A stretch of DNA of 64,000 nt from NCBI RefSeq assembly GCF_014653215.1, contig NZ_BNAI01000001.1, positions 186,001-250,000 of the forward strand, read 5' to 3'. A model generated the notes under the pieces. The model searched no databases and was not told the DNA's origin. It saw only the letters and a list, made by a program, of their open reading frames with translations. Positions 1 to 64,000 of the stretch are shown here, piece after piece; the first letter of the stretch is position 1, and each line of letters begins with the position of its first letter. Both the position numbers and the translations under genes were made by a program. This DNA comes from Pseudolysinimonas yzui. GTDB lineage: Bacteria > Actinomycetota > Actinomycetes > Actinomycetales > Microbacteriaceae.

Positions 1-508
1 TCCCGTCTGTCGTGCGGGGAGCCAGCGCGGTCGCGATCGCGTCGGCGCTCGCCCCCGCCTCCTGCGGGTCGTCACGCGCACTGCCGCGCACGAAGACCAG
101 GCGGCCCCCCAGGGCGAGGGCGGCGTCGGCGACGGCGGTGGCGATCCCCACGGTGTCGTCCGTGGAGAGGCCGGCGGGCCAGGTGAGGTGATGGTCGGCG
201 ACCGTCGTGACCCCGCAGAGCAGCCCCTCGGCGACGCCGACGCTCGCGGCGAGCCCCGCGAGTTCCGGGTCGACTCCTGCCGCGGAGTAGGCCGCCGCCA
301 TCGCGGGCAGCCAGTCGCTCATCGGCACCCCGCGGGTGTCCGGCAGGGTGCGGAACGCCGACTGCAACAGGTGGTGGTGCGCGTTCACCAGGCCGGGGGT
401 GACGACGCATCCCGACGCGTCGAGGCTCCCTTCGCCGGCAACCTCCAGGTCGCCCGAAGTCTCGACACCCGGCTCGATCAGGATCGCGGTGGCATCGTGG
501 ATGATCAC
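1..508 (-). CDS. Amidohydrolase family deaminase, C-terminal part beyond window
   Basis: This is a metal-dependent amidohydrolase of the guanine/8-oxoguanine deaminase and hydroxydechloroatrazine hydrolase group, cut by the window edge after about 169 residues. The metal-binding HxH motif is in GLVNAHHHLLQSAF (His44-46), preceded by the usual short beta-sandwich segment. A second conserved histidine pair lies in TTVADHHLTW. The start is a GTG at 506-508, because no in-frame ATG lies upstream. Its neighbours are XdhC and a molybdenum hydroxylase, which fits purine or N-heterocycle catabolism. The exact substrate cannot be decided from the visible part. Confidence 0.8.
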   Translation of the reverse strand, partial: MIIHDATAILIEPGVETSGDLEVAGEGSLDASGCVVTPGLVNAHHHLLQSAFRTLPDTRGVPMSDWLPAMAAAYSAAGVDPELAGLAASVGVAEGLLCGVTTVADHHLTWPAGLSTDDTVGIATAVADAALALGGRLVFVRGSARDDPQEAGASADAIATALAPRTTDG

Positions 509-688
509 GCCGCGATCCTGCCAGCCGGATGTGTCGGGCGTGTGTCGCTGGTCAGGCCGGAGCCAGCCGCCCGTCGACTGGGCGCGTCCCCTCGGTCCAC
601 TGCGGGGTCATCTCGAAGCGGGCGATCCGCCAAGTCTCGACCGCATCCGCACGCAGTGAGCCGAAACACCGTCGACATCCGCGCGGCG

Positions 689-694
689 TAGCCT
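689..694 (+). promoter_or_regulatory. -10 element for xdhC-like gene, probably leaderless
   Basis: TAGCCT ends six bases before the ATG at 701, so transcription would begin at or next to the start codon. No Shine-Dalgarno sequence is visible. The 192-bp gap 509-700 between the divergent genes holds nothing else I can assign. Confidence 0.45.
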
Positions 695-700
695 CACGGC

Positions 701-1627
701 ATGCTCGAGATCGCCGCGCGACTGCTGCCCCGGCTGGATGCCGGCGCATCCCTCGTCGTCGTGACCGCCATCGGGGTCGACGGCAGCATGCCGCGCACCC
801 TCGGCACGTCGATGTCGTGGGACGGCTCCGCCGCCATCGGATCGATCGCGGGCGGCTGCATCGAGGGGGCGATCGTCGAGGTCGCCGAGCGGGTGCTCGA
901 CGACGGCCGCACCCGCGTCGTGTCGTTCGGGGTCTCCGACGAGGCCGCGTTCGGCGTCGGTCTCGCCTGCGGCGGCGAGATCCGGCTGCACCTCGGCGTC
1001 GTGCGCCCGACCGACGCGGTCGTTCAACTGCTGCGGGATGCCGCGGCCGGCGCCCCGACATCGGTTGCGTTGACCGACCACGGCTTCGCCGTTGCGGCAT
1101 CTGACCCGCTCTTCGTCGACGCCGTCGAACCGCCGGCCCGCATGATCATCGTCGGCGCGATGGAGTTCTCGGCGGCCCTGTCCGCGGCTGCCCAGGTGCT
1201 CGGCTACGCCGTCACCGTCGTCGACCCGCGCGAGGTGTTCACGACTCCCGAGCGGTTCCCCGGCGCCGACCTGGTGGTCGAGTGGCCCCCGGACTTCCTC
1301 GCCCGCACCCCGATCGATGACCGCACCGTGATCTGCCACCTCGGCCACGACGACCGGTACGACGCCGACCTGCTCGCGATCGCTCTCGCCTCACCCGCCG
1401 CCTACGTCGGGGCGATGGGCTCCCGCCGCACCACCGACGCGCGCCGCGTCGAACTCGACGCCCGCGGGGTCGACCATTCCCGGTTGCACGCCCCGATCGG
1501 CCTCGACCTCGGCGCCACGACCCCCGAGCAGACGGCGGTGTCGATCCTGGCCGAGATCCTCGCCACCACATCGGGCCGCCTCCCCGAACCCCTCCGAGCA
1601 ACCCAACGCCGCATCCGCCCCCAGTAG
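701..1627 (+). CDS. XdhC/CoxI family molybdenum hydroxylase maturation factor
   Basis: XdhC/CoxI proteins carry and sulfurate the molybdenum cofactor and insert it into xanthine dehydrogenase-type enzymes. The 308-residue protein has the XdhC N-terminal domain (motifs GSMPRTLG and GSIAGGCIEGAI, about residues 28-60). A C-terminal Rossmann-like domain contains CHLGHDDRYDADLL and YVGAMGSRRTTDARR. The glycine-rich Rossmann loop (IIVGAMEFSAAL, near residue 148) is looser than the usual VGAGHVG form. It is convergent with the oxidase genes downstream, which are its likely clients. Confidence 0.9.
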   Translation: MLEIAARLLPRLDAGASLVVVTAIGVDGSMPRTLGTSMSWDGSAAIGSIAGGCIEGAIVEVAERVLDDGRTRVVSFGVSDEAAFGVGLACGGEIRLHLGVVRPTDAVVQLLRDAAAGAPTSVALTDHGFAVAASDPLFVDAVEPPARMIIVGAMEFSAALSAAAQVLGYAVTVVDPREVFTTPERFPGADLVVEWPPDFLARTPIDDRTVICHLGHDDRYDADLLAIALASPAAYVGAMGSRRTTDARRVELDARGVDHSRLHAPIGLDLGATTPEQTAVSILAEILATTSGRLPEPLRATQRRIRPQ

Positions 1628-1657
1628 CCGCGGCGGTGGCGATCGAGCAACTGAGGA

Positions 1658-1730
1658 GGACTGATCCGCCGTTCGCGAGTCAATCGGGGTAGGGGTCCCC
1701 GCTCTTGACTCGCGAACGGCGGATCAGTCC
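1658..1730. terminator. Perfect 25-bp inverted repeat between convergent genes
   Basis: Arms 1658-1682 and 1706-1730 are exact reverse complements with a 23-base loop. The stop codon of the minus-strand oxidase (1724-1726) lies inside the right arm. The position between convergent genes suits a bidirectional terminator or a barrier to read-through. The arms are longer than a terminator needs and there is no T-run, so a REP-like mobile palindrome is also possible. Confidence 0.6.
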
Positions 1731-4303
1731 GACCCCCCGAGCGCGAGCCTCCACACGCGATCACGCGAGATGGGGAGCGAGTACGGCCGGACCCCCAAGG
1801 CGTCCCGGATGGCGTTCGCGAGCGCCGGGGCGACCGGGTTGTACGGGGCTTCCGACATCGACTTGGCGCCGAGCGGGCCGAGCGGGTCGTGCGTTTCGGC
1901 GAACAGCACCTCGGTCGGCGGGATGTCGCCGATCTTCGGCACCCGGTAGTTGCGGAACGTCGACGTGGTGACCACGCCCTCCTCGACGAGCACCTCCTCG
2001 TAGAGCGCCGACCCGATCGCCTGAGCCGTTCCGCCTTCGATCTGCCCGCGGAGCTGTTCGGGGTTGAGCACCGTCCCGGCATCCGCCGCCTGCACCGATT
2101 TCAGGATGCGCACCTCGCCGGTCGCGGGGTGGACCGCCACCCGGAACCCGTGGGCGTTGAACGCGACCGATCGCGAGGCACCGTCGCTGTGGCCGCGGGC
2201 CTCGGTGAGCGTCGGGTCGGCGGCGAGCGCCGTCGCCGCCTGGTGCACGGCCCGGCCGGCGACGACGACGCCGGTGGAGCCGTACGCGCCGGTGTCGTGT
2301 CCGGCGACGTCGGTGTCGGACTGCCGGATGCGGATGCGGTCGGGCGTCGTGCCGAGCGCGTCGGCCGCGAGTTGGGCGTGCACCGTGGTGGACCCGTTGC
2401 CGAACTCCGCGGTGCCGACCTCGACCTCGAAGAAGCCGTCCGCCAGCCGTCGCACCACGGCATCCGCGAAGTGCCCCCGCGGGGGGATGGTCGCGATCAT
2501 CGCGAGTGCCGTGCCCTCGCCGAGCAGCCAGCCTTCTTCGACGGTGTCGCTCGTGGCTGCGAGGGCGGATGCGACGAGGTCGAGCACCTGGCCGGCGCCG
2601 TGGTCGCCGTCGTAGGCGATGTCGGTCGGGGGCTCCTCCTCGATGGTGCGGATCGGGTCGCCGGGGCGCACGACGTTGCGGCGGCGGAACTCGATCGGGT
2701 CGATGCCGAGTTTCCGCGCCAGTTCGTCGATCGCCGACTCGACGGCGAAGATCACCTGCCCCAGGCCGTAACCGCGGAACGCCCCCGACGGCGGGTTGTT
2801 GGTGTACACCGACTGCGCGTCGATGCGCACGTTGGCGCAGCGGTAGACGGCGACCGACTCGTGCACGCTGTGGAACATGACGCCGCGCCCGTGGTTGCCG
2901 TAGGCACCGGTGTCCATCAGCTGGTCGACGTGCAGGGCGGTGAGGATGCCGTCGGCGGTACCGGCGGCGGTGACCGAGACCCGCATCGGATGCCGCAGCG
3001 GCGCCCGCTGGAACTCGTCCGCCCGCGTGAACTCGTACTGCACCGGTCGGCCCGTGGCGAGCACGGCGAGGGCGACGATGTCTTCGGTGAGCAGCTCCTG
3101 CTTGCCGCCGAACCCGCCGCCGACGCGTTTGGTGAACACCCGCGCCGTGTCACGGGAACGACCGAAGATGTGGGCGATCTCGTCGCGCACCAGGTAGGGC
3201 ACCTGACTGGAGGTGCGCAGCACGAGCCGCCCGTCGGCGTCGAGCCAGCCGCGGGTGGCGTGAGTTTCGAGCGCCGCGTGCGTGACGCGCGCCGTCGTCC
3301 AGGTGCCGGTGACCACCGCATCCGCCTTCTCGATCGCCGCCGCAGTGTCGCCGCGCTCGGCGTGCAGTTCGGCGACGGTGTTGCGTTCGGGGGCGTCGAT
3401 GCGGGAGGTCTCGGGATGCTTGTCGCCGTGCACGAGGTGCGCGCCGGGCTCACGCGCGACGAGCGGGTCGAACACGGCCGGCAGCACCTCGTAGTCGACG
3501 ACGATCGAGGAGAGTGCGCGTTCGGCGGCGGCGACGCTCTCGGCGACGACGGCGGCGACCCGCTGCCCGTGGAACCGGATCACCGGGTCGAGCACGAGGG
3601 TGTCGTCGGGGTCGTCGGCACGGTTCTGGTGCCGGCCGGTCGAGAACAGCGTCGCGGGGGAGTCGGCGTGGGTGAGCACCGCGACGACTCCCGGAAGCGC
3701 GGCGGCGGCGGTCGTGTCGATCGAGCGGATGCGCGCCGACGGATGCGGGCTGCCGAGCACGGCGAGGTGCAACAGCCCGGTGGTCGTCGTGTCGAGGGTG
3801 TACTCCTCGTGTCCGGTGACGACCCGCATCGCCGCGGGGGGAGCGACCGAGGCACCCAGCGCATCGCCGTCGACGTTCACCGTGCCGGCGACGGCATCCC
3901 GAATCGACCGGTACCCGGTGCACCGGCACAGGTTGCCCTTGAGGGCGTGATCGAGATCCTGGTGCGGTGCTCGGTCGAGCGCCGACGCGGTGACCACGAA
4001 GCCCGCGGTGCAGAACCCGCACTGGAACGCGCCGGCGTCGGCGAAGGCCCGCTGCACCGGATGCGGGTGCTCGGGGGTGCCGAGTCCCGCGGCGGTCGTC
4101 ACCGTGCGGCCCTCGGCGCGGTGCGCCGGAACGAGGCAGGAATGCACCGGCGTGCCGTCGAGCAGTACCGAGCACGCGCCGCAGTCGCCCGCGTCACAGC
4201 CCTTCTTGACGGCGAACACCCCGTTCTCGCGCAGCAGCGTGCGCAGCACCTGCCCGGGGCGCGCTTCCGCGTCGAGCGGCTGTCCGTCGACCTCGAGTCT
4301 CAC
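1724..4303 (-). CDS. Molybdenum hydroxylase, fused [2Fe-2S] and molybdopterin subunits
   Basis: A xanthine dehydrogenase-family oxidoreductase of 859 residues in which the iron-sulfur small subunit is fused to the catalytic large subunit. The plant-type [2Fe-2S] cluster ligands are Cys36, Cys41, Cys44 and Cys56. The second cluster uses Cys95, Cys98, Cys126 and Cys128 (CGFCTAG, LCRCTGYRS). The large subunit follows from about residue 155, with VGGGFGGKQE, SGAFRGYGLGQ and the C-terminal GAKSMSEAPYNPVAPA, which carries the expected catalytic glutamate. It overlaps the FAD-subunit gene by four bases, so the two form one operon. It hydroxylates an unknown N-heterocycle or aldehyde; the neighbouring deaminase makes purines plausible. 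Confidence 0.9.
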   Translation of the reverse strand: MRLEVDGQPLDAEARPGQVLRTLLRENGVFAVKKGCDAGDCGACSVLLDGTPVHSCLVPAHRAEGRTVTTAAGLGTPEHPHPVQRAFADAGAFQCGFCTAGFVVTASALDRAPHQDLDHALKGNLCRCTGYRSIRDAVAGTVNVDGDALGASVAPPAAMRVVTGHEEYTLDTTTTGLLHLAVLGSPHPSARIRSIDTTAAAALPGVVAVLTHADSPATLFSTGRHQNRADDPDDTLVLDPVIRFHGQRVAAVVAESVAAAERALSSIVVDYEVLPAVFDPLVAREPGAHLVHGDKHPETSRIDAPERNTVAELHAERGDTAAAIEKADAVVTGTWTTARVTHAALETHATRGWLDADGRLVLRTSSQVPYLVRDEIAHIFGRSRDTARVFTKRVGGGFGGKQELLTEDIVALAVLATGRPVQYEFTRADEFQRAPLRHPMRVSVTAAGTADGILTALHVDQLMDTGAYGNHGRGVMFHSVHESVAVYRCANVRIDAQSVYTNNPPSGAFRGYGLGQVIFAVESAIDELARKLGIDPIEFRRRNVVRPGDPIRTIEEEPPTDIAYDGDHGAGQVLDLVASALAATSDTVEEGWLLGEGTALAMIATIPPRGHFADAVVRRLADGFFEVEVGTAEFGNGSTTVHAQLAADALGTTPDRIRIRQSDTDVAGHDTGAYGSTGVVVAGRAVHQAATALAADPTLTEARGHSDGASRSVAFNAHGFRVAVHPATGEVRILKSVQAADAGTVLNPEQLRGQIEGGTAQAIGSALYEEVLVEEGVVTTSTFRNYRVPKIGDIPPTEVLFAETHDPLGPLGAKSMSEAPYNPVAPALANAIRDALGVRPYSLPISRDRVWRLALGGSD

Positions 4304-5139
4304 GGCTGTGCCTCCACGGCGCGTGCCTCCGCCCGCAGCTCCTCGGCGAAGCGCAGCGTCATCGCCCGCCGCCAGTCGGCGGCACCGTGCGCGTCGTCGT
4401 ACCAGTCGCAGCCGGCGATCGCCGCCGCGAGCTCGGCGGCCTCGGGCACGTGCGCGAAGGCGAACACCCTTGGGGAGGCGGTGGATGCCGTGACGGTGAG
4501 GGTGAAACCGTCGCCGTCACGGCGGGCGAGCACGAGCGCCGCCGACCGGCCGAGCGGGGCGAGCGACGCGCGCCGATGCGACACCCAGGCGGGCGGCGCC
4601 GGGAACTCGACGGCCCGCAGCACCTCGCCGGGTCGCAGCACCGTCGAGCGCACCCCGGTGACGAAGTCGGCGACCGGGATGCGACGCTCCCCGCCGTCGG
4701 TGCCCTCAGCAGCCGGAGTCCAGACGACCGCGGTCGCCCCGAGGCCGCCGGCGAGCGACGTCATCGGCCCAGCCGGAAGGGCAAGGCAGATGTTGCCGCC
4801 GACGGTCGCGATGTTGTGGATCTTCCACGAGCCGAGCAACGCGTCGACGCAGGCCTCGACCACCGCAGCCGCGGTGCCGAACCGGCCCGCGGCATCCCGT
4901 GCCTGCGCGAGCGTGCAGGTCGCGGCGATCGAGAGCCCGCCGTCCTCCCGGGCCACGACCGGATCCCAGCCGAGTCCCGTGAGGTCGACGAGCCCGCGCA
5001 GTCCGGGCTGCGGCTCCGAGAACAGCCAGGTGCCGCCGCCGAGCACCGCCTCGCCGGGGCCGAGCACGAGGTCGGCGCGCGAACCGGCCACGCGCATCCC
5101 CTCGACCTCGATCAGATCCATGCGGTGAGTCAACTCCAC
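4300..5139 (-). CDS. FAD-binding subunit of molybdenum hydroxylase (CoxM/XdhB type)
   Basis: This 279-residue protein is the flavin subunit that passes electrons from the Fe-S clusters to the final acceptor. It has the FAD_binding_5 signature: VLGGGTWLFSE for the pyrophosphate region, then HNIATVGGNICLALPAGPM for the second FAD motif. The C-terminal CO-dehydrogenase flavoprotein domain follows. It is the first gene of the two-gene oxidase operon and its stop overlaps the next start. An internal Met7 (MDLIEVEG) is an alternative start. Confidence 0.88.
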   Translation of the reverse strand: MELTHRMDLIEVEGMRVAGSRADLVLGPGEAVLGGGTWLFSEPQPGLRGLVDLTGLGWDPVVAREDGGLSIAATCTLAQARDAAGRFGTAAAVVEACVDALLGSWKIHNIATVGGNICLALPAGPMTSLAGGLGATAVVWTPAAEGTDGGERRIPVADFVTGVRSTVLRPGEVLRAVEFPAPPAWVSHRRASLAPLGRSAALVLARRDGDGFTLTVTASTASPRVFAFAHVPEAAELAAAIAGCDWYDDAHGAADWRRAMTLRFAEELRAEARAVEAQP

Positions 5140-5155
5140 CCATGTGTCAGGCGGG

Positions 5156-5161
5156 TAACGT
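5156..5161 (+). promoter_or_regulatory. -10 element of small membrane-protein operon
   Basis: TAACGT ends six bases before the GTG start at 5168, the arrangement expected for a leaderless transcript. It sits in a 28-bp gap shared with the divergent oxidase operon. Confidence 0.4.
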
Positions 5162-5167
5162 GATCGG

Positions 5168-5632
5168 GTGGCCCGGGCAGCAGACGTCGACGAATTCGAC
5201 GACGACGACGAAGCGCTGACCTGGGTCGGCGACGAAGAACAGGGACGCGCGGCCCCTCGACTGCGCGAACCCGAGCCGGCCGTCGCCGGTGCCGAGGCCG
5301 AGCCCGACGAGGCCCCCGGATCGCGTGGCCGGTCGATCGCGACCGTCGCGTTCGTCGTGCCCTACCTGGCGATCGCGGTCGGCTGGATCTTCGCGGTGCA
5401 GCAGCTCTCCTCCGGGTCGGCGTCGCTGTTCGGCGAGATCCTCTGGCAGTTCGGGGAGTTCCTCGCGATGCTCGCCGCCCCGCTGTGGTTCGCGGCGACC
5501 GTCACCCTCACGGCGCAGCACCGGCCGCTCGTGCGGGTCGGCTGGCTCGCCCTCGGCCTCCCCGTGCTGTTGCCCTGGCCGCTCGTGCTGCAGTTCGTCG
5601 CGGCACTCCAGTACGCGGGGAGCCTCTCATGA
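5168..5632 (+). CDS. Small membrane protein with acidic N-terminus, unknown function
   Basis: A 154-residue protein I do not recognise. Residues 1-55 are hydrophilic and acidic (DEFDDDDEAL near the start). Three probable membrane helices follow, near residues 58-78, 88-112 and 122-150. The GTG start is supported by the -10 hexamer just upstream. The stop overlaps the start of the next membrane protein (ATGA), so the pair is translationally coupled. Such pairs are common in Micrococcales upstream of serA, but I know of no function. Confidence 0.7.
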   Translation: MARAADVDEFDDDDEALTWVGDEEQGRAAPRLREPEPAVAGAEAEPDEAPGSRGRSIATVAFVVPYLAIAVGWIFAVQQLSSGSASLFGEILWQFGEFLAMLAAPLWFAATVTLTAQHRPLVRVGWLALGLPVLLPWPLVLQFVAALQYAGSLS

Positions 5633-5934
5633 TCGTCATCCCGCTGGTATTCGCGGTGCTGTTCGCGCTCGCGCTGTTCGGACCGATCTCCAACCTCGGC
5701 GCGCTGCCCGCCGTCTATGAGGCCTACGGCATCGGCGACGCCGTGCCCTGGCCGCTGCTGATCCTCGCGGTGGTGCTCCCGCCGGTGCTCTACGTCGCCG
5801 GGCTGCTGCTCGGCCGCGGTCGTCCGCCGTTCGCCCGCGCCCTCATCCTCACCGTCGCCCTCGCGACCTCTTTCGCCCTCTACTTCGGCATCGTCACCCT
5901 CGTCGGCGCCATCCAGCCGCCCCTCACGCTGTAG
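5629..5934 (+). CDS. Small three-helix membrane protein, unknown function
   Basis: A 101-residue, almost wholly hydrophobic protein with three predicted membrane helices (about residues 2-22, 40-62 and 70-95) and a short basic loop GRGRPPF. The ATG overlaps the upstream stop, so it is probably made together with that protein. A longer in-frame reading exists but would run through the upstream gene, and the coupled ATG is the better start. No family is recognised. Confidence 0.7.
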   Translation: MIVIPLVFAVLFALALFGPISNLGALPAVYEAYGIGDAVPWPLLILAVVLPPVLYVAGLLLGRGRPPFARALILTVALATSFALYFGIVTLVGAIQPPLTL

Positions 5935-5988
5935 CGCGTCACATTGCGCCGCGTGAAGCCCGGGCGTCGGGGCCCCGCCGCCGCTCGC

Positions 5989-5994
5989 TACAAT
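5989..5994 (+). promoter_or_regulatory. -10 element of serA
   Basis: TACAAT lies 55 bases before the serA GTG. This would give a leader of about 50 bases that includes the GAAGGA ribosome-binding site at 6038-6043. No convincing -35 hexamer is seen. Confidence 0.5.
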
Positions 5995-6049
5995 CGGGAA
6001 GTTGCGCCCCGCCTCCACCCGGCGCCCGACCCCTGACGAAGGAATCTCA

Positions 6050-7645
6050 GTGGCCAAGCCGATCGTCCTGATCGCCGAAGAACTCTCTCCCGCCACCGTC
6101 GAAGCACTCGGCACCGACTTCGACATCCGCGATGTCGACGGCACCGACCGCCCGGCACTGCTCGCGGCGCTCGCCGAGGCGCAGGCGGTGCTCATCCGCT
6201 CGGCGACGCAGATCGACGCCGAGGCGCTCGCCGCCGCACCGGCGCTCAAGGTGGTGGCCCGCGCGGGCGTCGGGCTCGACAACGTCGACATCAAGGCCGC
6301 GACCGAGGCCGGCGTCATGGTCGTCAACGCGCCGACCTCCAACATCATCAGTGCCGCCGAGCTGACGATCGGCCACATCCTCTCGCTCGCCCGGCACATC
6401 CCGGCCGCACACGCGAGCCTGGCGGCGGGGGAGTGGAAGCGCTCGAAGTACACCGGCGTCGAACTGTACGATAAGACCGTCGGCATCATCGGCCTCGGTC
6501 GCATCGGCGCGCTCATCGCCGCGCGACTGCAGGCCTTCGGCGTCGAGATCGTCGCCTACGACCCCTACGTCACGGCGACCCGCGCCCAGCAGCTCGGCGC
6601 GACCCTGATGACCCTCGACGAGTTGCTCGCGCAGAGCGACTTCGTGACCATCCACATGCCGAAGACGCCCGAGACGACCGGCATGATCGGCGCCGCGCAA
6701 CTCAAGGCGATGAAGAAGACCGCCTTCGTGATCAACGTCGCCCGCGGCGGCCTCATCGACGAAGACGCCCTGTACGACGCGCTCGTCGCCGGCGAGATCG
6801 CCGGGGCGGGGCTGGATGTCTTCGTGTCCGAGCCTCCCGTCGAGAAGAAGCTGCTGGGCCTGCCGAACATCGTCGTCACCCCGCACCTCGGCGCCTCGAC
6901 CGACGAGGCACAGGAGAAGGCGGGCGTCTCGGTCGCCCGCAGCGTGCGGCTCGCGCTCGAAGGCGAACTGGTTCCGGATGCCGTCAACGTCGCGGGCGGC
7001 GTCATCGACCCGTTCGTGCGGCCGGGCATCGCCCTCGTCGAGAAGCTCGGCCAGGTGCTCGCCGGCGTCGCCGGGCACGGTGCCCTCACCAGCCTCGAGG
7101 TGGATGTGCGCGGCGAGCTCGCCGCCTACGACGTGAGCGTCTACCGCCTTGCGGCGCTCAAGGGCTACTTCACCAACCTGGTCACCGAGAACGTGTCGTA
7201 CGTCAACGCCCCGCTCCTCGCCGAGCAGCGCGGCATCACCTCGACACTCGCGGTCTCGGAAGACAGCGTCGACTACCGCAACACGACGACCCTGCGCGGG
7301 GTGCTCGGCGACGGCTCGGTCGTCGAGGTGGCGGGCACGCTCGCCGGCACCAAACTCGCACAGAAGATCATCGGCCTGAACGGTTACGACATCGAGGTGC
7401 CGCTCGCCGACCACCTCATCCTCATGACCTACGAAGACCGCCCCGGCATCGTCGCCACCTACGGCAAGGAGCTCGGCGACGCGAAGGTCAACATCGCCGG
7501 CATGCAGATCGCCCGCCAGAGCGCCGGCGGGCAGGCGCTCAGCGTGCTGACGGTCGACTCGCCGGTGCCCGACGAGGTGCTCGAGCGCATCGCGGCTCAG
7601 ATCTCGGCGACGTCGCTGCGCGCGATCGAGATCGTCGAGGCGTAG
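6050..7645 (+). CDS. serA: D-3-phosphoglycerate dehydrogenase
   Basis: SerA oxidises 3-phosphoglycerate to 3-phosphohydroxypyruvate with NAD+, the first step of serine synthesis. From the GTG at 6050 the protein is 531 residues, the usual length for the long actinobacterial form. The NAD-binding loop [13 protein letters not shown] and the catalytic region ([19 protein letters not shown]) are intact. An allosteric substrate-binding domain (about residues 320-450) and a C-terminal ACT domain (from about 455, [12 protein letters not shown]) follow, so serine feedback control is expected. The GTG is chosen for its GAAGGA site seven bases upstream. Confidence 0.97.
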
Positions 7646-7673
7646 GTCGGATCCCCACGTCCCGCACCCCGAA

Positions 7674-7679
7674 TAGGCT
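7674..7679 (+). promoter_or_regulatory. -10 element of leuB, leaderless
   Basis: TAGGCT ends seven bases before the GTG start of leuB at 7687 and there is no ribosome-binding site. This indicates a leaderless leuB transcript separate from serA. Confidence 0.45.
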
Positions 7680-7686
7680 GGCGGGC

Positions 7687-8739
7687 GTGACTCGCACGAT
7701 CGACCTCGCCCTCATCCCCGGCGACGGGATCGGCCCCGAAGTGACCGAGCAGGCGGTGGCCGTTCTTCGTGCCGCCCTCGGTGCCGACGCCGACCTCCGC
7801 ACGACCGAATACCCGTACAGTGCCCGGCACTACCTCGAGACCGGGGTCATCCTCGGCGACGACGATCTCGCCGCTCTCGCGAAGCACGAGGTGATGCTGC
7901 TCGGCGCCGTCGGCGGCGACCCCCGCGACCCGAAGCTGGCGGGCGGGATCATCGAGCGCGGTCTGCTGCTGAAGCTGCGGTTCGCCTTCGACCACTACGT
8001 CAACCTGCGGCCGACCAAGCTGTTCCCGAACGTCACGAGTCCGCTGGCGAACCCGGGGGATGTCGACTTCGTCGTCGTGCGGGAAGGCACCGAGGGTCCG
8101 TACGTCGGCAACGGCGGCAGCATCCGCGTCGGCACCCCCGCGGAGGTCGCCAACGAGGTGAGCGTCAACACCGCCTACGGCGTCGAGCGGGTCGTGAAGT
8201 ACGCCTTCGACCTCGCCGAGAAGCGCCGCAAGAAGCTCACGCTCGTGCACAAGACCAACGTGCTCGTCTACGCCGGCAGCCTGTGGGCGCGGGCCGTGGA
8301 GCGGGAGGCGGCCAATCATCCATCCGTGGCGTGGGACTACCTCCATGTGGATGCCGCGACGATCTTTCTGGTGACCGACCCTGCTAGGTTCGACGTGATC
8401 GTCACAGACAACCTCTTCGGCGACATCCTCACCGATCTGGCCGGCGCTATCAGCGGCGGCATCGGACTGGCCGCGTCGGGCAACATCAACCCCGACGGCG
8501 CGTTCCCCTCGATGTTCGAGCCGGTACACGGTTCGGCTCCCGACATCGCGGGGCAGCGGAAAGCCGACCCCACCGCGGCGATCCTCTCGACGGTTCTGCT
8601 GCTCGACCACCTCGGGCTCGCGGACGCCGCGCGACGGATCGAGGCCGCGGTGACGGCGGATCTCGCCGAACGAGGACCCACCGCCCGCTCGACGGACGAG
8701 ATCGGCTCTGCCATCTCGCGCCGCTTGGGCGCAGACTAG
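7687..8739 (+). CDS. leuB: 3-isopropylmalate dehydrogenase
   Basis: LeuB oxidatively decarboxylates 3-isopropylmalate in leucine synthesis. The 350-residue protein begins with the family signature [13 protein letters not shown]. It carries the substrate/metal segment [15 protein letters not shown] and the cofactor region [14 protein letters not shown], and its length is normal. The motif [14 protein letters not shown] matches the actinobacterial LeuB branch. ilvE follows 22 bases downstream, so the two branched-chain amino acid genes are probably cotranscribed. Confidence 0.95.
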
Positions 8740-8761
8740 ACACCTACTCAACGGAGTTCTC

Positions 8762-9874
8762 ATGACGATCAACCTCCTGCCGATGGCGACCCCCGACCTG
8801 CTCTGGCAGGTCACCCGCAACGACGCCGCGAAGTCGGCCGAGGCGCGCGCGGCGATCCTCGCCGACCCCGGATTCGGCAAGCACTTCACCGACCACATGG
8901 TCGACATCTGCTGGTCGGAGAAGGGTGGATGGCACCGCCCGCGCGTGCAGCCCTACGGCCCGATCTCGCTCGACCCGGCTGCGGCGGTGCTGCACTACGC
9001 CCAGGAGGTCTTCGAGGGCCTCAAGGCATACCGGCACGCCGACGGGTCGATCTGGACGTTCCGGCCCGAAGCGAACGCCGCCCGGATGCAGCGCTCCGCC
9101 AAGCGCCTCGCCCTGCCCGAGCTGCCGGTCGAGTACTTCCTCGAGTCGCTGAAGCAGCTCATCGCCGTCGACGGCGACTGGGTGCCGACCGCCCCGGAGA
9201 CGAGCCTCTACCTGCGACCGTTCATGTTCGCGAAGGAGGCCTTCCTCGGCGTTCGTCCGGCCGCCAAGGTGAACTACTACCTCATCGCCAGTCCCGCCGG
9301 CGCCTACTTCACGGGCGGCGTCACCCCGGTGGCGATCTGGCTGTCGACCCAGTACGCGCGCGCCGGGAAGGGCGGCACCGGAGCAGCGAAGACGGGCGGC
9401 AACTACGCGTCGAGCCTCGTCGCCCAGGCCGAGGCCTACGACCACGGATGTGCGCAGGTGCTGTTCCTCGACGGCTCGGGCACCTATCTCGAAGAGCTCG
9501 GCGGCATGAACGTCGTGCTCGTCACGAAAGACGGCCGGCTGATCACGCCGGAGAGCGACAGCATCCTCGAAGGCATCACCCTCGACTCGGTGCTGCAGCT
9601 CGGGCGCGACCGCGGCCTGAAGGTCGAACAGCGGCCGGTGCCGTTGCAGGAGTGGGTCGACGGCGTCGCGTCGGGTGAGATCGTCGAAGCCTTCGCGTGC
9701 GGCACGGCAGCGGTCTTGACGCCGATCTCGGAGCTGAAGGGCGAGCACGTCTCGATCGTCATGCCCGAGCCGTCGGGCGAGCGCGTCTCGATGTCGCTGC
9801 GGCAGGAGCTGACCGACATCCAGTACGGACGGGTGCCCGATCGCCACAACTGGTTGATGCGTCTCGACGCCTGA
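8762..9874 (+). CDS. ilvE: Branched-chain amino acid aminotransferase
   Basis: IlvE is the PLP-dependent class IV aminotransferase for the last step of leucine, isoleucine and valine synthesis. The 370-residue protein matches the long actinobacterial form. Landmarks are HYAQEVFEGLKAY near residue 80, the PLP lysine in KTGGNYASS near residue 203, and YLEELGGMNV with the GTAAVLTPI phosphate-binding segment near the end. An ACGGAG-type site precedes the ATG. It is the last gene before a convergent operon. Confidence 0.95.
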   Translation: MTINLLPMATPDLLWQVTRNDAAKSAEARAAILADPGFGKHFTDHMVDICWSEKGGWHRPRVQPYGPISLDPAAAVLHYAQEVFEGLKAYRHADGSIWTFRPEANAARMQRSAKRLALPELPVEYFLESLKQLIAVDGDWVPTAPETSLYLRPFMFAKEAFLGVRPAAKVNYYLIASPAGAYFTGGVTPVAIWLSTQYARAGKGGTGAAKTGGNYASSLVAQAEAYDHGCAQVLFLDGSGTYLEELGGMNVVLVTKDGRLITPESDSILEGITLDSVLQLGRDRGLKVEQRPVPLQEWVDGVASGEIVEAFACGTAAVLTPISELKGEHVSIVMPEPSGERVSMSLRQELTDIQYGRVPDRHNWLMRLDA

Positions 9875-9902
9875 GCCGGTGGATCCGGGGTCAGCGACCG
9901 GC
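9875..9902. terminator. Weak hairpin between convergent ilvE and SipW-type gene
   Basis: GCCGGT at 9875-9880 pairs with ACCGGC at 9897-9902. The stem is only six base pairs and has no T-run. It is the only terminator candidate in this 16-bp convergent gap. Confidence 0.3.
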
Positions 9903-11231
9903 GGCGTAGTGCGCGGCGACGCGTGAGGCGCTGAGAGCCGTCGTGTAGACGGCGGCGTTGTCGATGCTCGAGACCAGGGTCGCGTCGAGCACCCCCGACA
10001 TCCCGGTCGTCGTGTCGCCGCCGACCCGCCAGAAGCCGTCTGAGCCGTACGGGTTGTAGTGGTAGGCGGTGGTCCGGGTGTTGGAGGCTTCCAGAACCCC
10101 GTCGACGTAGAGTCGCATCCCGGCCGACGAGAGGGTCGCGACCGCGTGATGCCATCCGCCGTCGTGGTAGGTCCCGGGCGCGTTCAGGGTGCGCACCGTG
10201 TTGTTCTGACGGATGCTGAAGCGTAGTCCTCCCCCCGTGGTCATCCAGATGCGCCGATCGGCGACGGCCGAGGTGCCGGTGGCGCTCTCCCCGAATCCGA
10301 TGAGTTGCCCACCGCCCGTCGACGTCGTGCGGAACCAGATCTCGATGCTGAAGGTGTTCGGCGGCGCGATGGCGGCCCCGGGCACCGTGATGCCGCTCGT
10401 GACGGCGGCGGCGAGGGCGAGCGACGGGCTGGTGCCGACGCAGTCGCCGACCTCCCGCGTGGCGCCCGCCAGGATCGTGCCCGTTCGGCCGTTGCCCGAC
10501 GCGTCGGTCGCGGTGGTGCCCGTTCCCTCGTTCACGGCGTAGAGCAGGGAGGGCGAATCGAGCGGCGTCTCGACGAGACAGCCGAAGGTCGGGGCGGCCG
10601 CGAGAGCGGTCGACGGGTTCGGACTCTGGCTGGCGTACGCGGCGTGGGCGGTGCCGCTCGATCCGATGACGGTGACGACGGTGACGGCGGCGATCACGGC
10701 GAGTGCGGACGGGATGGCGCGCGCGACCGCGGGGTCGGAATCGGCCCGATGCGCGTTGCGGCGGCCGAACGCGACGACCCCGAGTCCGAGGGTCGCGACG
10801 ACGGCACCGAGGATGAGCTCCCACCGGCCTTCCCGGGCCCAGAGGAAGGGCAGCCCGATCGCGGGAGCACGCAACACGGCGACGCCGTGCACGTCGTCGG
10901 GTGTCACCGGGGTGGAGTCGGTGGTCGCGTTGGCATCGCCGCGGGTGATCAGCAGGCCCTCGGCGGTCGGACCGACGAGGCGGTGCAGGCGCAACTGCCC
11001 GGGATGGTCGGGATCCTCGAACAGCAGCACACGACCCGGTGAGGCGGCGGGGTCGGCGACCGGCATCGCGACGACGATGTCGCCGGCGCGGACGGCGGGT
11101 GCCATCGAGTCGCTCATCACGGTGGTGGCTTTCCACCCCCAGAGTGTCGGGATGGCCGACCAGAACAGGCAACTCGCGACGGCGAACAGGATGATGCGCG
11201 CCAACGTCGTGATGACAAGCGTGACGTGCAC
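9891..11231 (-). CDS. SipW-type (S26B) signal peptidase fused to a LamG-like domain
   Basis: The first 160 of 446 residues form an ER/SipW-type signal peptidase. A membrane helix (about 5-28) is followed by the catalytic Ser42 in SDSMAP, His83 in LRLHRLVG (histidine where bacterial type I enzymes have lysine) and the TRGDAN motif with Asp99. A second helix spans about 138-155. A third hydrophobic stretch (176-190) follows, then GTAHAAYASQSPNPS, which resembles the processing site of SipW substrates. A LamG/concanavalin-like domain fills about 230-446 (FSIEIWFRTTS, HHAVATLSSAGMRLYVDG). The chain may therefore cleave its own C-terminal domain. The TasA/camelysin-like gene upstream in the same operon is its expected other substrate. 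Confidence 0.85.
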   Translation of the reverse strand: MHVTLVITTLARIILFAVASCLFWSAIPTLWGWKATTVMSDSMAPAVRAGDIVVAMPVADPAASPGRVLLFEDPDHPGQLRLHRLVGPTAEGLLITRGDANATTDSTPVTPDDVHGVAVLRAPAIGLPFLWAREGRWELILGAVVATLGLGVVAFGRRNAHRADSDPAVARAIPSALAVIAAVTVVTVIGSSGTAHAAYASQSPNPSTALAAAPTFGCLVETPLDSPSLLYAVNEGTGTTATDASGNGRTGTILAGATREVGDCVGTSPSLALAAAVTSGITVPGAAIAPPNTFSIEIWFRTTSTGGGQLIGFGESATGTSAVADRRIWMTTGGGLRFSIRQNNTVRTLNAPGTYHDGGWHHAVATLSSAGMRLYVDGVLEASNTRTTAYHYNPYGSDGFWRVGGDTTTGMSGVLDATLVSSIDNAAVYTTALSASRVAAHYAAGR

Positions 11232-11375
11232 TTCTGCACCTCCTCGGGTAGGCGTGCGAGACGAAGGGGGACGGGAGACTGAGCGGGATGCGGCGGGGAA
11301 GGCGATCGGGGAGCGGATCGACGCGAACGGAGTCCGTCCGGCACCCCCGAATCAGGTGCCGGACGGCCCGACCGA

Positions 11376-11984
11376 TCAGCTGTTCTGCGCCTCCCAGGTG
11401 AATCCGAGCGCAGCGGTGCCGCCCTGGGTGGTGTTCGGTGCCCCGGCATCGACCGTGTACACGAACTGGAACACCCGCGTCTCGGCGGCGGTGCCCGTAG
11501 GCGCCCAGGAGCCGAGGCCGGTGGCGTAGTTCGTGGCGGTCGTGCCGAAGTTTGCGAGCGAACCGGTGTAGACGGCCGCCCCGGAGACGAGCGGGGTGAA
11601 CCCGACGCAGCCGCCGGCGAAGCTGCCGCCGGTGCCTTGGGTGATCGTCAGCGTGATGTGGCTGCTGAGCGCGTTGGTCGTGGTGGCGCCGGTGCCGTAG
11701 AGGCGCACGGCGGATGCCAGCGAGCCGGTCGAGGTGACCGCGATGCAGCGGGTTCCGGTCGATCCGGGTGCCAGGTTGGTGGCGGTGAAGAGGGCCGTGG
11801 CCGAGTCGTCGTCGGACAGCGCGACGGTGCCGGTGGCCCAGTTGTTCGTCGGCGTCGACGTGGTGGCCGAGAACGCGGCGTAGGACGCGGTGCCGATCGT
11901 GGCGCCGCTCAGCAGGATCGCGACCGGCAGGGCGAGCCAGTTCGCGATGCGGCCGGCACGGCGTCGGCGCAGGGTGGTGGTCAT
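11376..11984 (-). CDS. Camelysin/TasA-like secreted protein with SipW-type signal
   Basis: A 202-residue exported protein with a basic N-terminus (RRRRAGR) and a hydrophobic stretch at about 15-33. Then comes the SipW-cognate processing region (IGTASYAAFSATTS), followed by WATGTVALSDDD, the typical start of a mature camelysin/TasA-like beta-sandwich. Proteins of this family form surface fibres or act as surface-bound factors in Bacillus; its role here is inferred. It is the first gene of the operon whose second gene is the SipW-type peptidase, about 145 bases downstream. Two MarR-like operator sites lie just before its start. Confidence 0.82.
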   Translation of the reverse strand: MTTTLRRRRAGRIANWLALPVAILLSGATIGTASYAAFSATTSTPTNNWATGTVALSDDDSATALFTATNLAPGSTGTRCIAVTSTGSLASAVRLYGTGATTTNALSSHITLTITQGTGGSFAGGCVGFTPLVSGAAVYTGSLANFGTTATNYATGLGSWAPTGTAAETRVFQFVYTVDAGAPNTTQGGTAALGFTWEAQNS

Positions 11985-12004
11985 CTGAATACTCCTCGGG
12001 TTGG

Positions 12005-12038
12005 TTCGATGATCGAAGTAGCAAGTTCGACGATCAAA
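12005..12038. promoter_or_regulatory. Two palindromic operator sites between MarR and TasA-like genes
   Basis: TTCGATGATCGAA (12005-12017) is a perfect 13-bp palindrome. TTCGACGATCAAA (12026-12038) is a near copy. Their centres are 21 bp apart, two helical turns, so both would face the same side of DNA. The AT-poor surroundings make them stand out. They lie upstream of the TasA-like gene and about 115 bp from the divergent MarR gene, its likely binder. Confidence 0.55.
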
Positions 12039-12150
12039 CTAACGGTGGGAGCGGTTTCACGAAGCCCCCAAGGCGGGTCGCCCTCGTCCAGGGGGGTCAC
12101 GAGGGGTACACTCCGGGTCTGGGGAAGTGCAGAGCCAAGGGGGACTGGCG

Positions 12151-12633
12151 ATGTTTCGTGAAGTTGTTGAGGTCGACGAGTCGACCGAGACCGCGCTGAG
12201 CGATGTGCTGATCGCGTTCAGCCGGATGCGTCGTGAGAATGACCTGCTGCTCACTGCGATCGCACGAGACCACGGCCTTCACGCCTCCGACTTCCGTGCG
12301 GTGGCATTCGTGCAGATGACGCCGGACGTCACCCCTCGGAGCCTGGCCGACTACCTGGCTCTGTCGTTGAGTGCGACGACGGCGATGATCGATCGCCTGG
12401 TCGCCGCGGGGTACGTGCTGCGCACCCCGAATCCCGAGGACGGGCGCAGCGTCTATCTCGAGATCACCCCGGTTGGGGCCGATGCGGTCGAAGACGCTCG
12501 GAAGCTATACGTCGCGGCCTTCGAAGCTGCGGTGCCTGTCGAGCGGCGCGACGAGGTCGCTGCGACGTTCAAGCGCATCGCGGATGCCGTCGCGGATGTC
12601 GCCGTCGGGGACCACGCGTCAGCGCGCACCTGA
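12151..12633 (+). CDS. MarR family transcriptional regulator
   Basis: A 160-residue winged-helix regulator. The N-terminal dimerisation helix is followed by the HTH (LADYLALSLSATTAMIDRLVAAG, about residues 57-79, split here by description) and the wing RTPNPEDGRSVYLEITPVG. The ATG at 12151 is preferred over an upstream in-frame GTG because AAGGGGGA sits seven bases before it. It is divergent from the TasA/SipW operon with paired palindromes in the gap, which suggests control of that operon and of itself. The effector is unknown. Confidence 0.88.
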   Translation: MFREVVEVDESTETALSDVLIAFSRMRRENDLLLTAIARDHGLHASDFRAVAFVQMTPDVTPRSLADYLALSLSATTAMIDRLVAAGYVLRTPNPEDGRSVYLEITPVGADAVEDARKLYVAAFEAAVPVERRDEVAATFKRIADAVADVAVGDHASART

Positions 12634-12652
12634 GCTCCGGGCCTCGTGGCCG

Positions 12653-13291
12653 TCAGCGGCGACCCGTGACCCGCATGACGAACGCGGCCACGGCATCCGC
12701 CGCGGTGTCGAGATGCTGGGCGTGCGTGTGGCCGCTCACCGCCTTGCGGGGTCGAAGATCGTGGTCGCCGTCGTCGAGCCAGAGCACCTCGATCGACTCT
12801 CCGAGCCCGTAGCCCGCGACTTCGTCGGGTGAGCCGAACGGATCGCGGGTGCCCTGCACGATGAGGGTCGGCACGCGCAGATCGACCAGGTGCGCGGTGC
12901 GCGGACGATCGGCGGCGGCCGGCGGGTGGAACGGGTAGGACAGACAGGCCAGCCCGGCGATCGACCCGGCCTCGAACTCCGAGCCGGCGATCATGCTCGC
13001 CACCCGGCCGCCCATCGAGCGCCCCCCGATCACCGGTCGCCCGCCCACCTCCGCGAGCACCGCCCGGTACTCGTCGAGCAAGGTCTCGGCGCGCGGTGGC
13101 GGCCGCCTCCCGCCGGAACGCCGGGATGCCATGTAGGCGAACTCGAACCGCACCACCCGCACGCCCCGAGCGGCGATGCGGGAGGCGACATCCGTCATGC
13201 CGCGGGAATCCATCGCGGCACCCGCACCGTGGGCGAGCACCAGGGTGGGCGCGTCATCGGGCCCGTCGACGAGGAGGTCCATACCACCCAT
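12653..13291 (-). CDS. Alpha/beta hydrolase of the KANL3/TEX30-like family
   Basis: A 212-residue alpha/beta hydrolase with LAHGAGAAMDS as the oxyanion-loop region. The nucleophile Ser is in GGRSMGGR (about residue 93), the acid Asp in GTRDPFG (about 152) and the His in DGDHDLRP (about 178). This order and the short length match the KANL3/TEX30-like (UPF0227-like) hydrolases, whose substrates in bacteria are unknown. It faces the MarR gene convergently and diverges from the FAH-family gene. Confidence 0.8.
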   Translation of the reverse strand: MGGMDLLVDGPDDAPTLVLAHGAGAAMDSRGMTDVASRIAARGVRVVRFEFAYMASRRSGGRRPPPRAETLLDEYRAVLAEVGGRPVIGGRSMGGRVASMIAGSEFEAGSIAGLACLSYPFHPPAAADRPRTAHLVDLRVPTLIVQGTRDPFGSPDEVAGYGLGESIEVLWLDDGDHDLRPRKAVSGHTHAQHLDTAADAVAAFVMRVTGRR

Positions 13292-13325
13292 CCTGTCGCA
13301 GCCCGGCGGAGCGCCCGCCCAGGTC

Positions 13326-13331
13326 TAGGGT
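13326..13331 (+). promoter_or_regulatory. -10 element of FAH-family gene, leaderless
   Basis: TAGGGT ends eight bases before the GTG start at 13340 and no ribosome-binding site is present. Confidence 0.4.
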
Positions 13332-13339
13332 TGAGACTC

Positions 13340-14122
13340 GTGAGAGTCGCCCGCTTCGCCATCGCGGACGCCGACCCCCGGTACGGCATCGTCGACAACG
13401 ACGACGAGATCGTCGTGCTGGCCGGTGATCCGATCTTCTCCGGATTCCAGCCCACGGGGGAGCGCCTGCCGCTCGCCGACGTGCGGCTGCTCGCCCCGGT
13501 CATCCCGCGCTCGAAGGTGGTCTGTGTCGGCCTGAACTACGCCGACCACCGCGCCGACATGTCCAACATCGAGGCTCCCGAGAACCCGCTGATCTTCCTC
13601 AAGCCGAACACGGCCGTCATCGGCCCCGGCGAGGCGATCCAGATCCCGCCCGTCGAGGGGCGCATCACCCACGAGAGCGAACTCGTCGTCGTCGTCGGTC
13701 GCATCGCGAAGCAGGTGAAGGCCGCGGACTGGCGCGACTACGTCTTCGGGTTCACGATCGGCAACGACGTGTCGGCGCGCGACCAGATGTTCGCCGACGG
13801 GCAGTGGGCACGGGCGAAGGGCTACGACACGTTCGCCCCGATCGGCCCGTGGATCGAGACGGAACTCGACCCGTCGAACCTCGAGATCCAGAGCCACGTC
13901 GACGGGGAGCCACGGCGGCACGGCAACACGAAAGACCTCATCTACGACCTGCCGACGCTCTTCGAGTACATCTCGGATGTCTGGACTCTTCTGCCCGGCG
14001 ACATCATCATGACCGGCACGCCGTCGGGGCTCGGCGGGTTCGTCGCCGGTCAGACGGTCGACATCACGATCGAGGGGATCGGCACCCTGAGCAACCCGGC
14101 GCGTAACCGCGACTCGGCATGA
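13340..14122 (+). CDS. Fumarylacetoacetate hydrolase family protein
   Basis: A 260-residue FAH-family enzyme. The core fold starts at VVCVGLNYADHRADM (near residue 56). Metal ligands are expected in ITHESELVVVVG (two acidic residues) and NDVSARDQMF, and the catalytic-loop segment IIMTGTPSGLG is near the end. Relatives hydrolyse, decarboxylate or isomerise 2-oxo acids such as acylpyruvates. In Micrococcales this gene commonly sits just upstream of gltX. The GTG start is chosen from the -10 spacing; a longer open frame upstream runs antisense to the hydrolase. It overlaps the MFS gene by four bases. Confidence 0.88.
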   Translation: MRVARFAIADADPRYGIVDNDDEIVVLAGDPIFSGFQPTGERLPLADVRLLAPVIPRSKVVCVGLNYADHRADMSNIEAPENPLIFLKPNTAVIGPGEAIQIPPVEGRITHESELVVVVGRIAKQVKAADWRDYVFGFTIGNDVSARDQMFADGQWARAKGYDTFAPIGPWIETELDPSNLEIQSHVDGEPRRHGNTKDLIYDLPTLFEYISDVWTLLPGDIIMTGTPSGLGGFVAGQTVDITIEGIGTLSNPARNRDSA

Positions 14123-15381
14123 GCGAGGGCGGGATGACCGCACTCACCGACGCGGACGTCGTCCGCATCCGGCGTCGCAGCCATGTGGCGATCATCAGCG
14201 GGCAGGCGCTCGCCGGGGTCGGCATGGGCGCGACGTTCTCGGCTGGAGCCCTGCTCGCAACCCAGCTCTCCGGTTCACCCGCCTGGTCGGGAACCTCGGT
14301 CACCCTGTCGACCCTCGGCGCGGCGGCCGCGGCCATCCCGCTCGCCCGACTCGCGCAAGCGTCGGGTCGGTCGCCGGCGCTCGCCACGGGCTCCGCCTTC
14401 GCGGCCCTCGGAGCGATCGTCGGCATCGTCGCGACCGCTGCCGGCCTGTTTCCGCTGTTCCTCGTCGCGATGGGCCTGCTCGGGGTGGGCACCGCGGTGA
14501 ACCTGCAGTCCCGCTTCGCCGCGACCGACCTGTCGGAACCGGCCCGCAGCGGGCGCGACCTGTCGGTCGTCGTCTGGTCGACGACGCTCGGCGCCGTGCT
14601 CGGCCCGAACCTCATCGGTCCGGGTGACGTGCTCGGGCGCTCGATCGGGTTGCCGCCGCTCACGGGTGTGTTCATCTTCGCCCTCGCCGCACAGCTGGTC
14701 GCCGTCACCGTCTACCTCGTGGTGCTGCGCCCCGACCCGTTGCTCACCGCGCTGCGTCTCGGCGTCGAGCGCGGCACGACCGAGGTGGAGGCGCGCGCCG
14801 AGGATCGCGGCGGCGTGATCACCGCCATCCTGACCCTCGCCCTCAGCCACGCGACGATGGCGTCGGTGATGGCGATGACGCCGGTGCATCTCGTCGATCA
14901 CGGGGCGACGCTGCAGATCGTGGGGCTGACGATCAGCCTGCACGTCGCCGGCATGTACGCGCTCTCGCCGGTGTGGGGCGTGCTCTCCGACCGGTTCGGG
15001 CGCTCACCCGTCATCGTGGTGGGACAGGGGATGCTGCTGGCCGCCCTCCTGATGACGTCGTTCGGCGCCGAGCATTCCGGCTGGGTGGTGGCGGGCTTGA
15101 TCTTCTTGGGGCTCGGCTGGAGCGCGGCGACCGTCGCCGCATCCGGCCTGCTCACCGACAGCGCCGACCCGATGCGACGCACCGTCGTGCAGGGCCGTGC
15201 CGACCTGTCGATGAGCCTCGCCGGGGGCATCGGCGCGGCGAGCGCCGGGGTCGTGCTCGCCGCGATCGGCTACTCGGGCCTGTCGCTCGTCGCGATCGTG
15301 CTCGTCGCGGTCGTGGTGGGCGCCCTCGTGATCCGTCGCGCGCGCCGCCCACGCATCCGCGTCGAGTCTGGTCAAGTCTGA
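14119..15381 (+). CDS. Major facilitator superfamily exporter
   Basis: A 420-residue MFS protein with twelve probable helices. The loop 2-3 motif appears as LARLAQASGRSP and its second-half repeat as GVLSDRFGRSPV. Acidic cytoplasmic residues (about 210-225) separate the two halves. The start overlaps the FAH-family stop, so the genes are coupled. The family is mostly drug or metabolite efflux, and the substrate cannot be read from sequence. Confidence 0.82.
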   Translation: MSEGGMTALTDADVVRIRRRSHVAIISGQALAGVGMGATFSAGALLATQLSGSPAWSGTSVTLSTLGAAAAAIPLARLAQASGRSPALATGSAFAALGAIVGIVATAAGLFPLFLVAMGLLGVGTAVNLQSRFAATDLSEPARSGRDLSVVVWSTTLGAVLGPNLIGPGDVLGRSIGLPPLTGVFIFALAAQLVAVTVYLVVLRPDPLLTALRLGVERGTTEVEARAEDRGGVITAILTLALSHATMASVMAMTPVHLVDHGATLQIVGLTISLHVAGMYALSPVWGVLSDRFGRSPVIVVGQGMLLAALLMTSFGAEHSGWVVAGLIFLGLGWSAATVAASGLLTDSADPMRRTVVQGRADLSMSLAGGIGAASAGVVLAAIGYSGLSLVAIVLVAVVVGALVIRRARRPRIRVESGQV

Positions 15382-15392
15382 CCAAGGGGCGG

Positions 15393-15398
15393 TACGCT
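15393..15398 (+). promoter_or_regulatory. -10 element of vapBC-type pair
   Basis: TACGCT ends six bases before the ATG at 15405, consistent with a leaderless antitoxin transcript. A short imperfect repeat GGTCAAGTCTGACC (15370-15383) just upstream could be the autoregulatory operator. Confidence 0.45.
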
Positions 15399-15404
15399 GG
15401 CTCC

Positions 15405-15635
15405 ATGTCGATCAACATCTACGAGGCCAAGACCCAGCTCTCGAAGCTGATCGCTCGCGTCGAGGAGGGCGAAGAGATCACGATCTCGCGCAACGGTCGC
15501 CCCGCTGCGCGACTCGTGCCGATCGGCCGGCGCACCGCGCCACGGGTTCCGGGTGCCCTGAAGGGGCAGATCGTCATCCACGACGACTTCGATGAGCTGG
15601 ATGAGGAAACCCTCAGCGACTGGTACGGCGAGTGA
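15405..15635 (+). CDS. Phd/YefM family antitoxin
   Basis: A 76-residue antitoxin of the Phd/YefM fold: INIYEAKTQLSKLIARVEEG forms the N-terminal DNA-binding dimer unit and ITISRNGRPAARLVPI completes it. The acidic C-terminus ([17 protein letters not shown]) would wrap the toxin. The stop overlaps the toxin start. It is expected to neutralise the PIN toxin and repress its own promoter. Confidence 0.9.
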   Translation: MSINIYEAKTQLSKLIARVEEGEEITISRNGRPAARLVPIGRRTAPRVPGALKGQIVIHDDFDELDEETLSDWYGE

Positions 15636-16012
15636 GGATCCTCCTCGACACTCACGTACTGCTCTGGTGGCTCATGGAGGATCCGCACCTGCCCAGGGCC
15701 TTCCGAGCCGCGATCGCGGATGCCGACAACGATGTCTTCGTGTCAGCCGTCACTCACGCTGAGATTGCGATCAAACGCTCGCTCGGGAAGCTTGACGCGC
15801 CCTGGATTCCCGACGAACTGCTTGCCGAGAACGGCATCATCGGGATGTCATTCACGTCGTCGCACGCGAGGCGGATGCTCGATCTGCCCTTTCATCATCG
15901 CGACCCGTTCGACCGCATGTTGATCGCCCAGGCAGCTCTTGAGGACGTGGCATTCGCGACGGTCGATCCGCGCTGTCGCCAGTACGACATCCGGCTCTTC
16001 GAGCACGCCTAA
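15632..16012 (+). CDS. PIN-domain toxin, VapC type
   Basis: A 126-residue PIN-domain ribonuclease. Acidic active-site residues are seen in [10 protein letters not shown] (Asp6), THAEIAIK (Glu near 44), HRDPFDRML (Asp near 90-93) and FATVDPRC (Asp near 112). VapC toxins cut tRNA or rRNA; the target here is unknown. The GTG start overlaps the antitoxin stop. The pair is inserted between the FAH-MFS genes and gltX. Confidence 0.9.
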
Positions 16013-16026
16013 GCTCGCTCGACACC

Positions 16027-16032
16027 TAAGCT
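16027..16032 (+). promoter_or_regulatory. -10 element of gltX
   Basis: TAAGCT ends eight bases before the gltX ATG at 16041. A second CCTAAGCT copy occurs at 16009-16016, over the end of the toxin gene. Confidence 0.4.
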
Positions 16033-16040
16033 CAGTGGCG

Positions 16041-17537
16041 ATGTCTGCCCTCCCCTTCAGTACCGCGACCGGCGCCGATGTGCGCGTGCGATTCTGCCCT
16101 TCGCCCACCGGCACCCCCCACGTCGGGATGGTGCGCACCGCCCTGTTCAACTGGGCGTACGCGCGGCACACCGGCGGAAAGATGGTCTTCCGCATCGAAG
16201 ACACGGATGCCGCCCGCGACAGCGAGGAGAGCTACCTGCAGCTGATCGACGCGCTCACCTGGCTCGGCATCGACTGGGATGAGGGGGTCGAGATCGGCGG
16301 CCCGCACGGGCCGTACCGGCAGTCGCAGCGCACGTCGATCTACCTCGAGGTCGTCGAGAAGCTCAAGGCGTCAGGCCACCTCTACGAGTCGTTCGTGACC
16401 CCCGAGGAGATGGAGGCGCGCAACGTCGCCAACGGCCGCGACCCGCGGCAGGGGTACGACAACTTCGAGCGCGACCTCACCGACGACCAGCGGGCGGCGT
16501 TCCGTGCCGAGGGTCGTGCCCCCAGCCTCCGGTTGCGGGTGCCCGACACCGACCTGAGTTTCGACGACCTGATCCGCGGCGAGATCACCTTCCCGGCGGG
16601 GTCGTTCACCGACTTCGTCGTGGTGCGCCCGAACGGCGCCCCGCTCTACACCTTCGTGAACCCGGTCGACGACGCGCTCATGGGCGTGACGCACGTGTTC
16701 CGGGGCGAAGACATCCTCTCCTCGACCCCGCGGCAGATCGCCCTCTATCTCGCCCTGATCGAGGCTGGCGTCACCACCTTCATCCCGCGATTCGCGCACA
16801 TGCCGCTCGTCTACGGCGAAGGCGCGAAGAAGCTCTCCAAGCGCGACCCCGAGTCGAACCTGTTCCACCACCGCGACCGCGGGTTCATCCCCGAGGGGCT
16901 CATCAACTACCTCGCCCTGCTCGGCTGGTCGATCGCCGCCGACCGCGACGTGTTCACGGTGCCCGACCTCGTCGAAGCCTTCGACATCGTCGACGTCAAC
17001 CCCAACCCGGCGCGCTTCGACCAGAAGAAGGCCGACGCGATCAACGGCGACCACATCCGGATGCTTGCCGCCGACGACTTCGCCGGACGCATCGTGCCCT
17101 ACCTCGCCGAGTACGTCGCCGACCCGCCGACGCCCGCGCAGGCGGCGATCCTGCGGGAGGCCGCGCCGCTCGTGCAGGAGCGCATGATGGTGCTGTCGGA
17201 GGCGTCGGGGTTGCTCGGCTTCCTCTTCACCGCCGACTCCGCGCTCGAGTTCGACGCTGACGCGCTGCCGAAGGATGCCGACCAGGCCGCGCGCATCCTC
17301 GAAGCCGCGGCGGGGGCGCTGGAGCGTCTCGACGACTTCTCGACCGCCGCGATCGAGGAGGCCCTCCGCGCCGAGCTCATCGACGGCGCCGGCCTCAAGC
17401 CCCGGGATGCCTTCGGCCCGTTGCGGACCGCGATCTCGGGCCGACGCATCAGCCCGCCGCTGTTCGAGTCGATGGAGATCCTCGGCAAAGACTCGACCCT
17501 GGTGCGGCTCGAACGCTTCCGGCAGCACCTCGGCTGA
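16041..17537 (+). CDS. gltX: Glutamate--tRNA ligase
   Basis: GluRS charges tRNA-Glu, and in most actinobacteria also tRNA-Gln before amidation. The 498-residue protein has the class I signature [14 protein letters not shown] (HIGH equivalent), [10 protein letters not shown], and [10 protein letters not shown] as the KMSKS loop. The C-terminal anticodon-binding region is of normal length. The ATG at 16041 is preferred over an in-frame GTG six bases upstream because of the -10 spacing. tRNA-Gln(CTG) itself lies at 19150. Confidence 0.97.
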
Positions 17538-17545
17538 GGCGCACC

Positions 17546-17776
17546 GTGGCGGAGCGGGTGACTGTGCAGGTGAAGGCCGGCTCGTCGAAGGGTCCGCTGG
17601 TCGAAGCGGATGCCGACGGCGGTCTCGTGGTCTACGTGCGTGAGCGCGCCATCGAGGGGGCGGCCAACGACGCCGTCGTGCGACTCGTCGCCGCACACTT
17701 CGGCGTCGCCCCGTCGCGGGTCTCGATCCGCCGCGGTCACACCTCGAAGCGCAAGACCCTCGAGGTCGTGGTCTGA
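17546..17776 (+). CDS. DUF167 (YggU) family protein
   Basis: A 76-residue DUF167/YggU protein with the conserved core VQVKAGSSKGP, RERAIEGAANDAVV and RRGHTSKRKTLEV. The fold is known from structural genomics but the function is not established. It starts at a GTG nine bases after gltX and probably shares its transcript. Confidence 0.85.
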   Translation: MAERVTVQVKAGSSKGPLVEADADGGLVVYVRERAIEGAANDAVVRLVAAHFGVAPSRVSIRRGHTSKRKTLEVVV

Positions 17777-17779
17777 GCC

Positions 17780-18646
17780 GTGGGGTACGCCTATCGTCCA
17801 GCGCCACCCGCTCTGCGGTCGGTGGTGCGCTCGCTCTGGTTCAACGAGGACCCGCCCCGCCGCCGATACGAGCGCATCCTTCCGCAACCGGTGGCCCACG
17901 TCATCATCAACCTCTCCGACCCGTACCGGCTGCTGACCCGCGGAGGGGAGTGGGTGGGCGAGCCCTTCCGCGCAGCGTTCGTGTCGGGACTCCAGCCGGA
18001 GTACCTCGTCATCGAGAATCCCGAGTGGTTGTGGCAGTGCGGTGCCGAGCTGGAGCCGGCAGGCCTCGCGGCGCTCGTGTCGATGCCGCCTTCCGAGCTG
18101 ACGGCGCGGGTTCGGGATGCCGACGACATCATCACCGGAAGCGCCGGGTGGCGCGATGCCCTCCGCGCCGCCGACCACGACCCCGAACGCACCCTCGACG
18201 TGTTGACCGAGTTGCTGGAGGCCGCCCTCCGGCCCGACGTCACGATCGATGCGGACGTGCGGGAGGGACTCGCGCGCCTCGAGGCCGACCCCGACCTGCC
18301 CATCGCACGCCTCGCATCCGATCTCGGCCTGACGCACGCACACCTCATCCGTCGGTTCCGCGCCGCCATCGGCGTCGCCCCGAAGACCTACGCCGACTTG
18401 ACGCGGTTCTCACACTTTCTGAACGCCATCCCGTTCGACGCCGTGCCCACCTGGAGCGAGCTGGTCGCGGCCACCGGCTACCACGATCAACCGCACTTCA
18501 TCCGCTGCTTCAAGCGCTACACCGGCTACACCCCGAGCCGGTATCTCGCCGGTGTGCGTGAGTACGGCGCCGAGTTCCCGTCGTTCCAGCCGATGGATGA
18601 ATTTCCGACAATCGCGACGCCACCGGGGGCCACTACCGTCGGGTGA
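17780..18646 (+). CDS. AraC family transcriptional regulator
   Basis: A 288-residue regulator. The N-terminal part (residues 1-160) resembles the DUF6597-type sensor domain of AraC proteins (YRPAPPALRSVVRSLWF). The C-terminal double HTH spans about 170-275, with LASDLGLTHAHLIRRFRAAIG as the first recognition region. ATGYHDQPHFIRCFKRYTG, PSRYL is the classic second signature. It starts three bases after the DUF167 stop and precedes the DUF1761 gene, which it may control. Confidence 0.88.
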   Translation: MGYAYRPAPPALRSVVRSLWFNEDPPRRRYERILPQPVAHVIINLSDPYRLLTRGGEWVGEPFRAAFVSGLQPEYLVIENPEWLWQCGAELEPAGLAALVSMPPSELTARVRDADDIITGSAGWRDALRAADHDPERTLDVLTELLEAALRPDVTIDADVREGLARLEADPDLPIARLASDLGLTHAHLIRRFRAAIGVAPKTYADLTRFSHFLNAIPFDAVPTWSELVAATGYHDQPHFIRCFKRYTGYTPSRYLAGVREYGAEFPSFQPMDEFPTIATPPGATTVG

Positions 18647-18669
18647 CCTTTCAGAAAGGAACACTCGAC

Positions 18670-19068
18670 ATGGACTTCTCTCTCATCAGCTGGCTCGGCG
18701 TCGCCGTCGCCGGCGTCACCGCGATGGTGATCGGCGGCCTCTGGTATTCGCTGCTGTTCGCCAAGCCCTGGCAACGCGCGGCCGGCGTGACCGACGAGCA
18801 GCTGACGCAGAACGCGCCGCTCACCTACCTCGGCTCGCTGTTGCTCGCTTTCATCATGGCGCTCGTGCTCGCGCCGTTCATCGCGCACGGCGGGGCGGTC
18901 TTCGGCACCTTCGCCGGACTCGCCGTCGGGCTCGGCTGGGTCGCCACGTCGCTCGGGATGATCTGTCTCTTCGAACGTCGGCCGTTCGCCCACTGGGCGG
19001 TGAACGCGGGCTACGCGATCGTGTCGTACACCGCGATGGGGGCGATCATCGGAGCCTTCCAGGCCTGA
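18670..19068 (+). CDS. DUF1761 family membrane protein
   Basis: A 132-residue protein with four predicted helices. The family signature is a Gly/Trp-rich first segment (VIGGLWYSLLFAKPWQRAAG) followed by a polar stretch and three helices. AGAAAGGA lies just upstream of the ATG. DUF1761 proteins are uncharacterised membrane proteins often found beside sensory regulators; here the AraC gene ends 23 bases before. Confidence 0.85.
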   Translation: MDFSLISWLGVAVAGVTAMVIGGLWYSLLFAKPWQRAAGVTDEQLTQNAPLTYLGSLLLAFIMALVLAPFIAHGGAVFGTFAGLAVGLGWVATSLGMICLFERRPFAHWAVNAGYAIVSYTAMGAIIGAFQA

Positions 19069-19112
19069 CCTCGCGCCGCCGCCGGTGCGCCGAAGCACCT
19101 CCGCAGGTGCGG

Positions 19113-19118
19113 TAGAGT
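19113..19118 (+). promoter_or_regulatory. -10 element of tRNA-Gln
   Basis: TAGAGT lies about 31 bases before the mature tRNA 5' end. Just before it is an inverted repeat GCACCT-ccgc-AGGTGC (19095-19110), which could end the DUF1761 transcript. Confidence 0.45.
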
Positions 19119-19149
19119 GATCAGTCGGTCCGCCTCCGGGTGGCTCCGA

Positions 19150-19221
19150 TGGGGTGTGGTGTAATTGGCAACACGGCTGATTCTGGTTCAGTTGTTCTTG
19201 GTTCGAGTCCAGGCACCCCAG
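19150..19221 (+). tRNA. tRNA-Gln (anticodon CTG)
   Basis: The acceptor arms TGGGGTG (19150-19156) and CACCCCA (19214-19220) pair fully. The anticodon loop reads TTCTGGT with anticodon CTG, and the T loop is GGTTCGAGTCC. The sequence after the discriminator is CAG, so a complete CCA is not encoded. The U1-A72 closing pair and G73 are usual for tRNA-Gln. Confidence 0.95.
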
Positions 19222-19231
19222 CAGTAAGAAA

Positions 19232-19262
19232 ACCCCCGGTAAGCGGGGGTCTTCTTGTTCTT
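19232..19262 (+). terminator. Rho-independent terminator after tRNA-Gln
   Basis: ACCCCCG (19232-19238) and CGGGGGT (19244-19250) form a seven-base-pair stem with a GTAAG loop. A T-rich tail (CTTCTTGTTCTT) follows. Confidence 0.85.
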
Positions 19263-19377
19263 CACCCGCAAGCGTGGATGCTGCCGTGCGACACGCGAAG
19301 TGGACGACTCCCCAGCATCGCCGGGCGATTCGAGAGTCAAGCTCCTCCTGTTCGGAAGTAGCTGCAAAGCAGCTGTG

Positions 19378-19409
19378 CACCTATACACCTATGCGCCTAT
19401 GGTGCTATG
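19378..19409 (+). repeat. Four tandem 8-bp repeats upstream of toxin-antitoxin pair
   Basis: CACCTATA, CACCTATG, CGCCTATG and GTGCTATG follow each other without gaps, ending ten bases before the ATG at 19419. They overlap the probable promoter of the AbrB-type antitoxin and could be its operator array. A 15-bp inverted repeat AGCTGC-aaa-GCAGCT (19360-19374) lies immediately upstream. Confidence 0.6.
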
Positions 19410-19418
19410 GTTCCAACT

Positions 19419-19697
19419 ATGACGACCTACGTCAGCATCCAGGGACGCGGCACGATCGCGTTGCCGGCCGCTGCCCGCAAGCGCTATCACCTAGACGAGC
19501 CAGGTGCGCAGGTTGAGATCATCGAGCGTGAGGGCGAGATCGTTCTTCGCCCAAAGCTGCCAGTTGACGCTTCGCAGGCATGGTTCTGGGACGCGAATTG
19601 GCAAGCGGGAGAGCGACAGGCCGAAGCAGAGGCGGATGCGCGCCTTGGTGAGATTCACGAATCGGGCGAGGAATTCCTGGACGCGTTGGACGACTGA
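19419..19697 (+). CDS. AbrB/MazE-type antitoxin
   Basis: A 92-residue protein with a swapped-hairpin AbrB domain (SIQGRGTIALPAAARKRY, then VEIIEREGEIVLRPK) in the first 50 residues. The acidic C-terminal tail (ADARLGEIHESGEEFLDALDD) typically blocks a toxin. The ATG at 19419 is chosen; an in-frame ATG at 19407 lies inside the tandem repeats. The next gene starts directly after its stop. Bases here are less GC-rich at third positions than in the neighbours. Confidence 0.82.
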   Translation: MTTYVSIQGRGTIALPAAARKRYHLDEPGAQVEIIEREGEIVLRPKLPVDASQAWFWDANWQAGERQAEAEADARLGEIHESGEEFLDALDD

Positions 19698-20009
19698 GTG
19701 AAGTACAAGCGGCTTCCGCAGTTCGATGCGGACTATAGCCGCCTGTCGTCGCCCGAACGCGCCAAGTTCAAGGAAGCGTTGCGGACGTTCATCGACGCCT
19801 GTCGGGAGTATGAAGCCAACCCCTCGTCATATGTGTGGCCAGCCGCGCTACGGTTCGAGCGGCTGTCCAGCACTAAACGAGTGTGCGCGATCACCTGGTC
19901 GTTCAGCGGTCCGGACGGGCGTGCGACGTTTCACTTTGAGACCGTTGACGGCGAAATGTTCATCGTGTGGCGCAGGGTTGGGCGACACTCGATCTACAAG
20001 AAGCCTTGA
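19698..20009 (+). CDS. RelE/ParE-like toxin
   Basis: A 103-residue basic protein starting at a GTG immediately after the antitoxin stop. The layout is RelE-like: an N-terminal helix pair (PQFDADYSRLSSPERAKF), then beta strands with RFERLSSTKRVCAITWSFS. It ends in the C-terminal FIVWRRVGRHSIYKKP, with arginine, histidine and tyrosine where RelE-family mRNA interferases have catalytic residues. Identification rests on gene pairing, size and fold pattern rather than a diagnostic motif. Confidence 0.65.
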   Translation: MKYKRLPQFDADYSRLSSPERAKFKEALRTFIDACREYEANPSSYVWPAALRFERLSSTKRVCAITWSFSGPDGRATFHFETVDGEMFIVWRRVGRHSIYKKP

Positions 20010-20131
20010 TCGATTTCGCCTGAACGCCCGAGTTAGAGCGGCCCGATGCCCGAGCTATGCGGGTGAGTTTGCTTGTCACGGTGTCGCGGCGGGTGCCAAG
20101 ATCGGGCAACTCGAACGGATCAGGAGCCGCC

Positions 20132-20761
20132 TTGTCAGAAACGCCCACGACCCCAAGCACCCCTGCCGGCTGGTATGACTCTGGCGACGGACGTAAGCGA
20201 TGGTGGAACGGTCTCGAGTGGACCGACGACTATCAGCAGCCCAAGAAGAAGATCAGAACCCCACTCTGGGTGACGATCACGGCAGCAGTTGTCGCGCTCG
20301 TCATCGGACTGAGCGTCGGCGGTCGTGGTGATAGCAGTCGGATCGCATCGCTTGAGAGTCAGGTCGAGGAGCTCGAAGAGGAAAAGGCGGATCTGAGAGA
20401 CCAAACGTCAGCCAATTCGGAGCGACCGGAAACGAACGAGCCGGACGAACCCGAGCCGGCTGGTCCCGCTCTCACCGTCAGCCAGCAGCAAGCGATCGCA
20501 CAGGCTGAGTCGTACCTCAGGTTCACCGCGTTCTCTCGAACCGGTCTGATCGGACAGCTCGAGTACGAGGGCTTCAGCACGGAGGATGCCACCTTCGCGG
20601 TCGACAACATCACCGTCGACTGGAACGCTCAAGCAGCCGCATCCGCCGAGTCCTACCTCGAGATGATGGCGTTCTCCCGGTCGGGACTGATCGACCAGCT
20701 GCTATACGAGGGCTTCACACCCGAGCAAGCCGAGTACGGCGTCACCGCAGTCGGCTACTAG
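20132..20761 (+). CDS. DUF2510 / Ltp-domain membrane protein
   Basis: A 209-residue protein from the TTG at 20132, chosen because AGGAG lies five bases upstream. The DUF2510 motif (PAGWYDSGDGRKRWWNGLEW) spans about residues 9-28. A membrane helix follows (about 46-66), then a short coiled coil (about 72-90) and an acidic linker. Two Ltp (Lipoprotein_Ltp) repeats of about 45 residues close it, each with the pattern QAESYL-AFSR-GLI-QL-YEGF. Ltp of a Streptococcus thermophilus phage blocks injection of phage DNA, so a superinfection-exclusion role is possible but unproven. Confidence 0.82.
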   Translation: MSETPTTPSTPAGWYDSGDGRKRWWNGLEWTDDYQQPKKKIRTPLWVTITAAVVALVIGLSVGGRGDSSRIASLESQVEELEEEKADLRDQTSANSERPETNEPDEPEPAGPALTVSQQQAIAQAESYLRFTAFSRTGLIGQLEYEGFSTEDATFAVDNITVDWNAQAAASAESYLEMMAFSRSGLIDQLLYEGFTPEQAEYGVTAVGY

Positions 20762-20796
20762 AACCCGGTTGGGCCCTTCGGCTACCGCAATTGGGG

Positions 20797-21057
20797 CTAG
20801 TAGATGATGGTGCCCTCGGGCTTCCGCTCCTCGATAGCGATCGGGACCCCGGGGCCAACAACAACCGTCAGCGAGCGGTCGTCGGCAAGGCGAACCTGGA
20901 TCGTCCCGCTCGCCGAGGGGCTCATCTCCCTGAACACGTCATTGTCGGCCAGAGAAGGCCATCGACCGAGGTGCAGCGGCTCGACCCCGGCATTCTGAGC
21001 GTGAATCGGTCTGAACCGCTGCTTGGGGGTTCTCGAGGTGGTCCGGCCGCGGGCTCG
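20797..21057 (-). pseudogene. Possible gene remnant or unrecognised small protein
   Basis: Downstream of the Gfo/Idh stop the same frame stays open for about 86 codons and ends at 20797. Its last 60 residues look protein-like (EPLHLGRWPSLADND, SGTIQVRLADDRSLTV, EERKPEGTIIY). No ATG occurs until a Met 41 residues before the end, and no ribosome-binding site is visible. This suits the 3' end of a decayed gene, or a small protein from an internal GTG. The rest of the 296-bp gap shows nothing else. Confidence 0.3.
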
Positions 21058-22146
21058 CTACCGCTGCCAGGCCTCTGCAGGGGTGAGCGGCACGAGCGTC
21101 GGGATGTCGACCGCCGAACTGACGTCGACGCGTCGACCGAGTTCGGCCGCCTCGAGGATCCCGTTCAGAACCTCTAGGACGTGGAGTGCCATCGCCCCGC
21201 TGGCCCGTCGATGCCCGGCGATGAAGTCGAGGAGGCCGACGCCTCGAGCGCCGTCGACGTAGCCGGCGGAGGGGGTGCATGTCTGCCAGTCGTCACCGCC
21301 CCGGACGGCGAGCCGGACGTCGCCATCGAAGCGGTTGGGATCGGGGACGAGCAGCGATCCCTCCTCGCCGTGGACTTCGATGGGGTGAGCAGACGACCGG
21401 ATGGTGTCGAACCCGAAGGCGACCGTCGACACGGCGCCGTTCGCGTGCTCGAGGAGCCCCGAGACATGAGTCGCGACTTCGACGGGAATGACCTCCCCGG
21501 CGCGCGGTCCGGAGCCGATCGTGCGCGTGTTCCTCGTCCGGGTCGCGACGCCGCTCACCGCGACGACGGGTCCGAGCAGATGCACCAGGGATGTCACGTA
21601 GTACGGGCCCATGTCCAGAACGGGCCCACCGCCGGGCAGATAGTAGAAGTCGGGGTTCGGATGCCAGGCCTCGTGTCCGGACGAGAGCCAAGTCGCGAAC
21701 GCCGAGACCGGCCGGCCGATGCGCCCGGCCTCGACCGCATGACGTGCGGTCTGGATGCCGGTCCCCAGAACCGTGTCGGGCGCCGACCCGACGGCGACCC
21801 CGGCAGCGCTCGCCGCTGCGAGGATCGCACGACCCTCCTCGGTCGTTGGCGCCAGCGGCTTCTCCCCGAATACGTCTTTGCCGTTCTCGATGCAGGCGAG
21901 GGCGATCTCCGCGTGCGCCGCTGGAATCGTCAGATTGAGCACCGTGTCGACTTCCGGGTCGGCGAGGAGCTCGGGAACGCTCACCGCGCGGCTGCCGTCA
22001 AGGCGACCCGCGAGGTTCTCGGCCCGGGTCGCGTCGAGATCGGCCACGCGACTGATCCGGATCCGAGGGTGGTCCGCGATCGTCTCGAGGTAGGCGCCGG
22101 AGATGACGCCCAGTCCGATCACTCCGATGCGGTGCGGCTCGCCCAC
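21058..22146 (-). CDS. Gfo/Idh/MocA family oxidoreductase
   Basis: A 362-residue NAD(P)-dependent sugar dehydrogenase-type protein. The Rossmann motif IGVIGLGVISGAYL is at residues 5-18, EKP in DVFGEKPLAPT near residue 97, and GPVLDMGPYYVTSLVHLLG is the family's central motif. GTG at 22146 is preferred because GAAAGAGGAA precedes it. It overlaps the ThuA gene by 28 bases. Position downstream of LacI and ThuA suggests oxidation of a sugar released by the divergent glycosidases. Confidence 0.9.
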   Translation of the reverse strand: MGEPHRIGVIGLGVISGAYLETIADHPRIRISRVADLDATRAENLAGRLDGSRAVSVPELLADPEVDTVLNLTIPAAHAEIALACIENGKDVFGEKPLAPTTEEGRAILAAASAAGVAVGSAPDTVLGTGIQTARHAVEAGRIGRPVSAFATWLSSGHEAWHPNPDFYYLPGGGPVLDMGPYYVTSLVHLLGPVVAVSGVATRTRNTRTIGSGPRAGEVIPVEVATHVSGLLEHANGAVSTVAFGFDTIRSSAHPIEVHGEEGSLLVPDPNRFDGDVRLAVRGGDDWQTCTPSAGYVDGARGVGLLDFIAGHRRASGAMALHVLEVLNGILEAAELGRRVDVSSAVDIPTLVPLTPAEAWQR

Positions 22147-22823
22147 AGCATTCCTCTTTCCATGATGGTTCTGATCGTCGGGTGGCGGAGGACGTCGACC
22201 GTGTGGCCGGGAGTCGAGACGAAGACCCGGCCGGCGCCCCAGGATCGCGTCCAGAAGACCGGCGACACGATCGGTCGATGCCATGGCTGGTACGGCTGCG
22301 TCGGGTGCTCGGTGACGGCGAGTGTGTCGATCAGGTCGTCGTGAAGCACCCAGTACTGCTCGGTCTCCAGCTCGAAGTCATCAAGACCGGCGGTGATCTC
22401 GTGCGAGCGCCCGGCATCGGTGAATCGGACGGAGTACCTCAGGTAGTTGTCCGACTGATCGCCGACACGATCCTCGGGCGCCTTCCCGGGGTGGGTTGCG
22501 AACTGACCGCCGATGAGCTGGAGGTAGTCGGAGCTGTTCCGATACGAGTCGGCGATCCCGCCGTGCCAGCCGACGAGCCCGGTGCCCCGCTCGACCGCAT
22601 CCCGGAGGCCGCGCAGCGCGTCGGCGCTGATCTCGGACATCGTCACCGACTGCACGATGAGGTCGACCCTGGCCATCGTGTCCGGGTCGGCGTAGACCTC
22701 GTTGCTCTCCCGGATCTCCACGTCGAAGCCGGACGTGTTGAGGAACGGGACGAAGAGTTCGGTGGTCTCGACCGGGTGGTGCCCGTCCCAGCCGCCCCGC
22801 ACAATGAGCGCGCGGCGGGTCAT
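22119..22823 (-). CDS. ThuA-like domain protein
   Basis: A 234-residue ThuA-like (trehalose utilisation) protein with a class I glutamine-amidotransferase-like fold. Motifs are RALIVRGGWDGHHP at the start, GTGLVGWHGGIADSYR near residue 85, and WGAGRVFVSTPGHTVDVLRHPTI near the C-terminus. ThuA proteins help convert 3-keto sugars with Gfo/Idh partners, and the partner gene follows here. The ATG overlaps the LacI stop, so the three genes LacI-ThuA-Gfo/Idh form one operon. Confidence 0.88.
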   Translation of the reverse strand: MTRRALIVRGGWDGHHPVETTELFVPFLNTSGFDVEIRESNEVYADPDTMARVDLIVQSVTMSEISADALRGLRDAVERGTGLVGWHGGIADSYRNSSDYLQLIGGQFATHPGKAPEDRVGDQSDNYLRYSVRFTDAGRSHEITAGLDDFELETEQYWVLHDDLIDTLAVTEHPTQPYQPWHRPIVSPVFWTRSWGAGRVFVSTPGHTVDVLRHPTIRTIMERGMLWASRTASE

Positions 22824-23863
22824 CGCGCGCCCTCGATTCCGAGCGCGGGCGGCCCAGGATTCCGCGCGCTGGACTCGCGCGCGATCACCTTGAATCGCGT
22901 GAAGAGCGTGACGGGCGGGTGAAGGGGATCTGCGATCCGCTGGATGAGGAGCTCGACGCTCAGCCTCGCCATCTCGCGCTTGCCCGGCTCCACGGTCGAG
23001 AGGGCGGGCACTGCGTAGCGGGAGTCCTCGATATCGTCGAACCCGACGATCGCGACGTCGTCCGGCACGCGCACTCCTCGTGAGGCGGCGGCCCGGATCG
23101 CGCCGAGCGCGAGCCCGTCGGTCAGGCAGACGAGTCCATCGAACGGGACCCGCGCGTCGAGGAGGCGTTCGAAGGCGTCCGCGCCACCCTCGCGCTCCCA
23201 GTGATTCTCTGAGCCGGCGAGAAGCTCGGGCCGGAACGGGATTCCGGCCGCGTCGAGGGCTTCGACGTATCCGCGCATGCGGAGGCGCGCGAGCGGCGAG
23301 TGCACGGGACCCGCATCCGCCCCTGCGAGGGCGATGCGACGGCATCCCATGGCGAGGAGGTGCTCCGTGGCCGCCCGGGTGGCTCCCGTGTTGTCGATCG
23401 AGACGGTGTCGTACAAGGGCCCCGACGTCTCATCGAGTGACACGAGAGGCGTCCCCGCGTCATAGGTCTGCACGTCGAGCGAATCCGCGAGAACCGGCGA
23501 GAAGATGACGCCATCGGCGATCCGGCCGCTCGAGCTCGCGACGGCGAGGTGCGGGACGTCCTGTCGCGTCGTCTGCTCGACGACGACGCCAAGGCCGCGG
23601 CTGTGCGCTTCGGCGATGATCAGCGCCGACAACTCGGCGAAGAAGGCGAGTTTGATGGTCGGCACCGCCAGACCGATCAGGCCGCTCTTCCCTGACCTCA
23701 GTCCTCGTGCCGAGGCGTTCGGCCGGTAGCCGAGTTGCGCGATCGCCCGCTGCACCCGTTCGCGGGTATCCGGCTTGACGGTCGTGACGCCGTTCATCAC
23801 CTTCGACACCGTCTTGATCGAGAAGCCCGAGAGAAGTGCGACATCGTGGATGGTGACCGCCAC
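22820..23863 (-). CDS. LacI family transcriptional regulator
   Basis: A 347-residue LacI repressor. The HTH with hinge is at 1-60 (TIHDVALLSGFSIKTVSKVMNG, described in parts; RPNASARGLRSGKSG is the hinge). A periplasmic-binding-protein-like sensor domain follows with CLTDGLALGAIRAA and VAIVGFDDIEDSRYA. It is divergent from the arabinofuranosidase operon, the probable target. The likely inducer is an arabinose-containing sugar. Confidence 0.93.
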   Translation of the reverse strand: MAVTIHDVALLSGFSIKTVSKVMNGVTTVKPDTRERVQRAIAQLGYRPNASARGLRSGKSGLIGLAVPTIKLAFFAELSALIIAEAHSRGLGVVVEQTTRQDVPHLAVASSSGRIADGVIFSPVLADSLDVQTYDAGTPLVSLDETSGPLYDTVSIDNTGATRAATEHLLAMGCRRIALAGADAGPVHSPLARLRMRGYVEALDAAGIPFRPELLAGSENHWEREGGADAFERLLDARVPFDGLVCLTDGLALGAIRAAASRGVRVPDDVAIVGFDDIEDSRYAVPALSTVEPGKREMARLSVELLIQRIADPLHPPVTLFTRFKVIARESSARNPGPPALGIEGAR

Positions 23864-24059
23864 TGCATTCCTCCGCTTCTTCGCGCTTGCCCGACGTTGT
23901 GTTCGTGCGTTTCCACGAATCTACCGTTTACCCAGCAAAACGCTAACCCAAGCTTGCAAAAGTTCCAACGTTGTATCAACATGGCTCTCGCGGTCGACGT
24001 CGATCCGAATCTCCTCGGGCCCGACTCACATCGCCTGGAGATCCGGAGGCATTCGCGTC
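23864..24059. promoter_or_regulatory. Divergent control region with LacI-type operator candidates
   Basis: The gap is notably AT-richer than its surroundings. CAACGTTG (23966-23973) is a perfect palindrome with central CG, as in LacI-family operators. It overlaps GTTG-TAT-CAAC (23970-23980). A looser palindrome lies near 23929-23950. The GH51 gene has CGGAGG close before its ATG. Which palindrome is bound is inferred only. Confidence 0.5.
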
Positions 24060-25586
24060 ATGAGCACCGCCCGCGTCGTCATCGATCCGCGCTATCGCGT
24101 GGGGCCGATCAACCGTCGGCTCTTCGGGTCGTTCGTCGAGCACCTCGGTCGCGGCGTCTATGACGGCCTCTACGAACCCGGTCACCCGACCGCGGACGCC
24201 GAGGGCTTCCGTGCCGACGTCCTCGAGCTCGTGCGCGAGCTCGGGGTCTCGACCGTGCGGTATCCGGGCGGCAACTTCGTCTCGGGGTACCGCTGGGAAG
24301 ACGGGGTCGGACCGCGCGAAGAGCGTCCCCGGCGCCTCGACCTGGCCTGGCACTCGGTCGAGACCAACGAGGTCGGACTCGACGAGTTCGTCAGCTGGTC
24401 GCGGAAGGCGGATGTCGAGGTGATGTACGCGGTCAACCTCGGCACGCGGGGGGTGATGGAGGCCATCGACGTGCTCGAGTACTCGAACATCGCCTCCGGC
24501 TCGACCCTCGCCGACGCGCGGGTCGCGAACGGTCACCCCGAGCCTCACGACATCCGCATCTGGTGTCTCGGGAACGAGATGGACGGGCCCTGGCAGCTCG
24601 GTCACTCGACGGCCGAGGAGTACGCGCGCAAGGCCGCACAGACCGCGCGGGGGATGCTGCAGCTCGACCCGGATCTCGAGCTCGTCGTCTGCGGATCCTC
24701 GATGTCCAAGATGCCCACATTCGGAGTCTGGGAGCAGACGGTGCTCCGCGAGACCTATGACGACGTCAGCCACATCTCGTGCCACGCGTACTACCAGGAG
24801 CACGACGGCGACACCGGGAGCTTCCTCGCCTCAGCGGTCGACATGGACTTCTTCATCGAGTCGGTCATCGCGACCGCGGATGCGATCAAGGCCGAGAAGC
24901 GCCACGAGAAGTCGATCCAGATCTCGTTCGACGAATGGAACATCTGGTACGGCACGCGCTTCGTCGAAGTGGACCGGATCACCGAGCGCGACCGGTGGCC
25001 CTACGCACCGCGCTTGCTCGAGGACGTCTACTCCGTACTCGATGCGGTGGTGTTCGGCAATCTGATGATCTCGTTGCTCAAGCACGCCGACCGCGTGACC
25101 AGCGCGAGCCTCGCCCAGCTGGTCAACGTCATCGCCCCCATCATGACCGAGCCCGGTGGCCCGGCCTGGAGGCAGACCACGTTCTTCCCCTTCGCCACCA
25201 CCGCGCGACTCGCGCACGGCGTGGTCCTCACGACGCTCGTGGAGTCGGGTACCTACGACACCGCGCGGCACGGCGAGGCGGCACTCTTGGACGCGGTTTC
25301 GACCCACGACCCCGAAACCGGCGCGACCAGCGTTTTTCTCGTCAACCGCGATCAGAGCGGTGAGATGACGGTCTCGATCGACGTCTCGGGATTCGGCGAC
25401 GTCACCGTCGCGGAGTGCGTGTCGCTGTACGACGGCGACCTCTATGCGGTCAACGACCTCGGCAACCCCGAGCGCGTCGGCCTCACCACCAACGAGACCG
25501 CGGAGGTGGTCGACGGCGTCCTCACGGTGAGGCTGCCCAGCGTCAGCTGGACCGCGCTGTCGTTCCGGCAGTCCCCGTCTCGGTAG
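24060..25586 (+). CDS. GH51 alpha-L-arabinofuranosidase
   Basis: GH51 enzymes remove terminal alpha-L-arabinofuranose from arabinan, arabinoxylan or oligosaccharides. The 508-residue protein has the family layout: NRRLFGSFVEHLGRGVYDG near the start, acid/base Glu173 in CLGNEMDG and nucleophile Glu292 in SFDEWNIWY. A C-terminal beta-sandwich with VFLVNRDQSGEM follows. There is no signal peptide, so it acts in the cytoplasm on imported oligosaccharides. It leads the operon with the ABC importer and GH127. Confidence 0.95.
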   Translation: MSTARVVIDPRYRVGPINRRLFGSFVEHLGRGVYDGLYEPGHPTADAEGFRADVLELVRELGVSTVRYPGGNFVSGYRWEDGVGPREERPRRLDLAWHSVETNEVGLDEFVSWSRKADVEVMYAVNLGTRGVMEAIDVLEYSNIASGSTLADARVANGHPEPHDIRIWCLGNEMDGPWQLGHSTAEEYARKAAQTARGMLQLDPDLELVVCGSSMSKMPTFGVWEQTVLRETYDDVSHISCHAYYQEHDGDTGSFLASAVDMDFFIESVIATADAIKAEKRHEKSIQISFDEWNIWYGTRFVEVDRITERDRWPYAPRLLEDVYSVLDAVVFGNLMISLLKHADRVTSASLAQLVNVIAPIMTEPGGPAWRQTTFFPFATTARLAHGVVLTTLVESGTYDTARHGEAALLDAVSTHDPETGATSVFLVNRDQSGEMTVSIDVSGFGDVTVAECVSLYDGDLYAVNDLGNPERVGLTTNETAEVVDGVLTVRLPSVSWTALSFRQSPSR

Positions 25587-25635
25587 CAATTCCGTTTCAC
25601 CAGCAACCCCGTTCATGAGATAGCAAAGGAGCATC

Positions 25636-26874
25636 ATGGTCACCCTGCCCAGCGCCACGTTCACACGTCGCACCGCCCTCGTCGGTTTCGGCGGCCTCAC
25701 GGCGGCCGGCGTCCTCGCCGCCTGCACTCCCGCCGGCGGGGGAGGCGGTACGTCGACCCAGACCCTCAGTATCTGGATGGACCAGACGGTCTCCGACACC
25801 CTCGCGAAAGCCGCATCCGGCTTCGAGAAGGACTTCGGCGTCAAGCTCGACATCCAGCCGCTCGCCTACGGCGACATCATCGGCAACTACACGCAGGGCG
25901 CGCCCGGCGGGTCGGGCCCCGACCTCGTCGACGTGAACATCGACCACCTCGGCCCGCTCGCCGCGGCCGACCTGGTGGCTCCGGTTGACTTCGGCTCCAA
26001 GCTCTCCAGCATCGACCCGCGTGCCGTCGCCGGCTACACGGTCGACGGCACGATGCGCGGCCTGCCGCTCGTCATGGAGAGCACCAACATGTGGCGCAAC
26101 CCGAACGTGGTCGCCGACCCCGTGGCAACCTGGGATGACCTGGTGGGCGTCGCGCGGGACCTCGTCGGGAAGGTCAAGTACCCGTTCCTCGCCCCCGACG
26201 GCGCGTACACCGTCATCGGTCTGCTGACCGCGTTCGGCGGCTACGTCTTCAAGCAGAACCCCGACGGCAGTTACGACCCCAACGATGTCGGGCTCGACAA
26301 CGCCGGTTCGATCGCTGCGCTCAAGATCATCGAGCAGGGCGTCGCCGAAGGGTGGGTCGTCGCCGGCCTCGAAGCCGACGCGTACGCCGACGCCTGGGCC
26401 GACGGCCAGATCGGCCTGCAGCTGTCCGGCCCGTGGCTGCTCTCCGGGTACGCCGACAGTGGCGCGCCCTACTCGATCGACAAGATCCCGAGCGGCCCGG
26501 CCGGGGAGGCGAGCCCGTGGGTGTCGGCCCGCGGCCTCGTGGTCAACCCGTTGTCGGAGAACGTCGCACTCGCGCAGTCGTTCCTCACCGAGTACCTCGC
26601 GGCCGATGACCCGATGAAGGTGTACGCCAGCGAGACCGCGAAGGAATCGGCCTGGACTCCCGTCAAGGACGCGGCGGCGAGCGACGCGACCCTCGCGTTC
26701 ATCGAGGCGGGAGCCAACGGTCAGCCGATCCCGCAGAACAAGGAGCTCGCGGGCATCTGGTCGCCTTCCACCGACGCCCTGCTGCTGCTGATCCAGGGTC
26801 GGGCGACGGCCGAGGAAGCCGCGCAGTCGATGGCCCAGAAGCTGCGCGACTCGGTCGCCGCCGCGCAGAACTAG
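25636..26874 (+). CDS. Sugar ABC transporter binding protein, Tat-type lipoprotein signal
   Basis: A 412-residue family 1 extracellular solute-binding protein. The signal has twin arginines at 11-12 (FTRRTALVGFGG) and a lipobox GVLAAC with Cys30, so it looks like a Tat-exported lipoprotein. A Gly-rich linker precedes the mature domain starting at TLSIWMDQ. It should capture arabino-oligosaccharides for the two permeases that follow. AAAGGAG lies before the ATG. tatBAC genes occur four genes downstream in the same operon, which matches this export route. Confidence 0.92.
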   Translation: MVTLPSATFTRRTALVGFGGLTAAGVLAACTPAGGGGGTSTQTLSIWMDQTVSDTLAKAASGFEKDFGVKLDIQPLAYGDIIGNYTQGAPGGSGPDLVDVNIDHLGPLAAADLVAPVDFGSKLSSIDPRAVAGYTVDGTMRGLPLVMESTNMWRNPNVVADPVATWDDLVGVARDLVGKVKYPFLAPDGAYTVIGLLTAFGGYVFKQNPDGSYDPNDVGLDNAGSIAALKIIEQGVAEGWVVAGLEADAYADAWADGQIGLQLSGPWLLSGYADSGAPYSIDKIPSGPAGEASPWVSARGLVVNPLSENVALAQSFLTEYLAADDPMKVYASETAKESAWTPVKDAAASDATLAFIEAGANGQPIPQNKELAGIWSPSTDALLLLIQGRATAEEAAQSMAQKLRDSVAAAQN

Positions 26875-26902
26875 CAGATCCGGACACGGGAACCGACGAG
26901 TC

Positions 26903-28651
26903 ATGCCTCGACTTTCGACCGCGACGGCGCGGACGACATCCACAAAACCCTGGTTGCGCTTCGTGCTGCTTCCGGCCCTGCTGGCGTTCGACGTCGTCGG
27001 TGCCATCTGGGTGTGGTCGACGTTCGGTCAAGGCCTCTGGCTCGTCGGTTCCCTCCTGATCCTGGTGCTCGCGGGCATCAACGTCGCGGTGATCGCCAAG
27101 GGCGCGACGGCCTTCCGGTGGATGCTGCCGACCCTCGTCTTCATGCTCGTCTTCACCCTCGCGCCGATCGTCTACACCGGCTTCATCGCCCTGACGAACT
27201 ACAACGGCAACCACCTGCTGACGCAGCAGCAGGCGTACTCGTCGTTCGAACGGCAGACCCACGTTCCCGACGGGACCCCCGCGTACGCCTGGGCCGCCTA
27301 CGAGGCCGAGGGCGGGGGGCTGGCGCTCTATCTCATCCCGCAATTGGGAGAGGAAGCGGTCGTACCGGACGACCTGCTCGGCGAGGAGCCGACGGACGGG
27401 GAATCCGCGCAGCCTGACCCGGAGGCGACGCCGTCGCCCACCGCGACGGAGACCGAGCCCGCGGAACCGACCCCGACCGACCCCGAGGCTGATGAGCCGG
27501 CGACCGGCGACCTCAGCGACGTCTTCGCGACGGCCGGCGGCGAGGTGCGGGAAGCCACGGCCGGCACGGACATCTTCGGTGCTCCCGACGCCAACGGATT
27601 CCCGGCGACGATCGACGGCTACACGCGGCTCGATGTCGTGCAGGCGGTGACCCGCATCAGCGAGCTCTCCGCCACGTCGTTCGGCGCCGAGCCGACCGTC
27701 TACCGCGTCATCTCGGGCTCGCGCGCCGCCGCGATCGAGAACGTCTACGACATCGACCGCGACGCCGGGACGATCACCGACCGCCGGGACGGGACCGTCT
27801 ACAGCGCGGATCCGACGGGCTACTTCATCGCCCCGAACGGCGACCGGCTGACGCCCGCCTACCAGACGGTGATCGGCATCGACAACTTCGTCCAGCTGTT
27901 CGGCAACGAGAAGATCCGTGGGCCGTTCCTCGAGATCCTGCTCTGGACCCTGATCTTCGCGGTGGTGGTCGTCGTGCTGCAGTTCGCGCTCGGGCTGCTC
28001 TACGCCGTCGTCATCAACAGCAGGTTCGTGAATCCCGTGGCCGCCCGGGTGGTGCGCGCCGTGCTCCTCCTGCCGTACGTCATCCCGGCCTATCTCATGA
28101 TCCTGGTCTGGGCGGCGCTGTTCAATCAGCAGACCGGCCTCATCACCGCGGTCCTCGACACCTTGTTCGGTCTCGATCCGTCGTGGATCAACGACGGCAA
28201 CGGAGCGCGTCTCGCGATGCTGGTCGTCGGGCTCTGGCTGGGGTTCCCCTACTTCTTGCTCATCAACACCGGCGCCCTCCAGGCGGTCCCGGGAGAACTG
28301 CTGGAGGCCGCGGAAGTCGACGGTGCCGGCGTGTTCGTACGCTTCCAGCGGGTCGTGCTCCCGCTCCTGCTGCGGTCGATCGCGCCGCTCATCGTGCTGG
28401 CGGCCGCCTTCAACTTCAACAACTTCCTGCTCGCCTATCTGCTGTTCGGCGGCAACCCACCGAAACTGGGGGCCCAGGTGCCCGCCGGCGAGACGGACCT
28501 CCTCATCAGCTTCACCTACAAGCTCTCGTTCGACTTCGGCAACTCCGACTACGCGCTTGCCGCTGCCGTGACCGTCCTGATCTTCCTCGCGCTGACGCCG
28601 ATCGTCGTGAGTCAGCTGCGGTACTACAACTCCTGGCGCGGAGAGGACTGA
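26903..28651 (+). CDS. Sugar ABC transporter permease, MalF type, with large insert
   Basis: A 582-residue permease. Early helices (about 18-85) lead to a long non-membrane insert between helix 3 (near 90) and the core transport domain from about 345. The insert corresponds to the MalF P2 position and includes a Pro/Thr/Glu-rich stretch (PEATPSPTATETEPAEPTP, residues 174-192). The EAA loop for the ATPase is EAAEVDGAGVFVRFQRVVLP near residue 470. No ATPase gene is present in the operon, so a shared MsiK-type ATPase is presumably used, as in other actinobacteria. Confidence 0.92.
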   Translation: MPRLSTATARTTSTKPWLRFVLLPALLAFDVVGAIWVWSTFGQGLWLVGSLLILVLAGINVAVIAKGATAFRWMLPTLVFMLVFTLAPIVYTGFIALTNYNGNHLLTQQQAYSSFERQTHVPDGTPAYAWAAYEAEGGGLALYLIPQLGEEAVVPDDLLGEEPTDGESAQPDPEATPSPTATETEPAEPTPTDPEADEPATGDLSDVFATAGGEVREATAGTDIFGAPDANGFPATIDGYTRLDVVQAVTRISELSATSFGAEPTVYRVISGSRAAAIENVYDIDRDAGTITDRRDGTVYSADPTGYFIAPNGDRLTPAYQTVIGIDNFVQLFGNEKIRGPFLEILLWTLIFAVVVVVLQFALGLLYAVVINSRFVNPVAARVVRAVLLLPYVIPAYLMILVWAALFNQQTGLITAVLDTLFGLDPSWINDGNGARLAMLVVGLWLGFPYFLLINTGALQAVPGELLEAAEVDGAGVFVRFQRVVLPLLLRSIAPLIVLAAAFNFNNFLLAYLLFGGNPPKLGAQVPAGETDLLISFTYKLSFDFGNSDYALAAAVTVLIFLALTPIVVSQLRYYNSWRGED

Positions 28652-28654
28652 CCG

Positions 28655-29563
28655 ATGACCGCTACCACCGTGCACGAGGTGCGCCGGAACAGCCCGGCCG
28701 CGCAACGCCGACGCCGCAACGATCGCTGGATGCGCCTCGTCGTCGTCGTCCTCATCGCCCTCGCGATCATCGCGACGCTCGTGCCGATCTACTTCGTGGT
28801 GATCGCGGCGGTCAACCCGACCGGATCGCTGACCACCTCGAACCTGCTGCCCCGCACGTTCACGCTGGACAACTTCGCCCAGCTGTTCATCAACCCGAAC
28901 GTCCCGTTCGGGCTGTGGTTCCTCAACTCGCTCAAGATCTCGTTGATCGTGACGGCGATCGTGACGCTGGTCGTCTTCATGAGCGCCTACGCGTTCTCGC
29001 GGATGCGCTTCCGCGGGCGCGAAGGCGTCCTGATGACGATCGTTCTGCTGCAGGTCTTCCCCAACATCCTGGCGATGGTGGCGATCTTCCTGCTGGTGTC
29101 GCAGATGGGGAGCCTGACCCCCGCGCTCGGCCTGAACAGCCACCTGACGATCATCTTCATCTACGTCGGGGGGGCGCTTGGCGGCAACATCTGGTTGCTC
29201 AAGGGCTACATGGATTCCGTCCCCCGCGAGATCGACGAGTCGGCGACGATCGACGGCGCCTCGCATTGGATCATCTTCAGCAGGCTGATCTTCCCGCTCG
29301 TGCGCCCGATGCTCGCCGTGGTCGCGGTGCTCACCTTCAGCGGCGCGTACTCGGAGATCCTGGTGATGCAGGTGCTCGTCCGCGACCGGGAGGCGTTCAC
29401 CCTTCCACTCGGGCTTTATACGATGTCGCAGTCGGAGTTCCTCACCGACTTCGGGGTGTTCTCCGCGGGCGCTTTCGTCGCCGCACTCCCGCCGCTGATC
29501 CTGTTCTACATCTCGCAGAAGTGGCTCATTTCGGGCCTGACCCAGGGAGCAGTGAAGAGTTGA
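28655..29563 (+). CDS. Sugar ABC transporter permease, MalG type
   Basis: A 302-residue permease with six predicted helices. The first follows a basic N-terminus (RRRRNDRWMR). The EAA-type loop reads EIDESATIDGASHWIIFSRLIFPL near residue 195 (split by description), the contact with the ATPase. It starts three bases after the MalF-type gene and its stop overlaps the GH127 start. Confidence 0.93.
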   Translation: MTATTVHEVRRNSPAAQRRRRNDRWMRLVVVVLIALAIIATLVPIYFVVIAAVNPTGSLTTSNLLPRTFTLDNFAQLFINPNVPFGLWFLNSLKISLIVTAIVTLVVFMSAYAFSRMRFRGREGVLMTIVLLQVFPNILAMVAIFLLVSQMGSLTPALGLNSHLTIIFIYVGGALGGNIWLLKGYMDSVPREIDESATIDGASHWIIFSRLIFPLVRPMLAVVAVLTFSGAYSEILVMQVLVRDREAFTLPLGLYTMSQSEFLTDFGVFSAGAFVAALPPLILFYISQKWLISGLTQGAVKS

Positions 29564-31392
29564 CCGTACCCTCCGCCCACGTTCCGCTCGGTGCCGTCCG
29601 CCTCTCGCCGGGACTCTTCGAGAACCGCCGGCTCCTCAACACCGGCTACCTCGGCAGCCTGACCGTGCCCAATCTGCTGCAGAACTTCTACGTCGAGGCC
29701 GGGATCGGTGATCAGTCCTGGCATCTGCGCGTCGCCGAGGGGCCCGGACCCCACGACGGACGCGATCGCCACTGGGGCTGGGAGACGCCGGGCGGGCTTC
29801 TCCGCGGGCACTTCCTGGGGCACTGGATGTCGGCCGCCGCCCGTGAGGTCGCCACGGGGGCGAATCCCGCGCTCGCCCCCGCGCTGGATGCCGTGCTCGC
29901 CGGGCTCCAGCGCTGTCAGCGGGAGAACGGCGGGGAGTGGGTCTTCGCGATCCCGCCTCGGTTCCTCGAGCGGGTGGCCGCGGGGCTGCCGACCTGGGCC
30001 CCGCAATACGCGTTGCACAAGACCTTCATGGGGCTCGTCGATGTCTACCGTGATCTCGGCGACCGCCGGGCGCTCGCGATCGCTGACGCGGCAGCCGCCT
30101 GGTTCGACCGGTGGTCGGAGGGGTTCACGCCCGAGCAGTTCGCCGACATCCTCGACGCCGAGACGGGCGGGATGCTCGAGGTCTGGGCCGACCTCCTCGA
30201 GATCACGGGTGATGATCGGTACCGCCGGCTGCTCGACCGCTACTGGCGGTCCCGCCTGTTCGACCCGCTGCTCGACGGGGTCGACGTGCTGACGAACATG
30301 CACGCGAACACCACGATCCCGGAGGTGCTCGGGGCGGCGCGGGCGTTCGAGGTGACCGGCGACGAGCGGTGGCGCCGCGTGGTCGAGAACTACTGGCGGC
30401 TCGCCGTCATCGAGCGCGGCACGTTCTGCACCGGAGGCCAGACGTCGGGCGAGATCTGGACGCCGCCGTTCGAGTTCGCGGCACGGCGTGGGGAGAAGAC
30501 TCAGGAGCACTGCACCGTCTACAACATGATCCGCCTGGCGGACGTGCTGTTCCGGTGGACGGGCGAGATCGGCTACCTCGACTACATCGAACGGAATCTC
30601 TACAACGGGATCCTCGCCCAGCAGAACCCTCGCACCGGAATGGTCGCGTACTTCCTCCCGCTCGAGGGGGGTGCTCACAAGCACTGGGGGACGCCGACCG
30701 ACGACTTCTGGTGCTGTCACGGCACCCTCGTGCAGGCGCACAGCCGGCACTCGGGCCTGATCTACTACGACCAGCCCGATGGGGCCGTCGTCGTGGCGCA
30801 GCTGATCGCGAGCCGTCTGGAGCTGGAGGGCTTCGCCGTGACGGTGGAGCTGCGCGAGACGGCCGTGCGGGTCGGGCCCGACGCGAACGCCGCCCGAGCA
30901 GGGAGTCGTCACCGGCCGGACTCCTGGGGCGTCGTCATCACCACGGAGGCGACCGAAGCCCGTCGGCTCCGGGTCCGCATCCCCGAGTGGGTCGATGGGC
31001 CGGCGATCGCGCAGGTCGGCGACGGTCGGCAGGAGGTCGCACCGGGATTCCTCGAGATCGACGTCGATGCAGGGACGACCGTGATCGAGCTCACTCTGCC
31101 GTCGCGACTCGCCGTGGTTCCCATTCCCGACGAGCCCTCGACGGTGGCGTTCCTCGACGGTCCGGTTGTGCTCGCGGGGCTGGTCGATCATGAGGTCGCG
31201 CTGACCGGAACCCTCCCGGAGCGGGCTTCGGAGCTCCTGGTGCCCGACAACGAGCGCCAATGGGGCGAGTGGCTTCGTGGCTACCGCACCCGGCGTCAGC
31301 AGCGGTCGATCCGGTTCCGGCCGGTATACGAGATCACCGACGAGGCGTTCACGATGTACTTCCCGATCGCGGATGCCGAGGGCGAGCAATGA
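29560..31392 (+). CDS. GH127 beta-L-arabinofuranosidase
   Basis: GH127 enzymes hydrolyse beta-L-arabinofuranosides. The 610-residue protein carries Glu316 and Cys318 in KTQEHCTVYNM, and Cys385-Cys386 in DDFWCCHGT. This Glu/three-Cys set matches the zinc-thiolate site of Bifidobacterium HypBA1, in which a cysteine is the nucleophile. There is no signal peptide. The start is a TTG overlapping the permease stop (TTGA), because the frame reads through the permease gene upstream without a better start. Confidence 0.93.
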   Translation: MTVPSAHVPLGAVRLSPGLFENRRLLNTGYLGSLTVPNLLQNFYVEAGIGDQSWHLRVAEGPGPHDGRDRHWGWETPGGLLRGHFLGHWMSAAAREVATGANPALAPALDAVLAGLQRCQRENGGEWVFAIPPRFLERVAAGLPTWAPQYALHKTFMGLVDVYRDLGDRRALAIADAAAAWFDRWSEGFTPEQFADILDAETGGMLEVWADLLEITGDDRYRRLLDRYWRSRLFDPLLDGVDVLTNMHANTTIPEVLGAARAFEVTGDERWRRVVENYWRLAVIERGTFCTGGQTSGEIWTPPFEFAARRGEKTQEHCTVYNMIRLADVLFRWTGEIGYLDYIERNLYNGILAQQNPRTGMVAYFLPLEGGAHKHWGTPTDDFWCCHGTLVQAHSRHSGLIYYDQPDGAVVVAQLIASRLELEGFAVTVELRETAVRVGPDANAARAGSRHRPDSWGVVITTEATEARRLRVRIPEWVDGPAIAQVGDGRQEVAPGFLEIDVDAGTTVIELTLPSRLAVVPIPDEPSTVAFLDGPVVLAGLVDHEVALTGTLPERASELLVPDNERQWGEWLRGYRTRRQQRSIRFRPVYEITDEAFTMYFPIADAEGEQ

Positions 31393-31778
31393 ACTTCGGG
31401 CTCACGATGGACAAGGTCCTGATCATCGGTGTGATCGCCGTGTTCCTGATCGGCCCGGATCGCCTTCCGCTCGCCGCAGCCCAGCTCGCGCGTTTCGTGC
31501 GCGCGGTGCGGTCCTTCACCGACACCGCCAAGGAGCGGGTTCGCGACGAGGTCGGGCCGGAGTTCGACGAGGTCGACTGGGCGAAGCTCGACCCCCGACG
31601 CTATGACCCTCGGCGCATCGTGCGAGATGCGCTTCAGGATGACGCCCCCGCCGCCCCGGTGCGCGCACGACCGGCCCCCACGAAGTACGGCCCCGGGTCA
31701 AAGCTGGCGCCCTCGAGTACGCACGGCGACTCGGCCTCCTCGTCATCCCCCGGTTCAGACGCACCACCCACTATCTGA
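31389..31778 (+). CDS. tatB: Sec-independent translocase protein TatB
   Basis: A 129-residue TatB. A short N-terminal helix (DKVLIIGVIAVFLIGPDRLP) ends in the Gly-Pro hinge. An amphipathic helix follows (AAAQLARFVRAVRSFTDTAK), then acidic and Ser/Pro-rich tail residues. The GPxRLP hinge with Asp is typical of actinobacterial TatB. Its ATG overlaps the GH127 stop. With TatA and TatC next, it makes a complete Tat set within a sugar operon. Confidence 0.9.
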   Translation: MNFGLTMDKVLIIGVIAVFLIGPDRLPLAAAQLARFVRAVRSFTDTAKERVRDEVGPEFDEVDWAKLDPRRYDPRRIVRDALQDDAPAAPVRARPAPTKYGPGSKLAPSSTHGDSASSSSPGSDAPPTI

Positions 31779-31790
31779 AGGAGAAACATC

Positions 31791-32003
31791 ATGCTCGGAA
31801 ACCTCTCCGGTTGGCACCTGCTGATCGTGCTCGCCGTCGTCCTCCTGTTGTTCGGTGCGACCCGCCTCCCCAACCTCGCCAAGGGTGTCGGGCAGTCGCT
31901 GCGCATCTTCCGCTCCGAGATGAAGGCAGGCGACGCACCCGACGGCTCGGATTCCGCCGAGCCGGCGCCTGCCGCCACCGACACGCCGGTGTCGAGGAGG
32001 TAG
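31791..32003 (+). CDS. tatA: Sec-independent translocase protein TatA
   Basis: A 70-residue TatA: N-terminal helix (GWHLLIVLAVVLLLFGATRLP), the FGATRLP hinge, then the amphipathic helix (LAKGVGQSLRIFRSEMK) and a short acidic Pro/Ala-rich tail. A strong GAAGGAG site precedes the ATG. It would form the pore with TatC. TatA and TatB being separate matches the three-component system of actinobacteria. Confidence 0.94.
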   Translation: MLGNLSGWHLLIVLAVVLLLFGATRLPNLAKGVGQSLRIFRSEMKAGDAPDGSDSAEPAPAATDTPVSRR

Positions 32004-32006
32004 TCG

Positions 32007-32780
32007 ATGTCGGCCCCGACCGCTCGCGAGCCGCGGACGAGGGATCGCCGCACGACTCTGGCAGGTCACCTGCGTGAACTGCGCAAGCGCTTGCTGATCT
32101 CGGCGGCGGCCCTGCTCGTCGCGGCGGTGACGGGATTCTTCGTCGCGCCACTCGTCGTCGGCGCGCTGCGTACCCCGATCCAGGAGATCGCCGCGCATCG
32201 AGACGCGGAGATCGTCTACACGACGGTGTCGGGAGCGTTCGACTTGCGCATGGTCATCGCGATCACCATCGGGATCGTCGCGTCGAGTCCGGTCTGGCTC
32301 TACCAACTGTTCGCCTTTCTCGTGCCGGGGCTCACCTCGCGCGAGCGCGGCTACACGTTCGGCTTCTTCTTCTCCGCGGTCCCGCTGTTCCTGCTGGGCT
32401 GTCTGGCAGGCTGGTTCGTCTTCCCGCACATGGTCGAGCTGATGACGTCGTTCTCGTCGGACGAGGAGGCGACCTACCTCGACGCGCGCGTCTATTACGA
32501 CTTCGTCGTGAAACTCGTGCTCGCCGTCGGGATCGGGTTCGTCTTCCCCGTGTTCCTCGTCCTGCTCAACTTCGTCGGAGTCCTCAGTGCGCGGGCGATC
32601 GCGAAGGGCTGGAGGATCGCGATCCTCGCGATCTGCATCTTCACAGCGCTCGCGACGCCGGCCGCAGACGTGGCCTCGATGTTCGTGTTGGCGATCCCGA
32701 TGATCCTGCTCTACCTGGTGGCGCTGGCCGTCGCCGGGATCCACGATCGGCGTCTCGCGAGGCGTCTCGGGCCGGCCTGA
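32007..32780 (+). CDS. tatC: Sec-independent translocase protein TatC
   Basis: A 257-residue TatC with six predicted helices. It has LAGHLRELRKRLLIS at the N-terminus, the family's twin-arginine recognition region, and PVWLYQLFAFLVPGLTSRERGY near residue 95 (FxxPGL-type signature). The C-terminal helices end in a basic tail (HDRRLARRLG). It starts three bases after tatA. It recognises twin-arginine signals such as that of the operon's binding protein. Confidence 0.95.
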   Translation: MSAPTAREPRTRDRRTTLAGHLRELRKRLLISAAALLVAAVTGFFVAPLVVGALRTPIQEIAAHRDAEIVYTTVSGAFDLRMVIAITIGIVASSPVWLYQLFAFLVPGLTSRERGYTFGFFFSAVPLFLLGCLAGWFVFPHMVELMTSFSSDEEATYLDARVYYDFVVKLVLAVGIGFVFPVFLVLLNFVGVLSARAIAKGWRIAILAICIFTALATPAADVASMFVLAIPMILLYLVALAVAGIHDRRLARRLGPA

Positions 32781-32782
32781 TC

Positions 32783-34249
32783 GTGAGGTCCTCGACTCTC
32801 CGAGTCGTCGACGGGGCGAGTGTGGGAGACCGTGCCGAGGTCCGCATCGACGGTCCGCGTCACGGCAACCCGTTCGTCGACGTCGATCTCTCGGCGACCT
32901 TCACGCGGGGTGCGACCGTCATCCGCGCCGGCGGCTTCTACGACGGCGACGGCCGCTACGTCGTGCGGTTCCTGCCTACGGAGGCGGGGGAGTGGGACAT
33001 CGAGATCTCGTCGACGGAGGGGTCGCTCGACGGGCTTCGCGGCCGGGTTTCCGTCGCCCGAGCCCGGGACGGCCGACACGGGGTCGTTGGCGTCGCCGAT
33101 CGGTTCCACTTCGCGCACGCCGACGGTACGCGATTCACGCCGGTGGGCACCACGCTCTACGCCTGGACCCACCAGCCCGAGGCGCTGCAGCAGGAGACCC
33201 TCGCGACGCTCGCCGCCGCACCGTTCACCAAGGTGCGGATGGGCATCTTCCCCAAGTCCTACCTGTACAACGAGGAGGACCCCGAGCTTTACCCGTTCGA
33301 GAGCGCCGACGGCGGCGGGTGGGACGTCAGCCGATTCTCGCCGGGCTTTTTCGCGGTGCTGGAGCGCAGGATCCGCGATCTCGACGCGCTCGGCATCCAG
33401 GCCGACCTCATCCTGTTCCATCCGTACGACCGGTGGGGCTTCGCCGACCTCGGGCCAGAGGCCGACGACCGCTACCTGCGTTATGTCGTGCGTCGGCTCG
33501 CTGCCTTTCCGAACGTCTGGTGGTCGATGGCCAACGAGTTCGATCTGATGCTCGAGAAGACTGAGGAGGACTGGGAGCGGCTTGCCGCGATCGTCGTCGC
33601 CGAGGATCCGGCGGGACATCTGCTGTCGATCCACAACTGCCTGCGCTTCTACGACTACGCGCGTGACTGGATCACCCACGTGAGCCTGCAGCGCATCGAC
33701 ATCTACAAGACCGCGGAGAACACGGATGCCTGGCGCGACGAGTGGGGAAAGCCGGTCGTTGTCGACGAGGTGGCCTATGAGGGAGACCTCGACCAGGGCT
33801 GGGGCAACATCTCGGGCCAGGAACTCACCAGACGGTTCTGGGAGGGCACGGTGCGAGGCGGGTATCTCACGCACGGGGAGACCTACCTGTCCGACGATGA
33901 CGTGATCTTCTGGTCGAAGGGCGGAACCCTGCGGGGCTCCAGCCCGCCGCGCATCGCCTTCTTGCGATCGATCATCGCGGCCTCGCCCACCGGCGCGATC
34001 GATCCGCTGCCGGGCGAGTGGGACGCACCCTGGGGAGGGGTCGCGGGCGAGTACGCGATCGTCTACTACGGCTTCAACCGACCGAGTTTCCGCACGCTCG
34101 TGTTGCCCGAGGGCGAGTTCGAGGTCGACGTGATCGACACCTGGAACATGACGGTCACCCCCGTGCCCGGGCGGCACCGGGGCCGCGTGCTGCTCGAACT
34201 GCCGGGCCGCGAGTTCATGGCTGCCCGGCTCAGGCGCGCTGGGACGTAG
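32783..34249 (+). CDS. DUF5060/DUF5605-type glycoside hydrolase (apiosidase-like)
   Basis: A 488-residue protein: an N-terminal beta-sandwich (DUF5060, about 5-90), a TIM-barrel glycosidase domain (about 110-400) and a C-terminal DUF5605 sandwich. Likely catalytic glutamates are in WWSMANEFDLM and VVDEVAYEGD, the positions of the two acids in GH140/apiosidase-like and related barrels. There is no signal peptide, so it is cytoplasmic. It starts at a GTG two bases after tatC and ends the operon. A role on a side-chain sugar of imported pectic or arabinan oligosaccharides is inferred. Confidence 0.8.
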   Translation: MRSSTLRVVDGASVGDRAEVRIDGPRHGNPFVDVDLSATFTRGATVIRAGGFYDGDGRYVVRFLPTEAGEWDIEISSTEGSLDGLRGRVSVARARDGRHGVVGVADRFHFAHADGTRFTPVGTTLYAWTHQPEALQQETLATLAAAPFTKVRMGIFPKSYLYNEEDPELYPFESADGGGWDVSRFSPGFFAVLERRIRDLDALGIQADLILFHPYDRWGFADLGPEADDRYLRYVVRRLAAFPNVWWSMANEFDLMLEKTEEDWERLAAIVVAEDPAGHLLSIHNCLRFYDYARDWITHVSLQRIDIYKTAENTDAWRDEWGKPVVVDEVAYEGDLDQGWGNISGQELTRRFWEGTVRGGYLTHGETYLSDDDVIFWSKGGTLRGSSPPRIAFLRSIIAASPTGAIDPLPGEWDAPWGGVAGEYAIVYYGFNRPSFRTLVLPEGEFEVDVIDTWNMTVTPVPGRHRGRVLLELPGREFMAARLRRAGT

Positions 34250-34278
34250 TCGACGTCGACGAGCGGTGATCGCGTCGT

Positions 34279-34316
34279 GGAACCGAGGCCGAGGGGGCGT
34301 CGTGGTTCTCGGTTCC
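34279..34316. terminator. Hairpin after arabinan operon
   Basis: GGAACCGAG (34279-34287) pairs exactly with CTCGGTTCC (34308-34316); flanking bases extend the stem with one mismatch. There is no T-run. It lies 30 bases after the last glycosidase stop. Confidence 0.45.
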
Positions 34317-34419
34317 GCGCGAGCCGATTCCGCACTGACCTGTGCAGGACATATCGTGGGGGAGCCCACAGCACCATCGTGGCGGCACCGTCGTGCCCAG
34401 TACAGCCGAGGAGAGTCCG

Positions 34420-35124
34420 TTGTCACCAGAACGACCCCGCAGAGGACGCGGCAAGCGGGACGCCATTCTCGACGCAGCCGTCGAGTTGCTGCTGCTCAAC
34501 GGCTACGACGGCGCATCGATGGACGCGGTCGCGGCTCACGCCGGGGTGTCGAAGACGACGGTGTACGCGCACTTCGCCGACAAGCTCGAACTGTTCAAGG
34601 CCGTCATCCGTCAGGGGGGCGAGTCGCTCAGTGAGCAGCTGCACCCGCTTCGCCACGGCGAAGGGCCCGCCGGTGGTTCGGCCGAAGATCGCCTGGTCGG
34701 CGTGCTGACGGCGGCGAGTCGGGCCGGGGCGGGGGTGGAGGCGATCGCCTACTTCCGGGTGATGATCGCCGAGATCCATCGCCGCCGCGAGATCCGGGAC
34801 GCGTTCGAGCAGAGCCAGGTCGATGTTCCCGACGTTCCCGAGATCATCAGCATCATCGGCGATCTGCTCGTCGACTACGCGACGGAGCACGGCTTCACGA
34901 TCGACCGGCCCGAGGCGCACGCGTCGATGCTGCTCAAGATGACGTCGTCGGGCATCCAGCTCGACCGGCTGATCTCCGACTTCGACATCTCGCCGGAGCT
35001 GCTCGAGGCCCACGTCGGCTACATCGTGCGGGTGTTCGTGCGGGGTCTGCGCCCGATCGCAGGGGAGCCGGCGCCGACCCTCTGGAAGGGCTATGACTAC
35101 CCCTGGGGCCCGGCGCTCAGCTGA
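34420..35124 (+). CDS. TetR family transcriptional regulator
   Basis: A 234-residue TetR regulator with HTH residues in SMDAVAAHAGVSKTTVYAHF (about 30-49) and the C-terminal signature GYDYPWGPALS. It is a paralogue of the TetR at 43233: the HTH region and the YPWGPA ending are shared. The TTG at 34420 is chosen for the GAGGAGAG site five bases upstream; an in-frame GTG lies further up. It opens the flavin-monooxygenase island and may regulate it. Confidence 0.87.
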   Translation: MSPERPRRGRGKRDAILDAAVELLLLNGYDGASMDAVAAHAGVSKTTVYAHFADKLELFKAVIRQGGESLSEQLHPLRHGEGPAGGSAEDRLVGVLTAASRAGAGVEAIAYFRVMIAEIHRRREIRDAFEQSQVDVPDVPEIISIIGDLLVDYATEHGFTIDRPEAHASMLLKMTSSGIQLDRLISDFDISPELLEAHVGYIVRVFVRGLRPIAGEPAPTLWKGYDYPWGPALS

Positions 35125-35168
35125 GGCCGGACCCGATGACTTCAGCGACGACCGAGAGGAGGTAATCG

Positions 35169-35783
35169 ATGCCTGCGAAGCCCGACGCCACGGCTGCGCG
35201 CCGCACCCGTCTGACGACGGCACGGGAGAGCGAGATCCTCAAGGCGACCCTCGAGCTGCTCGAGGAGGTCGGCTACCAGGGGCTGACCATGCCGGCGGTC
35301 GCGAGTCGTGCGCGGTGCAGCACCGCGACGATCTACCGGCAGTGGCAGGGCAAGTCGGGGTTGGTCATCGCCGCTTTGGAGGCGCATCGTTCCGGTCCGC
35401 CCCCCGGGCCCGACACCGGGACGCTGCGGGGTGACCTGGTCGCGATGATCAGCGACGTGCCGAACATCGCCGAGTCGGAGCTGGCGCTGATGGCGGCCCT
35501 CGCGCATGCATCGCTCCGGGACGAGAGCCTCGCCGAGGCGATGCGCATCGAGCTCTCCGGCGCCGCGAAGTCTCCCCTCGATCACGCGATCGACCGGGCC
35601 GTCGCCCGTGGCGACATCAATCCCACCGACGAGGTGCGCCGGTACGCGCACCACATCCTGTTGTCGATCGCGATGGCGCGTCATCTCATCGAGGGACAGC
35701 GCCCCGATCTGGAGTACCTCACCCGGTTCGTCGACTGCGTGCTGCTTCCCGTTCTTCAGGCACCGGCCTCCGACGCCTCCTGA
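35169..35783 (+). CDS. TetR family transcriptional regulator
   Basis: A 204-residue TetR protein of a different branch. The HTH region is LTMPAVASRARCSTATIYRQ (about 39-58), and the C-terminal domain resembles TetR_C_11-type sensors (DEVRRYAHHILLSIAMARHL). AGAGGAGG precedes the ATG. It lies 99 bp upstream of the first monooxygenase gene, with a perfect palindrome in the gap, so it is the nearest candidate repressor of that operon. Confidence 0.88.
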   Translation: MPAKPDATAARRTRLTTARESEILKATLELLEEVGYQGLTMPAVASRARCSTATIYRQWQGKSGLVIAALEAHRSGPPPGPDTGTLRGDLVAMISDVPNIAESELALMAALAHASLRDESLAEAMRIELSGAAKSPLDHAIDRAVARGDINPTDEVRRYAHHILLSIAMARHLIEGQRPDLEYLTRFVDCVLLPVLQAPASDAS

Positions 35784-35840
35784 CCGTCTTCCGCGTCTGA
35801 CTTGTCGGATGCGCGGCGGAGCGCTATTCTCCGAAGAGAA

Positions 35841-35858
35841 CGAAACGCTGTCGTTTCG
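35841..35858. promoter_or_regulatory. TetR-type operator before monooxygenase operon
   Basis: CGAAACG-CTGT-CGTTTCG is a perfect 18-bp interrupted palindrome 25 bases before the monooxygenase ATG. A GGAG site (35871-35874) follows. Size and symmetry suit a TetR dimer; which of the nearby TetR proteins binds is not known. Confidence 0.6.
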
Positions 35859-35882
35859 ATAAAGCAAACCAGGAGTTCAACG

Positions 35883-37214
35883 ATGACCCAGCCGGCCGGC
35901 ATCGCGCCGTTCCCCCCGCCGCCTCCGCCTGTGCCGACCGGACCGGTCGAATCCCCGTGGTTCACCGACAAGGGCCGTGCGATCCGCGACGAGGTGCGAG
36001 CACTTCTGCCGCTCATCCGTGAGGACGCTCAGGAGGGCGAACGCATCGGGGCACTGACCCCTCGGGTCCTCGAAGCTCTCGACGCCGCCGGTGTCTACAA
36101 GATGACGATGCCCGAGGAGTGGGGCGGATACGGCCTCGGCACCCGCGACCTGCTCGAGATCATCAGCGTTCTCGGGGAGGCCGACGGCTCGGCCGGCTGG
36201 GCCGCCTTCGTCGGCATCGGCATCAAGAACCTGCTCGCCCTCAACCCCCAGATGGTCGAAGAGGTGCGCGCCGACGCCGAAGGATGGGTCGGACCCGCCG
36301 TGGTCGGCGCCTCGGTGTTCGCCACGAACGTCGGTCGCGCTCGCCGCGTCGACGACGGCTGGATGATCGAGGGCCGCTGGGCGTTCGGCAGTGGAAGCAA
36401 GCACGCCCGCTGGGCGATGGTGGGTGTCGAGTACGACCCCGCGACCCACCCGGGCACCGGCCGCGGTGTCGTCGTGCTGCCGCTGCCCGACTACGAGATC
36501 GTCGACGACTGGCACGTCATGGGCCTCTCGGGAACCGCGAGCAACTCGATCCGGGTGGCGCAGGAGACCTTCGTTCCCGAGCACCGCTTCCTCGACCTCG
36601 CGGAGTACCCGATGCGCTTCATGGAGATGCATCAGCGGTACAGCGGCCCGGGCTATCAGCAGCGGGGAACCGCCCTGTTGATCACCGTGTCGGTCGCCGA
36701 CGTCGCGATCGCCCTGGGCATGGCGCGCGGCGCCCTGTCGTGCTTCGCCGAACAGGCCAGGAAGCGCCAGCCGTTCAGCCTGCCGTACCCCACGATCGCC
36801 GACATGCCGAGCGCCCAGGTGGCGGCCGGCAAGGCCCTCGCGATGATCAACATCTCGGCCGCGACGATCGAGGGCATCGCCGATCAGGTCGACGCCCGCA
36901 CGGCCGTCGGTCTCGACTTCTCGCACGAGGAGGAGAGCGAGATCGCGCTCAACCTCGCCTACGCGGCGAACCTCTGCGAAGACGCCATCAACCTGCTGCA
37001 GAAGACCATCGGATCGTCGACGGTCTCGCTCAGCAACCCGATCCAGCGCTTCGTGCGCGACGTGCGGGTGCTGACGTCGCACGGAGCGATCCGGGTCGAC
37101 CCGCAGGCGGAGCAGAACGGCCGACGCGTTCTGGGCTTCGACCCGTTCCCCATGTTCGGTGGCGCCGTTCCGCTGCGTCAGGCAGAGACCAAGAAGGAAG
37201 GACCCCGCCCATGA
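35883..37214 (+). CDS. Flavin-dependent monooxygenase, acyl-CoA dehydrogenase fold
   Basis: A 443-residue group D-type flavoprotein (HsaA/DszC/SadA-like), using reduced flavin from a separate reductase. Motifs are MPEEWGGYGLG (N-terminal domain), EADGSAGWAAFVGIG, EGRWAFGSGSKHARW and DDWHVMGLSGTASNSI (beta domain), and the C-terminal SNPIQRFVRDVRVLTSHG with a histidine typical of such oxygenases. The N-terminus is unusual: six consecutive prolines in PFPPPPPPVPTGP. It starts an operon with SnoaL-like and FMN reductase genes. Substrate unknown. Confidence 0.85.
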   Translation: MTQPAGIAPFPPPPPPVPTGPVESPWFTDKGRAIRDEVRALLPLIREDAQEGERIGALTPRVLEALDAAGVYKMTMPEEWGGYGLGTRDLLEIISVLGEADGSAGWAAFVGIGIKNLLALNPQMVEEVRADAEGWVGPAVVGASVFATNVGRARRVDDGWMIEGRWAFGSGSKHARWAMVGVEYDPATHPGTGRGVVVLPLPDYEIVDDWHVMGLSGTASNSIRVAQETFVPEHRFLDLAEYPMRFMEMHQRYSGPGYQQRGTALLITVSVADVAIALGMARGALSCFAEQARKRQPFSLPYPTIADMPSAQVAAGKALAMINISAATIEGIADQVDARTAVGLDFSHEEESEIALNLAYAANLCEDAINLLQKTIGSSTVSLSNPIQRFVRDVRVLTSHGAIRVDPQAEQNGRRVLGFDPFPMFGGAVPLRQAETKKEGPRP

Positions 37215-37741
37215 GCGGATTCACGATCGTCAACGGACTGGCGGAGATCACCGATCCCGCGATCTACCAGAACTGGCTCGACAACGAGGAGTTCAAAGCG
37301 GCCGTCGCCGCCGACCCCTCGCCGGAGCGCACCGCCGTCAAGCGGCTGCTCGTCGAGTTCGAAGCCGACCTGTCGCGCATGGTGCGTGACAACCGGGTGC
37401 AAGAGGATGTCGTCGAGGTGATGACGAAGTACGTCGCCGAGGACTACATCCAGCGCGACCCGAACACCCCCGGCAACGGCCGCGACAACCTCATCGAGCA
37501 CTTCCGTCACGTGCCGATCGTCGGAGCGACCCCGCCGCCCGTCGTGGGCGTGATCCTCGACGGCGAAGTCGCCTGCGTCATGATGCGCGAACTCGCGCCC
37601 GACCCGGTCATCCCCGGAGCCACCTACGAGTGGAACATCCTCACCGTCTTCCGGGTCACCGACGGCAAGCTCGCCGAACACTGGAGCACCTTCCGCAAGG
37701 TCGTTCCGGGCCAGAACCCGATGGGCGATGACCTTGCCTAA
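37211..37741 (+). CDS. SnoaL/NTF2-like protein
   Basis: A 176-residue protein whose C-terminal 120 residues form a SnoaL/NTF2-like cone (MTKYVAEDYIQRDP, GRDNLIEHFR, VFRVTDGKLAEHWSTFR). This family includes small-molecule hydrolases, cyclases and isomerases with few conserved residues. It overlaps the monooxygenase stop by four bases and the FMN reductase start by 14, so it is tightly coupled to them. It may act on the monooxygenase product. Confidence 0.8.
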   Translation: MSGFTIVNGLAEITDPAIYQNWLDNEEFKAAVAADPSPERTAVKRLLVEFEADLSRMVRDNRVQEDVVEVMTKYVAEDYIQRDPNTPGNGRDNLIEHFRHVPIVGATPPPVVGVILDGEVACVMMRELAPDPVIPGATYEWNILTVFRVTDGKLAEHWSTFRKVVPGQNPMGDDLA

Positions 37742-38348
37742 GCTGCACATCGTCGTCGGCAGCACCCGTCCGGGTCGCGTCGCGAAGCCGATCGCCGACT
37801 GGGTCGTCGATCGCACGACCGCCGACGGGCGCTTCGAGGTCGAGCTCGTCGACATCGCCGACTACGACCTGCCGGTGCTCGATGAACCGCACCACCCGGT
37901 GCTCGGCAAGTACGAAAACCCGCACACGTTGCGCTGGGCCGCGAAGATCCGCGAGGCGGATGCCTTCATCTTCGTCATGCCGGAGTACAACTACGGGCCG
38001 CCGGTCGCGCTCCTCAACGCGTTCGACTACCTCGGTCGCGAGTGGACGTACGCGCCGGTCGCGTTCGTCAGCTACGGCGGAATCGCCGGCGGGCTGCGCG
38101 GCGTGCAGGTGATGAAGCAGATCGTCACGACCGTGCGGATGGTTCCGATTCCCGACGGCGTCGTGCTGCCCCTCGTGCTGCAGCACCTGCAGACCGGGGA
38201 GTTCGTGCCGCCGGCGTCCGCCGAGCCGGCGTTCGCGCCGATGCTCACCGAGCTGCTGCGCTGGGCCGAGGCACTCACCGCGCTCCGCGCCGAAGGCCCG
38301 CCGAAGCCGATGCTTCCCCCCGGCCCGCCGCCCGGGCCTCGACCCTGA
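37728..38348 (+). CDS. NAD(P)H-dependent FMN reductase
   Basis: A 206-residue flavodoxin-like FMN reductase. The phosphate-binding loop is VVGSTRPGRVAKPIADW and the flavin-contact motif is MPEYNYGPPVALLNAFDY. SYGGIAGGLRGVQVM follows. It should supply FMNH2 to the monooxygenases. The C-terminus carries a proline-rich tail (PKPMLPPGPPPGPRP) that ordinary members lack. A paralogue lies at 46855. Confidence 0.9.
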   Translation: MTLPKLHIVVGSTRPGRVAKPIADWVVDRTTADGRFEVELVDIADYDLPVLDEPHHPVLGKYENPHTLRWAAKIREADAFIFVMPEYNYGPPVALLNAFDYLGREWTYAPVAFVSYGGIAGGLRGVQVMKQIVTTVRMVPIPDGVVLPLVLQHLQTGEFVPPASAEPAFAPMLTELLRWAEALTALRAEGPPKPMLPPGPPPGPRP

Positions 38349-38383
38349 CCTCACCCCTCGAACACGATGACGTGGAGCACCAG

Positions 38384-39742
38384 ATGACCTCCGTAGCAAC
38401 GCCGCCCGTCGGCGGCCCGCCGCCGGGAATGCCGCCCATGGGGGCACCCCCGGTCGCCGGCCCGAAGTTTCCCGAGTCGCCGTACCTCAGCGAGGTCGGG
38501 CGCCGGATGCGCGACGAGATCATCGAGATGCTGCCGCTGCTGCGGGAGCACGCGGCCGAAGGCGAGGCACTCGGCGAACTCGCGCCCGCCACGCTGGAAG
38601 CGGTTCACCGGGTCGGCGCCTTCAAGGTGACCATCCCGCTGGAACTCGGCGGCTCCGCCCTCGGGGCGCGCGACACGGCCGAGGTCGTGAAGGCGCTCGG
38701 GCAGGGGGATGCCTCGGCCGGGTGGCTCGTGATCGTCTCGAGCGCGGCCCGCAACACCTTGGGCTTCGACCCGAAGGCGCGCGACGAGGTCTTCGCCGGA
38801 GTCGCCGACTGGGTCGGGCCGATCATGTTCGGCGCGACGGTGTTCGCCCCGAAGGTCGGCGACGGCCGGAAGGTCGACGGCGGCTATCTGGTGAAGGGCA
38901 AGTGGTCGTTCGGCAGCGGCAGCAAGCACGCCGCCTGGGGCACCGTCGGGTTCGAGTACGACGACGAGGCCACGGGGGAGCGGCGCCGGGCGATGGGCAT
39001 CCTGTCCCGGGATCAGTACGAGATCGTCGACGACTGGCACGTCATGGGCCTTCAGGCGACGAACTCCAACAGCGTGCGGGCCGACGAAGAGGTCTTCGTT
39101 CCCGACTACCGCGTCGTGCACACCAGCGACCTGCCCAGAATCACCGAGGCGCTGCGCGGCCAGTACTCGGGCCTGGCCTTCAAGCACAGCACGATCGGCG
39201 GGATGGTGGCCACGACCTGTGCGTTCGCCGCCTTGGCGGTGGGGATCGCCCAGGGCGCCCTCGAGTCGTTCCTGCAGCAGGCGGCGAAGCGTCCGCCGTT
39301 CAACCTCCCGTACTCGACAATGGCCGAGATGGCCTCGATCCAGGTCGTCGCCGGCAAGGCGCGTGCCACGATCAACGCCGCCGAGGCGGTGCTCTGGCGT
39401 CACGCGGATGAGATCGACCGTCGCGCGCTCGCCGGCGAGGAGTTCTTCCCGTGGGATGAGCCCGAGATCACGATGGACCTGGTGCACCAGATCCACGAGT
39501 GCCTGCGCGTCGTCGACGGACTGCTGCTGGCGCTCGGCTCGTCGGCCGTCGCCCTCAGCAACCCGCTTCAGCGGGCGGTGCGCGACATCCACGTCGTCGC
39601 AACGCACGGGGCGTTCCGCATCGACCCGATGGCCGAGATCAACGGCCGCGCGCTCTTCGGTCTCGAGCCGTTCCCGATGATGGTCGCGCTCAGCTCGCCG
39701 CCTCCCGGCGCGCCGCCTCCCGGCGCGCCGCCTCGCCCGTAA
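38384..39742 (+). CDS. Second flavin-dependent monooxygenase, acyl-CoA dehydrogenase fold
   Basis: A 452-residue paralogue of the gene at 35883 with the same landmarks (KGKWSFGSGSKHAAW, DDWHVMGLQATNSNSV, SNPLQRAVRDIHVVATHG). Both ends are proline-rich: GGPPPGMPPMGAPPVAGP at the start and PPPGAPPPGAPPRP at the end. The ATG has GGAG ten bases upstream. The pair could act on successive steps or on different substrates with shared reductases. Confidence 0.85.
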   Translation: MTSVATPPVGGPPPGMPPMGAPPVAGPKFPESPYLSEVGRRMRDEIIEMLPLLREHAAEGEALGELAPATLEAVHRVGAFKVTIPLELGGSALGARDTAEVVKALGQGDASAGWLVIVSSAARNTLGFDPKARDEVFAGVADWVGPIMFGATVFAPKVGDGRKVDGGYLVKGKWSFGSGSKHAAWGTVGFEYDDEATGERRRAMGILSRDQYEIVDDWHVMGLQATNSNSVRADEEVFVPDYRVVHTSDLPRITEALRGQYSGLAFKHSTIGGMVATTCAFAALAVGIAQGALESFLQQAAKRPPFNLPYSTMAEMASIQVVAGKARATINAAEAVLWRHADEIDRRALAGEEFFPWDEPEITMDLVHQIHECLRVVDGLLLALGSSAVALSNPLQRAVRDIHVVATHGAFRIDPMAEINGRALFGLEPFPMMVALSSPPPGAPPPGAPPRP

Positions 39743-39828
39743 CTCTTGTTCACCCGCACCACCGCACCACCGCACCACGGCGGACGTCAAAGTAGACGTT
39801 CGTATCGACCGAGTTCAAAGGAGTCTCG

Positions 39829-41358
39829 ATGTCTCAAGCGAATCCCCCCGACGCCCCACCGAAGCTGAGCTGGCGGCAGTACGTCGCCGACTTCGTCAAG
39901 GCGCCCGTCAAGGCGAAGGCGGCCCTCATCGGCAGCCTGCTGCTCGTCGCCATCAGCCCGTCGGCCCTGGCCGCGATGACCCCGTTCGTCGTGCCCGCCT
40001 ACGCGATGGACACCGGCACGCCGCCGCCGGACGGCATCCTGCTGTTCGTCACCGTGCCGATCATCGCCGGCGCGCTCATCCTGCCGTTCGCGGGGCGCTG
40101 GGTCGACCGGTACGGCGCACGCACCGTCGCCCTCCCGGCGGTCATCCTGTACGCGCTCAGCATGGCGGCCATCCCGCTCGCGGCCGGGACGACCTGGCTG
40201 CTCGGGCTGCTGCTCGTTCTGGCGTCGATCTTCGGATTCGCCGCCAGCCTGGGCATCGTGTTCAAGGTCATCTCGGGCTGGTTCCCCGAGCACCGGGGGA
40301 TCGGGTTCGGTCTGATCGGCGTCGTGTCGAGCCTCGCCAGCGCCGCGCTGTCGCCGCTGTTCCAGTGGCTCATCAACGGCAACGCCCCGACGCCCACCGG
40401 CCCGCCCGCGGGTGTCGACATCCCGGAGGGTGCCGCCCCGCCCGAGGGTGCCGTGCCACCCGAAGGTGCTGTTCCCCCGGAGGGCGCCGTTCCTCCCGAG
40501 GGTGCTCTTCCGCCCGAGGGTGCCCTTCCTCCCGCCGGAGGCGGTGACGCCCTCGCGGTCGACCCGAACGTCTTCCTCGGCTTCGGCTGGGACGGCGTGT
40601 ACTACGTGGTCGCGATCGCGATCGCCGTCATCGGCATCCCGGCCGCCATCTGGCTCATCTCCGAGCCCAAGATCACCGCTGCCGGTGCGCTGCCGAAGAT
40701 GCTCGACGCCAACCTGCCCGGTGTGCCGTTCTGGAAGGCTCTCCGCAGTCGTGCCTGGATCTTCGTCGTGCTGCTGCTCACGCTGGTCGGCGTCGGGCCG
40801 ATCGCGATGCGCCAGAACGCCGTCGACTTCTACGGCGGCCTCGGGATCGACGCCGCAACGGTATCGCTCGCCCTCTCCGTGCTCTTCACCGCCTCGGTGA
40901 TCGGTCTGCTCGTCGGGGGAACCGTGCTCGACCGGGCGCGGCACCCGTGGGTTGTCGCCGTGCTCGTCGCGACGGTGCCGGTCGCGCTCGCGATCGCACT
41001 GCTCAACACGGGTTCGGTGCCCCTGCTGTTCGTCTCGATGGCGCTGCTCGGTTTCGCGACCGGCGCGGAGTCCGCGCTCGGCCCGGCACTGCTGGCCAGG
41101 TACTTCGGCCTGAAGTCGTTCGGTGCACTGCAGGGCCTCACCCTCGCGATCTCGGGCACGGCTCTGGCGCTGGCTCCCTACGTCGTGAGCGCGATCCAGG
41201 TCAGCACCGGCACCTTCACCATTCCGTTCCTGGTGGTCGCTGCACTCACCGCGATCGGGGTCGTGTTCGCCATCCTGCTCCCGCGGTACCCGAAGCCGTG
41301 GGTGCTGGAGCTTCCGGAACAGCCGAAAGCCACGGTCGGTCAGACGACGACTGACTGA
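39829..41358 (+). CDS. MFS transporter, oxalate/formate antiporter-like
   Basis: A 509-residue MFS carrier with twelve predicted helices. The first-half loop motif is FAGRWVDRYGARTV, with FKVISGWFPEHRGIGFGLIG after it, as in the OFA and monocarboxylate branch. A hydrophilic segment (about residues 185-245) between helices in the middle contains tandem PPEGAV-type repeats. AAAGGAG precedes the ATG. It may import or export the compound handled by the monooxygenases; direction is unknown. Confidence 0.85.
   Translation: MSQANPPDAPPKLSWRQYVADFVKAPVKAKAALIGSLLLVAISPSALAAMTPFVVPAYAMDTGTPPPDGILLFVTVPIIAGALILPFAGRWVDRYGARTVALPAVILYALSMAAIPLAAGTTWLLGLLLVLASIFGFAASLGIVFKVISGWFPEHRGIGFGLIGVVSSLASAALSPLFQWLINGNAPTPTGPPAGVDIPEGAAPPEGAVPPEGAVPPEGAVPPEGALPPEGALPPAGGGDALAVDPNVFLGFGWDGVYYVVAIAIAVIGIPAAIWLISEPKITAAGALPKMLDANLPGVPFWKALRSRAWIFVVLLLTLVGVGPIAMRQNAVDFYGGLGIDAATVSLALSVLFTASVIGLLVGGTVLDRARHPWVVAVLVATVPVALAIALLNTGSVPLLFVSMALLGFATGAESALGPALLARYFGLKSFGALQGLTLAISGTALALAPYVVSAIQVSTGTFTIPFLVVAALTAIGVVFAILLPRYPKPWVLELPEQPKATVGQTTTD
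40423..40530 (+). repeat. Six 18-bp coding repeats (PEGA[A/V/L]P)
   Basis: Six imperfect 18-bp units encode PEGAAP, PEGAVP (three times) and PEGALP (twice) from residue 199 of the MFS protein. Codon choice differs between units, so selection on protein sequence rather than recent slippage is likely. Confidence 0.85.
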
Positions 41359-41367
41359 CCGAGGAGT

Positions 41368-41409
41368 CGCGCCGGTCGAGGGGAAAAGGTGGGCCCGTCG
41401 ACCGGCGCG
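41368..41409. terminator. 12-bp perfect hairpin after MFS gene
   Basis: CGCGCCGGTCGA (41368-41379) and TCGACCGGCGCG (41398-41409) are exact reverse complements with an 18-base loop, ten bases after the MFS stop. There is no T-run. Confidence 0.55.
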
Positions 41410-41444
41410 GCAGCTCTCAGGCAGTGCCGACTTGCAGGATTCTG

Positions 41445-41461
41445 AACTATACCGTACAGTA
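41445..41461. promoter_or_regulatory. Operator of the 43233 TetR regulon, site 1
   Basis: The minus strand reads TACTGTACGGTATAGTT, matching 14 of 17 positions of the palindrome at 46793. On the plus strand TACAGT (41455-41460) ends six bases before the ATG at 41467, so a -10 element lies inside the operator and the transcript is probably leaderless. Repressor binding would cover the promoter. Confidence 0.65.
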
Positions 41462-41466
41462 CAGAT

Positions 41467-41991
41467 ATGACACTCAACGACGAGATGGTGGCCCCGGTGC
41501 ATCAGCAGCAGCTCGTGAGCCAGGAGGCCTTCCGCGGCGCCATGGGAGCCATCCCCACGCCGGTGTCGATCGTGACCACGGCGCTCGGTGCCCCGCACGG
41601 CACCACCGTCAGCGCCTTCGCCTCGCTCTCACTCGACCCCCCGATGGTGCTCGTGTCGCTGCAGGACAACTCCGACCTGCTCGAGATGATCCGCCAGACC
41701 AAGCGGTTCGGGCTCAACGTGCTCGCCTACAACCAGGGTGACATCGCCGCGACGTTCGCCCAGCGCGGCATCGACCGGTTCGCACAGGTCGACTGGCAGA
41801 TGGATCACGGGTCACCCCGGCTCGCCGGCGTGGCCTCGTGGACCGCGTGCCGGGTGGCCGACTTCGTCACCGCCGGCGACCACGTCATCGTGACGGGCCT
41901 CGTCGAGTCGGCGTTCGACGTCGACATCGCCGGCCTGGTCTACCAGCACCGCCGCTTCGGGCACTTCACCCCCACCGAACCCGCCCCCTGA
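41467..41991 (+). CDS. Flavin reductase, split-barrel family
   Basis: A 174-residue FMN-binding split-barrel reductase (HpaC/RutF type): FRGAMGAIPTPVSIVTT, GTTVSAFASLSLDPPMVLVSL and GLNVLAYNQGDIAATFA are the conserved segments. The C-terminal YQHRRFGHF is also typical. It provides reduced flavin for two-component monooxygenases. The next gene begins 13 bases later and repeats this domain. Confidence 0.9.
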   Translation: MTLNDEMVAPVHQQQLVSQEAFRGAMGAIPTPVSIVTTALGAPHGTTVSAFASLSLDPPMVLVSLQDNSDLLEMIRQTKRFGLNVLAYNQGDIAATFAQRGIDRFAQVDWQMDHGSPRLAGVASWTACRVADFVTAGDHVIVTGLVESAFDVDIAGLVYQHRRFGHFTPTEPAP

Positions 41992-42004
41992 GCGGACCAC
42001 GGTC

Positions 42005-43225
42005 GTGAGCGACGGCACCGCGGCGCCACCCGAAGCCACCCGCACCGAGTGGTGGCGGGCGGTTCTCAACGAATACCCGACGGGAGTCTCGCTCGTCACG
42101 GCGCGACGCGCGAACGGCGACCCGGTGGGCATGATCGTCGGAAGCTTCGTCGCGGTCAGCGAAGAGCCGCCGCTGATCGGCTACTTCGGCGACGACGTCT
42201 CGACGACCTTCCCCGCGTTCCTCGAGGCCGACCGCTTCGCCGTGAGCGTGCTCAGTCATGCGCACGACGACCTGCTGCGGGCCTTCATCCGCAAAGACCC
42301 CGATCGCTACCAACGGCCCGAGCTCGTCACGACCCCGGGCGGCCTGCTCCGGCTCGGGGATGCCGTGGCCTGGTTCGAGGCGCGCACCGAATCCATCCAG
42401 CGCTACGGTGACCACCAGCTCGTGGTCGGTGCCGTCGGCGACTTCGGCGTCGGGTCGGCCGACGCGGGATCGCCGCTGCTGTACCGGCGAGGCGGCTTCG
42501 GGGCCTTCACCGTCCCCTCCGACGGCGTCGATGCGCGCCTGATCGGCGAGCGACTGGCGGCGGCCCAGTCGGCATCCGAGATCCTTCAGACGGTCGCCGA
42601 CCGCATCGGTCGCGACATCGCGATCACGACCCTCGCGGGCGAGTCGGTCGTCGTGCTGTCGATGGTGGCGGCGTCGCAGTCGGAGCTGCGCAGCGCCCTC
42701 CCGCCGCCGCGGATGCCGGGGGCGGGGCCGGTGCGCGCGATCGGCCTCTCGCTGCCGTTCGCGGCTCCCGTCGAACCGCTGTTCGCCGCGTGGGCTCCCG
42801 ATCGGGTGCGCTCGTTCTGGATCGAACGGGCGCGTCATCTGGTCGGAGCCGTCGATCGCCGCCGGGTCGAGGGGCAACTCGCCGCGATCCGGGAGCGCGG
42901 CTACGCCGTCTCGGTCGACCAGGATCTCACCTTCCGGTTCATGAGCCTCGTCACCGATCCCACGGTCGCCCACGAGTCGTACGCCCGGGTGTGGAGCGAG
43001 TACGCGTCGCGGGTCGTCGAGAGCGTCAGCTCCGAACTGCCGTTGAGCGACATCGCCGCGATTCAGGTGCCGGTATTCGACGCGCACGGAGAAGTCGTAC
43101 TCGGACTCACGGTGAGCGCCGTCGGCCCGTTCGATGAGATCGCCGACCTGGATGCCTTCGCCGCCCAGCTGATCGAGGCGGCCGCGCTCATCTCGCAGGC
43201 CCTCGACCCGGGGCGACGCCCGTAA
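42005..43225 (+). CDS. Flavin reductase fused to an IclR-type effector domain
   Basis: A 406-residue two-domain protein. Residues 1-170 are a split-barrel flavin reductase (LNEYPTGVSLVTARR, GMIVGSFVAVSEEPPLIGYF, FAVSVLSHAHDDLLRAF). Residues 175-400 resemble the ligand-binding half of IclR regulators: LFAAWAPDRVRSFW, QLAAIRERGYAVSVDQD, DIAAIQVPVFDAHGEVVLG. No HTH is visible. The enzyme may thus be gated by a pathway ligand. The GTG start at 42005 follows the first reductase closely. Confidence 0.8.
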   Translation: MSDGTAAPPEATRTEWWRAVLNEYPTGVSLVTARRANGDPVGMIVGSFVAVSEEPPLIGYFGDDVSTTFPAFLEADRFAVSVLSHAHDDLLRAFIRKDPDRYQRPELVTTPGGLLRLGDAVAWFEARTESIQRYGDHQLVVGAVGDFGVGSADAGSPLLYRRGGFGAFTVPSDGVDARLIGERLAAAQSASEILQTVADRIGRDIAITTLAGESVVVLSMVAASQSELRSALPPPRMPGAGPVRAIGLSLPFAAPVEPLFAAWAPDRVRSFWIERARHLVGAVDRRRVEGQLAAIRERGYAVSVDQDLTFRFMSLVTDPTVAHESYARVWSEYASRVVESVSSELPLSDIAAIQVPVFDAHGEVVLGLTVSAVGPFDEIADLDAFAAQLIEAAALISQALDPGRRP

Positions 43226-43232
43226 CGCGCGA

Positions 43233-43928
43233 TCAGCGCTCGAAGGCCGGGCCCCACGGGTAGGTCGCATACCCCTCGGGCAGAACGGCCCGCCGGGCGC
43301 CCGCGGGAAGCGCCCCGTCGAGGAAGACCCCGACGACCAGCCGCACGTGGGTCTCGATGAGTTGCGGACTCGGCGTGAACGCCGAGGTGAGGATGTCGAA
43401 CTGGATCGTCGGCGCCGAGAGCCGCAGCAGCACGATCACCCACTGTTCGGGATCGACCACCTCGACGCCACGGCTCACCCCGGCCGCGTGCAGAAGCGGG
43501 GCCAGGATGCTGACGACATCCGGCGCACCGGCATCCCGTCGGGCCTGCTCGATGACCCCCGCGAACTGCTCACGGCGCCCGTGCTCAGAGATCAGCACCC
43601 GGAAGAACGCGATGAGCTCGGGTGCGATCGCCGACTGGACGACCGCGATCATGGCGAGTTTCAGCCGTTCGATCGGGTCGTGTTCGGCGGCCGCGATGGC
43701 GTCGTTGATGTTCGGAACCAGCACCGCCGTCGCGTGCTCCATGACCGCACGGAACAGCGCATCCTTGTGGTCGAAGTGCGCGTACACGGTCGTCTTCGAC
43801 ACCCCGGCCCTGGCGGCGACGGCATCCATCGAGGTGCCGTCGTACCCGTGGGCCAGCAGCAGGTCCACGGCGGCGTCGAGGATCGCGTCCCGCTTCGTGC
43901 GCGCGCCGTGCGGCCGTGGCTGCACCAT
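43233..43928 (-). CDS. TetR family regulator, candidate binder of the 17-bp operator
   Basis: A 231-residue TetR regulator: HTH in SMDAVAARAGVSKTTVYAHF (about 31-50), C-terminal YATYPWGPAFER. It is paralogous to the regulator at 34420. It directly follows the ABC ATPase gene on the minus strand with no gap, and is convergent with the reductase pair by a few bases. The two operators that flank these units make it the natural regulator of both. Confidence 0.9.
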   Translation of the reverse strand: MVQPRPHGARTKRDAILDAAVDLLLAHGYDGTSMDAVAARAGVSKTTVYAHFDHKDALFRAVMEHATAVLVPNINDAIAAAEHDPIERLKLAMIAVVQSAIAPELIAFFRVLISEHGRREQFAGVIEQARRDAGAPDVVSILAPLLHAAGVSRGVEVVDPEQWVIVLLRLSAPTIQFDILTSAFTPSPQLIETHVRLVVGVFLDGALPAGARRAVLPEGYATYPWGPAFER

Positions 43929-44735
43929 CTACGCCGCGGGCGGGTCGCCGGCCCGAGGGATCTCGAGCCCCTCCTGCACGCTCGCGCCGGTGATCCAGCT
44001 CACGACGAGGTCTTTGTCGTGCTCGGCGGTCGGCACATCGGCGACCTTGTGCCCGCGGTTGAGCACCACGGTGCGATCGCAGACGGCGAAGGCGAGCGGC
44101 AGGTTGTGGGTGACGAGCACGATCGAGGTGCCGCGGTCGGCGAGCGACCGGATGAGGGCTTCGACGAGTTCCGCCTGTTCGTGTCCCAGCGCGGCGGTCG
44201 GCTCGTCCAGGAGCAGGATGCCGTGCTCCGGAAGTCTGGCGGCCGCGCGGGCGATCGCCACCACCTGGCGCTGCCCGCCGGAGAGCATCTCGACCGGTCG
44301 GGTGACCGGTGCGGTGCGCACCGCGAGCGCGTCGAGTTCGGCCTGCGACTCCCGCCGGATGGCGGCGCGATCGAGGAACCCGAACCAGCCGAGCGGGCCT
44401 TTCAGCAGCTTCTCGCGGCCGAGTGCGAGGTTGGCGGCGATGTCGAAGGAGTCGACGAGGGCGAGATCCTGATAGACCATCTGGATGCCGGCCCCGGCGG
44501 CGTCGCGCGGGGAGCGGAACTCGTGCTCCTCGCCGTGCACCAGCACGGTGCCGCTCGACGGGCGGTGCACCCCCGACATGACTTTCAGGAGCGTCGACTT
44601 GCCGGCTCCGTTGTCGCCGAGGAGGGCGACGACCTCGCCGGGCGCGACCGTGAAGGTGACGCGATCGAGCGCACGGGCGTAGCCGTAGTGGACGCTGATG
44701 TCGCGGAGTTCGAGCGCGGGGGTGCCGGCGATCAT
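43929..44735 (-). CDS. ABC transporter ATP-binding protein, ribose/sugar type
   Basis: A 268-residue single-domain ATPase. Walker A is GDNGAGKSTLL, the Q loop MVYQDLALVD, the signature LSGGQRQVVAIARA and Walker B ILLLDEPTAALG, followed by VTHNLPLAF. RbsA-type ATPases usually have two such domains; this has one, as in FrcA-like systems. The ATG overlaps the permease stop, and the TetR gene follows at once. Confidence 0.92.
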   Translation of the reverse strand: MIAGTPALELRDISVHYGYARALDRVTFTVAPGEVVALLGDNGAGKSTLLKVMSGVHRPSSGTVLVHGEEHEFRSPRDAAGAGIQMVYQDLALVDSFDIAANLALGREKLLKGPLGWFGFLDRAAIRRESQAELDALAVRTAPVTRPVEMLSGGQRQVVAIARAAARLPEHGILLLDEPTAALGHEQAELVEALIRSLADRGTSIVLVTHNLPLAFAVCDRTVVLNRGHKVADVPTAEHDKDLVVSWITGASVQEGLEIPRAGDPPAA

Positions 44736-45769
44736 CGCGTCACCTTCTTGTCGGGAACGTCCTGCCCGGAGAGCAGCAGTTTCGAGGTCATGTTCGTGGT
44801 CCACATGTTGAGCGCCAGGCCTCCGATGAGCAGGGCGCCGGTGATGATCGCCGACCAGTTGCTCGACACCTTCGCCAGCAACAGGCCGGCCGACATGGTC
44901 GCGATGACGACGGCGCCGAGGGCGACGCGCGGCAGGCTGCCGCGCCCCCCGCTGAACGGGATGCCGGCGAGGGCGACGGCCGTCATGGCGCTGAAGACGA
45001 TGCCGATGCTCGGCCCCGGCACGGCGGTCGTGATGTACGCGGCGGTCACGATTCCGCCGACGGCGGCGCAGAAGCCGGAGATCGCGAACCCGGCGACGCG
45101 GTAGCGGTCGACCGGGATGCCGACGCGGCGGGCCGCTTCGGCGTTGCCGCCGACCGCGAGCAACCGCATGCCGTTGCGCGTCATCCGCAGGAAGATCGTG
45201 AGCGCGGCATAGAGCACGACCGCGATGTAGACGGGCGCGGGGATGCCGAGGTAGGTCTGCGTGCCGAGGAAGCGCAGCTCGGTGAGCTGCGAGATGTTGG
45301 TGTTGTTCGCCAGCAGGAGCGAGACGCCGCTGAGCGAGGTGAGCATCGCGATGGTGACGATGAGCCCGTTGAATCCGCGGATGACGATGAGCCCGTTGAT
45401 GACGCCGATCGCGACGCCCGCGATGAGGCCGGCGAGGATCGCCACCGCGACGGGTGCTCCTTCTTTGAGCAGCAGCGCGGTGACGACCCCCGAGAAAGCG
45501 GCCGTGGCCGGCACCGAGAGATCCAGTACCCCGGTCATCACCCCGACCCCGACGCCGGCCGCGTAGATCGCGGCAATCGACGCCGAGTTGAGGATCGAGA
45601 CCCCCGTGGGAACGGTGAAGAAGTGCGGGGCACCCCAGAACGCGAAGATGACGATGATCGCGAGCCAGAGCACGAGGAGCCCCTGGTCGCGAACGAACAG
45701 CAGCCCGCGAACGTTGGTGGGCAGCTTCTTGCCCGGTGATACCTGATGGATGGATCCGGTGACGGTCAT
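44732..45769 (-). CDS. ABC transporter permease, RbsC type
   Basis: A 345-residue BPD_transp_2 permease with eight to ten predicted helices. It has GVMTGVLDLSVPATAAFSG and NGLIVIRGFNGLIVTIAML, the family's core segments, and GMRLLAVGGNAEAARRVGIPV as the cytoplasmic loop. It should pair with the single-domain ATPase and the lipoprotein upstream. Such systems carry pentoses, but also autoinducers and other small polar molecules. Confidence 0.92.
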   Translation of the reverse strand: MTVTGSIHQVSPGKKLPTNVRGLLFVRDQGLLVLWLAIIVIFAFWGAPHFFTVPTGVSILNSASIAAIYAAGVGVGVMTGVLDLSVPATAAFSGVVTALLLKEGAPVAVAILAGLIAGVAIGVINGLIVIRGFNGLIVTIAMLTSLSGVSLLLANNTNISQLTELRFLGTQTYLGIPAPVYIAVVLYAALTIFLRMTRNGMRLLAVGGNAEAARRVGIPVDRYRVAGFAISGFCAAVGGIVTAAYITTAVPGPSIGIVFSAMTAVALAGIPFSGGRGSLPRVALGAVVIATMSAGLLLAKVSSNWSAIITGALLIGGLALNMWTTNMTSKLLLSGQDVPDKKVTR

Positions 45770-45779
45770 GGTGTGTGCC

Positions 45780-46718
45780 TTAGTCGGAGACGACGATGGC
45801 GGTCTCGTTGATGCTGCCCAGCTGGGTCGGGTCAGCGATCAGCTCGATGAGGTCGTCGCCGGCCGCCTGCAGTGAGACCGCGTAGTCCCACGCTACGACC
45901 GCGTCGATGTCACCGGCCTCGTAGGCCGCCATCGTGTCGGGTCCACCGCCACCGGCGATCAGGCACTTCGGGGTCTTGCCGGCTGCCTGGAAGGCCGCCA
46001 GCGCTCCGAGGGTCGTCTCGTCGGATGCGGCGATGACGACGTCGACGTTCGGGTTGGCGACCAGCAGCTGCGCCGCGGTCGTCTGCGCCGTCACCGGGTC
46101 GGCCGCCTGAGCGTCGGCGACGATGGGCGTCGCCGTGTAGAGCTCGAGGATCGCCTCGTGTGACGCATCCGCCCCACTGGCCACGGCGGATGCCGACAGC
46201 AGCATCGTCTCGGTGCCGCCTTCCGCGGTCGCGCACTCGTTCGCCGCACCGGCGAGGGCCGTGCCGAAGTCGGCGAACGACGCCGCGTCGAAGATGATGC
46301 CGGGCTGCGGCCCGTCGAAGCCGAACGACTGCACGTCGGCTTCCAGCACGACCGGGATGCCCGCGGCCTTCAGGGCGTCGAGGCTCGGTGCGAGCGCTTC
46401 CGCCGCGACGGGGAAGACCCACGCCGCGACCATGGCCTCGGTGTCGATCGCCTGCTGGATCTGCTGGGCCTGGGTCACCGGGTCGAAGCCGGCGTCGTAG
46501 ACGGTGACGGTGTAGCCCTTGGTGCCGAGGTACTCGGTGACCGATTCGGCCAGAGTCGTGATGATCGGGATCTGGCTCGAGACGCTGAAGAAGCCGACCT
46601 CGCCGCCTTCGGCCGGGGCACCGCTGTCGTCCGGGGCCCCCGTGTCGGTGGTGCAACCGGTGAGCGCGAGGGCGCCGGCAGCGACTGCTGCGACGAGTGC
46701 CAACCGTAGTCTCTTCAT
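45780..46718 (-). CDS. Substrate-binding lipoprotein, ribose-binding type
   Basis: A 312-residue periplasmic-binding-protein type I lipoprotein with lipobox ALTGC (Cys22). The mature domain begins VGFFSVSSQIPIITTLAES; sequences such as NPNVDVVIAASDETTLGALAAFQ and VVAWDYAVSLQAAGDDLIE match RbsB-like proteins. It is the first gene of the operon SBP-permease-ATPase-TetR. TGAGGAG lies before the ATG. Confidence 0.92.
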   Translation of the reverse strand: MKRLRLALVAAVAAGALALTGCTTDTGAPDDSGAPAEGGEVGFFSVSSQIPIITTLAESVTEYLGTKGYTVTVYDAGFDPVTQAQQIQQAIDTEAMVAAWVFPVAAEALAPSLDALKAAGIPVVLEADVQSFGFDGPQPGIIFDAASFADFGTALAGAANECATAEGGTETMLLSASAVASGADASHEAILELYTATPIVADAQAADPVTAQTTAAQLLVANPNVDVVIAASDETTLGALAAFQAAGKTPKCLIAGGGGPDTMAAYEAGDIDAVVAWDYAVSLQAAGDDLIELIADPTQLGSINETAIVVSD

Positions 46719-46792
46719 TGAAACTCCTCATTGAGTGATGGACGCGAGGGCGTCCTGCTGTGTGGGTCGGGTGACGCACTGGATTGTTACTG

Positions 46793-46809
46793 TACTGTAC
46801 GGAACAGTA
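46793..46809. promoter_or_regulatory. Operator of the 43233 TetR regulon, site 2
   Basis: TACTGT-ACGGA-ACAGTA is a 17-bp interrupted palindrome in the divergent gap between the binding-protein gene and the FMN reductase. TATAAG (46807-46812) overlaps it and may be the plus-strand -10. It shares CTGTACTGTACGG with the site at 41445. Confidence 0.7.
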
Positions 46810-46854
46810 TAAGTCTTCACCCGCCGCTGGACGATCCCGCAAGGACCCCGCTCA

Positions 46855-47472
46855 ATGCCCAGACTCCTCGTCATCATCGCCAGCACGCGACCCGAACGCG
46901 TGGGCCTCACGATTGCACGCTGGGCCGCCGATGCGGCCCGCGCTCACGGCGGCTTCGAGGTGGAGGTCGCCGACCTCGCCGAGGTGAACCTGCCCTTCTT
47001 CGACGAACCCGCGCAACCGCGCACCGGTCAGTACACGAAGCCGCACACCTTCGCCTGGTCGAAGACGGTGGATGCGGCCGATGCGATCCTCGTCGTCACC
47101 CCCGAGTACAACTACGGCCCCCCGCCGAGCCTGCTGAACGCGCTCGACTTCCTGTACTGGGAGTGGGCGTACAAGCCGGTCGGCTTCGTGAGCTACGGCG
47201 GTCCCGGTGCCGGCTTCCGCGGCGTGCAGGTGCTCAAGGGCATCGTCACGACGATGCGGATGATGCCCGTGCCCGACAGCGTCGGCATCCCGTTCATCTT
47301 CAAGCAGATCGAGGACGGCGAATTCGTGCCGCAGCCCCCGCAGGGCGCGATGTTGTCGGCCCATCTGGATGAGGTGCTGCGCTGGTCGGACGCGCTCGCA
47401 CCCCTGCGCGCTCAGGTTCCCGAGCTGCGCACGCAACGCCCGCCGGGCGCACCGCCCCTGCCGCCGCGCTGA
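46855..47472 (+). CDS. NAD(P)H-dependent FMN reductase, second copy
   Basis: A 205-residue flavodoxin-like reductase paralogous to that at 37728: IIASTRPERVGLTIARW, TPEYNYGPPPSLLNALDF and SYGGPGAGFRGVQVL. The C-terminus again ends in a proline-rich tail (RPPGAPPLPPR). GCAAGGA precedes the ATG. Divergent from the ABC operon and sharing its operator, it probably belongs to the same regulon. Confidence 0.9.
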   Translation: MPRLLVIIASTRPERVGLTIARWAADAARAHGGFEVEVADLAEVNLPFFDEPAQPRTGQYTKPHTFAWSKTVDAADAILVVTPEYNYGPPPSLLNALDFLYWEWAYKPVGFVSYGGPGAGFRGVQVLKGIVTTMRMMPVPDSVGIPFIFKQIEDGEFVPQPPQGAMLSAHLDEVLRWSDALAPLRAQVPELRTQRPPGAPPLPPR

Positions 47473-47716
47473 CCGAATCGCGGGTCGGTGACCCCAATCC
47501 GGGTGACGTCGCCCGCTCCGATCCCTGCTCCGCCAGGCGAAACCGCTGAGCGCTCGCACGGCCGCTGAGATATCCGTCCCGCACCCGTACCCCCGGATGC
47601 GTCTCGGACGATAGCGGCAGTGAGAGGGAGCGCACCGTGCTCCACCCGGCTCGTTTCCGAGACCTGGGATCACAGCGGTGACCGGGGGGTCGCCGTTCAG
47701 CACAAGGGGGTTCGAG

Positions 47717-48190
47717 ATGTTCACATGGATCGCAGGACTGGGGCTGTTTGCCAAGCTCTCGTTGAGCGCAGCAGTCGTGGTTGTCGGGGCGTCCGGGGTC
47801 GGGGTCGCCGGCGCTGCCGACCTCCTGCCCGGCGAGGCGCAGACCGTGTTCGACGAGGTGGTGGCGGCGGTCGTGTCGGACACCGAGGAGGAGTCGACCG
47901 ACGAGGACGCCGACGACCTCGAGGATGTCGAGGATGCCGAAGATGCTGAGGACGCCGAAGACATCGAGGACGCCGAGGACGCTGAGGATGCCGAGGATGC
48001 CGAGGATGCCGAGGATGCCGAGGATGCCGAGGATGCCGAGGATGCCGAGGACGCCGAGGACGCCGAGGACGCCGAAGACATCGAGGACGAGGAAGACGCG
48101 GACGACGCGGAGGATGCGCAGGACGATGAGGACGTCGACGACGCTGAGGACGCTGAAGACGACGAGGACGCCGAGGACGACGAGGAGTAG
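47717..48190 (+). CDS. Membrane protein with (Glu-Asp-Ala)n acidic tail
   Basis: A 157-residue protein from the ATG at 47717, chosen for the AAGGGGG site upstream. One membrane helix (about 6-37) is followed by LLPGEAQTVFDEVVAAVV, which resembles the same region of the protein at 48974 (ALPGGLQDAFDDLVSTVI). From about residue 55 to the end it is almost only Glu, Asp and Ala, with roughly twenty ED[A/V/I] triplets. The tail should be extracellular, very negative and unfolded or helical. Function unknown. Confidence 0.75.
   Translation: MFTWIAGLGLFAKLSLSAAVVVVGASGVGVAGAADLLPGEAQTVFDEVVAAVVSDTEEESTDEDADDLEDVEDAEDAEDAEDIEDAEDAEDAEDAEDAEDAEDAEDAEDAEDAEDAEDAEDIEDEEDADDAEDAQDDEDVDDAEDAEDDEDAEDDEE
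47984..48046 (+). repeat. Seven perfect 9-bp tandem repeats (GAGGATGCC)
   Basis: Seven identical copies stand head to tail inside the acidic gene, flanked by degenerate copies (GAGGACGCC and similar) over about 47926-48090. Unit changes would alter length by three residues without breaking the frame. Confidence 0.95.
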
Positions 48191-48398
48191 GCCTTCCTGC
48201 TCCGCGAACCGCATGCTCGGCAGTAGTGCGCGAGGTGGTCGTCCCTGAACCTCCGCGCGCACGTCGACGCGTTGCCAGCAGGCCGCGTCGGGGCGGTCCT
48301 TCTCGATTCGGGTTCGAGGAGGGCCGCCTTCCTTGCGGTGCCGAGGGCGAGCCGTTGCGCTCGCCGGGTGCCGTATCGTCGAGACCCGTGGGGCGCGT

Positions 48399-48971
48399 TT
48401 GAACGGCGGCGATGAGGCCTTTGCGTCGCTGTTGTCGGCGGCCCAGGCCGGGGCACCCTGGGCGTCGACCCAGATCTGGGTCGACCACGCTCCCGCCGTC
48501 GCGGCGTTCCTGAGAGCTCGTGGTTCGCGCGAGCCTGACGACCTCACGAGCGAGGTCTTCCTCACCGTGTTCGAGCGACTCCGAGACTTCACCGGCGACC
48601 GGGCCGCCTTCCGGTCTTTCGTGTTCTCGGTCGCCTACCGTCGACTGGTCGACGAACTGCGGATGCGGTCTCGTCGCGGCGAGACGACCGAGTGGGCCTC
48701 GGAGCGCGACCCGCGCCGCGCGTCCAGCGCCGAAGACGAGGCGACCGACCGCGTCGGCGACGCCCGCGCCCGGGCGCTTCTCGATGAACTCCCTCCCGAC
48801 CAGCGCGATGTCATGGTTCTGCGGATCGTCGCCGACCTCACCGTCGAGCAGGTGGCCGAGGTGCTGCACAAACGTGTCGGGGCCGTCAAGGCGCTCCAGC
48901 GTCGCGCACTCGAGAATCTCAGGAAGAAGATGGCCTCGAACCCGTACCTCTTTGAGACCCGGGGGCGATAG
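48399..48971 (+). CDS. RNA polymerase sigma factor, ECF-like
   Basis: A sigma-70-like protein of about 190 residues. Region 2 is near 45-105 (REPDDLTSEVFLTVFERLRDF, then FRSFVFSVAYRRLVDELR). Region 4 is near 135-185 (LPPDQRDVMVLRIVADLTVEQVAEVL, VGAVKALQRRALENLR). The start is uncertain: TTG at 48399 is a guess, with another TTG about 66 bases upstream. A GGCGAGC/GCTCGCC hairpin (48346-48365) lies before it. The next gene overlaps in function as a membrane partner starting two bases after the stop. Confidence 0.85.
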   Translation: MNGGDEAFASLLSAAQAGAPWASTQIWVDHAPAVAAFLRARGSREPDDLTSEVFLTVFERLRDFTGDRAAFRSFVFSVAYRRLVDELRMRSRRGETTEWASERDPRRASSAEDEATDRVGDARARALLDELPPDQRDVMVLRIVADLTVEQVAEVLHKRVGAVKALQRRALENLRKKMASNPYLFETRGR

Positions 48972-48973
48972 CA

Positions 48974-49714
48974 GTGAGTGACATGAACATCCGGATCACC
49001 GACCACGAGGCCGAGCAGCTGCTCGCCGGGAGAGCCCCAGAGGGCCTTCCCGAGTTCCGCGAACTCGCCGTCGCGATCGGGGCGGTGCGGTCGCAAGGGT
49101 GGGAGCCCGCGCCGGCGCCCTCGCGTGAACTGTCTGCCCGGTTCGGGGTGTCGCCGACGGCGGTCGATGCATCGACGTCCCTCCCGCCCGCCCCGGTCGT
49201 CGCGCGCACCCCAGGAAGCGGCGTTCTCGGGCGAGTGACGGAACGCGTCTCCGGTCTCGGCTTGGCCGCCCGGATCGCGGCGGGCGTTGGCGCCGTGCTC
49301 ATCGGGATCTCGGTCGCCGGAGCCGCCGGAGCTCTGCCCGGCGGCCTGCAGGATGCGTTCGACGATCTCGTGTCGACGGTGATCCCCGCCGAGCCGGATG
49401 GCGATGACCTGATCGTCGACGATGAGCCCGAGGTCGACGACGGCGAGGACGTCGATGACGCCCCCGACGATCAAGCTCCGCCCGAGGGCGGGGATGAGGT
49501 CGACGCGCCCGTCGAGCACGATGCCGACATCGATGACGAGACCGAGAGCGGCGACGAGTCCGAACAGGATGAGTCGGCCGAGGAGTCGGGAGACGGTGAG
49601 TCCGAGTCCGAGTCCGAGTCCGAGTCCGAGTCGGAGTCGGAGGGTGATTCCGGGTCGGAGCGCGAGTCCGAATCAGACTCTGACTCCGAGCCGGACGACT
49701 CAGAGTCGGAATAG
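48974..49714 (+). CDS. Membrane protein with Ser-Glu-rich tail, possible anti-sigma partner
   Basis: A 246-residue protein. The N-terminal 95 residues are cytoplasmic (HEAEQLLAGRAPEGLPEFREL resembles the leader of actinobacterial sigma-associated proteins). A helix (about 97-118) is followed by an acidic, extracellular Asp/Glu/Ser tail with (SE)n repeats at about 209-223. It lies directly after the sigma gene, so an anti-sigma or sensor role is likely, but no zinc-finger motif is seen. GTG start. Confidence 0.7.
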   Translation: MSDMNIRITDHEAEQLLAGRAPEGLPEFRELAVAIGAVRSQGWEPAPAPSRELSARFGVSPTAVDASTSLPPAPVVARTPGSGVLGRVTERVSGLGLAARIAAGVGAVLIGISVAGAAGALPGGLQDAFDDLVSTVIPAEPDGDDLIVDDEPEVDDGEDVDDAPDDQAPPEGGDEVDAPVEHDADIDDETESGDESEQDESAEESGDGESESESESESESESEGDSGSERESESDSDSEPDDSESE

Positions 49715-50230
49715 CCCGGCCCGCCGCACCACGGGGGCAGGGGTCGCCGGGGTCTCGTGCCGCCGCCATCGCTCGGCGGCTCGAGCCTCGATCGTGAGGA
49801 GCCGATCCAGTCGACGGAAGTCCTGGGCGAGTATCCAGTGCGTCGCCCACCCCGGGAGCCACCCGGCTTGCCAGCGGAGTGCGCCGCTCAGCACCCCCAC
49901 GTAGTCCGCTCGGACGAGCGTCTGGTCACCGGATGCCTCGCACGCGTATTCGACGCGCGAGTTCCAGGGCGCGGACGACAGCCAGACCACCCGGCTGTTC
50001 TCGTCGAGATGCTCGAGCTGGTCGATGAAGTGAGCCCGGAACGGACCGATGCGATCGGTTGCCATCCACCGCGTGCCGACGCGAGGCGGTCCCGGGTCGA
50101 TCTGTCGCCGGAACGCGACCGCGGGTGCGAAGCTGTGCCACCGCATGGGGTCGGCGAGGTAGCGGAAGACAGCCTCGACCGGGTGGCCGACCGTGGCGTG
50201 AACCACGACTCGACGCTCCCAGCGGTTCAC
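49700..50230 (-). CDS. SRPBCC (polyketide cyclase-like) family protein
   Basis: A 176-residue START-like protein: VVVHATVGHPVEAVFRYLADP at the N-terminus and a helix-grip pattern ending with a basic tail. GTG at 50230 is used because TACGCT lies seven bases upstream and no in-frame ATG is close. Such domains bind hydrophobic ligands; ligand unknown. It overlaps the preceding gene's 3' end by 15 bases, convergently. Confidence 0.78.
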   Translation of the reverse strand: MNRWERRVVVHATVGHPVEAVFRYLADPMRWHSFAPAVAFRRQIDPGPPRVGTRWMATDRIGPFRAHFIDQLEHLDENSRVVWLSSAPWNSRVEYACEASGDQTLVRADYVGVLSGALRWQAGWLPGWATHWILAQDFRRLDRLLTIEARAAERWRRHETPATPAPVVRRAGLFRL

Positions 50231-50237
50231 GGTCGAG

Positions 50238-50243
50238 AGCGTA
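50238..50243 (-). promoter_or_regulatory. -10 element of SRPBCC gene
   Basis: On the minus strand TACGCT ends seven bases before the GTG at 50230, the spacing seen at other leaderless genes in the window. Confidence 0.4.
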
Positions 50244-50346
50244 ACGGCGTCGCTGTCGCGGCGGCAAGAGTGAGGTGTAGCATCCCGCTGAGCGCCCGTA
50301 CCGGGCGTCATCCGTCGAAGGTCCGTCGCGAGATCGGAGATTCGAA

Positions 50347-51081
50347 ATGGCCGTCAAACTGCCGTCATCCGGGGCGCTCCCCGAGGGACAGTCGGCCGGC
50401 TGCGACACGTCGGGTCTCATCCTCGTGCATCGCATCTTCCGCTGGCTGTACCGGGAGCTGCCGGTGCTCATCCGCGAAGTCGACGCCGGCGACCTCGACC
50501 GGGCCGAACTGGTCGGTGTCTACGCGAAGCTCGACTTCTTCGCCCTGCACCTGCATCACGAGACCGAGGACACCGTGCTCTGGGACCGGCTGACCGCGCG
50601 CGATCCAGGATGCGCCCTGCACGTCGACCAGATGCGGGAGCAACACGTCGCGGTCGCGGCGCAGCTCGCCCTCATCGAGCCGCAGCTCGCCCCGTGGGTC
50701 GCGACCGCGGACCCGGCACTCCGCGATGCCCTCGCGGGTGACATCGAGTCCCTGCGCGACACCCTGATCGTGCACCTCGGTCGCGAGGAGGACGACATCA
50801 TGCCGGTCGCCGGGGCGGTTCTCTCGCAGCGGGAGTGGGACGAACTCGAGGCCCACACCCGCGCCCAGCTGATGAAGCATCGCAAGGAGCTGCCGAAGGA
50901 CGTGCTGTCGCTGCAACTCGGCCTGCTCCTCGCGAGCGTCCCCGAGTCCGAGCGGGAGGAGTGGTTCCGGGCGAACGTGCCGGCGCCCATCCGCCTGCTG
51001 TACGTGCTGCTGATGAAGCGGAGGTACGAGAGCGCGATGCGGGAGATCTATCCCGACCGGCCGGTTCCCGCGATGGTCTGA
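50347..51081 (+). CDS. Hemerythrin-domain protein
   Basis: A 244-residue protein with an HHE/hemerythrin cation-binding four-helix bundle in residues 20-180. Candidate iron ligands are LVHRIFR, LHLHHETED, REQHVAVAA and VHLGREEDDIMP. Relatives bind a di-iron centre and sense or carry O2 or NO. The C-terminal 60 residues (from QLGLLLASVPESERE) are an extension without a known motif. It is convergent with the rhomboid gene. Confidence 0.85.
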   Translation: MAVKLPSSGALPEGQSAGCDTSGLILVHRIFRWLYRELPVLIREVDAGDLDRAELVGVYAKLDFFALHLHHETEDTVLWDRLTARDPGCALHVDQMREQHVAVAAQLALIEPQLAPWVATADPALRDALAGDIESLRDTLIVHLGREEDDIMPVAGAVLSQREWDELEAHTRAQLMKHRKELPKDVLSLQLGLLLASVPESEREEWFRANVPAPIRLLYVLLMKRRYESAMREIYPDRPVPAMV

Positions 51082-51107
51082 CCGCCGCGGTCAGGATCCG
51101 ACCGGTC

Positions 51108-52001
51108 TCACAACCCGTAGTACGCCGGGGCGCTCACGACGAAGAGCACGAACACGACGAGCAGCCCGACGGCGATCCCGGCCACCCCGAGGATCTGTGC
51201 GCGGCGCTGCGAGGTGCGACGGGTGCGCAGGAACACCCATCCGATCGCCGCACCGGCCAGCAGGCCGCCGAGGTGTGCTTCCCAGGCGATGCCGCTCGCG
51301 ATGAAACCGAGCAGCACGTTGACGCCGAGCACGATGAGCAGCTGGATCACGTTGACGCCGATCGCCCGACGCAGCGGCAGGTAGGCGCCCATGAGACCGA
51401 AGATCGCGCCGGATGCTCCGAGGGCGGAGCTCGGTTGCAGGAACCCTCCGGTGACCTCGATGCTCGCGCCGTCGGTGGCGATCGCGAGGGCGTAGAGGGC
51501 GAGCACGCCGACCGACCCGCCGAGCGCCGCCGTGAGGTAGAGCGCGAGGAAGCGCACCCGGCCGAGGAAGGATTCGAGTGCGGGCCCGAACGCCCAGAGG
51601 GCGTAGAGGTTGAACAGGATGTGGATGATCGTGCCCGGCGAATGCAGGAACGCCGAGGTGAACAGGCGCCACGGCTCCGCGCCGACGACGGTCGGGTTGA
51701 GCACCCAGGCGGAGGTGAGCGCCCCGCCGCTGAGCCACTGCACGGCGTAGGCGACGACGATGAGTCCCATCAGCGTGTAGGTCACCGCCGCGGAACGGCG
51801 GGACGTCAACGCCCGCGCCAGGCCTGACCCACCGGCGGGCCGGCCCTCGCGCACGCACTCGGGGCAGTGCACCCCGACCGCGGCCTGGGTCGAGCACTCC
51901 GGGCAGATCGGCCGGCCGCAGCGCTGACAGCTGATGTAGGTCGCCCGGTCGGGATGCCGGTAACAGGTCGGTGGGGCCTCGACGGCTGACGAGTCGGTCA
52001 C
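51108..52001 (-). CDS. Rhomboid family intramembrane serine protease
   Basis: A 297-residue rhomboid protease. The catalytic Ser is in LGASGAIFGLMGAY and the His in WEAHLGGLLAG, and FLHSPGTIIHILFNLYALW is the helix 2 signature. The N-terminus has a B-box-like zinc finger (CYRHPDRATYISCQRCGRP, CPECSTQ, HCPEC), common in actinobacterial rhomboids. GTG at 52001 is chosen for the GGAAGAG site. It overlaps nothing but lies four bases after the retropepsin-like gene. Confidence 0.92.
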   Translation of the reverse strand: MTDSSAVEAPPTCYRHPDRATYISCQRCGRPICPECSTQAAVGVHCPECVREGRPAGGSGLARALTSRRSAAVTYTLMGLIVVAYAVQWLSGGALTSAWVLNPTVVGAEPWRLFTSAFLHSPGTIIHILFNLYALWAFGPALESFLGRVRFLALYLTAALGGSVGVLALYALAIATDGASIEVTGGFLQPSSALGASGAIFGLMGAYLPLRRAIGVNVIQLLIVLGVNVLLGFIASGIAWEAHLGGLLAGAAIGWVFLRTRRTSQRRAQILGVAGIAVGLLVVFVLFVVSAPAYYGL

Positions 52002-52005
52002 GCGA

Positions 52006-52491
52006 TCACTCTTCCGCACGTCCCCTGTTACGACGCCGAATGGGCCGGGGAGCCCGTCCCCCGAGGAACGAGCTGCCGGCATCCACGACGAAGCGGCGGC
52101 GCAAGGCCTGACGACCGATCAGCATCCGGAAGCCCATCTGGTCGCGGTTGCTCAGCGTCACCTCGGCGTTCACCCGGCGCCCCAGCAGTTCGAGGCGCAG
52201 TTTGACGACGTAGCGCTCCTGCACGTGCCCCGACGAGCTGCGGATGCTGCGCACATCGTGAATCGGGCATTCGACGACGACCTCATCCTCGGTCGATTCC
52301 TGCCAGGGCCGCACCCGGAATCGCACCCAGGCGGTGCCGTCCCGCTCGAACGGCTCGATTCGGTACGCGTGGATCGCCGACGTGCGCGCGCCGGTGTCGA
52401 GTTTCGCCTTGATCCACGGAACGCCGATTTCGGGAAGCTGCACCCATTCGCGCCACCCCGCCAGGGTGTTTGAATGGGAGGGCTCGGCCAC
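52006..52491 (-). CDS. Retropepsin-like RimB/ATP-dependent zinc protease family protein
   Basis: A 161-residue protein of the DUF785 (RimB-like) family. The aspartyl-protease-like loop is AKLDTGARTSAIHA (Asp32 region), followed by NRDQMGFRMLIGRQAL, the second conserved segment. In other bacteria such genes sit next to rimK and take part in the turnover of glutamate tails. The rimK-like gene diverges 32 bases away. GTG start. Confidence 0.85.
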   Translation of the reverse strand: MAEPSHSNTLAGWREWVQLPEIGVPWIKAKLDTGARTSAIHAYRIEPFERDGTAWVRFRVRPWQESTEDEVVVECPIHDVRSIRSSSGHVQERYVVKLRLELLGRRVNAEVTLSNRDQMGFRMLIGRQALRRRFVVDAGSSFLGGRAPRPIRRRNRGRAEE

Positions 52492-52523
52492 GCCACCATC
52501 CTCTCGTACCCCAGGGGCTCCCC

Positions 52524-53720
52524 ATGAAACTCGCGATCCTGTCGCGCGCCCCGAAGGCGTACTCGACCCAACGTCTGCGCGCCGCCGCCGAGCAACGCGG
52601 CCACGTCGTGCGGGTGCTCAACACCCTGCGTTTCGCGATCGACCTCTCAGGCCCCGAGCCCGATCTGCAGTACCGCGGGCGGCCGCTGAGCGACTACGAC
52701 GCGATCCTGCCCCGCATCGGCGCCTCCATCACCTACTTCGGCACCGCCGTCGTGCGCCAGTTCGAGCAGATGGATGTCTACACGCCCAACACGGCGAACG
52801 GCATCGCCAACGCGCGCGACAAGTTGCGGGCGACGCAGATCCTCTCGCGCCACAACATCGGGATGCCGCCGACGGCGTTCGTGCGCAACCGCGCCGACGT
52901 GCGCCCCGCCATCGAACGCGTCGGTGGCGCTCCTGTCGTCATCAAGCTGCTCGAGGGCACGCAGGGCATCGGCGTCATCCTCGCGCCCGAGGTGAAGGTC
53001 GCCGAGGCCATCATCGAGACGCTTCAGTCGACCCGGCAGAACGTGCTGATCCAGCACTTCGTGAGCGAGAGCCGCGGACGCGACATCCGCGCGCTCGTCG
53101 TCGGTGACCGGGTGGTCGCGGCGATGCGACGCACCGCGCAGGGCGACGAGTTCCGGTCGAACGTGCACCGCGGGGGAGCGGTCGAGGCCGTCGAACTGAC
53201 CCCCGAATACGAGGAGGTCGCGGTGCGATCGGCGCAGATCATGGGGCTGCGCATCGCCGGTGTCGACATGCTCGAAGGGGCTGACGGTCCGCTCGTCATG
53301 GAGGTGAACTCATCGCCGGGGCTCGAGGGCATCGAGAAGGCGACGCAGCTGGATGTCGCGGGCGCGATCATCGACTACCTCGCGAACCAGGTGGCGTTCC
53401 CCGAGATCGATGTGCGTCAGCGGCTGAGCGTGTCGACCGGTTACGGCGTCGCCGAACTGCTCGTGCACAACAACGGCGACTTCGTGGGGCGCAGCCTCGG
53501 AGATTCCGGGCTCGCCGAACGCGACATCACGGTGCTCACCGTGCACCGCGGAACGACCGTCATCCCGAACCCGCGCAAGGCCACGATGCTCGAAGCCGGC
53601 GACCGGCTGCTGTGCTTCGGCAAGCTCGAGGAGATGCGCTCGATGATCCCCGAGCGGCGTCGCCGTCGGGCGAAGGTGCGCAAGCTCCCCGCGCAGCCGC
53701 TGCCCGAACCCGCGGGTTGA
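52524..53720 (+). CDS. rimK: RimK-type alpha-L-glutamate ligase with C-terminal RCK_C/TrkA-C domain
   Basis: RimK adds glutamates to the C-terminus of ribosomal protein S6, or makes poly-glutamate. The ATP-grasp core spans residues 1-295: MKLAILSRAPKAYSTQRL, ILPRIGASITYFG, VVIKLLEGTQGIGVILA, and the metal-binding end EVNSSPGLEGIEKAT. About 100 extra residues form a TrkA-C-like domain (ELLVHNNGDFVGRSLGDSGL, EAGDRLLCFGKLEEM), which binds nucleotide signals in transporters. The ATG is supported by GGGGCT upstream only weakly. Confidence 0.9.
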   Translation: MKLAILSRAPKAYSTQRLRAAAEQRGHVVRVLNTLRFAIDLSGPEPDLQYRGRPLSDYDAILPRIGASITYFGTAVVRQFEQMDVYTPNTANGIANARDKLRATQILSRHNIGMPPTAFVRNRADVRPAIERVGGAPVVIKLLEGTQGIGVILAPEVKVAEAIIETLQSTRQNVLIQHFVSESRGRDIRALVVGDRVVAAMRRTAQGDEFRSNVHRGGAVEAVELTPEYEEVAVRSAQIMGLRIAGVDMLEGADGPLVMEVNSSPGLEGIEKATQLDVAGAIIDYLANQVAFPEIDVRQRLSVSTGYGVAELLVHNNGDFVGRSLGDSGLAERDITVLTVHRGTTVIPNPRKATMLEAGDRLLCFGKLEEMRSMIPERRRRRAKVRKLPAQPLPEPAG

Positions 53721-53770
53721 GGAGCGCGCCGCGCAGCGGCACGCGTCTCGAAACCCACCTCGCCGAAAAC

Positions 53771-53805
53771 TGTCAGGTTCGGCACCCCCGCCCACTCCTA
53801 CCTGC
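53771..53805 (+). promoter_or_regulatory. ECF-type promoter of the multidomain sigma gene
   Basis: TGTCAG (53771-53776) and ACTCCTACCTGC (53794-53805) recur upstream of the acidic protein gene at 55507-55540, with a spacing differing by one base. A GAAAA stretch precedes both copies. This suggests -35 and -10 elements read by the sigma factor itself. Confidence 0.6.
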
Positions 53806-53843
53806 GAGGACCCATGCGTGGTCCCGACGGTGAGGAGAGGGGA

Positions 53844-53894
53844 ATGGACGATGCGGCGGTCGCTGGGCAGGCGGTGGCTAGGCTGTGGCGATGA
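53844..53894 (+). CDS. 16-residue leader ORF coupled to sigma gene
   Basis: An ATG follows the strongest ribosome-binding site in the area (GAGGAGAGGGGA, 53832-53843). The frame encodes MDDAAVAGQAVARLWR and stops at TGA 53892-53894, overlapping the sigma ATG (ATGA). The sigma start itself has no good site, so its translation probably depends on reading this short frame. Confidence 0.55.
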   Translation: MDDAAVAGQAVARLWR

Positions 53895-55477
53895 CCGCGG
53901 GAGTCGACCCGGCGACCTCATCGGACGCCGAGCTGGTCGCCGCCGTGCGGGCGGGGGATCGTGCGGCGTTCGCGGCGGTCTACGACCGCTACGGCGGCAG
54001 ACTCTACGACTTCGCCTACGCCACCACCCGGCACCGCGAGGATGCGGCGGATGCCGTGGCCGACACCTTCGTGCGCTTCGCCGAACGTCTCGGGCAGCTG
54101 CGCGAGCCGGATCGGCTGCGTCCGTGGCTCTACGCCATCACCCGGCACGAGTGCCTGCGGCGGCTGAAGGGCCGGAGCCGCATGCTCTTCGACGGCGAGG
54201 AACGGTTGGCCGAGATGGCTGACGACTCGGGCACCCCGGAGAGCTCCGCGGAACGCGACGCGCTGCGCGACCTCGTCTGGGCGGCGGCTGCCGGTCTCGC
54301 CGACCGCGACCGCGCGATGCTCGACCTGCACCTGCGTCAAGGGCTCGACGGCGCCGAGCTGGGCGAGGCGATGGGCATGAGCGCGGCCCACGCCTATGTG
54401 CAGCTGAATCGGCTGCGCAACCAGGTGGAGCGCTCGCTCGGCGCCCTCCTGGTGGCCCGCACCGGCCGCGAGGAGTGCCCGGAGCTCGACGCGCTGCTGG
54501 TCGACTGGGATGGCACGCTCACCCCGATCATCCGCAAGCGGGTCGCCCGTCATGTGGAGAACTGCGAGACCTGCTCGGCCCGTAAGCGCCGCATGGTCAG
54601 CCCGTGGGCTCTGCTCGCGACGGTGCCGATCGTGCTCGCGCCTGCCGGGCTGCGTGACCGGGTCCTCGAGGAGGCCTGGCCGATCGCGGCCGCGGCGAGC
54701 GGGGGAGGGGCGGCCGCCGGCTCGGCCCCGACCGGGGTGAAGGTCCTCGCCGTCGTCTCGGTCATCGCCACCGTCGTGGCGGTCGTGCTGCTGGGCATCG
54801 CGGGGGCATCCGGATTCGGCGCGGGGCCCGCGTCCACACCCACGCCGACCGCCACCCCCACCGTGTCGCCGCCGTCACCCGGGGAGCTCGCGCTGGCGAG
54901 CGAGGTGCTCGACCTCGGAGTCGACGGGGTCGTCGGATCCGTCGAGATCCGCAACGTCGGCGAATCCCCGTTGACGGTCGAGGTGCGCCCGGCGGTGTCG
55001 TGGGTGACGGTCGAGCAGCCGACGCTCGACCTCGACCCCGGCGAATCGGCCCAGGTGGTCGTGCACGCCGAGCGGTCGGGGCTGTCCCCGGGCCCGGCGG
55101 TCGCCACCGTCGATCTGGTCGCCGCGACCGGCACCTGGTCGTTCTCGGTGCAGCTCACTCAGCCCGCACCACCGCAGCCACCCCAGGTCGCCGCGCCGAC
55201 CGTGGTGCGCATCGACTGCATCGGGATGCTGCGCACCGCGACGGTGCGCGTCACGGTGAACGCGGAGGTGCCGCTGTCGTCGGTGGTGGTCAGCTGGTCG
55301 AGTGACTCCGGTCCCTCCGGCTCGGCGGACATGTCGCCGTCGGGCGGCGTGTGGGAGGCCACGATCGGCCCGTTCTCCGGCCCGGTCCCGCTGAACGTGT
55401 GGGTGCGGGCTGTCGATCAGCGCGGCCTGGCCACCACCGGGCCGACGACGTCGACCGTGCTGGAACCCTGCTCGTAA
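53891..55477 (+). CDS. ECF sigma factor with zinc finger, membrane and extracellular domains
   Basis: A 528-residue single-chain sigma factor. Region 2 (about 15-85, YDRYGGRLYDFAYATT) and region 4 (about 125-185, LADRDRAMLDLHLRQGLDGAEL) are followed by an anti-sigma-like zinc finger RHVENCETCSARKRR (about 220-235). A helix spans about 282-305. Outside the membrane a Pro/Thr linker leads to a BACON/ASPM-like sandwich (VSWVTVEQPTLDLDPGESAQVVV) and an Ig-like end with two cysteines (IDCIGM, EPCS). This layout resembles the ECF52/53-type groups of actinobacteria. Confidence 0.85.
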   Translation: MTAGVDPATSSDAELVAAVRAGDRAAFAAVYDRYGGRLYDFAYATTRHREDAADAVADTFVRFAERLGQLREPDRLRPWLYAITRHECLRRLKGRSRMLFDGEERLAEMADDSGTPESSAERDALRDLVWAAAAGLADRDRAMLDLHLRQGLDGAELGEAMGMSAAHAYVQLNRLRNQVERSLGALLVARTGREECPELDALLVDWDGTLTPIIRKRVARHVENCETCSARKRRMVSPWALLATVPIVLAPAGLRDRVLEEAWPIAAAASGGGAAAGSAPTGVKVLAVVSVIATVVAVVLLGIAGASGFGAGPASTPTPTATPTVSPPSPGELALASEVLDLGVDGVVGSVEIRNVGESPLTVEVRPAVSWVTVEQPTLDLDPGESAQVVVHAERSGLSPGPAVATVDLVAATGTWSFSVQLTQPAPPQPPQVAAPTVVRIDCIGMLRTATVRVTVNAEVPLSSVVVSWSSDSGPSGSADMSPSGGVWEATIGPFSGPVPLNVWVRAVDQRGLATTGPTTSTVLEPCS

Positions 55478-55506
55478 GAGCACGGCGAAAAAGCTCCGCG
55501 AAAAGT

Positions 55507-55540
55507 TGTAAGCCTTCCCCGGGTGGCGACTCCTACCTGC
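55507..55540 (+). promoter_or_regulatory. ECF-type promoter of the acidic surface-protein gene
   Basis: TGTAAG (55507-55512) and ACTCCTACCTGC (55529-55540) match the pair before the sigma gene. The acidic gene starts 50 bases downstream, after an AAGGAG site. Confidence 0.6.
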
Positions 55541-55589
55541 ATCACGGCTCGGCAAACGCCGAAGTCGAAATGCGTGACAAGGAGACACC

Positions 55590-56102
55590 ATGAACAGCAC
55601 CATCCGCACCGCCGCCCTCGCCCTCCCGCTCGCCCTGGCGATGTCGTGGGGTGCCGCCGCCGCGCAGGCCGCCGAACTGCAGCCGACGCTCACCGGCCTG
55701 CCGACCGTCGCCACGTCCGTGCAGCCCGTCCCGCCGGGGCCGAGCGACTTCGCCGAAGAAGAGGACGACGACGACGACATCGACCCGGACCCGGACCCGC
55801 AGCCCGAGCCGGAGCCCGACCCGCTGCCCGAAGGTCAGCCCGAGCCGCAGCCCGACCCCGAGCCGGAGCCCGACACCGACGCCGAGGACACGACGGACGA
55901 CGTCGAGGAGACCGAGGCCGACGAGACGGAAGCCGACGAGACCGAGGCGGATGAAGTCGACACCGCTGACGCGTCGTCGGTGAACGGATCGAACCCCGCA
56001 GCGATTCTGGTCGTCGCCGGACTGATCGCCGGCGCCCTCGCCCTGCTGACCGCTCTCATCGCCGTGGTGTTCGCCCGACGTCGGCGGGATCGACGCGCCT
56101 GA
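55590..56102 (+). CDS. Acidic, proline-rich surface protein with C-terminal membrane anchor
   Basis: A 170-residue protein: signal peptide (about 1-28, ending AAAAQAAEL), a short conserved stretch, then DDDDD and (PE/PD)n repeats (about 62-105). Glu/Asp/Thr repeats EADET occur three times. One helix (about 137-160) and a basic tail RRRRDRR close it. It would be displayed outside the membrane. The shared promoter with the upstream sigma factor marks it as a likely target. Confidence 0.72.
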   Translation: MNSTIRTAALALPLALAMSWGAAAAQAAELQPTLTGLPTVATSVQPVPPGPSDFAEEEDDDDDIDPDPDPQPEPEPDPLPEGQPEPQPDPEPEPDTDAEDTTDDVEETEADETEADETEADEVDTADASSVNGSNPAAILVVAGLIAGALALLTALIAVVFARRRRDRRA

Positions 56103-56112
56103 GTTCGCACAA

Positions 56113-56163
56113 CAGAGAAACACCCCGGGACGGGCCAGCAGGCCCACCCGGGGTGTTTCTCTG
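56113..56163. terminator. Bidirectional terminator, 17-bp perfect stem
   Basis: Arms 56113-56129 and 56147-56163 are exact reverse complements. A small inner stem GGGCC/GGCCC lies in the loop. The flanks are A-rich on the left and T-rich on the right, giving a usable tail in both directions for the convergent acidic-protein and pntB genes. Confidence 0.85.
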
Positions 56164-56171
56164 TGCGGAGG

Positions 56172-57593
56172 TTACGTGAGCTCTCGCACGATGTCTTCGA
56201 CCCGCTCCTTCGCGTCGCCGAACAGCATCTGCGTGTTGTCGCGCCAGAACAGCGGGTTGGCGACCCCGGCGTAGCCCGAGGCCATCGAGCGCTTGAACAC
56301 GATGACGTTGTCGGCCTCCCACACCCGCAGCACCGGCATGCCGGCGATGGGGCTTCCCGGATCTTCGGCCGCGGCGGGGTTGACGGTGTCGTTGGCGCCG
56401 ATCACGAGCACGACCGAGGTCGACGCGAAGTCGTCGTTGATCTCATCCATCTCGAGCACGATGTCGTAGGGCACCTTCGCCTCGGCGAGCAGCACGTTCA
56501 TGTGCCCCGGCAGGCGACCGGCGACGGGATGGATGCCGAAGCGCACCTCGATGCCGCGGGCGCGCAGGCGCGCCACCAGGTCGGCGACGGGGTACTGCGC
56601 CTGGGCGACCGCCATCCCGTAGCCGGGCGTGATGACGACGCTCGACGCATTCAGCAGCATGTCGGCCGCGGCACCGGCGTCGATCTCGCGATGTTCGCCG
56701 GTCTCCTCATCGCCACCCTTCGGCGCTTCGATGCCGAACCCGCCCGCGATGACCGAGATGAACGACCGGTTCATCGCCTTGCACATGATGTACGACAGGT
56801 ACGCACCCGACGACCCGACGAGGGCACCGGTCACGATGAGCAGGTCGTTGTTCAGCAGGAAGCCCGCGGCGGCCGCCGCCCAGCCCGAGTAGCTGTTGAG
56901 CATCGAGACGACGACAGGCATGTCGCCGCCGCCGATCGACGCGACGAGGTGCCAGCCGAGCGCGAGGGCGAGCACCGTGATCGCCACCAGGATGCCGACG
57001 CTCGGCGCGATCACGTACCAGGCGGTCAGTCCGGCGAACACGACGAGAGCGCCGAGGTTGAGCGCGTTCTTGCCCGGCAGCATGAGCGGCTTCGACGAGA
57101 TGCGCGCCGAGAGCTTGAGGAACGCGACGATCGAGCCGGTGAACGTGACGGCACCGATGAAGATGCCGATCGCGACCTCGCCGTCATGGATGCCGACCAG
57201 CTCGGGGGCGAGGTGGGTGTCGGCGAGCGCGCCGTTCCAGCCGACGAGCACCGCGGCGAGGCCGACGAAGCTGTGGAACAGCGCGATGAGCTGCGGCATC
57301 CCGGTCATCTCGACGACGCGGGCGCGCCAGAGGCCGATGGTCGCGCCGACGACGACCGCTCCGCCGAGCAGGGCGAGACCGAGGGTCGACTGCGGCTGCC
57401 CCCAGAGCCCGGCGACGACGAGCCATCCGGTGGCGGCCAGCGCGATCGCCATGCCGACGATGCCGAAGGTGTTGCCGCGGCGGGCGGTCTCGTGCTTGCT
57501 GAGGCCCGCGAGGCTGAGGATGAACAGCAGCGCGGCGACGACGTAGGCGGCGACCGCGACGCCGTTCGCGATCTCGAGCACGTCGCCGCTCAC
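56172..57593 (-). CDS. pntB: NAD(P) transhydrogenase subunit beta
   Basis: PntB is the membrane and NADP(H)-binding subunit of proton-translocating transhydrogenase. The 473-residue protein has eight to nine helices in the first 270 residues ([34 protein letters not shown]). The soluble NADP domain III carries [40 protein letters not shown] and [12 protein letters not shown]. The GTG overlaps the pntA stop. Confidence 0.96.
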
Positions 57594-59131
57594 TTGGTGC
57601 CGCCTCTCGAGAACATCCCGAGCATTCGGCGGGTGACGGCGAAGCCACCGAAGATGTTGATGCTGGCCAGCAATACGGCGACCGCCGCGAGCACCTGCAC
57701 GAGCACCGACGGTGCGACGATCTGCACGAGCGCTCCGACCACGATGATGCCCGAGATCGCGTTGGTGACGCTCATCAGCGGGGTGTGGAGCGCGTGCGCG
57801 ACATGCCCGATGACGTAGAAGCCGACGACGACCGACAGGGTGAGCACGAGGAAGTGCTGGGGCAGCGGCGGCGGCGCGAACGCGCACACCGCGAACAGTG
57901 CGACGATTCCGGCGACCACCAGCGCGGTCTTCTTGCGGTTGCTGAGTCCTGGGCGCGGGGCGATCGGCTCGGCCGGCGTCGCGGATGCCGTGGGCGGCGC
58001 CGCCGAGACGGTCACCGGGGGAGGCGGCCAGGTGGTCTCGCCGTCGCGGGTGACCGTGATCGACCGCTGCACGACATCCTCGAAGTCGAGCGTCAGCGCG
58101 CCGTCCTTCGCGGGCGTCACCAGCTTCAGCAGGTTGAACACGTTGGTCGAGTAGAGCTGTGACGCCTGACCGGGCAGGCGGCCCGCGAGGTCGGTGTAGC
58201 CGAGGATGACGACGCCGTTGCTGGTGACGACGCGCTCGCCCGCGACGGTGCCTTCCACGTTGCCGCCGGACGCCGCCGCGAGGTCGACGATGACGCTGCC
58301 GGGCTTCATGCTTGCGACATCCGCCGCGGTGAGCAGCCGGGGTGCCGGGCGGCCGGGGATCGCCGCGGTCGTGATGATGATGTCGACGTCGCGCGCCTGC
58401 TCCGAGTAGATCTCGGCGGCGCGCTTGTCGTACTCCTCGCTGGTGGCTTTCGCGTACCCGTCGGTGGAGACCATCTGCTCGGCGACCTCGACCGGGAGGT
58501 ATTCGCCGCCGACGCTCTTCACCTGGTCGGCGACCTCGGGTCGCGGATCGGTGGCCCGCACGATCGCGCCGAGGCTGGCCGCCGTGCCGATCGCCGACAG
58601 TCCGGCGACTCCGACGCCCGCGACGAGCACCTTCGCCGGCGGCACCTTGCCGGCCGCGGTGATCTGGCCGGTGAAGAAGCGCCCGAACTCGTTCGCGGCC
58701 TCGACGACGGCGCGGTATCCGGAGATGTTCGCCATCGAACTGAGCACGTCGAGCGACTGGGCGCGCGAAATGCGCGGCACGGCATCCATCGCGAGCGCCG
58801 TGACACCGCGCGACCGCAGCGCCTCGAGCAGCTCGGGACGCTGCGCCGGGCTCAGCAGGGCGACGAGCGTCGACCCCCTCGCGAGCAAGGCGATCTCGTC
58901 GTCGGTCGGCGCGACCACCTTGAGCACGACGTCGGCGGCCCACGCGGTCGCCCGGTCGACGAGCTGGGCGCCCTGCGCGGCGTAGGAGTCGTCGGGGAAC
59001 GACGATGCCGCCCCCGCTCCGCGTTCGACGACGACCTCGTAGCCGAGGCTGCGGATCTTCGTGACGGTGTCGGGGGTCGCGGCGACGCGGGTCTCGCCCG
59101 CGCGTTCGGCGACGATGCCGATTCGGCTCAT
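57590..59131 (-). CDS. pntA: NAD(P) transhydrogenase subunit alpha, fused form
   Basis: A 513-residue alpha subunit containing the NAD-binding domain I ([41 protein letters not shown]). After a Pro-rich linker ([19 protein letters not shown]) comes the four-helix membrane domain (from about 400). Many bacteria split these into two genes; here they are one, as in E. coli. It is upstream of pntB in one operon and supplies NADPH for biosynthesis. Confidence 0.96.
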
Positions 59132-59286
59132 AGAGAGGTCACTCCAGGTGGCATAGCGAAGAACGTGTTCTCGGCCCTAGGGAGGAATGGGTGGCGGCCC
59201 GCCGAATCCGTCACGGCCGACGAGCCGAAACGGGTGCCTCTCGCGGAACACTGGCAGACCGCCGCATCCTCGTCAAATCGGCGTAC

Positions 59287-59754
59287 CTAACGGGAGAGGT
59301 AGCGCCGCACGGCTTCGGCCGAGGTCGCGTGATCGACGACATCCGGTTCCCCCGAGGTGGTGATCGAGCCGACCACGACACCGTTCACCTTGATCGGGAT
59401 CGACCCGCCGTGCGCCTTGAACGCCTCGTGGTCGATGTCGGGCAGCTCCTCGAACGGGGTGCCCGCCGCTTCGTGCCGACGGCGCACGAGCAGCGACGGC
59501 TCGCCGTACTTCTCGACGACCGCGTGCTTGCCGGCGAGCCAGGGATCGTTGCCCGGGCCCGACGAGCCGAGCTTCGCTTGGAACACGATGTCGCCACGCA
59601 GTACGACCCGTACCGCCAGGTTGAGGCCTCGCTCGTCGATCACCTCGACCGCCGCGAGCCCGAGGTCGACGCCGTCGTCGTTCGTGAACTCCGTCAGGTC
59701 GAGCACCGGCTCCCGCTCGAGGTCGTCGACGGTGTACTCCGGCAGGTCGGTCAT
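59287..59754 (-). CDS. UPF0303 / DUF336-like heme-degrading domain protein
   Basis: A 155-residue protein of the UPF0303 (YBR137W-like) branch of the GlcG/HbpS fold. Key segments are NLAVRVVLRGDIVFQAKLG, NDPWLAGKHAVVEKYGEPS and AHGGSIPIKVNGVVVGSI. Members have been linked to heme binding or degradation, but the function is not firm. The ATG overlaps the stop of the b-type cytochrome gene. The 155-bp gap after pntA shows only a possible promoter for pntA. Confidence 0.82.
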   Translation of the reverse strand: MTDLPEYTVDDLEREPVLDLTEFTNDDGVDLGLAAVEVIDERGLNLAVRVVLRGDIVFQAKLGSSGPGNDPWLAGKHAVVEKYGEPSLLVRRRHEAAGTPFEELPDIDHEAFKAHGGSIPIKVNGVVVGSITTSGEPDVVDHATSAEAVRRYLSR

Positions 59755-60683
59755 TTCCTCACGGTACCGCCGAGGGCGGCGAGGCGGGTCAGCACGGCGG
59801 GGCGGGCGACGACCCAGCCGACGATCATCACGATGAGCGACACGGCGAACACGCCGAGGCCGATCCACGAGTCGTCGTCGCGGCCGGCGTACATGTGGTT
59901 GAGGTTGCGCACCGCGCCCGTCGTGAGCACCAGGCCGACGTGCACGATCGTGAATCCGATGAAGTAGAGCATCACCCACACATGAAGCGTGCGGGTCGGC
60001 TTCTCGGGCACCCAGCCGAGCGATGCGGGCCAGATCGTCGACAGCCGCAGCCCGGTGAACAGCGCCAGGGGTGCGGCGATGAACACGGTAAAGCCGTACA
60101 TCAGGAGCTGCAGCCCGTTGTAGTGGATCCAGCCGTTGTGCACGGGCCAGTCGAGGGAGAGGTACTGGATGCCGGCCGAGACCGCGTGCGGCACGACATC
60201 CCACGACAGCGGCACGAGCCGCAGCCACTGGCCCGAGACGAACAGCAGCACCCAGTAGAGCACCCCGTTCGCCACCCACAGGGCGTCGAGCACGAGGTGG
60301 AACCAGACGTGGATGCTGTGGCGCTTCGGCGGGTTCTTCGAGCGGATCAGGCCGTCATTGCGGCGGGTCCAGAAGGCCGGGGGCCGTTTGCCCGACCCGA
60401 TCTGCCAGCCGGTGCGCACGATGAGCAGCAGGAAGAACGCGTTGAGCGCGTGCTGCCACTGCAGCCACCAGGGGAACCCGACCGGGGTGCCGGCGGGCAG
60501 CTCGGTCGCGCCCGGGTAGTCGGCGATGAACGACTGGATGTCGGGCAGCTCGCGCAACCACCGAGCGGCGAGCACCGCGACCACGAGCAACACGAGACCG
60601 ATCGGCACGAGCCAGATGAGCGGGAACCAGCGCGACGATCGGATGCGACCACGCGACACCGGAGCGGGGTCGAGGGCGGGCAC
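59751..60683 (-). CDS. Membrane-bound cytochrome b/b6-like protein
   Basis: A 310-residue protein with about five helices and several in-membrane histidines (WWLQWQHALNAFFLLLIV, RHSIHVWFHLVLDALW, RTLHVWVMLYFIGFTIVHVGLVL). These fit heme b ligands of the Ni-Fe-hydrogenase/formate-dehydrogenase cytochrome b type. It forms an operon with the UPF0303 gene. A molybdopterin-dependent partner often accompanies such cytochromes, but none is next to it here. Confidence 0.83.
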   Translation of the reverse strand: MPALDPAPVSRGRIRSSRWFPLIWLVPIGLVLLVVAVLAARWLRELPDIQSFIADYPGATELPAGTPVGFPWWLQWQHALNAFFLLLIVRTGWQIGSGKRPPAFWTRRNDGLIRSKNPPKRHSIHVWFHLVLDALWVANGVLYWVLLFVSGQWLRLVPLSWDVVPHAVSAGIQYLSLDWPVHNGWIHYNGLQLLMYGFTVFIAAPLALFTGLRLSTIWPASLGWVPEKPTRTLHVWVMLYFIGFTIVHVGLVLTTGAVRNLNHMYAGRDDDSWIGLGVFAVSLIVMIVGWVVARPAVLTRLAALGGTVRK

Positions 60684-60714
60684 GCCTCCACCGTAGCGTT
60701 CACCGCCCCGGGCC

Positions 60715-60720
60715 TAGGAT
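60715..60720 (+). promoter_or_regulatory. -10 element of TauE/SafE gene
   Basis: TAGGAT ends ten bases before the GTG at 60731. The leader would be only a few bases long. Confidence 0.4.
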
Positions 60721-60730
60721 CGAAGGCATT

Positions 60731-61555
60731 GTGACCTCGCCGACCGCCCCCGCACCTGACCGCCCGACGGCTCGCCATATCCTGCTGCTCGTACTCGTCG
60801 GAACGATCGGCGGGGTCTTCTCGGGCGCCCTGGGGGTCGGCGGCGGCATCGTCATGGTGCCGCTGCTGCTCATGCTGCTGCGATTCGATCAGCGCCGTGC
60901 CGCCGCGACCTCGCTTGCCGCGATCGTGCTGTCATCGATCTCGGGCGCGGCCACCTACACGGTCGCCGGGCACACCGATGTGCTGGCCGGCCTGCTGCTC
61001 GGGGCGGGGGGCGTCGTCGGCACCCTCATCGGAACGCGGCTGCTCAAGGTGCTGCCGATCGCGATCCTGCGCTGGGGTTTCATCGCCCTGCTGGTGGTGA
61101 TCGCGGTGCGCATGCTGCTCGTCGTTGCCGACCGCGGCGGCGACATCGCGTTCAGCATCCCCCTCGCGATCGGGCTCGTCGTGTCGGGCATCGTCATGGG
61201 CATCCTCGCGGGGATGTTCGGCATCGGCGGAGGGGTGCTCATCGTGCCGCTGCTCGTCGCCGTCTTCGGGGCGAGCGACCTCATCGCGAAGGGCACCTCG
61301 CTGCTGGCGATGATCCCGATCTCGATCGTCGGGTCGATCGCGAATGTGCGCAACCAGCTGGTGCGCCCCCTCGACGGGTTCGTCATCGGCGGAACGGCCT
61401 TGCTGGCCTCACTCGGCGGCGCCGCGATCGCGTTCGTCATGCCCGCGTGGCTCTCGACGCTGCTGTTCGGCCTCTTCGTCGCGGCGACCGCCATCCAGCT
61501 GACGATCCGTGCGATCAACCAGCATCGCGCCGCGAGATCCGGCGACCCGACCTAG
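60731..61555 (+). CDS. TauE/SafE family permease
   Basis: A 274-residue permease with eight predicted helices in two halves. Each half begins with the family repeat (FSGALGVGGGIVMVPLLLM at about 33-51, LAGMFGIGGGVLIVPLLVA at about 158-176). These transporters carry sulfite, sulfonates or other small anions. The stop overlaps the convergent metallo-hydrolase stop by four bases. Confidence 0.9.
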   Translation: MTSPTAPAPDRPTARHILLLVLVGTIGGVFSGALGVGGGIVMVPLLLMLLRFDQRRAAATSLAAIVLSSISGAATYTVAGHTDVLAGLLLGAGGVVGTLIGTRLLKVLPIAILRWGFIALLVVIAVRMLLVVADRGGDIAFSIPLAIGLVVSGIVMGILAGMFGIGGGVLIVPLLVAVFGASDLIAKGTSLLAMIPISIVGSIANVRNQLVRPLDGFVIGGTALLASLGGAAIAFVMPAWLSTLLFGLFVAATAIQLTIRAINQHRAARSGDPT

Positions 61556-62184
61556 ACGTCGAGCGTCTCGCCCGGCTGGAGTTCGGTGAACGTGCCGCCG
61601 CCCTGTTCGGTCGCCCACGCCAGTCGCGCCGCCGCCATCTGTTTGCCGGCGACCGACAGCGTCATGTCGTGCACATAGAACGCGCGTTTCGGCTTCACCG
61701 CGAGCACGTAGTCCATCGCCTCGCCGATCTTGAGCCAGGGCGCCCCGATCGGGGCGGCGAGCGTGCCCACCTCGACGCCGGGCACCGCATACGAGTCGCC
61801 CGCGTAATACAGCTCGTCGTTGACGAGCACCCCGACGTTGTCGATCACCGGGATGGACTCATGGATGACGGCGTGCTTTCCGCCGAAGAACTCCAGGGCG
61901 AAGGGCCCGGCCTGCGCGGTGTCGCCCGGCGCGACGACCTCGATCGCGAGACCATCGGCCTGGTCGGCGACCCCCTGAGGTGCGAAGACCTTCGCGTCGG
62001 GGTTCTTCTCGAGGATGCGGCGCACCTGTTCGGCCGTCCAGTGGTCGGTGTGCTCATGAGTGATCACGATCGCGACGACACCGGTGATGTCGGGATGCGA
62101 CAGGAAGACGCCGGGGTCGATGACGAGGCTCTCGTCGCCGAGAGCGAGCTGCAGGGTCGCGTGTTCGTACTTGGTGATGCGCAC
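61552..62184 (-). CDS. MBL-fold metallo-hydrolase
   Basis: A 210-residue beta-lactamase-fold protein with the metal motif TIxHEHTDHW (VITHEHTDHWTAEQ, about residues 38-51). Further ligands are in ELYYAGDSYAVPG (Asp near 130) and YVHDMTLSVAG (His near 180). It belongs with UPF0173-like/UlaG-like hydrolases of unknown substrate. The GTG start has TAAAGT six bases upstream (62191-62196, minus strand). Confidence 0.88.
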   Translation of the reverse strand: MRITKYEHATLQLALGDESLVIDPGVFLSHPDITGVVAIVITHEHTDHWTAEQVRRILEKNPDAKVFAPQGVADQADGLAIEVVAPGDTAQAGPFALEFFGGKHAVIHESIPVIDNVGVLVNDELYYAGDSYAVPGVEVGTLAAPIGAPWLKIGEAMDYVLAVKPKRAFYVHDMTLSVAGKQMAAARLAWATEQGGGTFTELQPGETLDV

Positions 62185-62190
62185 GGTGCG

Positions 62191-62196
62191 ACTTTA
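62191..62196 (-). promoter_or_regulatory. -10 element of metallo-hydrolase gene, leaderless
   Basis: On the minus strand TAAAGT ends six bases before the GTG at 62184. Confidence 0.4.
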
Positions 62197-62227
62197 CCGA
62201 CGCGCCGCCGCAACAACCCGTCGTCGG

Positions 62228-62233
62228 TACGGT
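62228..62233 (+). promoter_or_regulatory. -10 element of P-type ATPase gene, leaderless
   Basis: TACGGT ends six bases before the ATG at 62240. Confidence 0.4.
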
Positions 62234-62239
62234 GTTGAC

Positions 62240-64000
62240 ATGACGGTCAGCCACGTTCATGCGCCCGATGACGGCGCGTCGCACGTGGCCGAGCATGATG
62301 ACGCGCACGACCATTCCCACCACGGCCCGAACTTCCGCGCCCTGTTCGTGATCTGCCTCGCCCTCACCATCCCGACGCTGGTGTTCTCGACCGGGCTGCC
62401 GAGCATCCTCGGTCTGTCCGGCCCCCGGTTCCCGGGCAGCGAGTTCGTCCCGGCGGCGTTCGGCACCGCGGTGCTCGTCATCGGCGGCCGGGTCTTCCTG
62501 ACCGGGGCGGTCGGCGAACTGCGCGCCCGTACGCCAGGGATGATGACGCTCATCTCACTCGCCCTCGTCGTCGCCTTCGGCTACTCGCTCGCCGGGCTGC
62601 TCGGCTTCCCGGGCATGGACTTCTGGTGGGAGCTGGCGATTCTCGTGACGATCCTGCTGCTCGGCCACTGGATCGAGACGCGCGTGATCTCGGGAACTCG
62701 GGATGCCCCCGCCGAGCCCGGCGACGACACCGCGCTCGCCGAGATCGGCCGTCTCGTCGCCGAGGCCCAGGCCGGCCGCTCGGGCGCCCAGTTGCTCGCC
62801 GATCGTGCCGCCGCGCTCCTCTTCTCCGTCGCCCTCGGTGCCGCCGCGGTCACGCTCGTCGCCTGGCTGTTCCTCAAGCCCGACGATCCGGCATTCGTCG
62901 TCGAACGGGTCGTCACCGTGCTCGTCATCGCGTGCCCGCACGCGCTCCGGCTCGCCATCCCGCTCGTCATCGCGCTCTCGACGGCGCTCGGCGCCCGCCG
63001 CGGCATCCTCGTGCGCGACCGTGCGGCGCTGGAAGAGGCGAAAGACGTGGATGTCGTGCTGTTCGACCTGACCGGCACCCTGACCGCGGGGCGGCAGGGC
63101 CTGGTGAGCATCACGCCGGCCCCCGGTGTCGACGAGGCGGAGGCGCTCGGGCTCGCCGCCGCCGTCGAGGCGAAGTCGGAGCATCCGATCGCCCGCGCCC
63201 TCGTGACCGCCGCCGGGGAGCGCGGCATCAAGATCCCGCGGTCGGCGAAGTTCGCCTCGCTCGCCGGTCGCGGCGCGTCGGCGACCGTCGGGGGTCGCGA
63301 GTTGCGCGTCGGCAGCACCCGGGTCGCGACCGAGGCGGGCATCCACCTCGACCCGTCACTCGTGCACGCCGCCCGCGACGCGAACCGCGAGGGTGCGACC
63401 GTCGTGCTTCTACTTGAGGGCGACACGGTGCTCGCGTCATTCGCGCTCGCCGACGTCGTCCGGCCCGAGTCGGCGGAGGCCGTCGCCGCACTGCAGAAGC
63501 GCGGCGTGCGCGTGGCGATGCTCACCGGCGACTCCCACGAGGTGGCGCACCACGTCGCCGGGAAGCTCGGCATCACCGAGGTGTTCGCCGAGGTGCTGCC
63601 GGCGCAGAAGTCGGCCGCGGTCGCGAAGCTGCAGGCCGGGGGAGCGCACCGCGTCGCGATGGTCGGCGACGGCGTCGACGACGCCCCGGCTCTCGCCCGC
63701 GCCGACATCGGCATCGCGATCGGCGCCGGCACCGACGTGGCGATCGAGTCGGCGGGCGTCGTGCTCGCGTCCGACGATCCGCGCGGGGTCGTCGACATCC
63801 TCACCCTCAGCCGCGCCGGGTATCGCACGATGCTGCAGAACCTCGCCTGGGCGACCGGCCACAACGTCGTCGGGCTGCCGCTCGCCGCCGGGGTGCTCGC
63901 CGGTGTCGGATTCCTCGTGCCGCCTGCCGTCGGCGCAGTCGCGATGTCGGTGTCGACGATCGTGGTCGCGCTCAACGCCCGACTGCTGCGGAGGCTGCGC
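62240..64000 (+). CDS. CPx-type P-type ATPase homologue lacking the actuator domain (3' end beyond window)
   Basis: The frame runs 587 residues to the window edge without a stop. It aligns with CopB-type copper ATPases: a His-rich N-terminus (HDDAHDHSHHG), four helices, two helices with CPH (Cys232, in IACPHALRLAIP), P and N domains with SEHPIARAL, and two final helices (GHNVVGLPLAAG, AMSVSTIVVALNA). After helix 4 the chain passes from ETRVISGTRDAPAEPG straight to DDTALAEIGRLVAEAQ, so the actuator domain with TGES is absent. The phosphorylation motif is DLTGTLT (Asp276; normally DKTGTLT) and the hinge is GDGVDDAPAL (normally GDGVND). The usual Gly after CPHAL is Arg. The frame is intact and codon use is normal. 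It is probably a pseudo-ATPase. Confidence 0.85.
   Translation, partial: MTVSHVHAPDDGASHVAEHDDAHDHSHHGPNFRALFVICLALTIPTLVFSTGLPSILGLSGPRFPGSEFVPAAFGTAVLVIGGRVFLTGAVGELRARTPGMMTLISLALVVAFGYSLAGLLGFPGMDFWWELAILVTILLLGHWIETRVISGTRDAPAEPGDDTALAEIGRLVAEAQAGRSGAQLLADRAAALLFSVALGAAAVTLVAWLFLKPDDPAFVVERVVTVLVIACPHALRLAIPLVIALSTALGARRGILVRDRAALEEAKDVDVVLFDLTGTLTAGRQGLVSITPAPGVDEAEALGLAAAVEAKSEHPIARALVTAAGERGIKIPRSAKFASLAGRGASATVGGRELRVGSTRVATEAGIHLDPSLVHAARDANREGATVVLLLEGDTVLASFALADVVRPESAEAVAALQKRGVRVAMLTGDSHEVAHHVAGKLGITEVFAEVLPAQKSAAVAKLQAGGAHRVAMVGDGVDDAPALARADIGIAIGAGTDVAIESAGVVLASDDPRGVVDILTLSRAGYRTMLQNLAWATGHNVVGLPLAAGVLAGVGFLVPPAVGAVAMSVSTIVVALNARLLRRLR

Follow-up and report, generated by a model that had tools for sequence, protein, structure and literature searches.

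Two genes on the minus strand, at positions 9891-11984, are described here within the window, by which we mean the whole stretch of 64,000 nucleotides that was analysed (Pseudolysinimonas yzui, contig NZ_BNAI01000001.1). They lie in the order tasA-like gene, then fused peptidase-LamG gene, with a gap of 144 bp between them. The 446-residue chain of the second gene, whose GTG start has AGGAGG immediately 5' of it, comprises in order a peptidase of the S26B (SipW/SEC11) type, a membrane hairpin, a small-residue site and a LamG domain. The features of the locus are as follows.

12151-12633, plus strand: gene for a MarR-family regulator, divergent
12005-12017 and 12026-12038, no strand assigned: two operator-like palindromes between the MarR gene and the tasA-like gene
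11376-11984, minus strand: gene for a TasA/camelysin-like fibre subunit (202 aa, ATG start)
11817-11876, minus strand: predicted start of the mature TasA-like protein (residues 37-56), corresponding to the donor-strand region of TasA
11334-11366, minus strand: strong RNA hairpin directly 3' of the tasA-like stop codon (-37.8 kcal/mol, z -2.7, computed over the first 70 nt of the intergenic gap)
9891-11231, minus strand: fused signal peptidase-LamG gene (446 aa, GTG start)
10854-11195, minus strand: S26B catalytic part (residues 13-126), with Ser42, His83 and GDAN at 98-101
10746-10823, minus strand: second membrane helix (residues 137-162) in the AlphaFold2 model
10653-10733, minus strand: third hydrophobic segment (residues 167-193; model helix and alignment), read as an internal SipW-type signal
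10638-10643, minus strand: predicted cleavage site between A197 and A198, followed by Tyr199
10581-10640, minus strand: TasA-like N-terminal segment of the cargo (residues 198-217), with anchors Y199 and L210
9915-10400, minus strand: LamG domain (residues 278-439, Pfam PF13385)

An earlier note, made from the letters alone, had described the S26B residues, a third hydrophobic segment, a small-residue site and a LamG domain in one chain, with the same signal pattern in the upstream gene, and on careful analysis all of these were found to be present as described. Ser42, His83 and the GDAN box are invariant in 33 of the 33 aligned fusions, with the Ser/His pair and the GD(x)N box in order, and a profile of the catalytic part matches SEC11C (E 1.6e-7), indicating homology to SEC11. 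In these respects the enzyme resembles SEC11 and archaeal-type signal peptidase I, although its score with the NCBIfam family for the archaeal type (TIGR02228, residues 13-126) is 46.8 bits, or 49.8 in the genome-wide search, against a cut-off of 51.85; SEC11 has, to our knowledge, no such C-terminal tail. With the NCBIfam equivalog for Bacillus SipW (NF046067) it reaches 33 bits against a cut-off of 190, and it is therefore called SipW-like rather than SipW. The AlphaFold2 model of the fused protein (mean pLDDT 83.5, pTM 0.56) has helices at residues 2-31, 137-162 and 167-193, the first two flanking a beta-rich catalytic part, and leaves the stretch 192-213 unplaced (pLDDT under 50). The LamG match at residues 278-439 is clear (8.4e-22; 78.4 bits against a cut-off of 27.6), so that the domain is a LamG/ConA-like jellyroll like other members of PF13385, but here it is tied to a peptidase. 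Foldseek matched it to many ConA-like domains, including neurotoxin binding domains; a role as a toxin was considered and rejected, since the ConA-like fold is common and implies no toxin.

Fusions that match the window protein nearly from end to end occur in at least 20 other genomes of the same family. When 398 genomes of the family were searched with the peptidase part alone at 1e-18, 59 places were found in 45 genomes and 17 of 85 genera; counted by eye, 58 of these 59 fall within open frames of 362 aa or more, and amongst the 53 that were read as loci 51 are fused and one is unfused (L169). At one family place (L166) the gene caller found no peptidase. Across the phylum (396 genomes, 1e-15) 25 places were matched in 23 genomes, and the 21 inspected by eye comprise 11 fused and 10 unfused enzymes. 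A scan of named-species genomes with a single protein query confirmed no relative, and an alignment query was used instead. The best 80 of its 125 loci come from Frigoribacterium, Curtobacterium, Arthrobacter, Schumannella, Amnibacterium, Cryobacterium, Nakamurella, Microlunatus, Enemella and other genera; a lengthened peptidase was counted by eye in 77 of the 80, and the short or missing peptidase frames of L096, L131 and L141 look broken. After removal of duplicates and of seven peptidases from split operons (L055, L058, L059, L064, L066, L070 and L071, reducing 122 to 115), the pooled set holds 115 distinct fusions from many genera; its members were chosen by likeness to fused enzymes, so that the share of unfused enzymes is not derivable from these counts, and its rows are related, so that counts and shuffles overstate their independence.

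A TasA-like gene stands directly upstream on the same strand in 110 of the 115 fusions (median gap 79 bp). The five without such a gene are L164, L209, L216, L146, which lies near a contig end, and L205, where TasA-like genes are found downstream instead.

The site of the fused protein reads AHA↓AYAS (residues 195-201; the longer stretch 193-207 is GTAHAAYASQSPNPS), and the signal of the upstream gene, IGTASYAAFSATTS, is likewise of the SipW type, with a predicted cut near A36/A37. Had the third hydrophobic segment and the site been poorly conserved, the earlier note would have lost its footing; both recur across the 115 fusions. The 18 residues ahead of the third segment carry a net positive charge in 102 of these 115 (mean +4.8), the signal being absent in 13, and the 40 residues past the site average -1.0. 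Taken together, the charge pattern and the three model helices would place the LamG domain outside the membrane, and a LamG domain left in the cytoplasm, which would be at odds with its proposed release, is not what these signals point to.

Pfam Peptidase_M73 (camelysin) scores 22.2 bits on the upstream protein, narrowly under the cut-off of 22.5, and when a sequence profile was built from 42 relatives, its matches to TasA chains were no better than E 0.5-0.66. The best match of its model (mean pLDDT 83.5) amongst solved structures is the TasA fibre 8aur_A (Foldseek E 7e-7), which is also the sole match under 0.001, and model residues 38-202 superpose on residues 28-233 of the 8aur chain with Z 9.8, rmsd 3.7 and 151 aligned residues. 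The modelled fold of the partner is thus TasA-like; weaker matches include chaperone-usher pilins and other fibre subunits. F38 of the model lands on the start of the TasA chain, a register that is suggestive only, as residues 1-42 have a pLDDT under 50. In the account of the TasA fibre in PMC9674648, the start of the chain is described as the donor strand (28-38), and the donor-strand contacts include F29 and F39.

The predicted mature start of the TasA-like protein and that of the cargo share a segment with two hydrophobic anchors, F38 and W49 in the former and Y199 and L210 in the latter. In 114 of the 115 fusions an aromatic residue comes first after the small pair, a count that is partly circular, as 33 of these fusions served to train the site picker, which prefers an aromatic residue; the sites of L138, L167, L209 and L095 were assigned by hand. 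The hydrophobicity step of the picker was passed by 122 of 122 peptidases, including the seven cargo-less ones of split operons, six of which then lack the aromatic. None of F, W, Y, L, I or M occurs amongst the next eight residues in 100 of the 115 fusions, and a hydrophobic second anchor follows at +9 to +11 in 111 (shuffled mean 37.2, maximum 51), being missing in four. The corresponding figure for 69 non-redundant segments is 65 (shuffled mean 21.9, maximum 33), and the second-anchor count is independent of the picker, since the latter saw nothing beyond +2. Amongst 130 TasA-like partners, 112 were registered, and the second anchor stands at +11 in 103 of them. The full three-part pattern is found in 95 of 115 cargo segments against 1 of 82 signal-peptide controls, which are crude and include membrane proteins, and it follows 151 of 1991 small-small-aromatic sites in 1101 other proteins of the same loci. 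The anchors lie 10-11 residues apart, much as F29 and F39 do in the donor strand of TasA (PMC9674648).

The likeness is also visible in direct comparisons (BLOSUM62 over 16 residues). For 33 fused pairs the cargo N-terminus scores 24.3 against the TasA-like protein of its own operon and 20.4 against those of other operons, a difference that may reflect shared ancestry. This is harder to invoke for six split operons, in which the N-terminus of the separate LamG protein scores 40.5 against its own TasA, 16.0 against TasA of the fused system and 13.4 against fused-system LamG N-termini, despite homologous LamG bodies (about 40% identical). Compared between the two systems, the TasA N-termini score 26.0, and crude controls gave -10.6 and -6.8. 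A whole-TasA profile matches the internal segment of L143 (9e-5) and L216 (2e-4), and an HMM of the TasA N-terminus finds this segment at E<0.01 in 5 of 122 long-tailed peptidases (1 of 122 with the mature part alone), seven of the 122 being from split operons; in most rows the likeness is therefore one of pattern and not of detectable homology. Amongst 1094 other proteins the same HMM finds three under 0.01 (L206, L212 and L213), all of them separate genes with TasA-type signals.

The cargo that follows this segment varies. LamG was recognised by an in-house HMM in 65 of the 115 fusions, and the other 50 carry other cargo. The pattern stands before unrelated folds: besides LamG, which Pfam finds as cargo in other families as well (L199, L200), these are Ice_binding (L156, 3e-35; L158, 1.2e-26) and the single cases of RCC1 repeats (L207), a WD40/PQQ propeller with fn3 (L211) and an ALK/LTK-type Gly-rich domain (L216). 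Further cargos are Ig-like by eye, and many of the 20 fused-type proteins scanned with Pfam have no cargo family over the cut-off. In a tree of the catalytic part, based on only 140 columns, one branch (99/94) holds 92 of the 104 rows, namely all 89 fused enzymes in the tree and three unfused ones. Cargo labels, of which 'Ig', 'Big', 'unk' and two of the four 'IceB' were given by eye, change 14 times on this tree (least possible 8) against 50.6 times when shuffled, and for the LamG label the well-supported branches alone force at least two changes. Judged from this tree, cargo therefore seems to have been exchanged more than once.

A counterpart of the fused tail is found as a separate gene in the split operons. 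In six of them (L055, L058, L059, L066, L070, L071) a lamG gene follows the peptidase gene with overlapping ends, and in L064 the called lamG begins 65 bp past it; the LamG protein has its own N-terminal signal with a TasA-type start. At L206, L212 and L213 the peptidase is unfused, and the product of the next gene, which overlaps it, has Ig-like repeats and a TasA-type signal. The fused tail thus corresponds to a separate secreted protein elsewhere. The peptidases of the LamG-type split operons are only 29-36% identical to the catalytic part of the window and lie outside the sampling of the tree, and L206, L212 and L213 fall outside its fused branch; by their sequences the split operons are parallels and not proven ancestors. 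They nevertheless lend weight to the view in the earlier note of the fused LamG domain as a releasable partner, as a homologous LamG protein stands separately, with a TasA-type signal, beside the peptidase; its cleavage from the fused chain is a prediction.

The nearest known case is the tapA-sipW-tasA operon of B. subtilis. There, TasA and TapA are reported to lose their signals to SipW, and one TasA subunit is linked to the next through a donor strand at its N-terminus (PMC10151520, PMC9674648); TapA starts the Bacillus fibres by lending its own N-terminal strand. TapA begins AFHDI where TasA begins AFNDI, its Ig fold is complete, and its place is held to be the filament start alone (PMC10151520). 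The present operon shares with it an S26B-type peptidase beside a TasA fibre gene and a putative second substrate whose fold is complete and whose N-terminus is TasA-like, and the overlap of tapA with sipW (PMC10151520) has its like in most of the split operons, where the lamG or Ig-like gene overlaps that of the peptidase. It differs in that the second substrate lies in one chain with the peptidase, after it, and in that its fold is variable, LamG being a different fold from that of TapA. As a sequence pattern, the cargo is TapA-like, in that a TasA-like N-terminal strand precedes a different, complete fold. Chaperone-usher pili with tip adhesins (FimH, PapG) are also donor-strand fibres that end in a binding domain, but here the end protein would arrive fused to a peptidase, no usher or chaperone gene caught the eye beside the operon, and the comparison is an analogy of working only.

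Sequences and models show the anatomy of the chain, its topology signals and conservation, the exchange of cargo and the split forms, as well as the TasA-like predicted fold of the partner. Since the cargo has a TasA-like start, an unrelated fold and is made together with the peptidase, it can be read as a TapA-like starter or tip, and we lean, with moderate confidence, towards a SipW-type peptidase with a fused, TapA-like second substrate, which it would release and which would start or cap the fibre. The operon would make a donor-strand fibre, with the TasA-like subunit encoded first and the SipW/SEC11-type peptidase, with a second substrate at its C-terminus, encoded second. The latter chain would cross the membrane three times, leaving the catalytic part and LamG outside, and its third segment would act as an internal SipW-type signal. 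The peptidase may cut both the fibre subunit and its own cargo after a small residue, either in cis or in trans between copies. The freed cargo, a TasA-like strand followed by a complete other fold, could lend its strand and could not accept one, so that it would start or cap the fibre as TapA does in Bacillus, with a binding domain at that end (LamG here, which may bind a glycan). A fuller version, somewhat less likely than not, is put forward tentatively: a widespread actinobacterial system in which a self-cutting peptidase yields one tip or starter per molecule with a TasA-type strand, coupling maturation to initiation in a fixed ratio, with an end domain that can be swapped (lectin-like, ice-binding, propeller or Ig) while strand and site are kept. 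The chances that we attach to the preferred reading and to its rivals are not exclusive and sum to above one.

An unlikely but serious competitor is that the fused enzyme does release the cargo, which then remains a separate secreted or wall-bound protein outside the fibre; the two-anchor segment could be a peptidase recognition element only. This would explain why segment and site travel with the peptidase. Residues far past a signal-peptidase cut usually matter little, however, and the second anchor lies 10-11 residues beyond it, at a spacing close to that of the TasA contacts F29 and F39.

It is distinctly unlikely, in our view, that the third segment is a plain membrane anchor by which LamG stays attached, keeping the peptidase near the subunits or cell-wall glycans. 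The segment is indeed long and hydrophobic, but an anchor has no need of a small-residue site with an aromatic residue after it, or of a second hydrophobic residue kept at a set distance ahead of unrelated folds, as seen in 111 of the 115 fusions, and the homologous LamG proteins of the split operons have N-terminal TasA-type signals of their own.

At least as improbable is release of the cargo by another enzyme, either an ordinary type I signal peptidase, which the AHA↓A site would suit, or the second, unfused S26B enzyme of the same genome (G000:C1:519952-520413); this alternative overlaps with the preferred explanation except for which enzyme cuts. The residues at the site are AXA-like. The second enzyme, however, stands within its own operon, where the neighbours begin differently past the hydrophobic stretch (AAWLDEEW, ASWTDLEYV), and among the fusions the N-terminus of the cargo is like that of the TasA-like protein of its own operon. 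A joining of two genes by sequencing error has a negligible chance and is ruled out by recurrence, with 115 distinct fusions in many genera, 51 of the 53 family places read being fused, and the broken loci L096, L131 and L141 showing the opposite defect.

In an open-access literature library without preprints, the titles and opening abstract lines of the matches gave no report of peptidase-cargo fusions of this kind, and no paper there contains both SipW and LamG; the domain pair may already stand, unremarked, in protein databases. If the preferred reading of a released, TapA-like cargo is true, this signal peptidase would have its own C-terminus as a substrate, and it would explain how actinobacterial TasA-like fibres gain a binding end. 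As the end domain would be marked by its fusion to the peptidase, the question of what begins and terminates TasA-type fibres becomes testable in many species, and the LamG, ice-binding, RCC1 and Ig-like surface proteins of such operons gain hints of function.

Some further observations concern the gene layout. A terminator-like site was looked for in the intergenic gap of the window operon and none was found. The hairpin in this gap may, as a guess, lower the expression of the peptidase-LamG gene relative to that of the fibre subunit; it is not general, as 25 of 96 distinct gaps have a z below -2 and the mean z is -0.5. A MarR-like gene lies at most 2.5 kb away in 60 of the 115 fused loci.

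Around the operon of the tasA-like fibre subunit gene and the fused S26B signal peptidase-LamG gene, and elsewhere in the same genome, the following features were identified:

Window 11334-11366: long stable hairpin, directly 3' of the tasA-like stop codon
Window 12005-12038: pair of palindromes, TTCGATGATCGAA / TTCGACGATCAAA, in the gap separating the tasA-like and MarR-family genes
Window 12151-12633: MarR-family gene, divergent from the tasA-like gene
Window 15405-16012: two small overlapping genes, upstream of a gltX-like gene
L198 7255-10881 (G000:C1:519254-522880): second S26B operon in the window's own genome

The palindrome pair is likely an operator. A MarR-like gene lies within 2.5 kb in 60 of the 115 fused peptidase-cargo loci and, in 57 of these, on the opposite strand. 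The hairpin perhaps sets the ratio of subunit to peptidase-cargo protein, and a strong hairpin (z < -2) is also seen at some other loci (25/96).

Up to three peptidase-cargo places occur in one genome (G035, G297), some differing in cargo, and hence a single genome may hold paralogous fibres that differ in their ends; Frigoribacterium sp. PhB160 provides an example of mixed cargo, LamG at L084 and, by eye, Ig-like at L075. The peptidase of the second operon, L198, is unfused (153 aa) and its neighbour proteins start differently beyond the hydrophobic stretch (AAWLDEEW and ASWTDLEYV); this operon perhaps constitutes another fibre or surface system. At L160 (2952-4964), a short cargo is fused to the peptidase and a separate LamG gene follows downstream, an arrangement which looks like an intermediate between the fused and split forms.

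Amongst other cargo domains, Ice_binding (PF11999) was matched in the fused peptidases L156 and L158 and assigned by eye in L159 and L163, making an ice-binding fibre end possible for these four. Single chains also join the peptidase to RCC1 repeats (L207), a WD40/PQQ propeller with fn3 (L211) or an ALK-type Gly-rich domain (L216).

Operon gene frames are short or absent at L096, L131 and L141, reflecting either sequencing errors or real decay. The small gene pair at 15405-16012 looks, by eye, like a putative antitoxin and PIN-toxin.
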